Below the pieces are notes generated by a model, which was not told where the DNA came from, did not search any database, and worked only from the letters and a program-made list of their open reading frames with translations. Shown piece by piece: positions 1 to 42,096 of a stretch of 42,096 nucleotides of DNA. The DNA is from Rubrobacter calidifluminis (GTDB lineage Bacteria; Actinomycetota; Rubrobacteria; Rubrobacterales; Rubrobacteraceae). Location: the NCBI RefSeq assembly GCF_028617075.1, contig NZ_JAQKGV010000020.1:1-42096 (forward strand). Direction: 5' to 3'. The translations under genes were made by a program, and so were the position numbers. Position 1 is the stretch's first letter, and the number at the start of each line of letters is the position of its first letter.

Positions 1-425
1 TGGCTTATGTGGTGAGCTTCACGCCGCTTGGGAGGTATCTGAGGGCGGTTGGTTCGAATCAGGAGGTGAGCCGGCTTGCAGGGGTGAGGGTCAACCGGCT
101 GAGGTTTGGTGCGTTTGTGATGGCGGGGCTTTTTGCCGGAGTGGGGGGTGTTCTGAGCGTGGCAAGCAGTGGCGGGTTCGATCCCAACTCTTCGCAGACT
201 TATCTGTTGCCGACCTTTGCTTCGGTGTTTCTCGGGACGGCTGTGATTGAGCCTGGGAGGTTCAACCCGGTTGGCAGTTTTGTAGCGATTTACTTTTTGG
301 AGACGGGGATAGTGGGGTTGCAGTTGCTTGGGGCTTCTGGGTGGATAAGCGATGTGTTTTATGGGGCGGTGCTTGTGGTAGCGGTGACGATCTCTACGCT
401 GATCGGGCGGCGCAAGTTGGGTTGA
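1..425 (+). CDS. Ribose-type ABC transporter permease, C-terminal part (cut by window start)
   Basis: Membrane permease of the BPD_transp_2 / RbsC type, which with the lipoprotein and ATPase downstream would form a high-affinity importer. The reading frame is open from the first bases of the window, so the N-terminal half lies outside; a GTG at 9 is only an internal codon. The visible part has the family's cytoplasmic coupling segment (GRYLRAVGSNQEVSRLAGV, the EAA-like loop) followed by about four hydrophobic segments (MAGLFAGVGGVLSVA, LPTFASVFLGTAVI, FVAIYFLETGIVGLQLLG, VFYGAVLVVAVTIS) and a short basic tail. The substrate cannot be read from the permease. The wobble positions look less GC-rich than in the genes after 14 kb. 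Family assignment is firm. Confidence 0.85.
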   Translation, partial: AYVVSFTPLGRYLRAVGSNQEVSRLAGVRVNRLRFGAFVMAGLFAGVGGVLSVASSGGFDPNSSQTYLLPTFASVFLGTAVIEPGRFNPVGSFVAIYFLETGIVGLQLLGASGWISDVFYGAVLVVAVTISTLIGRRKLG

Positions 426-482
426 TGATGAGGTGGGGGCTCGGAAATCAAGTGTGCGAGAAAAGGGAGAGGAGCAAATACA

Positions 483-1685
483 GTGAGATCCAGCCATAAG
501 AAGACCAGAAGGCGTAAAACTGTAGGGATCACGCGGCTTGCCATTACGGTCACATCCCTTCTGTGCGTAGCCGCAGTGGTTGCCGCATGTGGTTCATCCG
601 CCGGGTCGAGCGATAGTTCAAGCAAGAGCACCGGCTCAAGTAGCCCGGTTGCAAAGGCGGTGGCCAATTACGAGGCGCCGGTCAAGGAATATCAGCTTCC
701 CGACACACCGTTGAAGAACGACGAGAGGTTGAAGGGCAAGACAATTTATTACATCCCGGTGTCCCAGGCCGTACCCGAGTTCGCGATCACAATAGCGAAC
801 CTGCAAAAAGCGGTGGCGGCGGTCGGTGCGAATCTGCAGGTGTGTGATGGCAAGGCCGCTCCGCCAGCGACCGCCGCTTGCGTGCAGCGGGCGATCAACA
901 ACGGAGCATCTGGCATCATCCTCGATGCGATCCCACCGCAGTTTGCCGAGAACCAGATAGACACCGCCATAAAGAAAGGAATCGCGGTCGAGGTCGCCGA
1001 TCAGCTGCCCGATCCAACATTCGCCAGCAAAGTAGCGAACAAAGACAAGATCACGTTCGTGCCGGGCGTATCGGTGATAATGCAGAAGGCCGTCAGTGAC
1101 TGGATCATAAAAGACTCAGGTGGCAAGGCCAAAGTGCTGATCAACGAGGTCACCGACGGCCCCTCCCCGATAGGGTTCATACGCGAGGGTGCGCTGCCGC
1201 AGTTCAGGAAGTACTGCCCAGATTGCACCATAACGATCAACAAGGTTTCCACCTCGAACTTCTCGATGGTTCCCAGCTCGACCAGCGCTGCGCTGACCCG
1301 CCATCCGGACACCAACTATGTCTACTCCGAATTCGACCAGTTCCTGCAGGTTACCCAACAGGGAGTTCAGCAGACCGGTTACTTGAACAAGGTCAAGGGG
1401 GTATCAACCACTGCATTGCTTGCGGGGCTACAGAAGCTGAAAAACAAAGATTATCTGTACGCAGACGCCGGTCAGGATTATCCCTACACCGCTTATGCGG
1501 AGGCGGATGTAATCTATCGCATGATCCTGGGACAGCCGGTTCCGGCCGAGCATATCCCGATGCGGCTGTTCACTCGCCAGAACGTCGGGTCTCTACAGCT
1601 GAGCCAGGAGGCACAGAACAATGGCTCATGGTTCGGCCCGACGAACTTCCCGACGAAGTTTGAGAAGCTGTGGGGAGTCTCATGA
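483..1685 (+). CDS. ABC transporter substrate-binding lipoprotein (periplasmic-binding-protein type I)
   Basis: Extracytoplasmic ligand-binding protein of 400 residues, expected to be lipid-anchored to the outer face of the membrane and to feed the adjacent permease. It starts with GTG behind an AGGAG-like site. The N-terminus is strongly basic (RRRK), then a hydrophobic stretch and a lipobox ending VAAC at Cys36, then a Ser-rich linker, which is typical of actinobacterial lipoproteins. The body has the alternating alpha/beta pattern of Peripla_BP_4 sugar-binding proteins, with the characteristic NNGASGIILDAI segment near residues 139-150. The ligand is unknown; although the family is called sugar-binding, the neighbouring aromatic and aldolase genes make a non-sugar ligand possible. 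It overlaps the ATPase gene by four bases (ATGA). Confidence 0.85.
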   Translation: MRSSHKKTRRRKTVGITRLAITVTSLLCVAAVVAACGSSAGSSDSSSKSTGSSSPVAKAVANYEAPVKEYQLPDTPLKNDERLKGKTIYYIPVSQAVPEFAITIANLQKAVAAVGANLQVCDGKAAPPATAACVQRAINNGASGIILDAIPPQFAENQIDTAIKKGIAVEVADQLPDPTFASKVANKDKITFVPGVSVIMQKAVSDWIIKDSGGKAKVLINEVTDGPSPIGFIREGALPQFRKYCPDCTITINKVSTSNFSMVPSSTSAALTRHPDTNYVYSEFDQFLQVTQQGVQQTGYLNKVKGVSTTALLAGLQKLKNKDYLYADAGQDYPYTAYAEADVIYRMILGQPVPAEHIPMRLFTRQNVGSLQLSQEAQNNGSWFGPTNFPTKFEKLWGVS

Positions 1686-3292
1686 CGGAACATTCGCACG
1701 GTGCTCCGCTCCGCCTGAGTGTCGAGCACCTCAGCAAAACCTTCGGCCAATACCGGGCGCTCAGCGACGTCCACATAGAGGTCAAGGCCGGAGAGGTGCA
1801 TGGTCTGGTGGGGCAAAACGGGGCTGGAAAATCGACTCTTGCCAAGATTCTGTCGGGATACTACGCTCCTGATCCAGGAGCGGAGGTCAAGGTTGACGGC
1901 GAGCGGCTGGACCTGCCGGTGCCACCGGCCGAACTGAATCGGCGCTACGGAGTGGCGATCGTACACCAGTCGCTCGGCTTACTAGACGAGCTCAGCGTTA
2001 TAGAGAACCTGCGGCTCGGTCGCTACGGCCGCCGCCGGTTCTCCCGGCGCATCGATTGGGAATCTGAGAAGGCAGCCGTGATACCGGTTTTAAAGCGTCT
2101 GGATTGTGAGGTAGACCTGGACGCCCCGACCGGTACGCTCCCCGCGGAAACCCGGGCGACTATCGCCATAGCCCGAGCGCTGACGGATCACCAGCCAGGC
2201 AAGGGATTGATCATCTTCGACGAATCGACCCGGGCGCTCAGCCGAGACGCTCTGAACCATTTCTATAAACTAGTCGACTCCGTCCGGGCAGAGGGGGTAG
2301 CGGTACTGTTGATCTGTCATCGCCTGGAGGAGGTTCTGGAGCATACCGACCGCGTGACGGTGCTTCGTGATGGACGGGTAGCCGCTAGCAGCCTGAAGAC
2401 CAGATCTCTATCGGAGGTCGAGCTCACCAATCACATGCTCGGTCGCACCCTTGATACCACCAAGAAGCTGCGCGAAAGACGGCTCACTTCGACCGACACC
2501 GAAGTCCCGCCGGCCAGCCCCCGCGAGGAAGGCGACCGTGGTGTGGGCCTGATCGCCAGCAGGGTAACCAACGACGTGGTCAAACCCTTGGACATGGAGG
2601 TGCGTCCCGGGGAGGTCGTCGGCCTCACCGGCTTGGTCGGGTCAGGATTCGACCAAGTCCCCTACCTGCTCGGTGGTGCCAGACGGGCCTCCGGCGGCAC
2701 CATCACCGTTGGTAACAGGACGATCGACCTGGTGCAAGAGAGCAACCCCTGCCGGACACTTCTGGAAGCCGGCGTTGCCCTAGTACCCGACGACCGCGAG
2801 AAATTCGGCCTGATGATGGACCAGTCGATCAGGGAGAATATCACGCTCCCACTCGTCCGTCGGAAGGGCCACCGGCTGTGGGTCGGCAAAGACTGGCAGT
2901 ACGAAGAAGTCCGACAGATGATCGCCAGGCTCAGCATCAAACCGCCGGAACCGGATATTACGGTCAGTTCATTGAGTGGCGGTAACCAGCAGAAGGTCCT
3001 GCTCGGGAAATGGCTGGCTGGCAACCCGCTGGTCTTGCTGCTGCACGAGCCGACCCAAGCTGTCGACGTCGGGGCTCGCCAAGATATTCTCGGCGCGATC
3101 AGCGAGGCTGCTGGCGGCGGTTGTGCGGTCGTGATCGCCTCCACCTACGCAGATGAGCTAGCAATGATCGCAGATCGCGTGCTGGTCTTTGGCGACGGGT
3201 CCGTCACCCAGGAGCTGACCGGAGAGCTCAGCCAAGATGAAATAATCGAGGCAACGTTCGTCGCCATGCGGCAGAGGTCTCTCAAAACCTGA
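1682..3292 (+). CDS. Ribose/xylose-type ABC transporter tandem ATPase
   Basis: Cytoplasmic ATPase with two nucleotide-binding domains in one 536-residue chain, the RbsA/XylG arrangement. The ATG at 1682 overlaps the previous stop (ATGA) and has a GGGAG site five bases upstream, so it is preferred to a GTG at 1670. The first domain has Walker A GQNGAGKST (residues 44-52), Walker B LIIFDEST and a switch His (ICHRLEE), but its signature motif is degenerate (LPAETRATIAIAR). The second domain lacks the Walker A lysine (GLVGSGFDQ) but has a good signature LSGGNQQKVLLGKWL. One complete composite ATP site is normal for this family. The expected operon partners downstream are separated from it by the IS110 element. 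Confidence 0.88.
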   Translation: MTEHSHGAPLRLSVEHLSKTFGQYRALSDVHIEVKAGEVHGLVGQNGAGKSTLAKILSGYYAPDPGAEVKVDGERLDLPVPPAELNRRYGVAIVHQSLGLLDELSVIENLRLGRYGRRRFSRRIDWESEKAAVIPVLKRLDCEVDLDAPTGTLPAETRATIAIARALTDHQPGKGLIIFDESTRALSRDALNHFYKLVDSVRAEGVAVLLICHRLEEVLEHTDRVTVLRDGRVAASSLKTRSLSEVELTNHMLGRTLDTTKKLRERRLTSTDTEVPPASPREEGDRGVGLIASRVTNDVVKPLDMEVRPGEVVGLTGLVGSGFDQVPYLLGGARRASGGTITVGNRTIDLVQESNPCRTLLEAGVALVPDDREKFGLMMDQSIRENITLPLVRRKGHRLWVGKDWQYEEVRQMIARLSIKPPEPDITVSSLSGGNQQKVLLGKWLAGNPLVLLLHEPTQAVDVGARQDILGAISEAAGGGCAVVIASTYADELAMIADRVLVFGDGSVTQELTGELSQDEIIEATFVAMRQRSLKT

Positions 3293-4210
3293 CCTGAGAA
3301 AGGAAGCGAGACAGGAAAGCAACCGTTTTGAGGAGTCATGGGTTAGAACATGAGAGTACTTCCAGAGAGTACAGTCTCTCATCACAGCGTTGTGGATGGT
3401 GAGCAGCTTTCTCCTACAAGTGCTAAGGGCTTCCATGTAGAGCGCTTCTCTAACCCTCGCCCTACCGCCCCACATCGTGTGCCCGCCTCTCAAAGTACCC
3501 GAGTTTCGGTTAAGGGAAGCGACATCTACGAGGGCCGAGCGCTCTTTGGGAGAAAAGGAGCCGAGCTCCGGCAGTTCCGCAAGGAGCGTCCTGCAAAGCA
3601 CAGGACCTACTCCGGAAACGCTTCGAAGAAGAGTCTCGTTCGCCCTGAAGGTGGAGCTCTGTTCGATGGTCTCATCAAGATCCCGGTCGGTGCGAGCAAG
3701 CTCTTTTTTGAGCCACCTTATGTGAGCTTCGATGCGAGAGTGCACGGCCCTGGAGGTGCTCGCCCCGAGGCGATTTTTCCCGGCGGTCAACATGCGCACG
3801 CTCTGCCTTCTCCTGGCAAGGATCTCCCCAAACTCCCTGGCTTCTTCGTCGGGTATGGTCCTGGGGGTGGGACGGATGGCCTGTGTGAAGCAGGCAAGAA
3901 CGAGAGCATCCAGAGCGTCGGTCTTGGCCAGTTGCCCGGTGACTTTGGCAAAGTCACTCGCCTGGCGGGGATTGACCACAAAGAGTGCTGCTCCCGAGAC
4001 GGCCAGGGCCGCAACGACGGGACGCTCGAAGCTTCCCGTGACCTCCAACACCACCAGAGCCTCTGGGAGATTGGCGAACTTGCCGATAAGCGCGTCGATG
4101 CCAGCCTCGTCGTTGGAAACGACGAAGTGTTGGGGGGCAGGGAGGATGACGACATCCAGGGTAACCTTGGAGACATCTATCCCCACCTCTCTTCTTCCAC
4201 TGGCGCTCAA
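3158..4210 (-). CDS. IS110-family DEDD transposase, probably inactivated by an internal deletion
   Basis: RuvC-like DEDD transposase of IS110 type. The N-terminal catalytic set is complete: Asp12 (GIDVSK), Glu57 (LEVTGSF), Asp99 and Asp102 (KTDALDAL). The Transposase_20 region is recognisable (SGVGPVLCRTLLAELPELG), with the SG serine at residue 238 followed by GGRARVREALYM. Family members usually carry about 26 more residues after ALYM (the segment leading to FY..L...GKPKKVAL) before the RKLLTI.NAM motif. Here ALYMEALSTCRRKLLTIHNA runs straight on, so an in-frame deletion of roughly that size is inferred. The last 50 or so residues are read-through into flanking DNA antisense to the ATPase gene. 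Probably a decayed copy. Confidence 0.8.
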   Translation of the reverse strand: MSASGRREVGIDVSKVTLDVVILPAPQHFVVSNDEAGIDALIGKFANLPEALVVLEVTGSFERPVVAALAVSGAALFVVNPRQASDFAKVTGQLAKTDALDALVLACFTQAIRPTPRTIPDEEAREFGEILARRRQSVRMLTAGKNRLGASTSRAVHSRIEAHIRWLKKELARTDRDLDETIEQSSTFRANETLLRSVSGVGPVLCRTLLAELPELGSFSPKERSALVDVASLNRNSGTLRGGHTMWGGRARVREALYMEALSTCRRKLLTIHNAVMRDCTLWKYSHVLTHDSSKRLLSCLASFLRSGFERPLPHGDERCLDYFILAELSGQLLGDGPVAKDQHAICDHC

Positions 4211-4400
4211 AATGGCTCTCCTTTCCCTCCTGCGACACCCAACCTTGCGGGTACGGGCTCGGGAAGTTCCTCGGCCCAGGCAACTGTTCGGGCTCCTCCG
4301 GCAGGAGCTTTAGAAGGGCGCGGCGATCACGGTTTCCCCGCGGTCTCCAAGCGAAGCTCGGGACCAAGGAGTATTCGATCTACCGCGCCCACACTGACCG
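3305..4400 (-). mobile_element. IS110-family insertion element (ends approximate)
   Basis: One IS110-type element lies between the ABC ATPase and the dienelactone hydrolase gene, filling almost the whole 1.15 kb gap. IS110 elements normally lack terminal inverted repeats, so the ends are estimates. The right end should fall near 3305-3325, just after the part of the transposase frame that still resembles the family C-terminus; beyond this the frame runs by chance through sequence antisense to the ATPase gene. The left end should lie between about 4290 and 4400, before the ribosome-binding site of the next gene. The insertion splits what otherwise looks like one operon. Confidence 0.6.
4211..4340 (-). 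ncRNA. Candidate IS110 bridge-RNA region (structured left end)
   Basis: IS110-group elements encode a bridge RNA in the non-coding end upstream of the transposase. The DNA upstream of this transposase start holds a near-perfect 23-base inverted repeat at 4255-4277 (GGGC, then TCGGGAA against TTCCTCG, then GCCC, with one mismatch and two wobble pairs) and a second hairpin at about 4290-4306 (GCTCCT against AGGAGC). This fits the family pattern, but the RNA boundaries and the target- and donor-binding loops were not assigned. Confidence 0.3.
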
Positions 4401-4438
4401 CTTGTAGACAAAAACCAAAACACAAGGAGCAGGAGAAC

Positions 4439-5164
4439 ATGAGTGACCTCACGGAGGCCAGCGTCGAGTACTCACATGATGGGACCAGATTGGTCGGACA
4501 TCTGGTGGCCCGTGCGGATGGAGCCAAACGGCCTGGAGTGTTGCTGATCCACGACGCCTTCGGCGTTTCGGATCCGATGAAGGCGACTGCGCGCAGGATA
4601 GCCACACTCGGTTACACGGTCTTACTCGCCGACATGTGGGGAGACGGCAGGATACCGAAGGGTGAAGAGGAAATCGGGCCACTGATCGGCGCCATGGCTA
4701 ACGACCGGGCGACGTGGACCGGCCGGGTGGATGCAGCCCACCGGCAACTGCTTGCCCAAGAACAGGTGACAGAAGGTCCGGTGGTCGCGGTAGGTTACTG
4801 CTTCGGGGGATCCTCCGCACTCGAGTACGTGCGCGTCGGTGGTACCGTCGCCGGGGCCGTCAGCTTCCACGGTGGTCTCGATCTCGTCGGCACCGACTGG
4901 TCTGCGGCCAACAAGGATGCTTCGGTGCTGATTCTAACCGGTGCAGAAGATCCGATGTCGCCACCACAGGTGGTCTTCGAGCTCGAGAAGGCGATGACCA
5001 CGGCCGGCGTGAGGTGGGAGGTCACTTCTTACGGACATACTAAACACGCCTTTACGAACCCGCAGGCCGACAAGTCTGGTAATCCTGACGTGATGGCCTA
5101 TGACGTCCGTGCCGACCGGCGTTCCTGGGAATCATTCAGACTGTTCCTGGAGGAGCTGGCGTAA
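4439..5164 (+). CDS. Dienelactone hydrolase family protein
   Basis: Alpha/beta hydrolase of the dienelactone hydrolase family, 241 residues (family usually about 235-250). The ATG at 4439 has an AAGGAG/AGGAG site just upstream; the same frame runs further upstream through the IS element, but only this start gives a normal-length protein. The catalytic triad is visible: Cys121 in GYCFGG, Asp in the GAEDPMSPP loop and His in GHTKHAFTNP. The family hydrolyses enol-lactones made in aromatic ring degradation, and related proteins act on other esters. It is followed with no gap by the RraA-like gene (TAAATG) and belongs to the four-gene catabolic run ending with the dioxygenase. The exact substrate is unknown. 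Confidence 0.85.
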   Translation: MSDLTEASVEYSHDGTRLVGHLVARADGAKRPGVLLIHDAFGVSDPMKATARRIATLGYTVLLADMWGDGRIPKGEEEIGPLIGAMANDRATWTGRVDAAHRQLLAQEQVTEGPVVAVGYCFGGSSALEYVRVGGTVAGAVSFHGGLDLVGTDWSAANKDASVLILTGAEDPMSPPQVVFELEKAMTTAGVRWEVTSYGHTKHAFTNPQADKSGNPDVMAYDVRADRRSWESFRLFLEELA

Positions 5165-5890
5165 ATGCCCGCCCCCTCCAACACGCTCAAGCCAGAGACC
5201 GCCAGCGTCCTGGCATCGGTCTCCACAGCCACGCTCAGCCAGCAGTTGCGCAGCAGAGGCCTCAACAGCACTTACTTCGATGGGCTGACCCCAGCAAGGC
5301 CCGATCTGCGCATGGTCGGCGTCGCACGCACGCTGCGCTACACGGCGCTGCGGGAAGACGTCTTCAAGCAACGTGGTGGTGGCATGAACGCCCAGAAACG
5401 CCTCATTGACACGATCGGGCCGGGAGAGGTGCTCGTGATCGAGGCCCGGGAGGACCGTCACGCCGGCACAATAGGTGACATTCTGGCGCTGCGCCTTAAG
5501 GTCCGGGGCGGGGCTGGAGTGGTGACCGACGGTGCGGTCCGCGATGACACCGCGATGCGGGCGCTGGATCTACCCTACTACCGAGGTGCCGTGAACGCCG
5601 CGGTGCTCGGTCGCCGCCACGTGCCAATGGACTCAGACCTGCCGATCACCTGCGCCGGCGTGCTAGTTATGCCCGGCGACGTAATCGTCGGGGACAGTGA
5701 TGGTGTAATCCTGATCCCCGCCGCCCTAGCTGATGAGGTTGCCGCAGCCGCCTTGCAGCAGGAGCATGAGGAACAGTATATCTCCGAACGGGTGGCGGCA
5801 GGAGAATCCCTTGAAGGACTTTATCCACTCGGCTCAGAGCAGCGGCGGCGATACGAACAGTGGGCGAAAGGTAGAGGTGCAAGCAAATGA
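5165..5890 (+). CDS. RraA / 4-hydroxy-4-methyl-2-oxoglutarate aldolase family protein
   Basis: Member of the RraA-like fold (older label: dimethylmenaquinone methyltransferase), 241 residues. In catabolic operons these proteins are class II pyruvate aldolases that split 4-hydroxy-4-methyl-2-oxoglutarate or 4-carboxy-4-hydroxy-2-oxoadipate. The family core is visible: a GxxGD metal-site region (AGTIGDILALRLKVRGG) followed by VVTDGAVRDD, then MPGDVIVGDSDGVILIP. It starts directly after the previous stop and overlaps the next gene by four bases (ATGA at 5887), so it is almost certainly co-translated with its neighbours. Beside an extradiol dioxygenase, a pyruvate-releasing aldolase role is plausible, but regulator-type RraA functions exist in the same family. 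Confidence 0.82.
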   Translation: MPAPSNTLKPETASVLASVSTATLSQQLRSRGLNSTYFDGLTPARPDLRMVGVARTLRYTALREDVFKQRGGGMNAQKRLIDTIGPGEVLVIEAREDRHAGTIGDILALRLKVRGGAGVVTDGAVRDDTAMRALDLPYYRGAVNAAVLGRRHVPMDSDLPITCAGVLVMPGDVIVGDSDGVILIPAALADEVAAAALQQEHEEQYISERVAAGESLEGLYPLGSEQRRRYEQWAKGRGASK

Positions 5891-6840
5891 GGTTTCGAGG
5901 TAATCTGGAAGCCCTAAAAGGGCCTTTCGGAGCGGTAATCACACCTTTTACGGAAGAGGGGGAGGTAGATCTAGACAGCCTGCGCAAGCTCGCACGTTTC
6001 CAGCGCGACGGCGGCCTGACTGGCCTGTCGATCGGTGGATCCACGGGTGAACCTTCGAGTCAGACACTCGACGAGCGGATCGCGGCGATGGAGGTCGTCG
6101 CCGAGGTGACGGCCGATCAGATCCCATTCATCCCAGCGACCGGATCCAGCAGGCTCGATGAGACGCTGGAGCTAACCCGCAAAGCCATCGAACTCGGCGC
6201 CGATGCCGTTTTACTGATCACCCCTTACTATGCCAGGCCGACCCAGCGGGCGCTGGTAGAGTGGTACAAGGTTGTCTCTCGAGAATTCCCAGACGTCCCG
6301 GTCATCATCTACAATGTCCCGACCAGAACCGCCGTCGACGTCAATCCCGAAACCGTGCTGGAGATCCGCCGCAGCTGCGAAAACGTCGTCGGAATTAAGG
6401 AAACGACTCGGGATTTCGAACACTTCTCCCGGGTCATCGCACTCTGCGGCCGGGATTTTCTGGTATGGTCCGGGATTGAGCTGCTGTGCCTGCCGCTGTT
6501 GGCCCTGGGTGGGGTCGGATATATCAGCGCCCTGGCGAACATCACCCCTCGCTCTCTCGCCGATATGTACCTAGCCTGGCAGCGGGGCGACGTTGTGGAG
6601 GCCCAGCGAATTCACTATGCCCTGCACCCATTGGCCGATCTGCTGTTCGTCGAAACCAACCCGGCGCCCGCCAAATGGGTGCTCCACCGGGCCGGCAAGC
6701 TCTCCTCAGCAAAGGTCCGACCGCCGCTCATAGAACTCACCGAAGGTGGTCAGGATAGGGCAGGCGCGCTCCTGGCAAAGGCAAGTGACATAATCGCATA
6801 CGAGGGATTGGAAATGGCACCGCTGCATACACGATCATGA
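5887..6840 (+). CDS. DapA-like (dihydrodipicolinate synthase family) lyase/aldolase
   Basis: TIM-barrel Schiff-base lyase, 317 residues. Family landmarks: the pyruvate-binding loop GGSTGEPSSQT, the tyrosine motif VIIYNVPTRT and the Schiff-base lysine in VVGIKETT. The GSTGE motif replaces the usual GTTGE of true DapA, and the setting is catabolic rather than lysine biosynthetic, so a 2-keto acid aldolase or dehydratase role is more likely than 4-hydroxy-tetrahydrodipicolinate synthase. It overlaps the RraA-like gene by four bases, and the extradiol dioxygenase follows after about 50 bases. The real substrate cannot be read from sequence alone. Confidence 0.82.
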   Translation: MRFRGNLEALKGPFGAVITPFTEEGEVDLDSLRKLARFQRDGGLTGLSIGGSTGEPSSQTLDERIAAMEVVAEVTADQIPFIPATGSSRLDETLELTRKAIELGADAVLLITPYYARPTQRALVEWYKVVSREFPDVPVIIYNVPTRTAVDVNPETVLEIRRSCENVVGIKETTRDFEHFSRVIALCGRDFLVWSGIELLCLPLLALGGVGYISALANITPRSLADMYLAWQRGDVVEAQRIHYALHPLADLLFVETNPAPAKWVLHRAGKLSSAKVRPPLIELTEGGQDRAGALLAKASDIIAYEGLEMAPLHTRS

Positions 6841-6892
6841 AGCAATCATAATTCTCAAAACCCTGTGCCATAAAGCAACTGGAGGTCAGAAG

Positions 6893-7891
6893 ATGCTGCC
6901 GACCGCGAACTTGAACCCGCCTTTTAACATTACCCGGGCAAGCCACGTCTGCCTGGCGGTCACCGATCTCGCGCGCAGCCGTGACTTCTATCGCGATGTT
7001 ATAGGGCTGATCGTCACCGCCGAGACCGACGATACCGTATACCTGCGCGGCCTGGAGGAGGCCGCCCACCACAGCCTGGTGCTGCGCAACGTCGAATCAG
7101 AACCTCTGGCCCTGTATGTCGGTTTCCGCGTCCGGATGGCGGAGGATATCGACGCCGCCGAGCGTTACCTTGCCAGCACGGGTATCCGGTGTGAGCGCGT
7201 GGAGATCCCCCACCAGGGGCCGACGCTGCGCTTTAGAGATCCGGTCGGCACGCATATAGAGCTGACAGCCTCGATGGACGTGGTCGACCGGCGGATGCAG
7301 TCTTACAACGAGTTTCGGGCTGGATCTCCACAGCGCCTGGACCACTTCCAGGTCGTCAGCCACGACGTGCAGACAGCCACCGAATTCTGGTCCACCCTCG
7401 GCATGCGTATGTCCGAATACACCGCACGCGACGGTACCGACGAATTATGGGGCACGTGGCTGGAGGTCAAGGGCAACACCCACGATCTGGTATTCACCAA
7501 CGGACACGGCCCCCGCCTGCATCACTTCGCCTACACCGTCCCGGACACAACCTCACTGATCCATGCGGCCGACGTGGCCGGGAGCCTCGGTTTCGGTGAT
7601 GAGATCGACCGCGGACCTGGACGTCACGGCATCAGCAACGCCCTGTTTCTGTACCTGAGAGACCCAGACCAGCACCGGATCGAGCTGTTCACCAGCCACT
7701 ACCAGTTCATCGATCTCGAAGACCGGCCAATGCGCTGGGACCTCAGCAATCCTCGCCGCGCCCAGTTGTGGGGCATGCCTGCGTCCAGGAGGTGGTTCTT
7801 CGAGGCCAGCAAGTTCCCGGGAGAGCCCGTCAGGAAGCCACTGCTGCAGGCTAAGCCGGAAACACTGGAAGACTCTCTTTCCATCCACTGA
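6893..7891 (+). CDS. hpaD: Type I extradiol dioxygenase, homoprotocatechuate 2,3-dioxygenase-like
   Basis: Two-domain vicinal-oxygen-chelate ring-cleavage dioxygenase, 332 residues, with a GGAGG site upstream of the ATG. Compared from memory with the Brevibacterium homoprotocatechuate 2,3-dioxygenase, all key positions match at a constant offset of 3-4: metal ligands His151, His211 and Glu264; catalytic His197 (GNTHD); His245; Tyr254. The C-terminal tail also carries the family pattern (RPMRWDLSNPRRAQLWG then a W.FEASKF segment). The enzyme would cleave 3,4-dihydroxyphenylacetate or a related catechol with O2 next to the hydroxyl pair. No HpaBC hydroxylase or HpaE/F/G is in the window, so the upstream and downstream steps must be encoded elsewhere or differ. 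Confidence 0.8.
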   Translation: MLPTANLNPPFNITRASHVCLAVTDLARSRDFYRDVIGLIVTAETDDTVYLRGLEEAAHHSLVLRNVESEPLALYVGFRVRMAEDIDAAERYLASTGIRCERVEIPHQGPTLRFRDPVGTHIELTASMDVVDRRMQSYNEFRAGSPQRLDHFQVVSHDVQTATEFWSTLGMRMSEYTARDGTDELWGTWLEVKGNTHDLVFTNGHGPRLHHFAYTVPDTTSLIHAADVAGSLGFGDEIDRGPGRHGISNALFLYLRDPDQHRIELFTSHYQFIDLEDRPMRWDLSNPRRAQLWGMPASRRWFFEASKFPGEPVRKPLLQAKPETLEDSLSIH

Positions 7892-7928
7892 GCAGCCCCC
7901 CAAAGGAACCGCGACCTATATGGCAAGA

Positions 7929-7960
7929 TCCCTCGGAACCACAACGATCGGCCCGAGGGA
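7929..7960. terminator. Inverted repeat between convergent genes, possible bidirectional terminator
   Basis: TCCCTCGG (7929-7936) pairs perfectly with CCGAGGGA (7953-7960) across a 16-base loop. It sits between the convergent dioxygenase and Asp23 genes. No T tract follows on either strand, so it is a weak terminator call. Confidence 0.4.
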
Positions 7961-7971
7961 CCCCACCTCCG

Positions 7972-8415
7972 TCATCTTTCTACCTGACGGCGATCCTCCT
8001 CGCCTTCGTCCTCACCCGGGAAGTAGATGTCGTCAACCTCTATGTTGACCTCCTTGACCTTAAGCCCAACAAGGCTCTCTATGCGGCTTATGACGTTCCT
8101 TCTCACAGCCTCGGCAAGCTGCGGTATCGGCTTGCCATACTCGGTGGTCATCTTCAGATCCACCGCCGTCTCCTCCTGGCCCACCTCAACGGAAACCCCC
8201 CGCGTCTGACCGCTGACTCCAGGGACGTTGCCGATGAGGTTGCCAACGGCTCCTGCAGCACCACCACTGCCCATCCTCACGCCGTCTATCTCCTGGGCAG
8301 CGATGCCGGCTATCCTGGCTACCACGTTGTCCTCTATCCTGGTCGAGCCCCGGCCGCTCTGCAGCCCACCCGACTGCTGCTGGCTCTGCCTGTTCCTCTC
8401 TCGCTGCTCGGTCAT
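7972..8415 (-). CDS. Asp23/Gls24 family envelope stress protein
   Basis: Asp23/Gls24 (DUF322) protein of 147 residues: a Gln/Arg-rich N-terminus, then the domain with IEDNVVARIAGIAAQEIDGV, VSVEVGQEETAVDLKMTTEYG and a C-terminal helix RNVISRIESLVGLKVKEVNI plus an acidic tail. In Firmicutes and actinobacteria these proteins sit at the membrane and are linked to cell-envelope and alkaline stress; biochemical function is not settled. The ATG at 8415 was chosen for its strong AAGGAGGG site. The frame is open for another 94 codons upstream and would add a hydrophobic segment, so a longer form cannot be fully excluded. It is the last gene of a minus-strand stress group. Confidence 0.85.
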   Translation of the reverse strand: MTEQRERNRQSQQQSGGLQSGRGSTRIEDNVVARIAGIAAQEIDGVRMGSGGAAGAVGNLIGNVPGVSGQTRGVSVEVGQEETAVDLKMTTEYGKPIPQLAEAVRRNVISRIESLVGLKVKEVNIEVDDIYFPGEDEGEEDRRQVER

Positions 8416-8827
8416 TTTCCCTCCTTCTACATGAATCTCGCGCTCCAGCTGTTCCGACTCCTTCAGCCTCCGCGCAACCTTCCGATCACTCCCCGCCCCG
8501 CCACCAGCCTCCCGGATCCGGCCAGCCCCACCGTATCCAAACAAACCCGTCAGCAGGCCAGTTCCGAGTCCAGCCACGAAAGCGAGCGCAACACAGACTG
8601 CCTCCTCCAGACAGGACCGGGAAGGCGAAGCGCGAAGATGCCTCGCGCAATATTCCAACACCCTCTCCCCCCCTCCTACACCAACATCCGAGCCCAATCA
8701 TCCAAAACCCATGTGTATCTCAGACCCTGCTCCAAAGCACCCGTCCTCACCGAAGATAAAGACCCCGTAAAACATGCCGGGGCCACCACATCAGCGGCGG
8801 CCCCGTAACCATTTATCCCTTCGCCTG
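8416..8827. other. Gene-poor stretch between Asp23 and CsbD genes
   Basis: No separate gene is convincing here. On the minus strand the Asp23 frame stays open and encodes a hydrophobic segment (VALAFVAGLGTGLLTGLFG) followed by a charged helix, with a GGAGGAGG stretch but no good start codon behind it in that frame. This could be the remnant or alternative N-terminus of a small membrane protein. Near the CsbD end lies a hairpin (separate entry). The plus strand shows nothing convincing. Confidence 0.4.
8778..8805 (-). terminator. Hairpin downstream of csbD, probable terminator
   Basis: CGGGGCC (8778-8784) and GGCCCCG (8799-8805) form a perfect 7-bp stem. On the minus strand it follows the CsbD stop by about 20 bases and is followed by GGCATGTTTT, a short T-rich tail. 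Confidence 0.45.
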
Positions 8828-9010
8828 CTACTTCCCGAACTTCTCCTTTACGTCGCCCTTCTTCTCCTTGAGCTCACCTTCCTTCTGCTCGGCCTTGCCC
8901 TCGCTCTTCTTGGCCTCGTCGCCCGTCACGGCCCCGGCCGCCTCCTTGAGCTTGCCCTTGGCCTTGTCCACAAGACCCTCCACCTTGTCGCGCTGACTGT
9001 CGCTGGCCAT
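8828..9010 (-). CDS. CsbD family stress protein
   Basis: Small hydrophilic protein of 60 residues, very rich in Lys, Glu and Ala, with the CsbD pattern DKVEGLVDKAKGKLKEAAG followed by TGDEAKKSEGKAEQKEGELK. CsbD proteins are abundant general-stress proteins of unknown biochemical role (a sigma-B regulon member in Bacillus). The ATG at 9010 has an AAGGAGAG site six bases upstream; longer in-frame starts lack one. A GGGTAT hexamer on the minus strand about 50 bases upstream (9059-9064) resembles a sigma-B -10 box, but I find no matching -35. It lies between the Asp23 and four-helix membrane genes. Confidence 0.88.
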   Translation of the reverse strand: MASDSQRDKVEGLVDKAKGKLKEAAGAVTGDEAKKSEGKAEQKEGELKEKKGDVKEKFGK

Positions 9011-9115
9011 CAGTCTCTCCTTTCGTTGATCGGGATCGATCTCACCAACAGCGTGGTTATACCCCATTTTGTCGATCTATTATTAGCGTTTTAACGAAGG
9101 TTTAATCTCTCGCCT

Positions 9116-9844
9116 CTAGTCTTCACCTCCTTCGGTTCTCAAAGAGCGGCTCTCCCAGGGTGGCACGCCCCTTCTACGCCCGGTACGCGCTCCCCAGAGT
9201 CCCCCTATCACGCCTCCGGCGAATGGGAGGAGCAGGGCGAGTATGCCCGAAGCGGTTGCTATCGAGGAGATATCATGCCCGGATGCTCCTGTGGAAGGGG
9301 AAGACGGGAGGGTGATGTTGTTGAGCTGATCTGCGAACCCGGCTCCGACGACGGTTGCTGCCGCCAGGGCCACTACCGTTACGATCAGGCCAAGCAGGGC
9401 AACCAGCAGGCCGTGTTTCGCTCCGCCCCGGCTCGCCATGCGACCTGCCGCGTACCCACCTACCAAGTAGGCGATGAAAAGGGTTACGAGGAGCCCTATC
9501 AGGCCGGAGAGTCCGCCGGACGAAACGTCGTTTCCGCCACCTTTGACGACGGCACCCACGATGGCGCTCACTACTCCTGAGAGTACGAGTGCGGCGCCCA
9601 GTGCGGACAGCCAGCCGAGCACAATACTTATCCAGCTCGTCCCCCGTTCCATCTCCGAGCGCAGGTGGTCCTCGCGCTGCCTTTCGGTCTCCGCCAGACG
9701 CTCCGCCTCTCCTGGTCCGTTGGTGATCCGGGCGGATTCGCCGCCTCTACCGGTTGTCATACGTCTTTCCCTGGCGGTGCCGGGAGGCGTGTAAGACTCA
9801 CCCGACCCCTCTCGGAAAGATCTGTCGTGTTCTCTATCAGGCAT
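9116..9844 (-). CDS. Predicted four-helix membrane protein of the envelope stress group
   Basis: A 242-residue protein with a hydrophilic, Arg/Glu-rich N-terminal tail of about 68 residues and four hydrophobic segments at roughly 70-100, 110-136, 144-170 and 196-222, each rich in Gly, Ala and small residues. The loop after helix 2 (GGYAAGRMASRGGAKHG) and the end of helix 4 (GGLWGARTGRR) resemble actinobacterial YrzE/TIGR04086-like membrane proteins, but I do not recognise a specific family with certainty. The ATG has a GGAG site about nine bases upstream. Neighbours (GlsB, CsbD, Asp23) suggest a role in membrane or envelope stress; no function is claimed. Confidence 0.7.
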   Translation of the reverse strand: MPDREHDRSFREGSGESYTPPGTARERRMTTGRGGESARITNGPGEAERLAETERQREDHLRSEMERGTSWISIVLGWLSALGAALVLSGVVSAIVGAVVKGGGNDVSSGGLSGLIGLLVTLFIAYLVGGYAAGRMASRGGAKHGLLVALLGLIVTVVALAAATVVGAGFADQLNNITLPSSPSTGASGHDISSIATASGILALLLPFAGGVIGGLWGARTGRRRGVPPWESRSLRTEGGED

Positions 9845-9995
9845 TTCCCGAGACTCCTTTCACTATCATCTGCACGATACGACTCACCTTCCCCGGCGCG
9901 ATCTTCTCTCCCGATATCTGCGCCAGAGAAAAGGTAAGAGGGTGACGAGGACCCTCCTCAACAGGGTTCCCACTGATGACACTCCTTTCCAGGTA

Positions 9996-10271
9996 CTAGC
10001 GCCTGCGGCTGGAATAGCCCCTGTTGCCGGCCACCAGCCGGTAGATCACGAGCAGTACCACCGCTCCTATCACCGAGACGATCACCGAGGCCACGTTCAC
10101 CCCGCTCACCCCGGGACCGCCCAGAGCACCGACTATCGCCCCTCCTACGATCGCCCCGACGATGCCGATCACGACAGTGACCACCAGCCCGCCGGGATCC
10201 CTGCCGGGCATGATCCACTTCGCTATGGCGCCGGCTATGAACCCCAGCACTATCCAGGATATGATGCCCAA
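9996..10271 (-). CDS. GlsB/YeaQ/YmgE family stress response membrane protein
   Basis: A 91-residue inner-membrane protein of the transglycosylase-associated / GlsB family. Three hydrophobic segments follow the family order: MGIISWIVLGFIAGAIAKWI with the conserved MPGRDPGG loop, then VVTVVIGIVGAIVGGAIVGA, then ASVIVSVIGAVVLLVIYRL, and a basic tail. The start is TTG at 10271 with a GAGGAGG site nine bases upstream; no ATG or GTG gives the complete first helix. Family members are induced by stress, and their biochemical role is unknown. It heads the minus-strand stress group, and its promoter must lie in the 360-base gap shared with the divergent aldehyde dehydrogenase gene. Confidence 0.88.
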   Translation of the reverse strand: MGIISWIVLGFIAGAIAKWIMPGRDPGGLVVTVVIGIVGAIVGGAIVGALGGPGVSGVNVASVIVSVIGAVVLLVIYRLVAGNRGYSSRRR

Positions 10272-10631
10272 CTAAAGCAACCTCCTCAGGTTTTTTCGAA
10301 CTACACCCATGTAGACAGCGCCCCCATCCGATCCGTTACACCGACCGAAACACTCTCGCGCAGCCTCTCCGGTGTGTACACACCGCGCTCTCTCATTCCA
10401 ACCACCACCGAGAACGAGTGCCCGATGCGACCATCTCCGGTTCCGGGAGAAACACTCTTTGTGCAAATCGACGTTGATAGGGCAAATACGCGGATGCAAC
10501 CATCCTCACAGGGGGAACCAGAACCGCCGGATGCAGAGGGGGGTGGGTACGGAGGAAGAAGACGAGCGGGTGTGCACTGGGGAACGGTCATGACGCCGCG
10601 CAAGGTCCGGCCGAGGATCAAGAGGAGAAGT
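10272..10631. other. Divergent intergenic region between glsB and aldehyde dehydrogenase
   Basis: No gene is supported. The aldehyde dehydrogenase frame is open through this region, but its codons do not match the family N-terminus. The stretch must hold promoters for both divergent genes and contains a perfect 16-bp palindrome (separate entry). No sigma-70-type -35/-10 pair stood out. Confidence 0.5.
10370..10385. promoter_or_regulatory. Perfect 16-bp palindrome, candidate operator
   Basis: CGGTGTGTACACACCG is a perfect inverted repeat with no spacer, located about 100 bases upstream of glsB and 245 upstream of the aldehyde dehydrogenase start. Its size and symmetry suit a dimeric repressor site. 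The regulator is unknown. Confidence 0.45.
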
Positions 10632-12119
10632 ATGGAGCTGCAGGTAGAACCCGGAGTAGAAGAGTTCATCAGGAAGGAGCACAGGCTGCTCATAGACGGC
10701 GAGTGGGTCGAGGCCGCCTCGGGCAGGACTTTCGAGACAATAAACCCGGCTACTGAGGAGCATCTGGCGAATGTTGCCTGGGGTGAGGCCGAGGACGTCG
10801 ATCGGGCCGTGAGGGCCGCGAGGAGGGCCTTCGCCGACGACTCGCCGTGGCGGAGGATGAGCCTCTCCGACCGCGGGCGCCTCATCTACAGGATCAGCGA
10901 GCTCATCGAGGAGCACGCCGACGAGTTCGCCATGCTCGAGACGCTCGACAACGGCAAGCCGTTCGCGGTGGCGAAGGCGGCGGACGTCGCTCTCGCAGCC
11001 GACCTCTTCCGCTACATGGCCGGCTGGCCGACGAAGATCGAGGGCAACACCATCCCCGTCTCGGCCGTTGCGACCGGCGGGGAGTTTCTCGGGATGACCC
11101 TCAAGGAGCCCGTCGGGGTGGTGGGCCAGATCATACCGTGGAACTTCCCGCTCCTCATGGCGGCCTGGAAGCTCGGCCCGGTGCTGGCCGCTGGCTGCAC
11201 CGTCGTTCTCAAGCCCGCCGAGCAGACCCCGCTCTCGGCGCTGCGCCTGGGAGAGCTCCTTCTGGAAGCCGGGCTACCCGACGGGGTGGTCAACATCGTC
11301 ACCGGCTTCGGCGATGCGGGAGCGGCCCTCGCCGCTCACGACGACGTCGACAAGGTGGCCTTCACCGGCTCGACGGAGGTCGGGAAGCTCATCGTCAAGG
11401 CAGCCGCGGGGAACCTCAAGAAGGTCACCCTGGAGCTCGGCGGCAAGTCGCCCAACGTGGTGTTCAAGGACGCCGACCTGGAGGTGGCCATCTCCGGTGC
11501 GGCGAACGGCATCTTCTTCAACCACGGCCAGTGCTGCAACGCGGGCTCCAGGCTCTTCGTCGAGCGGGAGGTCTACGACGAGGTCGTCGAGGGCGTGGCG
11601 GAGAGAGCCAAAAACATCAGGCTCGGCAGCGGCCTCGACCCCGAAACCGAGATGGGGCCCCTGATCTCCGACGAGCAGTTCGAGAAGGTTCTCGGCTACA
11701 TCGAGCAGGGCCGCGAGGCCGGAGCCGAGACGTACGTCGGCGGGGGACGGGCCGGGAGCCGCGGCTACTTCGTCGAGCCGACGATCCTCACGAACACCTC
11801 GCCGGAGATGTCCGTGGTCAGGGAGGAGATCTTCGGTCCGGTGGTCGTGGCGATACCGTTCTCGGACCCCGAGGAGCTCGTCGCGGAGGCCAACGACACC
11901 CGTTACGGGCTCGCCGCCGGGGTCTTCACCCGCGACATCTCCAAGGCCTACAGGACCGCCAAGCGCCTGCGGGCCGGCACAGTGTGGATAAACTGCTACC
12001 ACGTCTTCGACGCTGCGCTGCCCTTCGGCGGCTACAAGGAGAGCGGCTGGGGGAGGGAGATGGGCCACGACGTGCTCGAGAACTACCTCGAGACCAAGTC
12101 CGTTGTCACGGCCATATAA
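10632..12119 (+). CDS. NAD(P)-dependent aldehyde dehydrogenase, class 1/2 type
   Basis: Tetrameric-type aldehyde dehydrogenase of 495 residues, the usual class 1/2 length. Landmarks: cofactor-fold segment VVGQIIPWNFPLLMAAWKL, Gly motif FTGSTEVGK, general-base Glu in LELGGKSPNVVF, nucleophile Cys in NHGQCCNAGSRLFVE, and the C-terminal PFGGYKESGWGREMG. The ATG at 10632 has an AGAGGAG site and gives the normal N-terminus (IDGEWVEAASGRTFETINPAT); an ATG at 10590 lacks such a site. It would oxidise an aldehyde to the acid; betaine-aldehyde- or retinal-type substrates cannot be distinguished by eye. It is transcribed alone, ending at a strong terminator. Confidence 0.88.
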   Translation: MELQVEPGVEEFIRKEHRLLIDGEWVEAASGRTFETINPATEEHLANVAWGEAEDVDRAVRAARRAFADDSPWRRMSLSDRGRLIYRISELIEEHADEFAMLETLDNGKPFAVAKAADVALAADLFRYMAGWPTKIEGNTIPVSAVATGGEFLGMTLKEPVGVVGQIIPWNFPLLMAAWKLGPVLAAGCTVVLKPAEQTPLSALRLGELLLEAGLPDGVVNIVTGFGDAGAALAAHDDVDKVAFTGSTEVGKLIVKAAAGNLKKVTLELGGKSPNVVFKDADLEVAISGAANGIFFNHGQCCNAGSRLFVEREVYDEVVEGVAERAKNIRLGSGLDPETEMGPLISDEQFEKVLGYIEQGREAGAETYVGGGRAGSRGYFVEPTILTNTSPEMSVVREEIFGPVVVAIPFSDPEELVAEANDTRYGLAAGVFTRDISKAYRTAKRLRAGTVWINCYHVFDAALPFGGYKESGWGREMGHDVLENYLETKSVVTAI

Positions 12120-12129
12120 ATCAACATCT

Positions 12130-12167
12130 GCGGGAGGGTGTCATCCTGACCCTCCCGCATTATTTTT
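12130..12167 (+). terminator. Rho-independent terminator after aldehyde dehydrogenase
   Basis: GCGGGAGGGT (12130-12139) pairs perfectly with ACCCTCCCGC (12149-12158) around a nine-base loop, followed by ATTATTTTT. It is the clearest intrinsic terminator in the window, 10 bases after the stop codon. Confidence 0.85.
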
Positions 12168-12259
12168 GCCACGGCGGCCAACCGCCGGTCGGGCCCATTA
12201 TTACCTGGGCGAGCAACAAGCCCGCAAGCAAAATCCCCAACACCAGTATGGAGGACTCA

Positions 12260-13710
12260 ATGTTTCAGATCGACCTGTTGATCGACCATGACGACCGCCC
12301 TGCCAGCGGCGGCGCCACCTTCGTGCGGCGCAACCCGATCACCGGTGAGATCGCCACCCGCGCGGCTGCAGCGACCGTGGAGGACTCACTTGCGGCGGCC
12401 GATGCCGCGGCGCATGCCTTCCCGGACTGGTCTCAGCTCGGTCCGGGCGCCCGCCGTGCGATGCTGCTCAAGGCGGGCGACGATCTCGAGGCGCGCACAC
12501 CGAGTTCATCGCCCGCGCCGTGGCCGAAACCGGCGCCACCGCCGGCTGGATCGGTTTCAATTGCAAGCTCGCCGCCAACATGCTGCGCGAGGCCGCCTCG
12601 ATGACGACGCAGATCACCGGCGAGATCATTCCCTCCGATGTGCCTGGTCTGCTCGCCATGTCCCATCGCCAGCCTGTCGGTGTCGTGCTGGGCGTAGCAC
12701 CGTGGAACGCCCCCGTGATCCTCGGCACCCGGGCGCTGGCCATGCCGCTGGCGTGTGGCAACACCGTGGTGCTCAAAGCCAGCGAGCTGTGCCCGGGCAC
12801 GCACCGCCTGATCGGCGAGGCCCTGCGAGAGGCGGGCCTGCCGCCGGGCGTCGTAAACGTCGTCACCCACGCGCCCGAAGATGCCCCGGCCATCGTCGAG
12901 GGGCTCATCGCACACCCGGCCGTGCGTCGCATCAACTTCACCGGCAGCTCGAAGGTCGGGCGTGTCGTCGCGATCAAGGCGGCCGAGCACTTCAAACGCG
13001 TGCTGCTGGAACTGGGTGGCAAAGCCCCGGTAGTTGTGTTGGACGATGCAGATCTTGACGCCGCCGTTGCCGCGTGCTCCTTCGGCGCCTTCATGAACCA
13101 GGGTCAGATCTGCATGTCCACCGAGCGTATCATCGTGGACGAAGCCATCGCCGACGACTTCGTGCAGCGCCTGACTGCCAAGGCGGACAGCCTCACGGTG
13201 GGCGATCCTCGCCAGGGCCATGCAGCGCTGGGATCCGTGGTGGACCTCAGCGTCGCCGAACGTGTGCAGGCACTCATCGACGACGCGCTCGCCAAAGGTG
13301 CACGTCTTGTTGCCGGCGGCAAGAGCCAGGATACCTTGATGGGTGCGCACGTGCTGGACCACGTCACAACGGGCATGCACATCTACCGGGAAGAGTCCTT
13401 CGGACCCGTGGTCGGTGTGGTGCGGGTGCGTGGGGTGGACGAAGCCGTGCGGGTGGCCAACGACACAGAATACGGCCTCTCGGCCGCCGTGTTCGGGCGT
13501 GACGTGAACCGCGCGCTGGCGGTGGCTAGTCGCATAGAATCGGGCATCTGCCACGTTAACGGCCCTACGGTGCACGACGAAGCCCAAATGCCTTTTGGTG
13601 GTGTCAAGGCCTCGGGCTGGGGCCGCTTCGGCGGCAAGGCTGCGATCGACGAGTTCACCGAGCTGCGCTGGATAACAGTGCAGTCTGGCGAGCGTGAATA
13701 TCCCTTTTGA
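12260..13710 (+). pseudogene. Salicylaldehyde-dehydrogenase-like gene with a frameshift
   Basis: Aldehyde dehydrogenase closest by eye to proteobacterial salicylaldehyde/vanillin dehydrogenases (NahF type): AANMLREAASMTTQITGEIIP, GVAPWNAPVILGTRALAMPL, LLELGGKAPVVVLDDADLD, MNQGQICMSTERIIVDE and a C-terminal YPF. The start ATG has a GGAGG site five bases upstream. The first 79 residues (MFQIDLLIDHDD through DDLEAR) are in one frame and the rest is in another; the switch falls at 12494-12499, where one base appears to be missing before ACC GAG TTC ATC. Read across the shift, the protein is about 483 residues and complete, so this is a recent lesion or a base-call error. Its relatives and compact intergenic setting suggest acquisition by transfer. 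Confidence 0.8.
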
Positions 13711-14060
13711 GCCCGGCAAAATACAGAGCACATACCAAAACATACGGTCCAGGATGCAATCATCCGGCGGGAGAAAAGTTCTCCGCCGTATAACGGCCTC
13801 CTCTCTCAGATCTGTTTCATGATGTCGGGGAAAATCATCCACACCAATACGTTCAAGATTCGCTCCACCACGCTCTCACGGCATCCTGGAAGGAAATCCC
13901 CCTTCCCGGGGTGTCGCCCTCGACCACGGTTCGCCCCCGACGATGAGCAGCCCCGCCGGCTACACATGCAGGGTGCAGACCTCGGGTATGATGTGGTTCC
14001 GGTGAAGAGCTTGATGACATGCCGGTTGCAACACGTCACCGGGCAAGAGGAGAGGGAGGA
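13711..14060. other. Intergenic region upstream of thymidine phosphorylase
   Basis: No gene is supported; the short frames on both strands lack a ribosome site or family resemblance. It contains a hairpin just after the aldehyde dehydrogenase (separate entry) and presumably the promoter of the nucleoside phosphorylase / BchNB-like operon; the AT-richer part around 13985-14035 is the likeliest place. Confidence 0.5.
13765..13788 (+). terminator. Hairpin after the frameshifted aldehyde dehydrogenase, possible terminator
   Basis: CGGCGGGAGAA (13765-13775) and TTCTCCGCCG (13779-13788) form a 10-bp stem with one bulged G and a three-base loop. No T tract follows, so the terminator role is tentative. 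Confidence 0.45.
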
Positions 14061-15344
14061 ATGGTGGCCGGTAGCCGGGGAATACTCGAGGCCATAGAAG
14101 TCAAGAAGCGGGGAGGTGAGCTCTCGCAGGCGACGATAGAGGAAGTCGTCGACGGGTACACGGCGGGTGAAATCCCCGACTACCAGATGTCCGCCCTACT
14201 CATGGCGATCCTGCTGAAGGGCATGAACTACGGGGAGACGCTCGCGATGACCCGGGCGATGGCGTACTCCGGGAAGCACTATTCGTTTCCGGGATGCGCC
14301 GACAAGCACTCCACGGGCGGGGTCGGAGACAAGGTCTCGCTCACCGCTCTCCCCGTCGCCGCCGCCTGCGGGCTCCCGGTCGCCAAGCTCTCCGGCCGGG
14401 GGCTGGGGACGACGGGTGGGACGGTGGACAAGCTCGAGTCCATCCCCGGCTTTTCGTGCGCGCTCACGGAGGATCGCTTCCGGAGGCAGGTCGAGGAGGT
14501 GGGGATCGCGATCGGAGAGGCCGGGGAGGTCGCTCCGGCGGATCGGGCGATCTACGCCTTGAGGGACGCGACCGCGACGGTGGACTCGCTGCCGCTCATC
14601 GCATCCTCGATCGTCTCCAAGAAGGTGGCCACCGGCGCGGAGTTTTTGCTCTACGACGTGAAGTGCGGCTCGGGAGCGTTCATGAGGAGCGTGGAGGACG
14701 CCCGCGAGCTAGCCGGGACGCTCGTTCGGCTGAGCGGTCAGTTCGGCATCTCCGCCTCGGCGATCATCACCGGGATGGACGAGCCGCTGGGCAGCGCCGT
14801 CGGCAACGCGCTCGAGGTGCGGGAGGCCGTGCGGTTCCTGCAGGAAGCGCCCGTACGGGAGGACCTCTCCGAGACCGCGAAAGCCGTCGCCTCGCGCCTG
14901 CTCTCGCTCGCGGGGCGGGAGGAACCCGGACGGGAGGTCGAGCGGGCCATCTCCTCGGGAGCGGCCTACGAGACCTTCCTCCGCCTCGTCGCCGCCCAGG
15001 GGGGCGACCCCTCGGCGCTCGACGCCCTCCCCGTCTCCGGTGAGGTCGAGAGCGTGAGAGCCCCCCGCGACGGTTACGTCGCCCGGTTCGACGCCCGCCT
15101 CGTCGGAGAGGCGGCGCTGCTGCTCGGCGCCGGGAGGCAGAAGAAAGGGGAGGCTGTAGACCCCGGCGTTGGCGTCGAGGTACTCGTCCGGGTTGGGGAC
15201 AGGGTCGGGCGCGGGCAGGAGGTAGCACTCCTCTACCACAGGTCGGGCAGGGGCCTCGAAGGGGCCAGGAGGTTGCTCACGCGCTCGCTCGAACTGACCG
15301 ATGAGCCATCCTCCCCTCCCCCTGCTATCCTTGAGGTTTTGTAG
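14061..15344 (+). CDS. deoA: Pyrimidine-nucleoside / thymidine phosphorylase
   Basis: Cytosolic phosphorylase of 427 residues that splits thymidine, deoxyuridine or uridine with phosphate to base and (deoxy)ribose 1-phosphate. N-terminal helical domain (DYQMSALLMAILLKGM), the phosphate/glycosyl-transferase signature SGRGLGTTGGTVDKLESIPG, the KHSTGGVGDK phosphate loop, DVKCGSGAFM with its conserved lysine, and a C-terminal biotinyl-like domain (VGRGQEVALLY). The ATG at 14061 has a GGGAGGA site. The purine phosphorylase follows within 30 bases, making a nucleoside-salvage pair at the head of an operon that continues into the BchN/BchB-like genes. Thymidine versus broad pyrimidine specificity is not resolved. 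Confidence 0.9.
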   Translation: MVAGSRGILEAIEVKKRGGELSQATIEEVVDGYTAGEIPDYQMSALLMAILLKGMNYGETLAMTRAMAYSGKHYSFPGCADKHSTGGVGDKVSLTALPVAAACGLPVAKLSGRGLGTTGGTVDKLESIPGFSCALTEDRFRRQVEEVGIAIGEAGEVAPADRAIYALRDATATVDSLPLIASSIVSKKVATGAEFLLYDVKCGSGAFMRSVEDARELAGTLVRLSGQFGISASAIITGMDEPLGSAVGNALEVREAVRFLQEAPVREDLSETAKAVASRLLSLAGREEPGREVERAISSGAAYETFLRLVAAQGGDPSALDALPVSGEVESVRAPRDGYVARFDARLVGEAALLLGAGRQKKGEAVDPGVGVEVLVRVGDRVGRGQEVALLYHRSGRGLEGARRLLTRSLELTDEPSSPPPAILEVL

Positions 15345-15373
15345 AAGAGAATGGAGGAGGGAGGTAGCGAGAC

Positions 15374-16105
15374 TTGAGCCCGGTCCACCTGCGCGCCGAG
15401 CCGGGAGACTACGCCGAGAACGTGCTCTTGCCGGGCGATCCCCGGCGGGCGCGCTACGTAGCAGAGAACTTCTTCAAGGAGGCCCGGCTCGTCAACGAGG
15501 AGCGCGGGATGCTAGGTTACACCGGCACCTACAAAGGCCGTCCCGTCTCGGTGCAGACGACCGGGATGGGGTGCCCGAGCGCCTCCATCGTGACGGAAGA
15601 GCTGCTGCAGCTCGGAGCCAGGAACCTCCTCAGGGTCGGGACCTGCGGCGGGTACCACCCGGACATGCAACTCGGGGACCTCGTCATCGCCACCGCTGCG
15701 ACCCCGCTCGACGGCACCGTCTCCAAGCTCACCCGCGGGCTGCCCTACGCCCCGGCGGCCAGCTTCGACATCGTCCACGCCGCCCACCACGCCGCGCAGG
15801 GATCGGGCAGGAAGGTCTTCACCGGGCCGGTCGTCAGCTCCGATCTTTTCTATGATCCCATGCCGCATCCGAAAGAGACGTGGGGCAAGTTCGGTGTTCT
15901 CGCCGTCGAGATGGAGGCCGCGGCCATCTTCACCCTGGCCGCGATGCACGGGGCAAGGGCGGGTTGTCTCCTCACCGTATCCGACACCTTCACCGAGCAG
16001 GAGGCCGTGCGGATCTCGGACGCGGCCCTGAGGGATGCGGTGGATGGCATGGTGGAACTGGCACTCGAGACCCTCTGCGCGCTAGACTGGCGCTCTGGGG
16101 GATAG
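15374..16105 (+). CDS. deoD: Purine-nucleoside phosphorylase, DeoD type
   Basis: Hexameric-type (NP-I family) purine nucleoside phosphorylase, 243 residues. Signatures: phosphate loop VLLPGDPRRARYVAENF, TTGMGCPSASIVTEELLQLG, RVGTCGGYHPDMQLGDLVI, the sugar-binding VEMEAAAIFTLA and the base-binding SDTF segment with the catalytic Asp. The start is TTG at 15374 behind a GGAGGGAGG stretch. It converts (deoxy)inosine, guanosine or adenosine plus phosphate to base and sugar phosphate. Neighbours are thymidine phosphorylase upstream and the BchN-like gene 26 bases downstream. Confidence 0.9.
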   Translation: MSPVHLRAEPGDYAENVLLPGDPRRARYVAENFFKEARLVNEERGMLGYTGTYKGRPVSVQTTGMGCPSASIVTEELLQLGARNLLRVGTCGGYHPDMQLGDLVIATAATPLDGTVSKLTRGLPYAPAASFDIVHAAHHAAQGSGRKVFTGPVVSSDLFYDPMPHPKETWGKFGVLAVEMEAAAIFTLAAMHGARAGCLLTVSDTFTEQEAVRISDAALRDAVDGMVELALETLCALDWRSGG

Positions 16106-16131
16106 CATCCTGGAGAGGACCCGGCAAGACG

Positions 16132-17451
16132 TTGACCATCCTCGACGAAGCAGGCATACCCGATGTGCTCTCACCGCTTTGCGGTCTGAGGAGCCTCTCC
16201 GGTCAACTGCCCGACGTGCTCATCGTCCTCGTCGGAACCCGCTCTGAAGTACACCTGTCCCGCCTGCTGCCGGGAGCCCTGACCTCGGACTACTCACCGG
16301 GAGAGCGGGTTCGGTTCATCCTGCTCGACCCGGAGACGAAGGTGAGACAGGGGAGCGTGGCCTCCGGCGTAGCCGAGGCGGCCGACGGCCTGAGAGGGAT
16401 CGCCGCGGTGTTCGTGGTCTGCGGGCGTACCGCCAGGTACCTGGGAGTCGACCCCGCCTTCGAAGCCCGGCTCGCGGAGAGAAGACTGGGGGTTCCGGTC
16501 CGGTCGGTCGGACTCGAGCCCGAAGGCCCACGCGTCCTGTCGACCGATCTGGAGGACCGGGTGCTGGCGGCGCTCGTCAGCCTGTGCCCGGCGGCCACGG
16601 CCGAGAATCCCGCCCCCCCGCCACCGAAGGGCAGCACCGGGCGGCTGTTCGGAAACCTATTCGTGACCGGAAGGGTGCAGAGGCAGGCCAGGGAACGCCC
16701 CCGTCGGGTGGTCCTCCTCGGGGCCGGCGTTCCCCCCCGTGCCTGGCAGGAGCTCGCCTCGGAGTTCGACCGGCTCGGGATCGAGGTAGCAGGCGGGCTG
16801 CCGGGGCTCGGAGCGGCAAGCCTGCCCGCCCTGGGCGAAGGGGTGGTAGCGGCCGTCTGCTCACCCTACCTGCCGACTGCGGCCCGGGCTGCGGCCGAAC
16901 GCGGCGTGCTGGTGGTGCGCAGTTTGGTCCCGATCGGGATCGGGGGCACCTCGCGGTTTCTGCAGGACGTGGCCCTGGCCGCAGGCCTTGAGGCGGAGCG
17001 GACATCCAGGCCGAACTCGGCCCACGAGGAGCTCGAGTCTCTCAGGAGCCGTATCCGGGGCAAGAGGATCTTCTTCGCCGGTGACACCGGGCTCGAGCTG
17101 CCGCTGGCGCGCTTCCTGGCGGACGCCGGGGCGGTCATCGTGGAGGTGGGCGTACCGCGCCTCGACCGCCGGGTGCTCTCTGCGGAGATACAGGCGCTCG
17201 GAGGCGAGGTGGACGTGGTGGAGGCCCCGGATCCTGAGGGACAGATGGAGCGTATCGAAAGGAGTCATCCTGACATCGTCGTCGCGAGTGCCGGTCTGTA
17301 CGTTCCCCTCACCGCCCGGGGATGGCTGTGCTGCCTGAGCACCGAACTCGTGCAGCTCGGGGTCTACGGCTACGCAGGAGCCCGAAGGGTGCTCGGGTTT
17401 TTCTGCGACATCCTGGATCGGGCCGGTGATCTGGACTCGATAAAGCTGTGA
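16132..17451 (+). CDS. BchN-like subunit of a nitrogenase/protochlorophyllide-reductase-type complex
   Basis: A 439-residue protein homologous to BchN/ChlN, the alpha-like subunit of dark-operative protochlorophyllide reductase. The match runs end to end: LCGLRSLSGQLPDVLIVLVG against the CGL...DSFFLV.GT start, and near the C-terminus GLYVPLTARGW...YGYAGARRVLGF against GLANPLEARG...HGFAG. In BchN three cysteines hold the [4Fe-4S] NB cluster. Here Cys17 aligns with the first, Glu39 (VGTRSE) stands where GTKTC has the second, and Arg99 where the third lies, with Cys97 two residues earlier. The start is TTG at 16132 with GGAGAGGA 12 bases upstream. It overlaps the BchB-like gene by GTGA. The organism type makes chlorophyll synthesis unlikely. 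Confidence 0.82.
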   Translation: MTILDEAGIPDVLSPLCGLRSLSGQLPDVLIVLVGTRSEVHLSRLLPGALTSDYSPGERVRFILLDPETKVRQGSVASGVAEAADGLRGIAAVFVVCGRTARYLGVDPAFEARLAERRLGVPVRSVGLEPEGPRVLSTDLEDRVLAALVSLCPAATAENPAPPPPKGSTGRLFGNLFVTGRVQRQARERPRRVVLLGAGVPPRAWQELASEFDRLGIEVAGGLPGLGAASLPALGEGVVAAVCSPYLPTAARAAAERGVLVVRSLVPIGIGGTSRFLQDVALAAGLEAERTSRPNSAHEELESLRSRIRGKRIFFAGDTGLELPLARFLADAGAVIVEVGVPRLDRRVLSAEIQALGGEVDVVEAPDPEGQMERIERSHPDIVVASAGLYVPLTARGWLCCLSTELVQLGVYGYAGARRVLGFFCDILDRAGDLDSIKL

Positions 17452-18866
17452 GAGTGGTCTCGGGCGTCTACGAGGGCCCTTCGGCTCACGGCATCCTGAG
17501 GGTGGCCGCGAGCCTGAAGGACGTGTGGGTAATCTTCCGGGCTTCCGCCCACGAGGAGTACTTCCAGGTCCTCTGGGGCCCCTGGGCGCGCTTCGAGGAT
17601 CGCGCACCCGTCTCGCTCAGCCCGGCGGGCGGGGGGACGGAAGATCTGGAGAAGGACATACTCGAGGCCGTGCGGCGGCATCCCGAGGTCGGCGCCGTCA
17701 TCGTGGCCCGCTCGGATTCCGCGCTGCTCTCGGGAGAAGGAGTGCCCGAGGTGAGGCTGCCGGCAAGAGAAGATCGTCCCCGCCGCCTCTTCAGGTGCCC
17801 CTGGCAGGGGCCGGGGATCGGCGAGAACGAGGCCGCTGATCTCATGCTCGCCGAACTCGTCCGGGAGTACGCGGTTCCGCAGGAGAAGACGCCCGAGCCT
17901 TCGGTCAACCTCTTCGGCGCCCCGGTGCTGGACCCGAGGGCGGAGGCCGAGATGGACGAACTGCAGCGGCTCCTCGAGGACCTCGGCGTAGAGGTGAACG
18001 CACGGGTGCCGCTCGGAGCGAGCCTGGAGGATCTACGCAACATGCCCCGGGCGTGGGCGAACGTAGTCCTCTACAGGGAGGTCAGCGAGTCGGCCACCCG
18101 CTTCCTCAAGGAGCGCTTCGGGATGCCGAGGATAACCACCCCCATGATCGGCTCCGCAGGCACCGGGGCCGCGCTGCGGGCGGTAGGGGAGATGTGCTCG
18201 ATAGACGGGGAGCGCGTCAGGAAGCTCGTCTTCCGTGAGCTGGCGCGGACGGCGAAGCTCCCGTGGTATACGCGGCTGCTCAGCCCCCGGGTCCTGCGCG
18301 GGAAGAAAGTCGCGATCTTCGGAGATTTCACCTACGCGGTGGGGCTAGGTTACGCCCTCTCGCGCGAGGTCGGGGCAGAGATCGCCTGGAGCGGGACCTA
18401 CCTATCCCACCTCGAGCACGACTTCGCGTTCCATGCCGGCACGTTCACCGAAAAGACCTTCGTCGCCGAAGACCCGGGGGAGGTAGCTCTGAGGGTGGAG
18501 CGCACCCGCCCGGACCTGCTCATAGCGACACACTTCGAACGCGAGGCCGCCGGGCACGCCGGCGCATCCTTCCTCCCGCTCTGTCCTCCGGCCGCGGTAT
18601 ATCCTTTCGTCCGCCTGCCGCTCATGGGATACCGGGGGGCGGCCCTGCTGGCCGACGCGGTGGACGGGGCGCTGCGCCGCGCACGCAGATCCTCCCCGGA
18701 AACGGGACCACCGGAAGAGCCCGTGTGGACCGGCGAGGCGCTCGCCGCCCTCGAGGAGATCCCGGCGTTCCTGCGGGGACGGGCGCGCAGGCTCGCCGAG
18801 AAGCGGGCTAGGGAGCTGGGCGAGCGCAGAATCACCCGCGAGATCCTGGAGGATTCGAGGTTCTAG
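17448..18866 (+). CDS. BchB-like subunit of a nitrogenase/protochlorophyllide-reductase-type complex
   Basis: A 472-residue homologue of BchB/ChlB. The N-terminus aligns without gaps to BchB (YEGPSAHGILRVAASLK against YEGPPH.GAMR.AT), which puts Glu36 where BchB has the cluster ligand Asp36. The middle and C-terminal domains follow BchB: VAIFGDFTYAVGLGYALS, SGTYLSHLEHDFAF, ATHFEREAAGH, RLPLMGYRGAALLAD. A PCP_red domain ends the protein (WTGEALAALEEIPAFLRG to ITREILEDSRF). LPWY-TRLLS at 271-279 has Ser279 where BchB reads VDS, which I believe is the proton-donor Asp. Translation is coupled to the BchN-like gene (GTG in GTGA). The protein is about 50 residues shorter than typical BchB. Confidence 0.83.
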   Translation: MRVVSGVYEGPSAHGILRVAASLKDVWVIFRASAHEEYFQVLWGPWARFEDRAPVSLSPAGGGTEDLEKDILEAVRRHPEVGAVIVARSDSALLSGEGVPEVRLPAREDRPRRLFRCPWQGPGIGENEAADLMLAELVREYAVPQEKTPEPSVNLFGAPVLDPRAEAEMDELQRLLEDLGVEVNARVPLGASLEDLRNMPRAWANVVLYREVSESATRFLKERFGMPRITTPMIGSAGTGAALRAVGEMCSIDGERVRKLVFRELARTAKLPWYTRLLSPRVLRGKKVAIFGDFTYAVGLGYALSREVGAEIAWSGTYLSHLEHDFAFHAGTFTEKTFVAEDPGEVALRVERTRPDLLIATHFEREAAGHAGASFLPLCPPAAVYPFVRLPLMGYRGAALLADAVDGALRRARRSSPETGPPEEPVWTGEALAALEEIPAFLRGRARRLAEKRARELGERRITREILEDSRF

Positions 18867-18878
18867 AGGAGGTCTGTC

Positions 18879-19154
18879 TTGGGAATACGGGACTTCATCC
18901 GTTACCTGGAGGAGCACGAGGAGAGGGCACAGAGGGCCGCGGAGCTCTCGCCAGAGGAGCGACGGGAGACGCTGCACCAGGCGGAGCTGATGGTCGGGAT
19001 GGCCGACCAGGCAGTGAAGTACCTGGAGTCGGTCCTGGTGAACCGCCGGGTCAACCTGAACGAGGAGCACGCGCTCCGCTTCGCCCAGGACGTCTTCCTG
19101 TACCTGAAGGACAGGGAGGAGAGGGTCAAGGAGAGGCTCTCAGAAGGGAGCTAA
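18879..19154 (+). CDS. Small helical protein of unknown function, coupled to the BchNB-like genes
   Basis: A 91-residue acidic protein, rich in Glu, Arg and Leu, predicted to be almost wholly helical (IRDFIRYLEEHEERAQRAAEL, then AELMVGMADQAVKYLESVL and ALRFAQDVFLYLKDREERV). It has no signal peptide, membrane segment, cysteines or metal motif. The start is TTG at 18879 with a GAGGAGG site, 12 bases after the BchB-like stop. It ends four bases inside the convergent thiolase gene. I do not recognise the family. Its position suggests a small accessory or assembly factor of the BchNB-like complex, but that is only context. Confidence 0.65.
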   Translation: MGIRDFIRYLEEHEERAQRAAELSPEERRETLHQAELMVGMADQAVKYLESVLVNRRVNLNEEHALRFAQDVFLYLKDREERVKERLSEGS

Positions 19155-20344
19155 TCCTCGACCCGCAGGACCACCGCCGCCCCCGTGTCACCGGCGGCGC
19201 ACCCCGTGAACAGCCCCACGCCTCCTCCCCTCATCCTGAGCTCTTCGATCAGCTCGGCCACGAGCCGCATCCCCGTCGGTCCCTGCGGATGCCCGTAGAC
19301 GAGGCTGGAGCCGAAGCGGTTCATCTCCTCCACCCCGACCCCCATCCCTCTGGCGAAGTACGCGTCGTTGACCGCGAAGGGGTTGTGGGTCTTTATCGCG
19401 TCCACTCCTGCGAGGGAGATCCCGGCATCTTTCAGCGCCGCTCTCGCCGCTGGAACCGGGGCCTTGGGCATCCTCGCCTTCTCCACCCGGCAGAAGCCGG
19501 TGGAGAGGAGCCTTATGAGCCCCTCCCCTCTTCCCAGCTCCCGCGCCCTCCGCTCCGTCGTCAGTACGGCCCCGGCCGCCCCGTCGGCGGGGTGGGTCTG
19601 GGTACCGTAGGTGACGACGCCGCCTTCGGCCACGGGCTTGAGTCTGGCCAGCCCCTCCCGCGTGGTCGGATGGACTCCGAAGTCTTCTTCCACGAGGGTG
19701 GGATCACCGCGCTTTTCGGGGACGGCGACCGGCACCATGTAGCGCCGCTGGAACGCGCGGTCGTTCTCGAGCGCGCGCCGGTACTGCTCGTAACGCAGGG
19801 CGGCTATCTCGTCGAGCTCCTCGCGCGAGATACCCTCCTCCCTGGCGACGTTCTCTGCCGTCCGGTACATCGCCTCCCCACCCCAGGGGTCTCTGGCGAA
19901 GGAGTCGAGCACCCAGTTCTCCACCTCGGGGGAGCCGCCGGGGGCGGAGGGTCGGGGGTAGAAGAGGGTCGGGCCGTTGGAGGTGCGATCGGTCGTGACG
20001 ACGAGCGTGAGATCCTCCACCCCCGCTTCGAGTTCGGACGCGGCGGCGTGGATGCAGGCGACCGAGGTCGCGCAGGCCTGCGAGATCATCGGGCCCGTCA
20101 CGCCCGGTGCTCCGATGCGGGCGGCGAGCGTGGGCGCGCCGTAGAAGATCTCCTTCTGGGGGATGGTCCAGCCCAAAACGATGGAGCCGATTTCCTGCGG
20201 CGCGAGATCTCTCTGTGCGAGCGCCTTCTCCGTGACCCGAACGGCGAGATCCAAACTGTTCACCTCGGCGAGCGGTCCCTGCCAGCGGGCGAAGGGGCAA
20301 GACCAGCAGAAACCCGCCGGGATGAACGCCTTCTCGAACCTCAC
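19151..20344 (-). CDS. Thiolase family acetyl-CoA acyltransferase
   Basis: Thiolase-fold enzyme of 397 residues. Nucleophilic Cys91 in SQACATSV; the NEAFA-type region reads THNPFAVNDAYFARG; the active-site His is in YGHPQGPTGMR; the second cysteine is in FTGCAAGDTGAA. It would split a 3-ketoacyl-CoA with CoA, or condense acyl-CoAs. The start is GTG at 20344, overlapping the stop of the acyl-CoA ligase (GTGA), so the two are coupled. With the ammonia-lyase and CoA ligase upstream it completes a plausible beta-oxidation set for a cinnamate-type acid. The N-terminus carries two unusual cysteines (GFCWSCPF) of unknown meaning. Confidence 0.83.
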   Translation of the reverse strand: MRFEKAFIPAGFCWSCPFARWQGPLAEVNSLDLAVRVTEKALAQRDLAPQEIGSIVLGWTIPQKEIFYGAPTLAARIGAPGVTGPMISQACATSVACIHAAASELEAGVEDLTLVVTTDRTSNGPTLFYPRPSAPGGSPEVENWVLDSFARDPWGGEAMYRTAENVAREEGISREELDEIAALRYEQYRRALENDRAFQRRYMVPVAVPEKRGDPTLVEEDFGVHPTTREGLARLKPVAEGGVVTYGTQTHPADGAAGAVLTTERRARELGRGEGLIRLLSTGFCRVEKARMPKAPVPAARAALKDAGISLAGVDAIKTHNPFAVNDAYFARGMGVGVEEMNRFGSSLVYGHPQGPTGMRLVAELIEELRMRGGGVGLFTGCAAGDTGAAVVLRVED

Positions 20345-21969
20345 CCTCTACCCTCCGCCTTCCGGCGTTCCTCTTCCACGAGAACCCTCTTCAGGAGCTT
20401 GCCCACCGCGCTCTTCGGCAGCTCCTCCCGAAACTCCACTTCCTTTGGGACCTTGTACGCCGCAAGCCTCTTTCTGCTGTGCGAGATCAAAGCTTCCTCC
20501 GTAAGGGTGCTACCCTCCTTCCTGACCACGAAGGCTTTGACCGTCTCCCCCCTGTAGGGGTCGGGGACGCCTATCACGACGGCCTCGACCACGTCGGGGT
20601 GCTCGTAGAGCACCTCCTCCACCTCCCTCGGGTAGACCTTGTAGCCCGAGGCGTTTATCAGCTCCTTCTTGCGGTCCACCACGTAGAGGTAGCCGTCCTC
20701 GTCCATGCGCACGATGTCCCCGGTGTGCAGCCAGCCATCTTCGGAGAGGACCTTCCGGGTCTCCCCGGGCATCTTCCAGTAGCCCTTCATGACCTGGGGG
20801 CCTTTTATGAGCAGCTCTCCAGGCTCTCCCGGGGAAAGCTCCCTCTCCCCGCTTTCCACGTCCACGATCCTGGCGTCGGTGCCGGGGATGGGGACGCCGA
20901 TGCTCCCCGGGACGGGACCGCGCAGATAGGTGTTGAAGGTGGCAGGAGCGCCCTCGGAGAGGCCGTAGCCCTCCCAGATCGGACGCCCCGTTCTCCTCTC
21001 GAAGGAACGGAGCAGCTCGGTCGGGACGCTGGCGCCTCCGGAGGTGTAGAGGAGGACTTCATCGAGGCCGTAGTGCTCCATCCCGGGGTAGTTGTGCAGC
21101 GCGATGAAGACCGTCGCCACCCCGGGGACCATGACGGGTTTCTCGTCCCGGATCATCTCCATCACCACGTCCGGTTTGAAGCGCTCGACCGTGAGGAGGT
21201 TCCAGCCCATCCTGATCCCGAACAGCAGGACCATCGTCATCCCGAAGATGTGGAAGAAGGGCGCCACGGCGACGACCTTGCCGTTCTCCGGGAAGACACC
21301 GGGGTCTTCGATCAGGAGGTCCATCGTCTGCTTGATCCCGCCGAGCAGGTTGGCGTGGGTGAGCATCGCGCCCTTGGAAACGCCCGTCGTGCCGCTGGTG
21401 TACTGCAGCGAGGCGAGATCCTCCCCGGGGTCTATCCGCACCTCGGGTGGCGGTCCCGAGGCCGAGGAGAGCATGTCCTCCAGCAGGAGGTCTCCCTCTT
21501 CGAGCCCACCCTCTGGTTCGTCGGAGCAGATCACCCGCCGCAGCGGGGTCCTGGGCTGGACCTCTTTGATCCTCCGGTACACCGACGGGTGTACGATCGC
21601 CGTCTCCGTGCCGGAATCGCCGAGGATGTGCTCGAGCTCGCGCCCGACGTAGAGCGGGTTGAGCTGCGTGGCGGCCGCCCCGGCCCCGAGCAACCCGAAG
21701 AACCCGATCGCGTACTCGGGGCAGTTGGGGAGCATCAGACCCACCCGGTCGCCCTTCTTCACCCCGAGATCACACAGCGCCCGCGAGAGGGCACGACTCA
21801 TCTCCAGTAACTCGGAGTAGCTCACCCTGCGCCCTCCGCCGGTGAGCGCGACGTGCTGCGGGTACTTCCGGACGGCCTCCTCGAGGAACCCGACGAGCGA
21901 ACCTTGCAGGGGTTCCCCGGAGAGCTTACCCCCGTAGACGGATAGCCAGGGTCTCTCCCGTTGCAGCAT
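20341..21969 (-). CDS. Acyl-CoA ligase (AMP-forming), long-chain or aryl-acid type
   Basis: Adenylate-forming ligase of 542 residues. P-loop LQYTSGTTGVSKGAMLTH, A5 motif WEGYGLSEGAP, A7 GWLHTGD, A8 hinge VVDRKKELINASGYKVYPREVEE (cited in parts) and the catalytic lysine in LPKSAVGKLLKR. The start ATG has a GGAGGA site. It activates a carboxylic acid to its CoA thioester at the cost of ATP. Lying 51 bases behind the ammonia-lyase gene and overlapping the thiolase, it may activate cinnamate or a related aryl-propenoate, though by sequence it could equally be a medium- or long-chain fatty acid ligase. Confidence 0.85.
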   Translation of the reverse strand: MLQRERPWLSVYGGKLSGEPLQGSLVGFLEEAVRKYPQHVALTGGGRRVSYSELLEMSRALSRALCDLGVKKGDRVGLMLPNCPEYAIGFFGLLGAGAAATQLNPLYVGRELEHILGDSGTETAIVHPSVYRRIKEVQPRTPLRRVICSDEPEGGLEEGDLLLEDMLSSASGPPPEVRIDPGEDLASLQYTSGTTGVSKGAMLTHANLLGGIKQTMDLLIEDPGVFPENGKVVAVAPFFHIFGMTMVLLFGIRMGWNLLTVERFKPDVVMEMIRDEKPVMVPGVATVFIALHNYPGMEHYGLDEVLLYTSGGASVPTELLRSFERRTGRPIWEGYGLSEGAPATFNTYLRGPVPGSIGVPIPGTDARIVDVESGERELSPGEPGELLIKGPQVMKGYWKMPGETRKVLSEDGWLHTGDIVRMDEDGYLYVVDRKKELINASGYKVYPREVEEVLYEHPDVVEAVVIGVPDPYRGETVKAFVVRKEGSTLTEEALISHSRKRLAAYKVPKEVEFREELPKSAVGKLLKRVLVEEERRKAEGRG

Positions 21970-22020
21970 GGTTTCCTCCTTCCCCTCTCCCCATTCTAAG
22001 CACCCCCCGAACCCCGCGCC

Positions 22021-23631
22021 TTACCCGGAGACCACCTCAGAGAGCGCGCCGGAGCGGATGATCTCTGCGGCCTCCTCTATATCTTGGTCCATCCTGCGGT
22101 CGGCCTCCAGGAAAGGCACCCGCGAGCGCACCAGCTCGAGCGCGCGGCGGGTCTTCGGGCTCGCCTTCTCCTCCCCGCGCAGCTCGAGGGCCTGGCAGGC
22201 GGCGATCAGGTGTATCGACGCAATGTTCTGCGTCAACTCCACGATGGAGCGGGCGTCGCGGGCGGCGATCGCGCCCATGCTCACCTTGTCCTGGTTGTGG
22301 CACTCGGTGGATCGGGAGTGGACACTGGCGGGGGCGGAGAGCTTCATCGCTTCGGCGGTCATCGCCGAGGAGCACAGCTGCATGCCCTTGAAGCCGTGGT
22401 GGAGTCCGGCCTCGGGGCTGTCCTCGTCGAAGTAAGGGATGAGGTTGGGGGTGAGGCCCGCGTTGAACTTCTCGTCGACGAGCAGTTCGAGCTGGCGGTC
22501 CATCAGGTCGCAGAGGTTGGCGAGGGCGACCTTGAGCGAGTCCATCGCCTGAGCCATGTGCCCGGCGTAGAAGTTGCCGCCGCTCTGCACCCGGCCACCT
22601 TCGGCGTCGAAGAGCGGGTTGTCGTCCGAGGAGTTCATCTCGATCTCGACCCAGCGCCTGACCCAATCGAGGGTGTCGCGCAGCGCGCCCGAGACGTAGG
22701 GTGCGCAGCGGATCGAGTAGCGGTCCTGCACCTGGCGCTCGAGCTCGAGGAACTCCCTTCCCCCGAGCCCGTCCGTGGCGAAGATCTCCTCGGAGTCGAG
22801 CGCGAGGTGGGAGTCGGCGAGCAGGGAGCTTATGATGTGGGCGCTCTCCTTCTGCCCGGGGTGAGGCTTGTTCTCGTGGATGAAGGCGTTGAAGTGTCCC
22901 CTGTTGCCGAGCAGGGCCTCGGAGGCCATCGCGGTGCACAGGTCGGAGACGAGGGCGAGCTCTTCGGCGTCCCGGACGGCGAGCGCCGCGATGGCGGTTA
23001 TGAAGGAGGTTCCGTTGGTGAGCGCGAGCCCCTCCTTGGCCTCGAGCTCGAGCGGCTCGAGGCCGAGATCCGCGAGCACCTCGCGCGAGGGCCTGACCTC
23101 TCCCTCGTAGAGGACGTCTTCCTCCCCGACGAGCGCGGCCCCGAGGTAGGAGAGCGGGATGAGATCCCCGCTCGCCCCGCAGGAACCCCTCTCGGGCACG
23201 AGCGGCAGGATGTCTTCGTTGAGGTAGAGGAGCAGCCGCTCGACGACCTCCGGCCTGACCCCGGAGTTGCCCCGGGCCAGACAGTTGGCCCGGAGGAGCA
23301 TCATCGCCCGCGTCACCTCGGTGGGCGCGATGGGCCCCGTCCCGCAGCCGAGGAACCGGAGCATGTTCTGCTGCAGCCGGGCGGCTTTCTGCGGCGAGAT
23401 CTGCCGGTGCGCGCTGTCTCCGAAGCCGGTCGTCACGCCGTAGATGGGCACCTCGCGCCCGATCAACTCCCGCTTCAGCGCACACGAAGCCTCTACCCTC
23501 TCCCACGCATCGTCGGATAGGGTGCATACCGCCTCACCCTCGCGGCGGGCGAAGGCCACCACATCGTCTATCGTGAGCGAACGGCCGTCCAGCTCCAGCC
23601 TGAGACCGCTGCCGTGCACGACGTCTCTCAT
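22021..23631 (-). CDS. MIO-type aromatic amino acid ammonia-lyase, more phenylalanine- than histidine-like
   Basis: Lyase of 536 residues with the MIO-forming Ala153-Ser154-Gly155 (SCGASGDLIPLSYLG) and catalytic Tyr64 (YGVTTGFG). Automated annotation would probably say histidine ammonia-lyase, but the substrate-selectivity pair is Phe93-Leu94 (NMLRFLGCG). That is the FL pair of phenylalanine ammonia-lyases; histidine enzymes have SH and tyrosine enzymes HL. The later loop reads TECHNQDKVSMG, with the HNQD of phenylalanine-type enzymes and aminomutases rather than the QEDHVS of HutH. No other hut gene is near; a CoA ligase and thiolase follow. Likely reaction: L-phenylalanine to cinnamate plus ammonia. 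An operator-like dyad lies 55-70 bases upstream. Confidence 0.82.
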   Translation of the reverse strand: MRDVVHGSGLRLELDGRSLTIDDVVAFARREGEAVCTLSDDAWERVEASCALKRELIGREVPIYGVTTGFGDSAHRQISPQKAARLQQNMLRFLGCGTGPIAPTEVTRAMMLLRANCLARGNSGVRPEVVERLLLYLNEDILPLVPERGSCGASGDLIPLSYLGAALVGEEDVLYEGEVRPSREVLADLGLEPLELEAKEGLALTNGTSFITAIAALAVRDAEELALVSDLCTAMASEALLGNRGHFNAFIHENKPHPGQKESAHIISSLLADSHLALDSEEIFATDGLGGREFLELERQVQDRYSIRCAPYVSGALRDTLDWVRRWVEIEMNSSDDNPLFDAEGGRVQSGGNFYAGHMAQAMDSLKVALANLCDLMDRQLELLVDEKFNAGLTPNLIPYFDEDSPEAGLHHGFKGMQLCSSAMTAEAMKLSAPASVHSRSTECHNQDKVSMGAIAARDARSIVELTQNIASIHLIAACQALELRGEEKASPKTRRALELVRSRVPFLEADRRMDQDIEEAAEIIRSGALSEVVSG

Positions 23632-23669
23632 GGGATCACCCCTTCCCCAAACGTTTCCCCTCAGGCGTC

Positions 23670-23702
23670 CCGGTCAGCATTCCTGTCTGACCGGAAGGTC
23701 AA
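23670..23702. promoter_or_regulatory. Operator-like repeats upstream of the ammonia-lyase operon
   Basis: Two overlapping dyads lie here. TGACC-GGAA-GGTCA (23688-23701) has perfect 5-bp arms and matches the sites near 32 kb and 37.1 kb. CCGGTCAG (23670-23677) and CTGACCGG (23687-23694) form a second perfect 8-bp inverted repeat. A TetR gene lies three genes upstream, and its family typically binds such dyads. Confidence 0.55.
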
Positions 23703-23712
23703 CGATTACATT

Positions 23713-24117
23713 CTAACGCGTCTGCCCGGGCTCGGGGCCGAAGTCGCAGCGGCAGGCACAGACCAGGGAGCCTCCCTCGTCTCTCACCTCGACCTCCCAG
23801 AGCTGGCGATCGAGCCCGACGTAGCGCGGGGTGGCGGTGGCGGTGAGGGTCTGCCCGGCGCGGGCCGGACGGGGGTGGCGGGCGTCGAGTCCGGATGGAC
23901 GTGTGGCGCGGCTCGGGGAGCGGTTGAAGCAGGCACCGGCGCGGGCGGCGGCCCAGGAGAGCGAGACCAGGGCACCCCAGTCGAGTGCGCCGTCGGGTCC
24001 GAGGTGACGCTCCCCGATGTCCATCGAGGCTATGGCCCGCTCCCGCGAGGCCTCCTGCAGCTCTATGCCGAGCGCGCGGGCGGCGCCGCCGGGGTCCGGG
24101 AGATCAGAGGGGGGCAT
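23713..24117 (-). CDS. Hotdog-fold thioesterase-like protein
   Basis: A 134-residue protein resembling PaaI-type hotdog domains: a helix region SLSWAAARAGACFN, then strands LTATATPRYVGLDRQLWEVEV and VRDEGGSLVCACRCDF. The usual HGG/catalytic motif is replaced by LGPDGALDWGALVSL, so catalysis is uncertain. The ATG at 24117 lies 14 bases inside the end of the MBL hydrolase gene, so the two are probably translated together. In aromatic CoA clusters such proteins release stalled CoA thioesters; a similar housekeeping role is only inferred. Confidence 0.65.
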   Translation of the reverse strand: MPPSDLPDPGGAARALGIELQEASRERAIASMDIGERHLGPDGALDWGALVSLSWAAARAGACFNRSPSRATRPSGLDARHPRPARAGQTLTATATPRYVGLDRQLWEVEVRDEGGSLVCACRCDFGPEPGQTR

Positions 24118-25102
24118 ACCTCACAACATCGTCCTCCGCCAGGCGCACGGCCCGCCCCTCGTCCTCCAGGTACTCCAGGTGGGCGAGGGTCTCGGCGAGC
24201 GCGAAGCGCATCTCGTGGGCGGTGAGGTCCTTACGGAAGACGCGGCGTGAGATCTCGAACGGGGTCGCCGGCCGGCCTTCGAAGGCCGCGTATATCACGT
24301 CCAGCCGTTCGGCGTGGTGGGCGAGCAGCTCGTCTATCCTGCCGTCGAGGTCGTGGAAGAGCGGGCCGTGTCCCGGCAGGACGGTCTTCGCCCCGAGCCC
24401 GCGCAACGAGCGCAGGGAGGCGAGGTAGCGCCCGAGCGGCTTCGCGGCCGTGTAGGGCCAGAGCCCGATGTTCGGCGTTATCCTGAGCAGGAGATGATCC
24501 CCGGCGAGAAGAAGCCCACTTCCCTCGTCGAAGAGCATGAAGTGGTAGTCGGAGTGTCCCGGCGTGTGGATCACGCGGGCAGATCCCTCTCCCAGGGACA
24601 CCTCGTCCCCGGGACGGAGAGCGAAGATCTCCTGCGGCATCCTCACCTCACGCCCGGTCAACGAGGCGACACCCCGGGCGGTATCGTGGTCCATACCGTT
24701 GCGCCGCAGAAACCCCTCCAGGCCAGCCGCATCCCCCGAGGTCCAGACCCGGCCGGCGTTCTCGATCTCACCCTCGAGCATCCAGACCGGCGCTCCGGAG
24801 AGCGCCTCGAGCCAGCCGGCGAGCCCGAGGTGGTCCGGGTGGAGGTGGGTGACGATGATGCGGGAGAGGTCACGGTCGAGGTCGATCCCGAGATCCCCCG
24901 CCGCCTCCTCCCACACCCTACGCGCCGGTGGGTAGTCGAAACCGGGGTCTATGACCGTCCAGCCGTCCTCCTCCCGGATCAGGTAGGAAGAGATGAAGCG
25001 CAGCGGGAAGGGCACCGGCAGCTTGAGCTGGAAGACACCCCCGGCGACGCGCGAGGCCGCCCCTATCGGCTGGGTACCCAGGGTGGAGGGAGGAACGCTC
25101 AC
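24104..25102 (-). CDS. MBL-fold metallo-hydrolase with C-terminal winged-helix region
   Basis: Metallo-beta-lactamase-fold hydrolase, 332 residues. Zinc ligands are visible in THLHPDHLG, HTPGHSDYH, LAGDHLL and LPGHGPLF. After about residue 255 the chain becomes a helical, winged-helix-like extension (TPFEISRRVF then AHEMRFALAETLAHLEYLE), as in LACTB2-type proteins. The start is GTG at 25102, immediately after the TetR stop, so it is co-transcribed with the regulator. Relatives hydrolyse thioesters, lactones or RNA, so the substrate cannot be assigned. The setting favours a CoA thioester. Confidence 0.82.
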   Translation of the reverse strand: MSVPPSTLGTQPIGAASRVAGGVFQLKLPVPFPLRFISSYLIREEDGWTVIDPGFDYPPARRVWEEAAGDLGIDLDRDLSRIIVTHLHPDHLGLAGWLEALSGAPVWMLEGEIENAGRVWTSGDAAGLEGFLRRNGMDHDTARGVASLTGREVRMPQEIFALRPGDEVSLGEGSARVIHTPGHSDYHFMLFDEGSGLLLAGDHLLLRITPNIGLWPYTAAKPLGRYLASLRSLRGLGAKTVLPGHGPLFHDLDGRIDELLAHHAERLDVIYAAFEGRPATPFEISRRVFRKDLTAHEMRFALAETLAHLEYLEDEGRAVRLAEDDVVRYAPL

Positions 25103-25103
25103 G

Positions 25104-25736
25104 CTAATCGTCGGCGCTCTTCAGGTAGGTGAGGATCGAACGCTTGCACAGGTCGCGGTAGGCGGCGTGCGTCTTCTCCCAGTCCCTCTCCTGCACCCAC
25201 TGGGTGAAGAGCCCGTCCACCAGCGCCCGCACCACGGTCGCCGCCTCGCGGGGGTCGCGCGGCGCGAAGATGCCCTGCTCCTGCCCGCTTTTCACCACCT
25301 CGGCGTAGAGGCCGTTGCAGATCTCGTGAAAGGTCGTCCCCACGTCGGCGAAGCGGTCGTTGCGCGCCGCGTAGCCGAGGAAGTCGAAGAAGGTCAGGTA
25401 GAAGTTGCGGTTCGATTCGGGCCCGACGAAGATCGCGTCGACCATCGCCGAGACCTTCTCCTCGGCATCCTCGACCTCGTCTATCGCCTCGTGGATGCGC
25501 CGGGCCACCCGCGCGAGGACCCAGCGCATCGTCAGCAGCGTCAGGTTCTCCTTGGAGTCGAAGTAGTAGGGGAGGATGGCCTTGCTCACCCCCGCCTCGT
25601 CGGCGACGTCCTGTAGCGAGAGACGCGTCAGCCCCTTCTCGCCCATCACCTTGTAAGCGCTCCTTATCAGGTGAGCTTGCTTGGGGGCAAGAGCCTCGTC
25701 GCCGGAGGCGTCTATAAGGGTGTCAGACCGTGCCAC
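25104..25736 (-). CDS. TetR family transcriptional regulator
   Basis: A 210-residue regulator. The helix-turn-helix lies near residues 38-60 (LTRLSLQDVADEAGVSKAILPYYF followed by SKENLTLL), with a larger helical ligand-binding domain behind it (BetI-like). The start is GTG with a GGAGGGA site. It is the only regulator gene in the 18-kb minus-strand catabolic block and sits between the PaaABC-type operon and the ammonia-lyase operon. Four TGACC-N4-GGTCA-like dyads lie before units on both sides, so it is the natural candidate to bind them, probably relieved by an aryl-CoA effector. That is inference; no such site is seen directly before the gene itself. Confidence 0.85.
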   Translation of the reverse strand: MARSDTLIDASGDEALAPKQAHLIRSAYKVMGEKGLTRLSLQDVADEAGVSKAILPYYFDSKENLTLLTMRWVLARVARRIHEAIDEVEDAEEKVSAMVDAIFVGPESNRNFYLTFFDFLGYAARNDRFADVGTTFHEICNGLYAEVVKSGQEQGIFAPRDPREAATVVRALVDGLFTQWVQERDWEKTHAAYRDLCKRSILTYLKSADD

Positions 25737-25827
25737 GCTCCCTCCACTCTAGCCATGGACCCGCCGGGACCCGCCGGCCCCGAGAACCATTGCTTTATTC
25801 TACATGAGTGTATCTAATGGTAGCAGC

Positions 25828-26598
25828 TTACCTACTAAACTGCGGCTTGCGCTTCTGCATGAACGCCGAGATCCCCTCCCTGGCCTCCTCGCCCTCGAAG
25901 AGGGGCTCGACGAGCTCGCGTTCTATCTCGAGCCCCTGCTGGAGCGGGCGTTCCATACCCCGGTGCACGGCGAGCTTGATGGCGCCTATCGCCCGGGTGG
26001 CTCCGGCGGCGAGCGTCTCGGCGTACTCGCGGGTCTTCCCGGCGAGCTTTTCGGCCGGGAAGAGGCGGTTGAAGATGCCGATCTCGTACGCCTCCCGCGG
26101 GGAGATCCTGCGCCCGGTGACCATCAGCTCCAGCGCCCGGCTCGCCCCGATGAGCCGGGGCAGCCGCTGGGTGCCGCCGTTTCCGGGCAAAAGTCCGAGC
26201 GTCGCCTCCGGCAGGCCGACCGGGTAGTCTCCCTCGGCCCCGAAGCGCAGATCGCAGGCGAGCGCCATCTCCAGCCCGCCCCCCAGGGCGGTCGCGTTGA
26301 CCTGGGCGATGAAGACCTTGGGGATCTCCGCGATGTAGGCCAGGTTCTCGTGCGCAAGCTCGATCATGCGCATGTTGTCCCTGGCGGAGTTCTCGTTGAA
26401 CGCCTTGATGTCCGCCCCGGCGGAGAAGAACCTCTCGCTCGCGCTGCGCAGGATGACCACCCGGGCATCCTCGTCGTTGGCGGAGGACTGTATCGCCCGC
26501 CCGAGCTCCTCCATGAAGGTGTACTCGTAGCTGTTCGCCGGAGGGTTGTCGAGCGTGATGTACCCGATATTTCCCTCTCTGGTGTAGCTCACCGCCAT
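25828..26598 (-). CDS. Enoyl-CoA hydratase/isomerase
   Basis: Crotonase-fold enzyme of 256 residues. Oxyanion-hole segments ERFFSAGADIKAF and NATALGGGLEMALACDLRF; catalytic-Glu region LPEATLGLLPGNGGTQRLP; C-terminal KLAVHRGME and FMQKRKPQFSR. The ATG at 26598 has an AGGAGGGGAGGAG site, 17 bases after the aldehyde dehydrogenase stop. It is the last gene of the PaaABC-type operon and would hydrate an enoyl-CoA (PaaF-type step) after ring opening. The exact substrate is not readable. Confidence 0.85.
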   Translation of the reverse strand: MAVSYTREGNIGYITLDNPPANSYEYTFMEELGRAIQSSANDEDARVVILRSASERFFSAGADIKAFNENSARDNMRMIELAHENLAYIAEIPKVFIAQVNATALGGGLEMALACDLRFGAEGDYPVGLPEATLGLLPGNGGTQRLPRLIGASRALELMVTGRRISPREAYEIGIFNRLFPAEKLAGKTREYAETLAAGATRAIGAIKLAVHRGMERPLQQGLEIERELVEPLFEGEEAREGISAFMQKRKPQFSR

Positions 26599-26615
26599 CT
26601 CTTTCTCCTCCCCTC

Positions 26616-28058
26616 CTAGTCGAGCCCGCCGATTACGACCGACTTGGTCTCCAGGTAGTAATCCATCGCCTCCAGGCCGTGCTCGTGCCCTATGCCGGAG
26701 TTCTTCCAGCCGCCGAAGGGCAGCTCGTCGTAACCGTAGTGGAGCTGGTTGACCCACGTCATCCCGGCCTCTATCTCCTCCGCGGCCCGGTTGATGAGGC
26801 GGGCGTCGTACGTCCAGATCGAAGAACCGAGCCCGTAGGGGGTGTCGTTGGCGAGCCTTATCGCCTCGTCCATGTCGTGCACCCTCCAGACCGGGAGGAC
26901 CGGACCGAAAACCTCCTCGCGCACCAGCGGTCCCTCGTGCGGGCCGCCCTCGACGACGACCGGGGCGAAGAAGTAGCCTTTGCCGTCCCTGCCCTCGCCC
27001 TCGTGGACGACCTTCGCACCGCCGTCGACGGCCCGCTGGAGCTGGTCGGCTATCGCGTCGCGGTAGCGGGCGGCGTTCATCGGCCCCATCCTGACCTTCG
27101 GCCGCTCGGCCTTCTCCATCCCGTCCCCGAGCTCGTAGCGTGAGACGCGCCTGATCAGGCTCTGCATGAACTCGTCGTATACCTCGTCGAAGACGTAGAC
27201 CCGTTTGGTGGCCAGGCACTGCTGCCCGGCGTTGAAGTAGCGACCGATGACGACACCCTTGACCGCCGCCTCCACGTCGGCGTCGGGGCAGACTATCGTC
27301 GGGTCGGACCCCCCGAGCTCGCAGGTGACCCGCTTGAAGGCGGAACCCGCGATCTGCATGATCCTGCTGCCCGTCTTCGTGCTCCCGGTGAACGCCAGTC
27401 GCCTCACCCGGGGATGCGCGGCGAGCGCCTCACCGGCCTCGGCCCCGCCGGTCACGACGTTTATCGCCCCGGCGGGGAGCCCCGCGTCCTGCAGGAGCTG
27501 CGCGACCCTGAGCGTGGCGAGCGGGGTGCTCTCGGAGGGCTTCACGACGACGGTGTTCCCCGCCGCGAGCGCCGGTCCGACCTTGGTCCCCATCAGGGTG
27601 AGCGGGAAGTTGAAGGGGACTATCGCGCCGCACACGCCGACCGGGCGCCTTATTACCATCCCGTAGCTCCTGCCCAGGTTGGACGGCAGCGGGGCGTGGG
27701 AGCCCCGGATCTTGCTCGCCAGATCCGCGTAGAAGTTCAGCCCGTGCAGCAGGTGATGCAGCTCCCCCATCGCCTCGGAGAGGGGCTTGCCCTGCTCGCG
27801 GACCAGCAGCTGCGCTATCTCCCGACCGTTCTCTTCGACCGCGGCGATGCCGGCCCTGAGCACCGCCGCCCGCTCGTCCGGGTCTTTCTTCGACCACTCA
27901 TCGAACGCCCGTGAGGCGGCCTCGACCGCGGCATCGACGTCTTCTTTCCCGCCGTTTGGGACCGAGTCGAACTCCTCCTCGGTCGCCGGGTTCACGACCG
28001 GCATCTCTTCTCCGCCGCGCGCGGCGACCCTCTCGCCGCCTATTAGCATCTTCTCCAT
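26616..28058 (-). CDS. Aldehyde dehydrogenase in the PaaABC-type operon
   Basis: NAD(P)-dependent aldehyde dehydrogenase of 480 residues, closest by eye to succinate-semialdehyde and related dehydrogenases. Landmarks: GAIVPFNFPLTLMGTK, FTGSTKTGS, CELGGSDPTIV (general base Glu), GQQCLATKR (nucleophile Cys) and LPFGGWKNSGIGHEHG. The ATG at 28058 has a GGGAGGAG site and gives a normal N-terminus. Within this operon it could oxidise the ring-opened aldehyde, the job of the PaaZ aldehyde dehydrogenase domain or of BoxD, which are absent here as such. It shares its subfamily features with the dehydrogenase at 35641-37074. Confidence 0.83.
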   Translation of the reverse strand: MEKMLIGGERVAARGGEEMPVVNPATEEEFDSVPNGGKEDVDAAVEAASRAFDEWSKKDPDERAAVLRAGIAAVEENGREIAQLLVREQGKPLSEAMGELHHLLHGLNFYADLASKIRGSHAPLPSNLGRSYGMVIRRPVGVCGAIVPFNFPLTLMGTKVGPALAAGNTVVVKPSESTPLATLRVAQLLQDAGLPAGAINVVTGGAEAGEALAAHPRVRRLAFTGSTKTGSRIMQIAGSAFKRVTCELGGSDPTIVCPDADVEAAVKGVVIGRYFNAGQQCLATKRVYVFDEVYDEFMQSLIRRVSRYELGDGMEKAERPKVRMGPMNAARYRDAIADQLQRAVDGGAKVVHEGEGRDGKGYFFAPVVVEGGPHEGPLVREEVFGPVLPVWRVHDMDEAIRLANDTPYGLGSSIWTYDARLINRAAEEIEAGMTWVNQLHYGYDELPFGGWKNSGIGHEHGLEAMDYYLETKSVVIGGLD

Positions 28059-28069
28059 CTCTCCTCCCT

Positions 28070-28579
28070 TCAGGTCATGTACCTGAGGCGCAGCGCCTGG
28101 TACTCGCGCGCCGCGCTCTCGACCCACTCCGAGGAGCTCCCACCGAGCTCCTTCTTGACCTCGGCCGGGACGCCCGCGGCGAGTACCCCCGGCGGTATCT
28201 CCTGCCCCTCGCGCACCACGGTGCCCGCGGCGAGCATCGCCCGCCTCCCCACGCGGGCGCGGTTGAGGACTATGCTCCCCATCCCGACGAGAGCCCCGTC
28301 CTCTATCGTACAGCCCTCGAGCAGCGAGAGGTGCCCGACGGTGACGTTCGCGCCGACGAGCGTCGGAAGGCTCTCGTTGGTGTGGATGACGCAGTTGTCC
28401 TGCACGCTGGTCCCCTCACCGATCACGATGCGGTTGAAGTCCCCCCGCAGAATGGCACCAAACCACACGCTCGCCCCCGACTCGACGACCACGTCCCCGA
28501 CGAGGGTCGCGTTCGGCGCCACGAAGGCGTCCTCCGCCACCCGTGGTTCCCTGCCCCCGAAGGCCAGCAGATGCGCCAA
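28070..28579 (-). CDS. Gamma-carbonic anhydrase / PaaY-like left-handed beta-helix protein
   Basis: A 169-residue protein made of hexapeptide repeats (VVVESGASVWFGAILRGD onward), the gamma-carbonic anhydrase / PaaY fold; PaaY is a CoA thioesterase in phenylacetate degradation. The conserved RGDFNRIVIG, Gln60 and N62 region is intact. Of the three zinc histidines, His66 (VIH) and His83 (VGH) are present, but the third position, five residues after His83, is Glu88 (GHLSLLEGC instead of GH..LHGC). A trimeric helix protein with a changed metal site may not be a carbonic anhydrase. The start is TTG at 28579 with a GGAG site, seven bases after the hydratase stop. Confidence 0.82.
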   Translation of the reverse strand: MAHLLAFGGREPRVAEDAFVAPNATLVGDVVVESGASVWFGAILRGDFNRIVIGEGTSVQDNCVIHTNESLPTLVGANVTVGHLSLLEGCTIEDGALVGMGSIVLNRARVGRRAMLAAGTVVREGQEIPPGVLAAGVPAEVKKELGGSSSEWVESAAREYQALRLRYMT

Positions 28580-28585
28580 GTACTC

Positions 28586-29362
28586 CTACCTCCCCTCGAA
28601 CTCGGGGGCACGCCTCTCGCGCGCCGCCCGGACGCCTTCCCTGTGATCCTCCGTCTGCACCAGGAGGCTCTGCGCGAGGCTCTCGGCGAAGAGCCCGCTC
28701 TCCATGTCCACGCTCGCCGAGAGGTACAGCAGCCGCTTGGCGAGCCCGTAGGACTGCGGGGCGCGCCGGAAGATGCGCCCGAGCCGTTCTCTTGCCTCCT
28801 CCAGCAGCCTCTCGGGCGGCACGACGCAGGTGACGAGCCCGTGGCGGAAGGCCGCTTCGGCGTCGAGATCCTCCCCGCCGAGCAGGATGTCCCGCGCGCG
28901 GGCGAGCCCGACGAGCTTGACGAGCCTGACGCACCCGCCGTGACTGGGGATCAGGCCGATCATCCCCTCCCGGAACAGAAACCGCGCCCGCTCGGAGGCA
29001 ACCCTGAGGTCGCAGGAGAGCGCGAGCTGGGTCCCGGCCCCGGTGGCGAGCCCGTTTATCGCGGCTACGACCGGCTTCTCAATCCGCTCTATCGTCGAGA
29101 CGAGGCGGGTGAGCTCGTGGCTGTGCGCCCGAAACCCGGCCGGGTTCCACTCCCGCTCGAAGCGCGAGAGGTCGCCTCCGGCGGAGAACGCCTCCCCGCT
29201 GCCGGTTATCACCACCCCGCGCACGCTGCGGTCGGTCTCCGCCTCGGCGAGGGCGCCGAGCAGGGCGTCCTGCATCCCCTCGTCGAGCGCGTTGCGCCGC
29301 CCGGGACGGTCGAGCGTCAGCAGGAGGACGCCGCCCTCGCGTTCGATGCGCAGCCCGCTCAC
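28586..29362 (-). CDS. Enoyl-CoA hydratase/isomerase, possibly PaaG-like
   Basis: Crotonase-fold protein of 258 residues. Oxyanion segments EAFSAGGDLSRF and NGLATGAGTQLALSCDLR; active-site stretch FREGMIGLIPSHGGCVRL; C-terminal EDHREGVRAARERRAPEF. The start is GTG at 29362, overlapping the stop of the zinc-ribbon gene (GTGA); a longer form would run into that gene. In a PaaABC-type operon it could isomerise the epoxide to the oxepin (PaaG) or hydrate a later intermediate; the active-site pattern is not distinctive enough to choose. Confidence 0.82.
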   Translation of the reverse strand: MSGLRIEREGGVLLLTLDRPGRRNALDEGMQDALLGALAEAETDRSVRGVVITGSGEAFSAGGDLSRFEREWNPAGFRAHSHELTRLVSTIERIEKPVVAAINGLATGAGTQLALSCDLRVASERARFLFREGMIGLIPSHGGCVRLVKLVGLARARDILLGGEDLDAEAAFRHGLVTCVVPPERLLEEARERLGRIFRRAPQSYGLAKRLLYLSASVDMESGLFAESLAQSLLVQTEDHREGVRAARERRAPEFEGR

Positions 29363-29556
29363 CGCTTTATGCGCTCGAACGGGCTGTGGCACGCACGACA
29401 GATGTACTGCGCGACCATCAGGTGCTGGCCGTACTCCGAGACGCGCTCGACGTCATCCGAGCCGCACCAGGGACACTCTAGACCACGCTCTTCTTCCTCT
29501 CGAGCCTGCGCTGAAGCTGGTTCCACTCGCTCCACGGGAGTTCTCCGTATTCCCAT
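29359..29556 (-). CDS. Stand-alone zinc-ribbon protein matching the C-terminal part of PaaD
   Basis: A 65-residue protein whose second half is a four-cysteine zinc ribbon: CPWCGSDDVERVSEYGQ then YICRACHSPFERIKR. That is the pattern of the C-terminal tail of PaaD (CP.CGS.....S.FG......Y.C..C..PF). The N-terminal DUF59 half of PaaD is encoded separately four genes upstream at 30701-31006. The start is uncertain: the ATG at 29556 lies inside the PaaC coding end, and a GTG at 29526 would give 55 residues. It ends in a GTGA overlap with the hydratase. Role inferred: helps assemble or load the diiron oxygenase. Confidence 0.72.
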   Translation of the reverse strand: MGIRRTPVERVEPASAQAREEEERGLECPWCGSDDVERVSEYGQHLMVAQYICRACHSPFERIKR

Positions 29557-30305
29557 CTCTTCTCGCTTTCGTTTCGCTCTACCGGCACGTCGATGCCAAC
29601 CTCCTCGAGCAGCGGCACGACCCTGTCCAGGTAGCGCTGGCGCATCTGCTCGTTGGTCATGCTCGCGAGCCCCTCACGCTCGAGGCGTTCGAGCCCTTCC
29701 TCGCCCTCGGGGCCGAACCAGCAGAGCATCTCGGGCAGGAGCCGCTCGACCCGCTCCTGCAGGAGCTTCCTGCCGCGCTCCTCGTAGGCGAGCTGACGCA
29801 CCAGGCTCTCCGCGTAGGCGGAGGTGAGGCGTTCCTCGTCCAGGATGCGGGTGGCGCGTTTGGCCAGGTTCTCGTACTTCGAGTTCGAGACGGCCTCAAG
29901 CACGACGTTGAGCGCCGGGTTGATGAGGGCGAGCGCGGCGACCACGTCGGACCAGCTCTCGAACGGCTCGTCCAGGAAGCTCACCGAGTAACGACGCGCG
30001 CGGTCGGCCTCGTCCTGCAGGGTGGCGGGCGGGTTGGGCCAGGGCAGCTCCTCCAAGAGCGGATAGAGGATGCGCGACTCCCCGAGCTTGTCCTGGGTTA
30101 TAGCGGCGCAGGCCGCGGTGGACTCGAGCAGCGGTCCGGCGTCGGCCCACTCCGAAATCCGGCGCCCCATGAAGTACTCGTTGTCGGCGAGGACCGCGAT
30201 CAGGTTGACGAGCGCCGCGAGCGCCTCGTCGTCCTCGACGATGAACTCCTCGAAGCTGCCACGCCCGGGAGCGACCTCGTCGGTACCCTCGCGCCCGAAG
30301 CTCAT
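29478..30305 (-). CDS. paaC: PaaC-like structural subunit of an aryl-CoA monooxygenase
   Basis: PaaA_PaaC-family ferritin-like protein, 275 residues. The positions that hold iron in PaaA are replaced here: ITQDKLGESRILYP has Lys and Ser instead of the E..H pair, and ILDEERLTSAYAE lacks the second pair. PaaC is the non-catalytic scaffold subunit in the E. coli phenylacetyl-CoA epoxidase, so this is expected. The ATG at 30305 overlaps the preceding stop (ATGA). It pairs with the PaaA-like gene at 31010-31957 and two small PaaB-like genes in the same operon. Confidence 0.82.
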   Translation of the reverse strand: MSFGREGTDEVAPGRGSFEEFIVEDDEALAALVNLIAVLADNEYFMGRRISEWADAGPLLESTAACAAITQDKLGESRILYPLLEELPWPNPPATLQDEADRARRYSVSFLDEPFESWSDVVAALALINPALNVVLEAVSNSKYENLAKRATRILDEERLTSAYAESLVRQLAYEERGRKLLQERVERLLPEMLCWFGPEGEEGLERLEREGLASMTNEQMRQRYLDRVVPLLEEVGIDVPVERNESEKRWEYGELPWSEWNQLQRRLERKKSVV

Positions 30306-30499
30306 ACCTCGACCTCCTCTTCCTGTCTCTGCACCCAGTAGACCTCGCGCTCGGGTACCAGGACGAGCTCGAGCCACTCCTCCCCGAAACGCTCGACCGC
30401 CTCTTTGCTCGCCGCCTCGTCCCCGGCGGCCTCCAGGCGCCCTTTGTACTCCACCGGCTCGTCGTAGCCGGTCCTGGCGAAGACCATGTAGCTCTCCAT
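30302..30499 (-). CDS. Small PaaB-like protein (second copy)
   Basis: A 65-residue protein, MESYMVFARTGYDEPVEYKG at the start and WLELVLVPEREVYWVQR near the end, acidic tail. The YMVF.R......Y.G.L.A pattern resembles PaaB (YEVFVR......H.GSLHA). The ATG at 30499 has an AGGGGG site six bases upstream. It overlaps PaaC by ATGA and follows the other PaaB-like gene closely. It is shorter than E. coli PaaB (about 95 residues). Confidence 0.65.
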   Translation of the reverse strand: MESYMVFARTGYDEPVEYKGRLEAAGDEAASKEAVERFGEEWLELVLVPEREVYWVQRQEEEVEV

Positions 30500-30509
30500 G
30501 CTCAACCCC

Positions 30510-30701
30510 CTACCGCGGCTTTATGACCCGTATGAGGGACCGGCTCGGCACGACGAACATCTCCCGCCAGCGCCACTCGTCGTACATCAGGTGCGCGTAG
30601 ACGGCGGCGTCTCTGGGCTCGGCGGCCCGGACGTTGCCGTTGTGCCTCAAGGGGCCACCCGGGCGCGCGGTGAACACCTCGTAGTTCTCGACCGGACGCA
30701 T
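30510..30701 (-). CDS. paaB: PaaB-like small subunit (first copy)
   Basis: A 63-residue protein that matches the core of PaaB: NYEVFTARPGGPLRHNGNVR, then AAEPRDAAVYAHLMYDEWRW and MFVVPSRSLIRVI. In E. coli PaaB bridges PaaAC heterodimers. The ATG shares a base with the stop of the DUF59 gene (TGATG), so translation is coupled. It lacks the C-terminal third of E. coli PaaB. Confidence 0.72.
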   Translation of the reverse strand: MRPVENYEVFTARPGGPLRHNGNVRAAEPRDAAVYAHLMYDEWRWREMFVVPSRSLIRVIKPR

Positions 30702-31006
30702 CAGACCACCCCCACCTCCCTGAGCTTCCTCCGCCCCTTCTCGGTTATGTCCCGCCGGGACCAGAGGTCCCAGACGACCTCGATCTCGACCTCGTCTATC
30801 CCCTCGACCTCGAGCAGTCGCTCCCTGACGTCGTCCTGGATCATGTCCATCGCCGGACACCCCATGCAGGTGTAGGTGAGCTTCACCTTCGCCACCCTAC
30901 CCTCGACCTCTATCCCCCGGATGAGCCCGAGGTCGACCACGCTGATCGGGTACTCCGGGTCCAGAACCTCCTCGAGCGCCCCCCTCACCTCTTCGGTGGC
31001 AACCAT
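30701..31006 (-). CDS. DUF59/MIP18 protein, N-terminal half of PaaD as a separate gene
   Basis: A 101-residue MIP18/DUF59 domain: LDPEYPISVVDLGLIRGIEV, then LTYTCMGCPAMDMIQDDV, which matches the PaaD segment around SGCPATDLI, then the C-terminal VWDLWSRRDITEKGR. PaaD and SufT relatives help insert metal centres. A usual PaaD carries a zinc ribbon after this domain; here the protein stops and the ribbon is encoded at 29359-29556. The ATG lies four bases after the PaaA stop. Confidence 0.82.
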   Translation of the reverse strand: MVATEEVRGALEEVLDPEYPISVVDLGLIRGIEVEGRVAKVKLTYTCMGCPAMDMIQDDVRERLLEVEGIDEVEIEVVWDLWSRRDITEKGRRKLREVGVV

Positions 31007-31009
31007 CTT

Positions 31010-31957
31010 TTACCCCCTGTCTCCGTTGTAGAGCTCCCTGTAGCCGCGCTGCAGGTGCGCCACGTACTCCTCGTTCTTCGGCCCGCGTCTCTTCCAGCGC
31101 CTGAGTACCTCCTCCCAGGAGATCTCACCCTTCTCGAAGTCCCAGCGCTTCTCCTCCGCGACGAAGTCCGCCGGGAACGGGCAGTCTATGACGTACTCCT
31201 CGCGCGCTTCGTCGTAATGTGCAGGAACATTGATGCCCAGGCTCTCACAGAGGGGCACGGTCGAGGACATCCAGGTCTGGCGGAGCTGGTCGTTGGTCGA
31301 GCCCTTGTAACCGTATTCGATCTGCTCGTTGTGGCGCTTCTGGCTGTCCGGCAGGCCGAACCACTCGAGGGTGAGGACGAACATCCAGTCGACGGCGCGC
31401 TGGACCTCCTCCTTCTTCCCGGGCTCCCGGCAGAGGGTGCGCATCCACTTCTCGCCGTGGCGCAGGTGGAAGTTCTCCTCGCGGTCCACCTTGACCAGGG
31501 CCCGCTTCCAGGGGCCGTAAGAGCAGTTGCGGTGGATGTCGGAGAGGAGCACGAACCCTGCCCGATCGTAGAAGGCGTTGGCGACGACGAGCTCGGTGAA
31601 GCTCTCGAGCGGCACGTCGAAGGCGTAGGGGTACTTGAACTGCCTCGGCTCGCGGCGGTAGACGAGCTCCTCGGTGTCGACCCCCAGGTCTCTAAGCATC
31701 CGGTAAGCGATGTGCGCGTGCCCGAGCTCGTCCTGCACGATCCCCATGATCGTGATGTAGTTGTTCACGCTGGGCAGGCTCGCGAAGTTCTTCGCCGCGT
31801 TCATGTAAGCCGGCGCACTGATGAGCTCGGTATCCGCCGAGACGATCAGGGTGCGCTTGAGCCCCTCGATGTACCGCTCGGTCGCCTGCTCCGGATCCTC
31901 GATCAGACGCCCCGCCCGGATCCTCTCCAGAAGCGTCTCCTCCGTTACAGCAGCCAT
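31010..31957 (-). CDS. paaA: PaaA-like diiron catalytic subunit of an aryl-CoA monooxygenase
   Basis: Ferritin-like diiron oxygenase subunit of 315 residues. A full set of candidate iron ligands is visible in two repeats: ADTELISAPAYM (Glu), QDELGHAHIAYRML (Glu and His), SFTELVVANAFYDRAG (Glu) and DREENFHLRHGEKWM (Glu and His). In E. coli PaaA makes the ring 1,2-epoxide of phenylacetyl-CoA. Here the nearest CoA ligase is benzoate-type and no PaaE reductase gene is in the window, so both substrate and electron donor are open. The ATG has a GGAGGAGAG site. It is the first gene of a ten-gene operon with an operator inside its promoter. Confidence 0.85.
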   Translation of the reverse strand: MAAVTEETLLERIRAGRLIEDPEQATERYIEGLKRTLIVSADTELISAPAYMNAAKNFASLPSVNNYITIMGIVQDELGHAHIAYRMLRDLGVDTEELVYRREPRQFKYPYAFDVPLESFTELVVANAFYDRAGFVLLSDIHRNCSYGPWKRALVKVDREENFHLRHGEKWMRTLCREPGKKEEVQRAVDWMFVLTLEWFGLPDSQKRHNEQIEYGYKGSTNDQLRQTWMSSTVPLCESLGINVPAHYDEAREEYVIDCPFPADFVAEEKRWDFEKGEISWEEVLRRWKRRGPKNEEYVAHLQRGYRELYNGDRG

Positions 31958-31987
31958 CTCTCCTCCTCGTCTCTTCCGTTCCACCCG

Positions 31988-32016
31988 AATATAACTGACC
32001 GGACAGTCAAATACAA
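31988..32016 (-). promoter_or_regulatory. paaA-type operon promoter with an operator in the spacer
   Basis: On the minus strand TTGTAT (32011-32016) and TATATT (31988-31993) are 17 bases apart, a plausible -35/-10 pair 31 bases before the PaaA ATG. The spacer is filled exactly by ACTGACCGGACAGTCAA (plus-strand 31994-32010), which contains TGACC-GGAC-AGTCA, nearly the same as the site before the ammonia-lyase gene. A repressor bound here would block RNA polymerase. Confidence 0.6.
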
Positions 32017-32019
32017 GTG

Positions 32020-32877
32020 CTACTTTCCCTCCAGGCGGTAGACCCTGCGGGCGTTCCGGTGGAAGATTAGTTCGATGGTCTCTCTGGAGAGCTTGAGGTC
32101 GAGGAGGGCGGTGGCGTTTGCCCTGGGGCCGGGGACGCCGGGCCAGTCGGTACCGAAGATCATTTTTTTCGCCAGGCGTTCGAGGTCGTAGTTCTTGTAG
32201 TATTCGGGGAGTTTTCTGGGGGGCAGCCCGGAGATCTCGATCCAGACGTTCTCGCGCATGAGGGTCATGAAGGCGGCGGCGTCGTACCACCAGCCGCGAC
32301 CGCCGTGGGCGAGGATGATCGTGAGGTCGGGGAAGTCGCGGGCGACGTCCTCGATGAGCTCGGGGTTGGCGTAGCGGTTGGTGGCTCCGGGGAAGACGCT
32401 CGTCCCGCAGTGGAAGACGACCGAGACGCCCTCGCTCTCGCAGAAGGCGTAGACCGGGTAGAGCATCCGGTCGTTGGGTGCGAAGGAGCCGTGGACCGGG
32501 TGGAGCTTGAGTCCGACCGCGCCCAGGTCGAGCTGCCTGCGCACCTCGGCGACCGGCGGGTAGTGCAGGTGGGGGTTTATGTTGGCCATGATCTTGAAGC
32601 GGGAGGGGTTGTACTCCACGATCGGCAGCAGGTCCTCGACCGGCTGGATACCGGTCGAACGCGGGCTGTACTCGCAGAAGAGCACGGCCAGGTCCACCCC
32701 CTCGGAGGCCATGTAGGCGTCGAACTGCTCCGGGATCAGAGTGCCCTCCTCGTCGTAGATCTTGGAGAAGGGCACGTCCTTCCCAAACTTCTGCGCCCAC
32801 TCCTTCCAGGAAAGCTTGAGCGTCGGAAGACGCGCCGCGTGGACGTGTGCGTCTATGAGCGGGATACCCTCGAGCAA
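32020..32877 (-). CDS. Amidohydrolase-2 family (ACMSD-like) hydrolase/decarboxylase
   Basis: TIM-barrel metal enzyme of 285 residues (PF04909 type). Metal-site motifs: H11xH13 in IDAHVHAAR, the KLHPVHG strand, FHCGTS, AHGGRGWW and the terminal GTDWPG aspartate. Members include aromatic-acid decarboxylases (aminocarboxymuconate semialdehyde, gamma-resorcylate) and lactone hydrolases. The start is TTG at 32877 behind a GGGGGGAGG stretch; no ATG or GTG keeps the HxH strand intact. It follows the alcohol dehydrogenase by 17 bases. Substrate unknown. Confidence 0.82.
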   Translation of the reverse strand: MLEGIPLIDAHVHAARLPTLKLSWKEWAQKFGKDVPFSKIYDEEGTLIPEQFDAYMASEGVDLAVLFCEYSPRSTGIQPVEDLLPIVEYNPSRFKIMANINPHLHYPPVAEVRRQLDLGAVGLKLHPVHGSFAPNDRMLYPVYAFCESEGVSVVFHCGTSVFPGATNRYANPELIEDVARDFPDLTIILAHGGRGWWYDAAAFMTLMRENVWIEISGLPPRKLPEYYKNYDLERLAKKMIFGTDWPGVPGPRANATALLDLKLSRETIELIFHRNARRVYRLEGK

Positions 32878-32894
32878 AACCTCCCCCCTCCTCT

Positions 32895-33989
32895 CTAGTT
32901 CGGCATGCGGATCACGGGCTTTATCACGCTGCCGCCCTCGGCGTCTTCGGCGGCCCGGTTTATCTCGTCGAGCTCGTAGAATTCGATCAGGCGGTCGAAC
33001 GGGAAACGCTCCTGGGCGTAGAGCTCTATCAGGCGCGGGATGAAGACGTCCGGGACCGAGTCCCCCTCGACGATCCCCCGCACCGTCTTCCCCGGCAGCA
33101 GGAGGTCGTTCATGTCCAGGCTCACCTCCGTCCCGAGACGTGCCGCCCCGATGAGACCGCAGACCCCGAGCGTCCCGAGGGCGTCGACCGCCTGGCGGAA
33201 GACCGCCGGCACGGCCGTCGTCTCGATCGCGTAGTCCGCGCCACCCCCGGTGATGCGTCTGATCTCCTCGACCGGGTTCGCCTCGTTCGCGTCCACGATG
33301 TGCGTCGCGCCGAGCTCCCGGGCGAGCTCGAGCCTCTCCGGGCGTACGTCCACCCCGACGATCGTCGCGCACCCGGCGACCCGCGCGGCCATCACCGCGC
33401 TCAGGCCCACCGCACCGGTCCCGAAGACCGCGATGCTCGTACCGGCCTCCGGGTGCAGCGAGTTCAGGACCCCGCCGGCCCCCGTCTGGATCCCGCACCC
33501 GAGCGGCCCCAGTATCTCGAGCGGCACGTCCGCATCCACCTTCACCACGTTACGCTCGGTCGCGAGCGCGTAGGTCGCGAAGGAAGATTGCCCGAAGAAG
33601 TGCCCGTGCACCCCGCCCCCGATGGCGTTCGTCTTGTCGAGCCGGGCTCCGCCGAAGTTGAGATCGAAGAAGTTTTTGCAGTAGGAGGGTTTGCCCCGCT
33701 GGCAGCTCGTACAACGCCCGCAGGAGGCGTAGGTGAGGACCACCCGGTCCCCGGGAGAGACCTTCGTCACCCCCTCCCCCACCCTCTCGACGACCCCGGC
33801 CCCCTCGTGGCCGAGCACCGAGGGCAGCGGCACCGGGTACCACTGGTCGCGGCAGATGAGGTCGGTGTGGCACATCCCGGCCGCGACGACCCGCACCAGC
33901 ACCTCTCCCTCCCGCGGCTCCTCCAGTTCGAGCTCCTCCACCCCGAACGGCCTCTCCTTCTCCCGGACCACGGCGGCGGTGATCTCCAT
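32895..33989 (-). CDS. Zinc alcohol dehydrogenase, aryl-alcohol (benzyl alcohol) type
   Basis: Medium-chain dehydrogenase of 364 residues. Catalytic zinc ligands Cys and His in AAGMCHTDL and LGHEGAGVV; structural zinc cysteines in [16 protein letters not shown]; cofactor motif [18 protein letters not shown] followed by GVDVRPERL (Asp, suggesting NAD). The [15 protein letters not shown] and [11 protein letters not shown] pattern is typical of aryl-alcohol dehydrogenases (XylB/AreB). It would convert benzyl-type alcohols to aldehydes, the substrate of the adjacent aldehyde dehydrogenase, whose acid product the adjacent benzoate-CoA ligase could take. Confidence 0.84.
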
Positions 33990-34043
33990 GAGCCTCCTCC
34001 TTTCCCGTGTTCTACGCCATCTTACCCCTCCCCTCGCCCCCCG

Positions 34044-35621
34044 CTACACGAGCTCGTCCTCCTGTTGCGGAAACTCGACCTCCGGCTCGGGTTCGCGCAG
34101 CTTGAAGCGCTGTATCTTCCCCGTGACCGTCTTCGGCAGGTCTTCGACGAACTCGATCATGTGCGGGTACTGGTAGCGCTTGAGGCGCCCCTTGCACCAC
34201 TCCTGCAGCTCTGCGACGAGCACCTCCGAGGGCTCATACCCCTCTCGCAGGATCACATACGCCTTAACCCGCATCAGCCCGCCGACCGGCACACCGACCG
34301 CCGCCGCCTCGACCACCGCCGGGTGCTCACCGAGGGCACTCTCGATCTCGACCGGCGAGACCCACAAACCCCCTACCTTGATCATGTCGTCCGCCCGCCC
34401 CTCGTACCAGAAGAATCCGTCCTCGTCCTGCCGGTACCAGTCCCCGGCGAACAGCCACTCCCCCTTCATCGTCTTCTTGGTCTTCTCGTGGTTGCGCCAG
34501 TAGTATGCCGCTGCCGAATCTCCCTTTACGTAAAGGTACCCGGCCCCGCCGGGCTCCACCGGACGCTCCTCCTCGTCGAGTATCTTCACCTCGTAGCCCG
34601 GCACCGGGACCCCGCTCGAGCCCGGCTTGAGCTTCTCGGGCGTGTTGGAGAGGAAGATGTGCAGCATCTCCGTCGAACCGATACCATCGAGTATCACCGA
34701 ACCGAACGTCTCCTTCCACCTACGCCACACGGAGGCCGGGAGCGCCTCGGCCGCGGAGGCACACAGCCTTATCGAGGAGAGGTCGTACCGCTCCGCTCCG
34801 GGATGGTTCAACATGGCGTTATACAACGTGGGCACGCTGAAAAAGAGCGTCGGCATGTAGCGCTCGATCGTCGAGAGTACAGCCTCAGGAGTCGTCTTCC
34901 CCGGGAAGAGCACCGTCGAAGCCCCGGCCCAGTAGGGAAAGGAGATGTTGTTCCCCAGCCCGTAGGCGTGGAAGAGCTTGGAGGCGGAGAAGGTCACGTC
35001 CTCCTCGGTGACCTTCAAAACCTCTTTCGCGTAGGTCTCGCAGGTGTAGAGGATGTCGTGGTGCAGGTGGACGGCCCCCTTGGGCCTTCCCGTCGAACCG
35101 GAGCTGTAGAGCCAGAACGCAGGATCGTCCCTGTGCGTCCTCGCCGGAGAGAGCTCGTCCTCACCACCCTCGAGCAGCTCATCGAGCGTCTTTCTGCCCC
35201 CGGCATCGCCGTTGGCCACGATGACCTCGACCGGTTCCCCGTATCCTTCGAGGCCCTCCCTGACCTTTTCGCAGAGCACCTCGTCCACAACCACCGCGCG
35301 AGCGCGGCTGTCCTCGACGAAGAAACGGTAGTCGTCCGGCCCGAGCAGTGTGTTAACCGGTATCGGGACCGCGCCGATCCGCATCGCCCCGAAGAAGACC
35401 ACCGGGAAGGCCGGCGTGTCGTTGAGGACCATCAAAACCCGGTCTTCCTGCCTCACCCCGAGCTCCCTCAGGGCATGCCCGAACCTGTTTATGCGGCGGG
35501 CGAGCTCCCCGTAGGTCACTTCCTCCTCGCCGCAGCTGATGGCGACCTTCTGCTCCCGCCCGGCCTCCAGGTTGCGGTCCACCAGCTCGCTCGCGTTGTA
35601 CCATCGTGGTATATCTATCAT
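34044..35621 (-). CDS. Benzoate-CoA ligase family protein
   Basis: Adenylate-forming ligase of 525 residues with the benzoate-CoA ligase family pattern: LYSSGSTGRPKGAVHLHHD (P-loop), FSASKLFHAYGLGNNISFP, LDGIGSTEMLHIFLSN (A5), GEWLFAGDWY, RADDMIKVGGLWVSPVEIE (A8 hinge) and LPKTVTGKIQRFKLR (catalytic lysine). It would make benzoyl-CoA or a close aryl-CoA. The start ATG follows the aldehyde dehydrogenase stop by 19 bases. It gives the four-gene upstream unit a benzyl alcohol to benzoyl-CoA logic and makes benzoyl-CoA a candidate substrate for the PaaABC-like oxygenase next door. Confidence 0.85.
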   Translation of the reverse strand: MIDIPRWYNASELVDRNLEAGREQKVAISCGEEEVTYGELARRINRFGHALRELGVRQEDRVLMVLNDTPAFPVVFFGAMRIGAVPIPVNTLLGPDDYRFFVEDSRARAVVVDEVLCEKVREGLEGYGEPVEVIVANGDAGGRKTLDELLEGGEDELSPARTHRDDPAFWLYSSGSTGRPKGAVHLHHDILYTCETYAKEVLKVTEEDVTFSASKLFHAYGLGNNISFPYWAGASTVLFPGKTTPEAVLSTIERYMPTLFFSVPTLYNAMLNHPGAERYDLSSIRLCASAAEALPASVWRRWKETFGSVILDGIGSTEMLHIFLSNTPEKLKPGSSGVPVPGYEVKILDEEERPVEPGGAGYLYVKGDSAAAYYWRNHEKTKKTMKGEWLFAGDWYRQDEDGFFWYEGRADDMIKVGGLWVSPVEIESALGEHPAVVEAAAVGVPVGGLMRVKAYVILREGYEPSEVLVAELQEWCKGRLKRYQYPHMIEFVEDLPKTVTGKIQRFKLREPEPEVEFPQQEDELV

Positions 35622-35640
35622 TCGATCCCACCTCGCTCTC

Positions 35641-37074
35641 TCAGGACGAGCGCCGGACGACGACGGACTTGGTCTCTGTGTAGTACTCGAGCGCCTCTAT
35701 GCCGTGCTCCTTGCCGTAACCCGACTGCTTCCATCCCCCGAAGGGGAGCTCGTCGTAGACGATCTGAGGTGAGTTGATCCAGGTGTACCCGGCCTCTATC
35801 CGCTCTGCGGCCTCGGTGGCGCGGTCGAGGTCGCGGGTCCAGACGGAGGAGCCGAGGCCGTAGACGGAGGAGTTGGCCCGTTCGATGGCCTCGTCGAGGT
35901 CCGAAACCTTCCAGATGGGAAGCGCGGGGCCGAAGACCTCCTCCGTCGCGACCCGGGAGTCGTGGGAGGGCTCCAGGAGCAGGGTCGGCTCGTAGAAGTT
36001 GCCCTTCTCGCGGCCGTCGGGGCGCTTCCCCCCGGCGAGGACCTTCGCTCCGGAGGAGACGGCGTCCTCGACCTGCCCCTCGACAAGCTCGCGCTGGCGC
36101 GGGGTGTGGAGGGGGCCTATCATCACGCCCTCTTCGGTTCCGGGACCGACCCTGAGCTTCTTCACCTTCCCCACGAGCTTCTCGACCAGCTCTTCCGCGA
36201 CGCTCTCGAAGACGTAGAGGCGCTTCACCGCCAGGCAAGCCTGCCCGCAGTTGAAGAAACGCCCGACGCTCGCGGCACTCGCCGCCCGGTCGAGGTCGGC
36301 GTCGTCGCAGACGATCATGGGGTCCGAGCCGCCGAGCTCGAGGGTGGCGCGCTTCAGCTCCCCGGCCGCGAGCGCGGCGAGCTTCCTGCCGACCGGGGTC
36401 GAGCCGGTGAAGGCGACCTTGCGTACCAGCGGGTGCTCCGCGAGCGCCTGCCCGGTGGTCGGCCCGTCACCGGTGACGACGTTGAAAACCCCAGCCGGCA
36501 GCCCGGCCTCGTGCATGATCCCGGCGATCCGGAGCGTGGTCAGCGGCGTCGTCTCCGCAGGCTTGGCGACCACGGCGTTCCCGGTGATGAGCGCCGGCCC
36601 GAGCTTGTTCCCCAGGAGCGTCGTCGGGAAGTTCCACGGCACGATCGCCCCGACCACCCCGAGCGGACGTCTTAGAATCATGCCGTAGGCCCCCTCGTCC
36701 AGGTCCGGCACGTACCCACCCCGGATGTTCTTGGCCAGCCCGGCGTAGTGCTCGAGCGTGAGCACGAAGCGCCGGATCTCGATCCTCGCCTCCCGCAGCG
36801 GCTTGCCCTGCTCGGCGGTGAGAAGCGGCGCCAGCTCGCCCCGCCTCTCCATCACCGCCCGCGCCGCTTCCGCCAGGATCTCACCGCGCCGCGAAGCCGG
36901 CATACCCTGCCACCCGGCAAGCGCCTCCCGCGCGCTCTCCACCGCCCGGTCCACCTCTTCGTCCCCGCAGAGGGGTACCGTGTCCACCTCCTCCCCACTC
37001 GCCGGGTCCACGACGGACATCCTCCCCATCCCCGTGACCTCGACGTACTCCCCACCAACGAAAGGTTCGGCCAT
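35641..37074 (-). CDS. Aldehyde dehydrogenase (benzaldehyde-type role inferred)
   Basis: NAD(P)-dependent aldehyde dehydrogenase of 477 residues. Landmarks: GAIVPWNFPTTLLGNK, FTGSTPVGRK, LELGGSDPMIV (general base), CGQACLAVKR (nucleophile Cys) and LPFGGWKQSGYGKEHG. The ATG at 37074 has a GGAGG site; longer forms lack one. It heads the minus-strand unit with the benzoate-CoA ligase and aryl-alcohol dehydrogenase, which suggests an aromatic aldehyde as substrate. Its upstream region, shared with a divergent thioesterase gene, holds two TetR-type dyads and a CRP/FNR-like site. Confidence 0.83.
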   Translation of the reverse strand: MAEPFVGGEYVEVTGMGRMSVVDPASGEEVDTVPLCGDEEVDRAVESAREALAGWQGMPASRRGEILAEAARAVMERRGELAPLLTAEQGKPLREARIEIRRFVLTLEHYAGLAKNIRGGYVPDLDEGAYGMILRRPLGVVGAIVPWNFPTTLLGNKLGPALITGNAVVAKPAETTPLTTLRIAGIMHEAGLPAGVFNVVTGDGPTTGQALAEHPLVRKVAFTGSTPVGRKLAALAAGELKRATLELGGSDPMIVCDDADLDRAASAASVGRFFNCGQACLAVKRLYVFESVAEELVEKLVGKVKKLRVGPGTEEGVMIGPLHTPRQRELVEGQVEDAVSSGAKVLAGGKRPDGREKGNFYEPTLLLEPSHDSRVATEEVFGPALPIWKVSDLDEAIERANSSVYGLGSSVWTRDLDRATEAAERIEAGYTWINSPQIVYDELPFGGWKQSGYGKEHGIEALEYYTETKSVVVRRSS

Positions 37075-37095
37075 GCGACGAATCCTCCATGCTGC

Positions 37096-37111
37096 TGTGA
37101 TCAAAATCACC
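37096..37111. promoter_or_regulatory. CRP/FNR-like palindrome
   Basis: TGTGATCAAAATCACC has perfect GTGAT/ATCAC arms four bases apart and fits the TGTGA-N6-TCACA consensus except for the last base. It lies 22-37 bases upstream of the aldehyde dehydrogenase start, in the divergent promoter region. Confidence 0.45.
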
Positions 37112-37123
37112 CGCTCTTCAGTT

Positions 37124-37164
37124 TAACCAATCGGTCAAACTGCTGTCAACTGAACGATCAGTCA
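37124..37164. promoter_or_regulatory. Two TetR-type operator-like sites in the divergent promoter
   Basis: TAACC-AATC-GGTCA (37124-37137) and TGAAC-GATC-AGTCA (37151-37164) share the 5-4-5 layout of the sites before the ammonia-lyase and PaaA genes. Their start points are 27 bases apart. They lie between the divergent aldehyde dehydrogenase and thioesterase genes. Confidence 0.5.
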
Positions 37165-37227
37165 AAAATCGAGCCGGGTGGGAGGTTATCCTCTTGCGTG
37201 GCACGCGAGCGTGAGGAGGTTCTGAAG

Positions 37228-37638
37228 TTGGAAGCCGACAAGTATCGGGCCTCGGAGTTTCTGGGGGCGGCGGGGCTGGAGCTCGATGAGGTGAGCGGGA
37301 GGAGGGTGCGCGGTCACATAGAGCTCGACGAGCGGCACCACACGCCTTGGGGGGTGGTACACGGCGGGGTGTACACGACGGCGGTCGAGAGCGCGGCGAG
37401 CGTGGGGGCCTCGGCGGCGGTCGAGGAGGACGGGATGTTCGCCGTCGGGGTGCACAACGCCACGGATTTTCTGCGTCCGATGCGGGAGGGGCGGGTCGAG
37501 GTGGTGGCGGAGCCGATCCTGCAGGGCAGGACGCAGCAGCTCTGGCAGGTCGTGATCACGCGCTCGGAGGACGGCAAGGAGGTGGCCCGAGGGCAGCTCA
37601 GGCTGCACAACGTCCCGCTCGACGGGGATAAGAGATGA
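37228..37638 (+). CDS. PaaI-type hotdog thioesterase
   Basis: Hotdog-fold thioesterase of 136 residues with the PaaI signature HHTPWGVVHGGVYTTAVESAAS and the later DFLRPMREGRVEVVAEPI and QQLWQVVITRSEDGKEVA strands. The TTG at 37228 has an AGGAGG site eight bases upstream; a GTG at 37198 would add ten charged residues. It would hydrolyse acyl- or aryl-CoA thioesters, protecting the CoA pool. It overlaps the next gene by ATGA and is divergent from the aromatic operon with shared operators. Confidence 0.82.
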   Translation: MEADKYRASEFLGAAGLELDEVSGRRVRGHIELDERHHTPWGVVHGGVYTTAVESAASVGASAAVEEDGMFAVGVHNATDFLRPMREGRVEVVAEPILQGRTQQLWQVVITRSEDGKEVARGQLRLHNVPLDGDKR

Positions 37639-38525
37639 GGGTCGGCTTCGTAGGGCTCGGGATCATGGGTTGGCTCATGGCCGAAAACCTGGTGCAGGCC
37701 GGCTGCGACCTCACCGTCCACAACCGCACCAAGAAGAAGGCCGAAGAGTTCGCCGAGAAGACCGGTGCACAGCTCGCAGAGAGCCCAAAGGAGGTCGCTG
37801 AAAGCAGCGACGTCGTCATCACCATGCTCCCGGGCCCGCCCGAGGTGGAGGAAGTCTTTCTGGGTGAGGACGGCCTGATCGAAGGCGCGGGCACGGGGGC
37901 CCTGCTGGTGGACATGTCCACCTCCTCGCCCCTTCTCGCCCGGAAGATAGCCGAAGTCGCGCGCGGGCAGGGAGCCTCCGCGCTCGACGCCCCGGTCTCG
38001 GGAGGGGACGTGGGAGCGAAGGAGGGGACCCTCTCGATCATGGTCGGAGGAGAACAGGAGGACTTCGAGCGGGCAAAGTCTCTCTTCGAGGTGATGGGCA
38101 GGACCATAACCCATGTTGGTCCCTCGGGAGCCGGGCAGGTCGTGAAGGCTGCGAACCAGATCGTGGTAGCGCTCACCATAGAGGCGGTCTCTGAGGCGCT
38201 GGTGCTCGGCTCCAGAGGTGGGGTCTCTGCGGAGAAGATCCTGGATGTTCTATCGGGGGGTCTTGCTGGCAACAGGGTGATGGAGGTCAAGCGGGAGAAG
38301 TTTCTCTCTCACGCCTTCGAGCCCGGTGGCAAGGCCCGCTACCATCACAAAGACCTCGGTATAGCGCTCGATACCGCCCGTGAGCTCGGGGTCGTGCTCC
38401 CGGCGGCCGCGCTGGCGGACCAGCTCTTCGCCGCGCTCGAGGCGCAGGGCAGGGGCGACCTCGACCACTCGGCGCTCCTCGCTCTCGTCGAGGAGATGAG
38501 CGGGATCAGCCGGCGAGAATGGTAA
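37635..38525 (+). CDS. 3-hydroxyisobutyrate dehydrogenase / tartronate-semialdehyde reductase family protein
   Basis: Beta-hydroxyacid dehydrogenase of 296 residues. N-terminal Rossmann motif VGFVGLGIMGWLMAENL with Asn-Arg-Thr after beta-2 (HNRTKKKA, favouring NADP), substrate motif DAPVSGGDVGAKEGTLSIM and catalytic lysine in GAGQVVKAANQ, then a conserved KDLGIALD helix. It oxidises 3-hydroxyisobutyrate or reduces tartronate semialdehyde; the family is too uniform to choose. It is translationally coupled to the thioesterase. Confidence 0.85.
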   Translation: MRVGFVGLGIMGWLMAENLVQAGCDLTVHNRTKKKAEEFAEKTGAQLAESPKEVAESSDVVITMLPGPPEVEEVFLGEDGLIEGAGTGALLVDMSTSSPLLARKIAEVARGQGASALDAPVSGGDVGAKEGTLSIMVGGEQEDFERAKSLFEVMGRTITHVGPSGAGQVVKAANQIVVALTIEAVSEALVLGSRGGVSAEKILDVLSGGLAGNRVMEVKREKFLSHAFEPGGKARYHHKDLGIALDTARELGVVLPAAALADQLFAALEAQGRGDLDHSALLALVEEMSGISRREW

Positions 38526-39246
38526 GAAGGAGCGTTACGGTCCCGAGCAAGGCAACCGCGAACACGGCGACCGCGCCCTTTCCATCACGCTCCTTCGCTT
38601 CCGGCAGCAGATGTACCGATCCCAGGTAGCAGAGCACCCCTCCCGCTGCCCCACTCATCAGCCCCACTGTCTGCTCTCCGGGAGAGGAGAAAACCAGCGT
38701 CAGCCCCGTCGCTACCGGCAGGACCAGCCCCAGCAGCACCGCCGTCCCGACAACTTTCGCTTTCGCTGTCTTGGATCCTGCAAGGACCGCACCAAGAGAG
38801 CCTCCCTCGGGGATCTTGTGTACCATCACCCCTATCCCTATCCCTCCCACCGCAACGGCCGAGGCCCCCGCTCCTGCCGCCACGACGAACCCTTCGGCCA
38901 GGTTGTGAAGTGCAAAGCCGATCACGAAGGGGAGGAGCAAGGTGGCTCCTTCTGAGCCTATCGGCCGGGTGGCATCGTCCTCATCGTGGTGATGGTGAGC
39001 TCTGGGCAGTCCTTCGAGGAGCGCCATGAGCGCGAACGCTGTGGCGAAGCAGGCTATGGCTTTTGGGCCCGCTGCCTCGATGCTCTCGGGCAGGAGGTCG
39101 GCGAAAGAGAGGGCGAGGATGATCCCTGCGGCTCCGGCGAGGAGCCAGGACTGCAGGGTGGGGGTAAGGCGGGTGCCGAAGAGCCCGAGCAAGCTCGATG
39201 CACAGAAGCCAGCCCCGGCAAGAGACGCAGCAAGTACGGCATCCAC
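38506..39246 (-). CDS. ZIP family divalent metal transporter
   Basis: Membrane protein of 246 residues with about eight hydrophobic segments. The ZIP metal-site motifs are in helices 4 and 5: HNLAEGFVVA and HKIPEGGSLGAV. A cytoplasmic His-rich loop (AHHHHDEDD) after helix 3 is typical of metal sensing. It probably imports zinc or another divalent ion. The start is GTG at 39246, two bases behind the beta-carbonic anhydrase stop; the pair may be coupled, a zinc enzyme with a zinc importer. The 3' end overlaps the convergent dehydrogenase by 20 bases. Confidence 0.84.
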   Translation of the reverse strand: MDAVLAASLAGAGFCASSLLGLFGTRLTPTLQSWLLAGAAGIILALSFADLLPESIEAAGPKAIACFATAFALMALLEGLPRAHHHHDEDDATRPIGSEGATLLLPFVIGFALHNLAEGFVVAAGAGASAVAVGGIGIGVMVHKIPEGGSLGAVLAGSKTAKAKVVGTAVLLGLVLPVATGLTLVFSSPGEQTVGLMSGAAGGVLCYLGSVHLLPEAKERDGKGAVAVFAVALLGTVTLLLTILAG

Positions 39247-39247
39247 C

Positions 39248-39739
39248 TCAGGATACCTCGCGCAGTCTCCCGGTCTCCACCTGGTAGACGAATCCCCGGA
39301 TGGAGTCTTTGCGCGGGATGAACGGGCTCGCCTCAAGGCGCCGGATCGACTGCCGGACATCATCCTCCGGGTCACTGAAGGCTTCCAGCACGAAGGGCGG
39401 CCTTATGCCGGTCTCCCTCTCGATCTCTGCCCTCACCTCGTCGTCTCCGAAGGTGGTCATCCCGCATCCCGTGTGGTGGATCAGCATGACCTCTTCGGTG
39501 CCGAGCATCCGCTGGGAGATGAGCAATGAGCGGATCACATCCTCCGTGATCACACCGCCGGCGTTGCGGATCACGTGCGCCTCCCCCTCCTCGAGCCCGA
39601 GGATCCTGTGCACGTCGATCCGGGCGTCCATGCAGGCGACGATGGCCACCCTGCGTGATGGGGGTGAGGGCAGATCCCCTTTATCGAACTCGCTGGCGTA
39701 GCGCTCGTTGTTCTGCAAGAGCTCGTCTATCACGCTCAT
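39248..39739 (-). CDS. Beta-carbonic anhydrase
   Basis: Small beta-class carbonic anhydrase of 163 residues. Zinc site Cys36-x-Asp38-x-Arg40 (ACMDAR), His88 and Cys92 (IHHTGCGM), with the conserved HVIRNAGGVITEDVIRSL between them. It interconverts CO2 and bicarbonate in the cytosol. The ATG at 39739 gives the family's usual short N-terminus. It is one of two carbonic-anhydrase-fold proteins here; unlike the gamma-type protein at 28070, its metal site is intact. Confidence 0.88.
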   Translation of the reverse strand: MSVIDELLQNNERYASEFDKGDLPSPPSRRVAIVACMDARIDVHRILGLEEGEAHVIRNAGGVITEDVIRSLLISQRMLGTEEVMLIHHTGCGMTTFGDDEVRAEIERETGIRPPFVLEAFSDPEDDVRQSIRRLEASPFIPRKDSIRGFVYQVETGRLREVS

Positions 39740-39825
39740 CCTGCCTGGCAACCTCCATTCTGAACGGGAGAGGGGCGGGAGCCAGTCCCACCCCTCCCAG
39801 AGCCTGCTCTTCTCGGGGCCCCCGC

Positions 39826-40347
39826 TCAGGCGAGCGGAGACCCGTTGAGCTCCACCGCACCCGAGACCTCGACCGGGCGTGTCAGGATGTCGAAGACGGG
39901 GCAATGCTCGTCGACGAGACGCGAGAGCTCCCTCACCTTCTCCGGTTCGGAGGGGCTCTCGATCCGGACGCGGTAGCGCACGTTCTCGAACCCGGGACGG
40001 ACCTCCTCCGAGACCCCGAGGAAACCCCGCGGGTCGAGATCCCCCTCTGCATCCACCTCGACCCTCTCGAGCTCCACACCGGCGCGCGCCGCGTAGACGG
40101 AGTAGACGATCTCCTGGCAGGTGGCGAGCGCGGCGAGCACGAGCTCTACGGGGTTCGGACCGGCGTCGGTGCCGCCGAGATCCTTCGGCTCGTCGACCGT
40201 GAGGTCGAAACCTCGTATCTTCGTCTCTGTTCTGACGCCCTCCGCCAGCCTGCTCTGTACGGAGAACGTCTGCGAAGCGCTCTCCAGAGATGCGAGCTGG
40301 CTCCGCAGCTCCTCTACTTTCTGCAACAGGTCGGTCAAGGTTTCCAT
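39826..40347 (-). CDS. OsmC family peroxiredoxin-like protein
   Basis: OsmC/Ohr-family protein of 173 residues. The first redox cysteine lies in GPNPVELVLAALATCQEIVY and the second in VDEHCPVFDILTRP, the usual spacing. An N-terminal helical extension of about 30 residues (LTDLLQKVEELRSQLASLES) precedes the domain. Members reduce organic hydroperoxides in the cytosol or act in thiol homeostasis. The ATG has a GGAGGA site. It is a single gene between the carbonic anhydrase and the SBP56 gene. Confidence 0.87.
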   Translation of the reverse strand: METLTDLLQKVEELRSQLASLESASQTFSVQSRLAEGVRTETKIRGFDLTVDEPKDLGGTDAGPNPVELVLAALATCQEIVYSVYAARAGVELERVEVDAEGDLDPRGFLGVSEEVRPGFENVRYRVRIESPSEPEKVRELSRLVDEHCPVFDILTRPVEVSGAVELNGSPLA

Positions 40348-40426
40348 CCTCCTTTCGCTAACCCAAAACCTGTGACCGTCCTGGCCACCCCTTCGGGCAA
40401 CCCGACACGGGGCGGCCCGCTCCGGA

Positions 40427-41791
40427 TCAGAGCCAGATGTCCGAGGTGCAGTCCCCGCCGGGGTAGCGCATCTCGTGCGCCCGGGCGGGCCCTGCGGGCT
40501 CGGCGCCGAAGTCCACGTAGAAGTTCTCGTCCACCTCCATGCCGCCGTTCTCGGGATCGCAGTTGACCTTGAGCAGGTAAGATCCGGTCTCGGCGAGCCT
40601 CGGGTAGAACTGGTTGTCCCACGAGCTGTAGAGCGAGTTGGTGACGTAGAGTCTCCTGCCGTCCAGGCTGAGCTGGAGCATCTGCGGCCCGCCCTCGAGC
40701 CTGCGCCCGGCGACCTCCTGCCCCTTGCCCAGAAGTCCTCCGAGCCACACCTGCCCGGTAAGCCGGGGGTGCGAGGGGTCGGAGATGTCGTACTGCCTGA
40801 GGTCTCCGTGCAGCCAGTTCGAGAAGTACAGGTAGCGGTCGTCCATCGAGATCAGCAGGTCGGTTATGAGCCCCGGCAGCGGGATCGGGAAGTTCTCCAC
40901 GTCCTCGGTCGGTACGTCTATGACCTTCTCCGCCTTCCAGGAGCCGTTGTCCTTGTAGAAGTGGAACATGTTGGACGAGAGCGCCGCCCCGACGAAGCCG
41001 TGGGCGCTGTCGGGGTTGTGGTGGAAGCGGGTCTCGAGCGGGATGAGCCCCTCTTCGCCGAGGTCTATCGTCTGCGCCAGCTCGCGCTTCTCCCAGTCCC
41101 AGAAGTGGAGCTTGCGCCCGTACTTCCCGGCCTCGACGTCGGAGAGCTCGAAGCCCGGGTAGTAGGTCCTGGGTGCGGCCCACTCGGTGGAGATCATGAC
41201 GTTGTGGCGCGGCTGGTACCAGAAGTCGTAGTTGAAGTCCATCCCGTCGGTACCGCGCTCCCAGCGCCCGGCGATCTCGAAGTTCTCGTCCAGCAGCAAG
41301 AATCCCCCAGGCCCGTTGCCCTCGGCGTCGCCGAGCATGCTGATCATCACCCGATCCGGCAGGCAGTGTACGGTGTGCGGCGCGGTGAGGTTGGTCTTCG
41401 CGACGATCTCTTCGGGCTCTATGACCTTGTGGATCTTGGGCGCCCGCTCGTCCGCGGTGTCTATGATGTGGATGCGGCTCGAGCGCTGCCCGCCGACGAT
41501 GAGGTAGCGTCGCTCCTTGCTCTCGTCACCGTGGCAGGAGCTGCACGCGTTCCACCCGAAGTGGTGCAGCTCGTCCCCGATGTTGGGCATCGGCGTGCGG
41601 TGGATGACCTGCGAGTAGGTCGGGGATTCGGGGTCGACGTCTATCGTCGCCAGGTAGTCCGGCGCCTCGACCCCGGTGCCGACGTGCAGCGCGACCGTGT
41701 AGAGGATCTTCTCCGGCTCGGCCTTCATCGCCTCCTCGGGGCTCGCGTATCCCGGCCCGCAGCAGGCGTGGTGCTCGTGCTCTTCCGTCAT
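40427..41791 (-). CDS. Selenium-binding protein SBP56 family / methanethiol oxidase
   Basis: A 454-residue seven-bladed propeller protein of the SBP56/SELENBP1 family, whose bacterial members (MtoX) oxidise methanethiol to formaldehyde, H2O2 and sulfide with copper. Family landmarks: N-terminal [41 protein letters not shown], the [15 protein letters not shown] segment, and the C-terminal [16 protein letters not shown]. No signal peptide is seen, so it is probably cytosolic here. The ATG has a GGAGAG-like site. A rhodanese gene lies just upstream on the same strand, which fits handling of the sulfide released. Confidence 0.87.
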
Positions 41792-41809
41792 CTTCGCCTC
41801 TCCTTTCCC

Positions 41810-42096
41810 CTAACGCTCGATGGGAGCCCGGACGGAGTTGCCCCACTCTGTCCACGACCCATCGTAGTTCCTCACCCGCTCATAGCCAAGCAGATACCTG
41901 AGCACAAACCACGTGTGAGAAGAGCGCTCCCCTATCCTGCAGTACGCTATCACCTCCTCTCCTGCACCAAGGTGAGCCTCTCCCTCGTAGATCTCCCTGA
42001 GCTCCTCAGCACTCTTGAAGGTGCCATCGTCCCGCACGGCCCTCGCCCACGGTACGTTCGCCGCTCCGGGGATGTGTCCTCCCCTCAACGCTCCCT
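41810..42096 (-). CDS. Thiosulfate sulfurtransferase (rhodanese), C-terminal part, cut by window end
   Basis: The C-terminal half of a rhodanese domain, open to the window edge. [15 protein letters not shown] and the active-site loop [16 protein letters not shown] with its persulfide cysteine are visible, followed by [12 protein letters not shown], the usual end of two-domain thiosulfate/3-mercaptopyruvate sulfurtransferases. The N-terminal domain lies outside. It precedes the methanethiol oxidase-like gene by about 20 bases, and the two are probably co-transcribed in sulfur metabolism. Confidence 0.85.

Follow-up and report, generated by a model that had tools for sequence, protein, structure and literature searches.

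The cluster of the dark-operative protochlorophyllide reductase (DPOR) is of the (Cys)3Asp type, with Asp274 acting as the proton donor and Gly409-Leu410 playing a role in the substrate segment (PMC4157233). BchN provides the three cysteines and BchB the single aspartate (PMC11423573). Three cysteines are found in each of CfbD, MarD, NfaD, BchN and BchY, whereas in the isethionate reductase-type IsrDK the count is one for IsrD and three for IsrK (PMC11423573). Throughout the literature consulted, nitrogenase-like catalytic components are Fe-S redox proteins that receive electrons from a NifH-type partner.

Gupta and Khadka reportedly described homologues of BchN and BchB in Rubrobacter in 2016. 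Their report (doi 10.1007/s11120-015-0177-y), mentioned in the original prediction for the locus described here, exists and is cited in PMC4773611, PMC7203096 and PMC9561532; the passages of these texts that discuss it take the homologues as possibly ancestral and chlorophyll-related. The B and N genes are shared across Rubrobacter, where they are the sole bacteriochlorophyll genes (PMC7901476). They are apparently unconnected to phototrophy (PMC9561532), and a different function has been speculated (PMC7203096). High expression of subunit B has been predicted in R. xylanophilus (PMC4510606). The presence of BchN/B in Rubrobacter is therefore already published, and the homologues belong to the same protein family as the N and B proteins analyzed here. 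No prior report of ligand loss, of an operon or of a third protein was found in the literature, where Gupta and Khadka is represented by the texts citing it.

Here, we analyze the gene pair in a window of 42,096 nucleotides, which corresponds to contig 20 of the Rubrobacter calidifluminis genome (3.09 Mb, 54 contigs, 96% complete). The order-wide loss of all cluster ligands appears to be new, as do a conserved nucleoside-phosphorylase operon and a third protein of 91 aa, both absent from the original prediction. We consider a cluster-free NB derivative, repurposed beside nucleoside catabolism, to be the best overall explanation and a probable one.

Homology and structure of the gene pair

The N gene (16132-17451, forward strand) encodes a BchN-like subunit of 439 aa lacking all three cluster cysteines. 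Its TTG start is preceded by the ribosome-binding-like motif GGAGAGG. The B gene (17448-18866, forward strand) encodes a BchB-like subunit of 472 aa from a GTG start, and the two reading frames share 4 bases. The extent of the pair, 16132-18866, had been predicted correctly. The TTG start of N, a rare start, is unusually conserved and kept in nearly all loci read (window position 16132 and homologues L078-L100). The nearest named relative of the B protein is 'Rubrobacteraceae bacterium HOT.MB2.74' with 90% identity.

Both proteins match PF00148 in Pfam profile searches (N, 78.7 bits, E 5e-22; B, 154.3 bits, E 6e-45), and B carries a C-terminal PCP_red domain (PF08369; residues 427-469 at 18726-18854, forward strand; 51 bits, E 1.5e-13). 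The four DPOR equivalog models are the nearest NCBIfam families, yet every score falls well under its cut-off. N reaches 206 bits against TIGR01279 DPOR_bchN (E 9e-61; curated cut-off 420) and B reaches 280 bits against TIGR01278 DPOR_BchB (E 5e-83; curated cut-off 490), with 195 and 415 bits for NF002768 and NF002789 (cut-offs 324 and 509, respectively). The best PDB sequence matches are ChlN/BchN for N (E 5e-35) and ChlB/BchB for B (E 3e-53). The predicted model of N (pLDDT 82, pTM 0.82) aligns with BchN (8vqh_C) at Z 42.4 and 3.0 A over 387 residues in VIA-align, followed by BchB and nitrogenase chains at about Z 30; the top rows of these lists hold nitrogenase-type folds only and say nothing on other folds. 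Confidence in the B model is moderate (pLDDT 72, with residues 317-341 and 379-422 below 50); it aligns with BchB at Z 23, the rmsd being high owing to loosely placed domains.

N and B are homologous to the DPOR NB subunits far beyond chance and have the NB fold. The likeness to both subunits including the C-terminal PCP_red, noticed in the original prediction, is confirmed by the profile searches, PDB matches and subunit models. The PF00148 fold and the subunit gene pair of a nitrogenase-like (NifDK-type) catalytic component are present. The pair resembles the DPOR NB protein (PDB 3aek, 2ynm, 2xdq, 8vqh) in both subunit folds, the N-B gene order and PCP_red on B, but lacks the cluster cysteines, Asp274 and BchL, has Glu for Asp36, and has a shortened substrate-contacting segment. 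As the ancestry and fold are those of BchN/BchB yet the functional features defining DPOR are missing, we classify the pair as a variant of the NB family.

The former cluster site

The alignment comprised 32 N and 34 B homologues of Rubrobacterales, canonical BchN/BchB pairs of Roseobacter litoralis, Novosphingobium capsulatum and Ca. Thiodictyon syntrophicum (L105-L107), and two other actinobacterial sets (L101 and L102). The canonical pairs and the two actinobacterial sets keep all three Cys and the Asp, whereas none of the 32 N homologues has Cys at any of the three BchN ligand columns. All codons given below are on the forward strand. The column of the first BchN cysteine (R. capsulatus Cys26) is occupied by Ser14 (16171-16173), with Ser in 19, Pro in 10, His in 2 and Ala in 1 of the homologues. 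The Cys51 column holds Glu39 (16246-16248; Glu in 26, Asp in 6) and the Cys112 column holds Arg99 (16426-16428; Arg in 27, Leu in 2, Trp in 2, His in 1). On the B subunit, Glu36 (17553-17555) stands at the column of the BchB Asp36 cluster ligand and is Glu in 34/34 homologues. Asp90 (17715-17717) stands at the BchB Cys95 column, where Asp or Glu is found in 34/34, after an invariant Arg88 and Ser89. The column of the proton donor Asp274 holds Ser279 (18282-18284), which varies among Ser, Pro, Val, Arg, Thr and Ala across the 34 homologues and is never acidic. The BchB Met408-Gly409 columns and the Trp402 column are deleted in all 34. Arg31 of B is fixed in 33/34 and Arg88 in 34/34, with no Arg there in other aligned sequences. 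Windows around the former ligand columns show average to high conservation.

Glu39 and Arg99 of N as well as Glu36 and Ser279 of B thus occupy the ligand and proton-donor columns as the original prediction stated, and the ligand loss, proposed there for a check of conservation, holds across Rubrobacterales (32 N and 34 B homologues). The claim that the first cysteine is kept as Cys17 does not hold. Cys17 lies three residues past the ligand column and is Cys in 3/32 homologues, mostly being His or Tyr. Cys97 is indeed found near the third ligand position, but it is Cys in only 5/32 homologues and does not qualify as a kept ligand. Both residues were rejected as surviving ligands for being off-column or not conserved. 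With Ser14 at the first column and Cys17 off-column, all three cysteine ligands are lost, a stronger result than the earlier claim. The only conserved cysteines anywhere in the 32 N and 34 B homologues are Cys400 of N and Cys250 and Cys379 of B, and the Rubrobacterales alignment shows no conserved cysteine at the former cluster site or close to it in sequence. As read from the aligned columns, all cluster ligands are lost order-wide. A cluster requires ligands; with the canonical ones gone and no conserved cysteine near, we infer that the complex is cluster-free.

The main rival is a carboxylate-ligated metal at the old cluster site, where Glu/Asp39 of N together with Glu36 and Asp/Glu90 of B would bind Mn, Fe, Zn or Mg and create a new metalloenzyme. 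All three positions, located at two ligand columns and the BchB Cys95 column, are acidic in every homologue, and the windows round them are of average or higher conservation. However, the invariant Arg31 and Arg88 of B are close in sequence and could neutralize the acids, and no conserved His is found beside the acidic residues. We consider such a metal site improbable.

A nitrogenase-like redox enzyme still holding a [4Fe-4S] cluster with altered ligands is more improbable still, even though the fold is the same as in the DPOR NB protein, Asp36 of BchB sets a precedent for non-Cys ligation in the family, and only one of the three Cys is left in IsrD (PMC11423573). IsrDK is comparable as a nitrogenase-like catalytic component with fewer cluster cysteines, but Isr keeps four cysteines in total and the NifH-type partner IsrH, and the Rubrobacter pair has neither. 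The absence of Cys at the ligand columns in 32 N homologues, the lack of conserved Cys nearby and the lack of a NifH/BchL-type donor in 39 genomes all argue against a retained cluster. A cluster with non-Cys ligands, or one held via Cys400, Cys250 or Cys379 after rearrangement of the site, is unlikely but conceivable from the sequences. The original prediction proposed a different nitrogenase-like or cluster-free enzyme. The cluster-free option fits best, and the altered Fe-S enzyme is unsupported given that no conserved cysteine is at the site.

Absence of a reductase partner and of chlorophyll synthesis

Profile searches found no BchL over the cut-off in 39 Rubrobacterales genomes, only P-loop fragments of mostly about 40 residues. 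The lack of a BchL/NifH-type gene noticed in the window hence extends to the genome and the order (39 genomes). The search of the genome for a BchL/NifH/ParA-like partner, suggested in the original prediction, likewise returned P-loop matches with BchL over the cut-off absent. ParA/MinD-like proteins were rejected as a stand-in for BchL. Their hits are P-loop matches of mostly ~40 residues, the same models match every control genome, and none are near N/B.

No photosynthetic reaction center (Photo_RC) was found in the 39 Rubrobacterales genomes. BchH has no match in the window's genome, its two congeners or genome G001. Matches in other Rubrobacters reach up to 806 bits, under the 829-bit cut-off, and may be of the cobaltochelatase type. 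No BchM was found over the cut-off. A chlorophyll pathway was rejected based on the missing reaction center (39 genomes) and the missing BchH in the window's genome, and the full set of chlorophyll genes raised as a counter-argument in the original prediction is not there. BchL, Asp274 and the substrate segment, on which the DPOR reaction depends, have all been lost, which argues that the pair is not a protochlorophyllide reductase. We consider it very likely that the complex is both cluster-free and not DPOR. The view that ligand changes argue against protochlorophyllide reduction holds up, with ligands, proton donor, substrate segment and BchL lost across the order and BchH missing in this genome.

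The same losses, together with the missing reaction center, make it most unlikely that the pair is an ancestral or relict protochlorophyllide reductase, i.e., that actinobacteria were once phototrophic (Gupta & Khadka 2016). BchN/BchB are the closest solved homologues, and the Rubrobacter clade falls outside the sampled DPOR sequences with weak support. The underlying tree (few DPOR references, a NifEN outgroup and too-long branches) recovers the Rubrobacter clade with support 98 and weakly supports its position relative to DPOR. However, canonical BchN and other actinobacterial LNB sets have the Cys ligands, and the absence is most simply derived. The ligands are retained in canonical sets elsewhere, including within the phylum, which makes the Rubrobacter proteins appear derived. 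The cited argument for ancestral photosynthesis in Actinobacteria is weakened.

Distribution and selection

B was found in 34/39 Rubrobacterales genomes covering all 13 genera, and in 21/22 of those with completeness of 90% or more and low contamination. Once fragments and duplicated contigs are accounted for, N and B are the only PF00148 genes in these genomes. The pair is part of the core gene content of the order. When genome contigs of 84,980 species were searched with the B alignment, using two short patterns by which distant relatives would be missed, 23 loci were recovered, all in Rubrobacter(aceae) or unclassified actinobacterial records. A plasmid origin was rejected. Plasmids contained no DNA match, and the protein matches on them belong to other phyla, being either BchN/BchB or nitrogenase-type genes.

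Of 396 sampled genomes from the phylum, four that lie outside the order contained distant matches. L101 and L102 are BchL-N-B-like sets from the same phylum with homologous N and B, but unlike the Rubrobacter pair they keep all cluster ligands and a BchL/NifH gene alongside. By eye, the other two, L103 and L104, resemble nitrogenase-type loci and have a NifH-type gene next to them. The L101 set (L101:7106-10632, genome G223) has PCP_red and an Asn at the BchB proton-donor column. It adjoins radical-SAM/B12-type and multihaem cytochrome genes and may represent an actinobacterial DPOR or an enzyme resembling it. The L102 set (L102:7096-10375, genome G043) is without PCP_red, matches the BchL model with 381 bits, over the cut-off, and adjoins a 4Fe-4S membrane protein; it represents another nitrogenase-like system.

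Identity outside the genus is 45-63%, and the pair is intact in nearly all members of the 13 genera. Congeneric pairs show dN/dS of 0.16-0.20 (NG86) and 0.04-0.09 (YN00, where computable). N and B are under purifying selection, with no decay. The PCP_red domain of B is lost in four genomes of one genus-level clade (L059, L060, L063, L064), where the 91-aa gene directly follows B. In the complete genome of Rubrobacter marinus SCSIO 52915 (L083:4606-6001), N is broken into several frames and B is intact, reflecting either real loss or sequencing errors. Pseudogenes decaying from a lost chlorophyll pathway would match the broken R. marinus N gene and the B genes without PCP_red, but are hardly credible given the intact pair across 13 genera, dN/dS of about 0.04-0.2, the conserved operon and the high expression predicted for subunit B of R. 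xylanophilus (PMC4510606).

A conserved operon-like string with nucleoside phosphorylases

Five co-directional genes on the forward strand form a string in the window, with gaps of 29, 26, -4 and 12 bases. The first encodes a pyrimidine-nucleoside (thymidine) phosphorylase (14019-15344; TIGR02644, 461 bits, cut-off 409; NF004490, 468 bits, cut-off 269), followed by a DeoD-type purine-nucleoside phosphorylase (15374-16105; NF004489, 244 bits, cut-off 230; PF01048, E 7.5e-47), N, B and a 91-aa helical protein without a Pfam or NCBIfam match (18879-19154). This gene order is conserved. Among the 13 Rubrobacterales genera, the pyrimidine-nucleoside phosphorylase is adjacent in 12, the DeoD-type phosphorylase in all 13, and the 91-aa protein in 12. 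An HtrA-like protease lies downstream in 10 genera and a phosphopentomutase-type gene upstream in 8; the phosphopentomutase-type genes of the window's genome are on other contigs.

The 91-aa protein shows a weak match to TPR-like repeats only when compared to the PDB. The 34 genomes that encode it are exactly those that encode B, and it is missing from all 357 other sampled actinobacterial genomes. The five Rubrobacterales genomes without the 91-aa protein are also without B, probably due to assembly gaps. Beyond the order the co-occurrence is hence strong; inside the order it tells less.

Proposed function of the complex

We suggest that N and B form a complex derived from the BchN-BchB (NB) catalytic component that carries no cluster and has most likely remained an N2B2 heterotetramer. 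The Fe-S cluster, the NifH/BchL-type electron donor and the protochlorophyllide chemistry would have been lost and the complex repurposed in the ancestor of Rubrobacterales. At the old cluster site, fixed charged residues stand in place of the cysteines, both acidic (N Glu/Asp39, B Glu36 and B Asp/Glu90) and basic (B Arg31 and Arg88), and an Arg-Glu salt-bridge network there probably holds the N-B interface. The persisting features are the two-subunit fold, the charged interface residues, PCP_red (missing in four genomes), the operon and a dedicated small partner. Retention of PCP_red in most genomes suggests that part of the former substrate site is still important.

The complex is probably co-expressed with the pyrimidine- and purine-nucleoside phosphorylases and might work with the 91-aa protein as a non-redox ligand-binding or scaffolding complex. 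Gene order points to a link with nucleoside or (deoxy)ribose-1-phosphate metabolism. A nucleoside-linked binding or scaffold role is a tentative proposal. The nucleoside link is guilt by association, and the adjacency could be fortuitous and fixed by descent within one order. More doubtful is the proposal that the complex is a cluster-free nitrogenase-superfamily enzyme or regulator of nucleoside or (deoxy)ribose metabolism, which might have a carboxylate metal site at the old cluster position. If true, cluster-free repurposing would provide a catalytic component working without a cluster and without a reductase. A family retained order-wide minus both would show that the fold can be repurposed outside Fe-S redox chemistry. 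The nucleoside phosphorylases and the 91-aa partner provide a precise, testable link for a pair still named protochlorophyllide reductase in genome surveys.

Elsewhere in the window, a gene on the reverse strand (22021-23631) encodes an aromatic amino acid ammonia-lyase closest to the tyrosine ammonia-lyases BagA/FevW (719 bits, cut-off 1000). It adjoins acyl-CoA ligase and thiolase genes, making an aromatic acid pathway possible.
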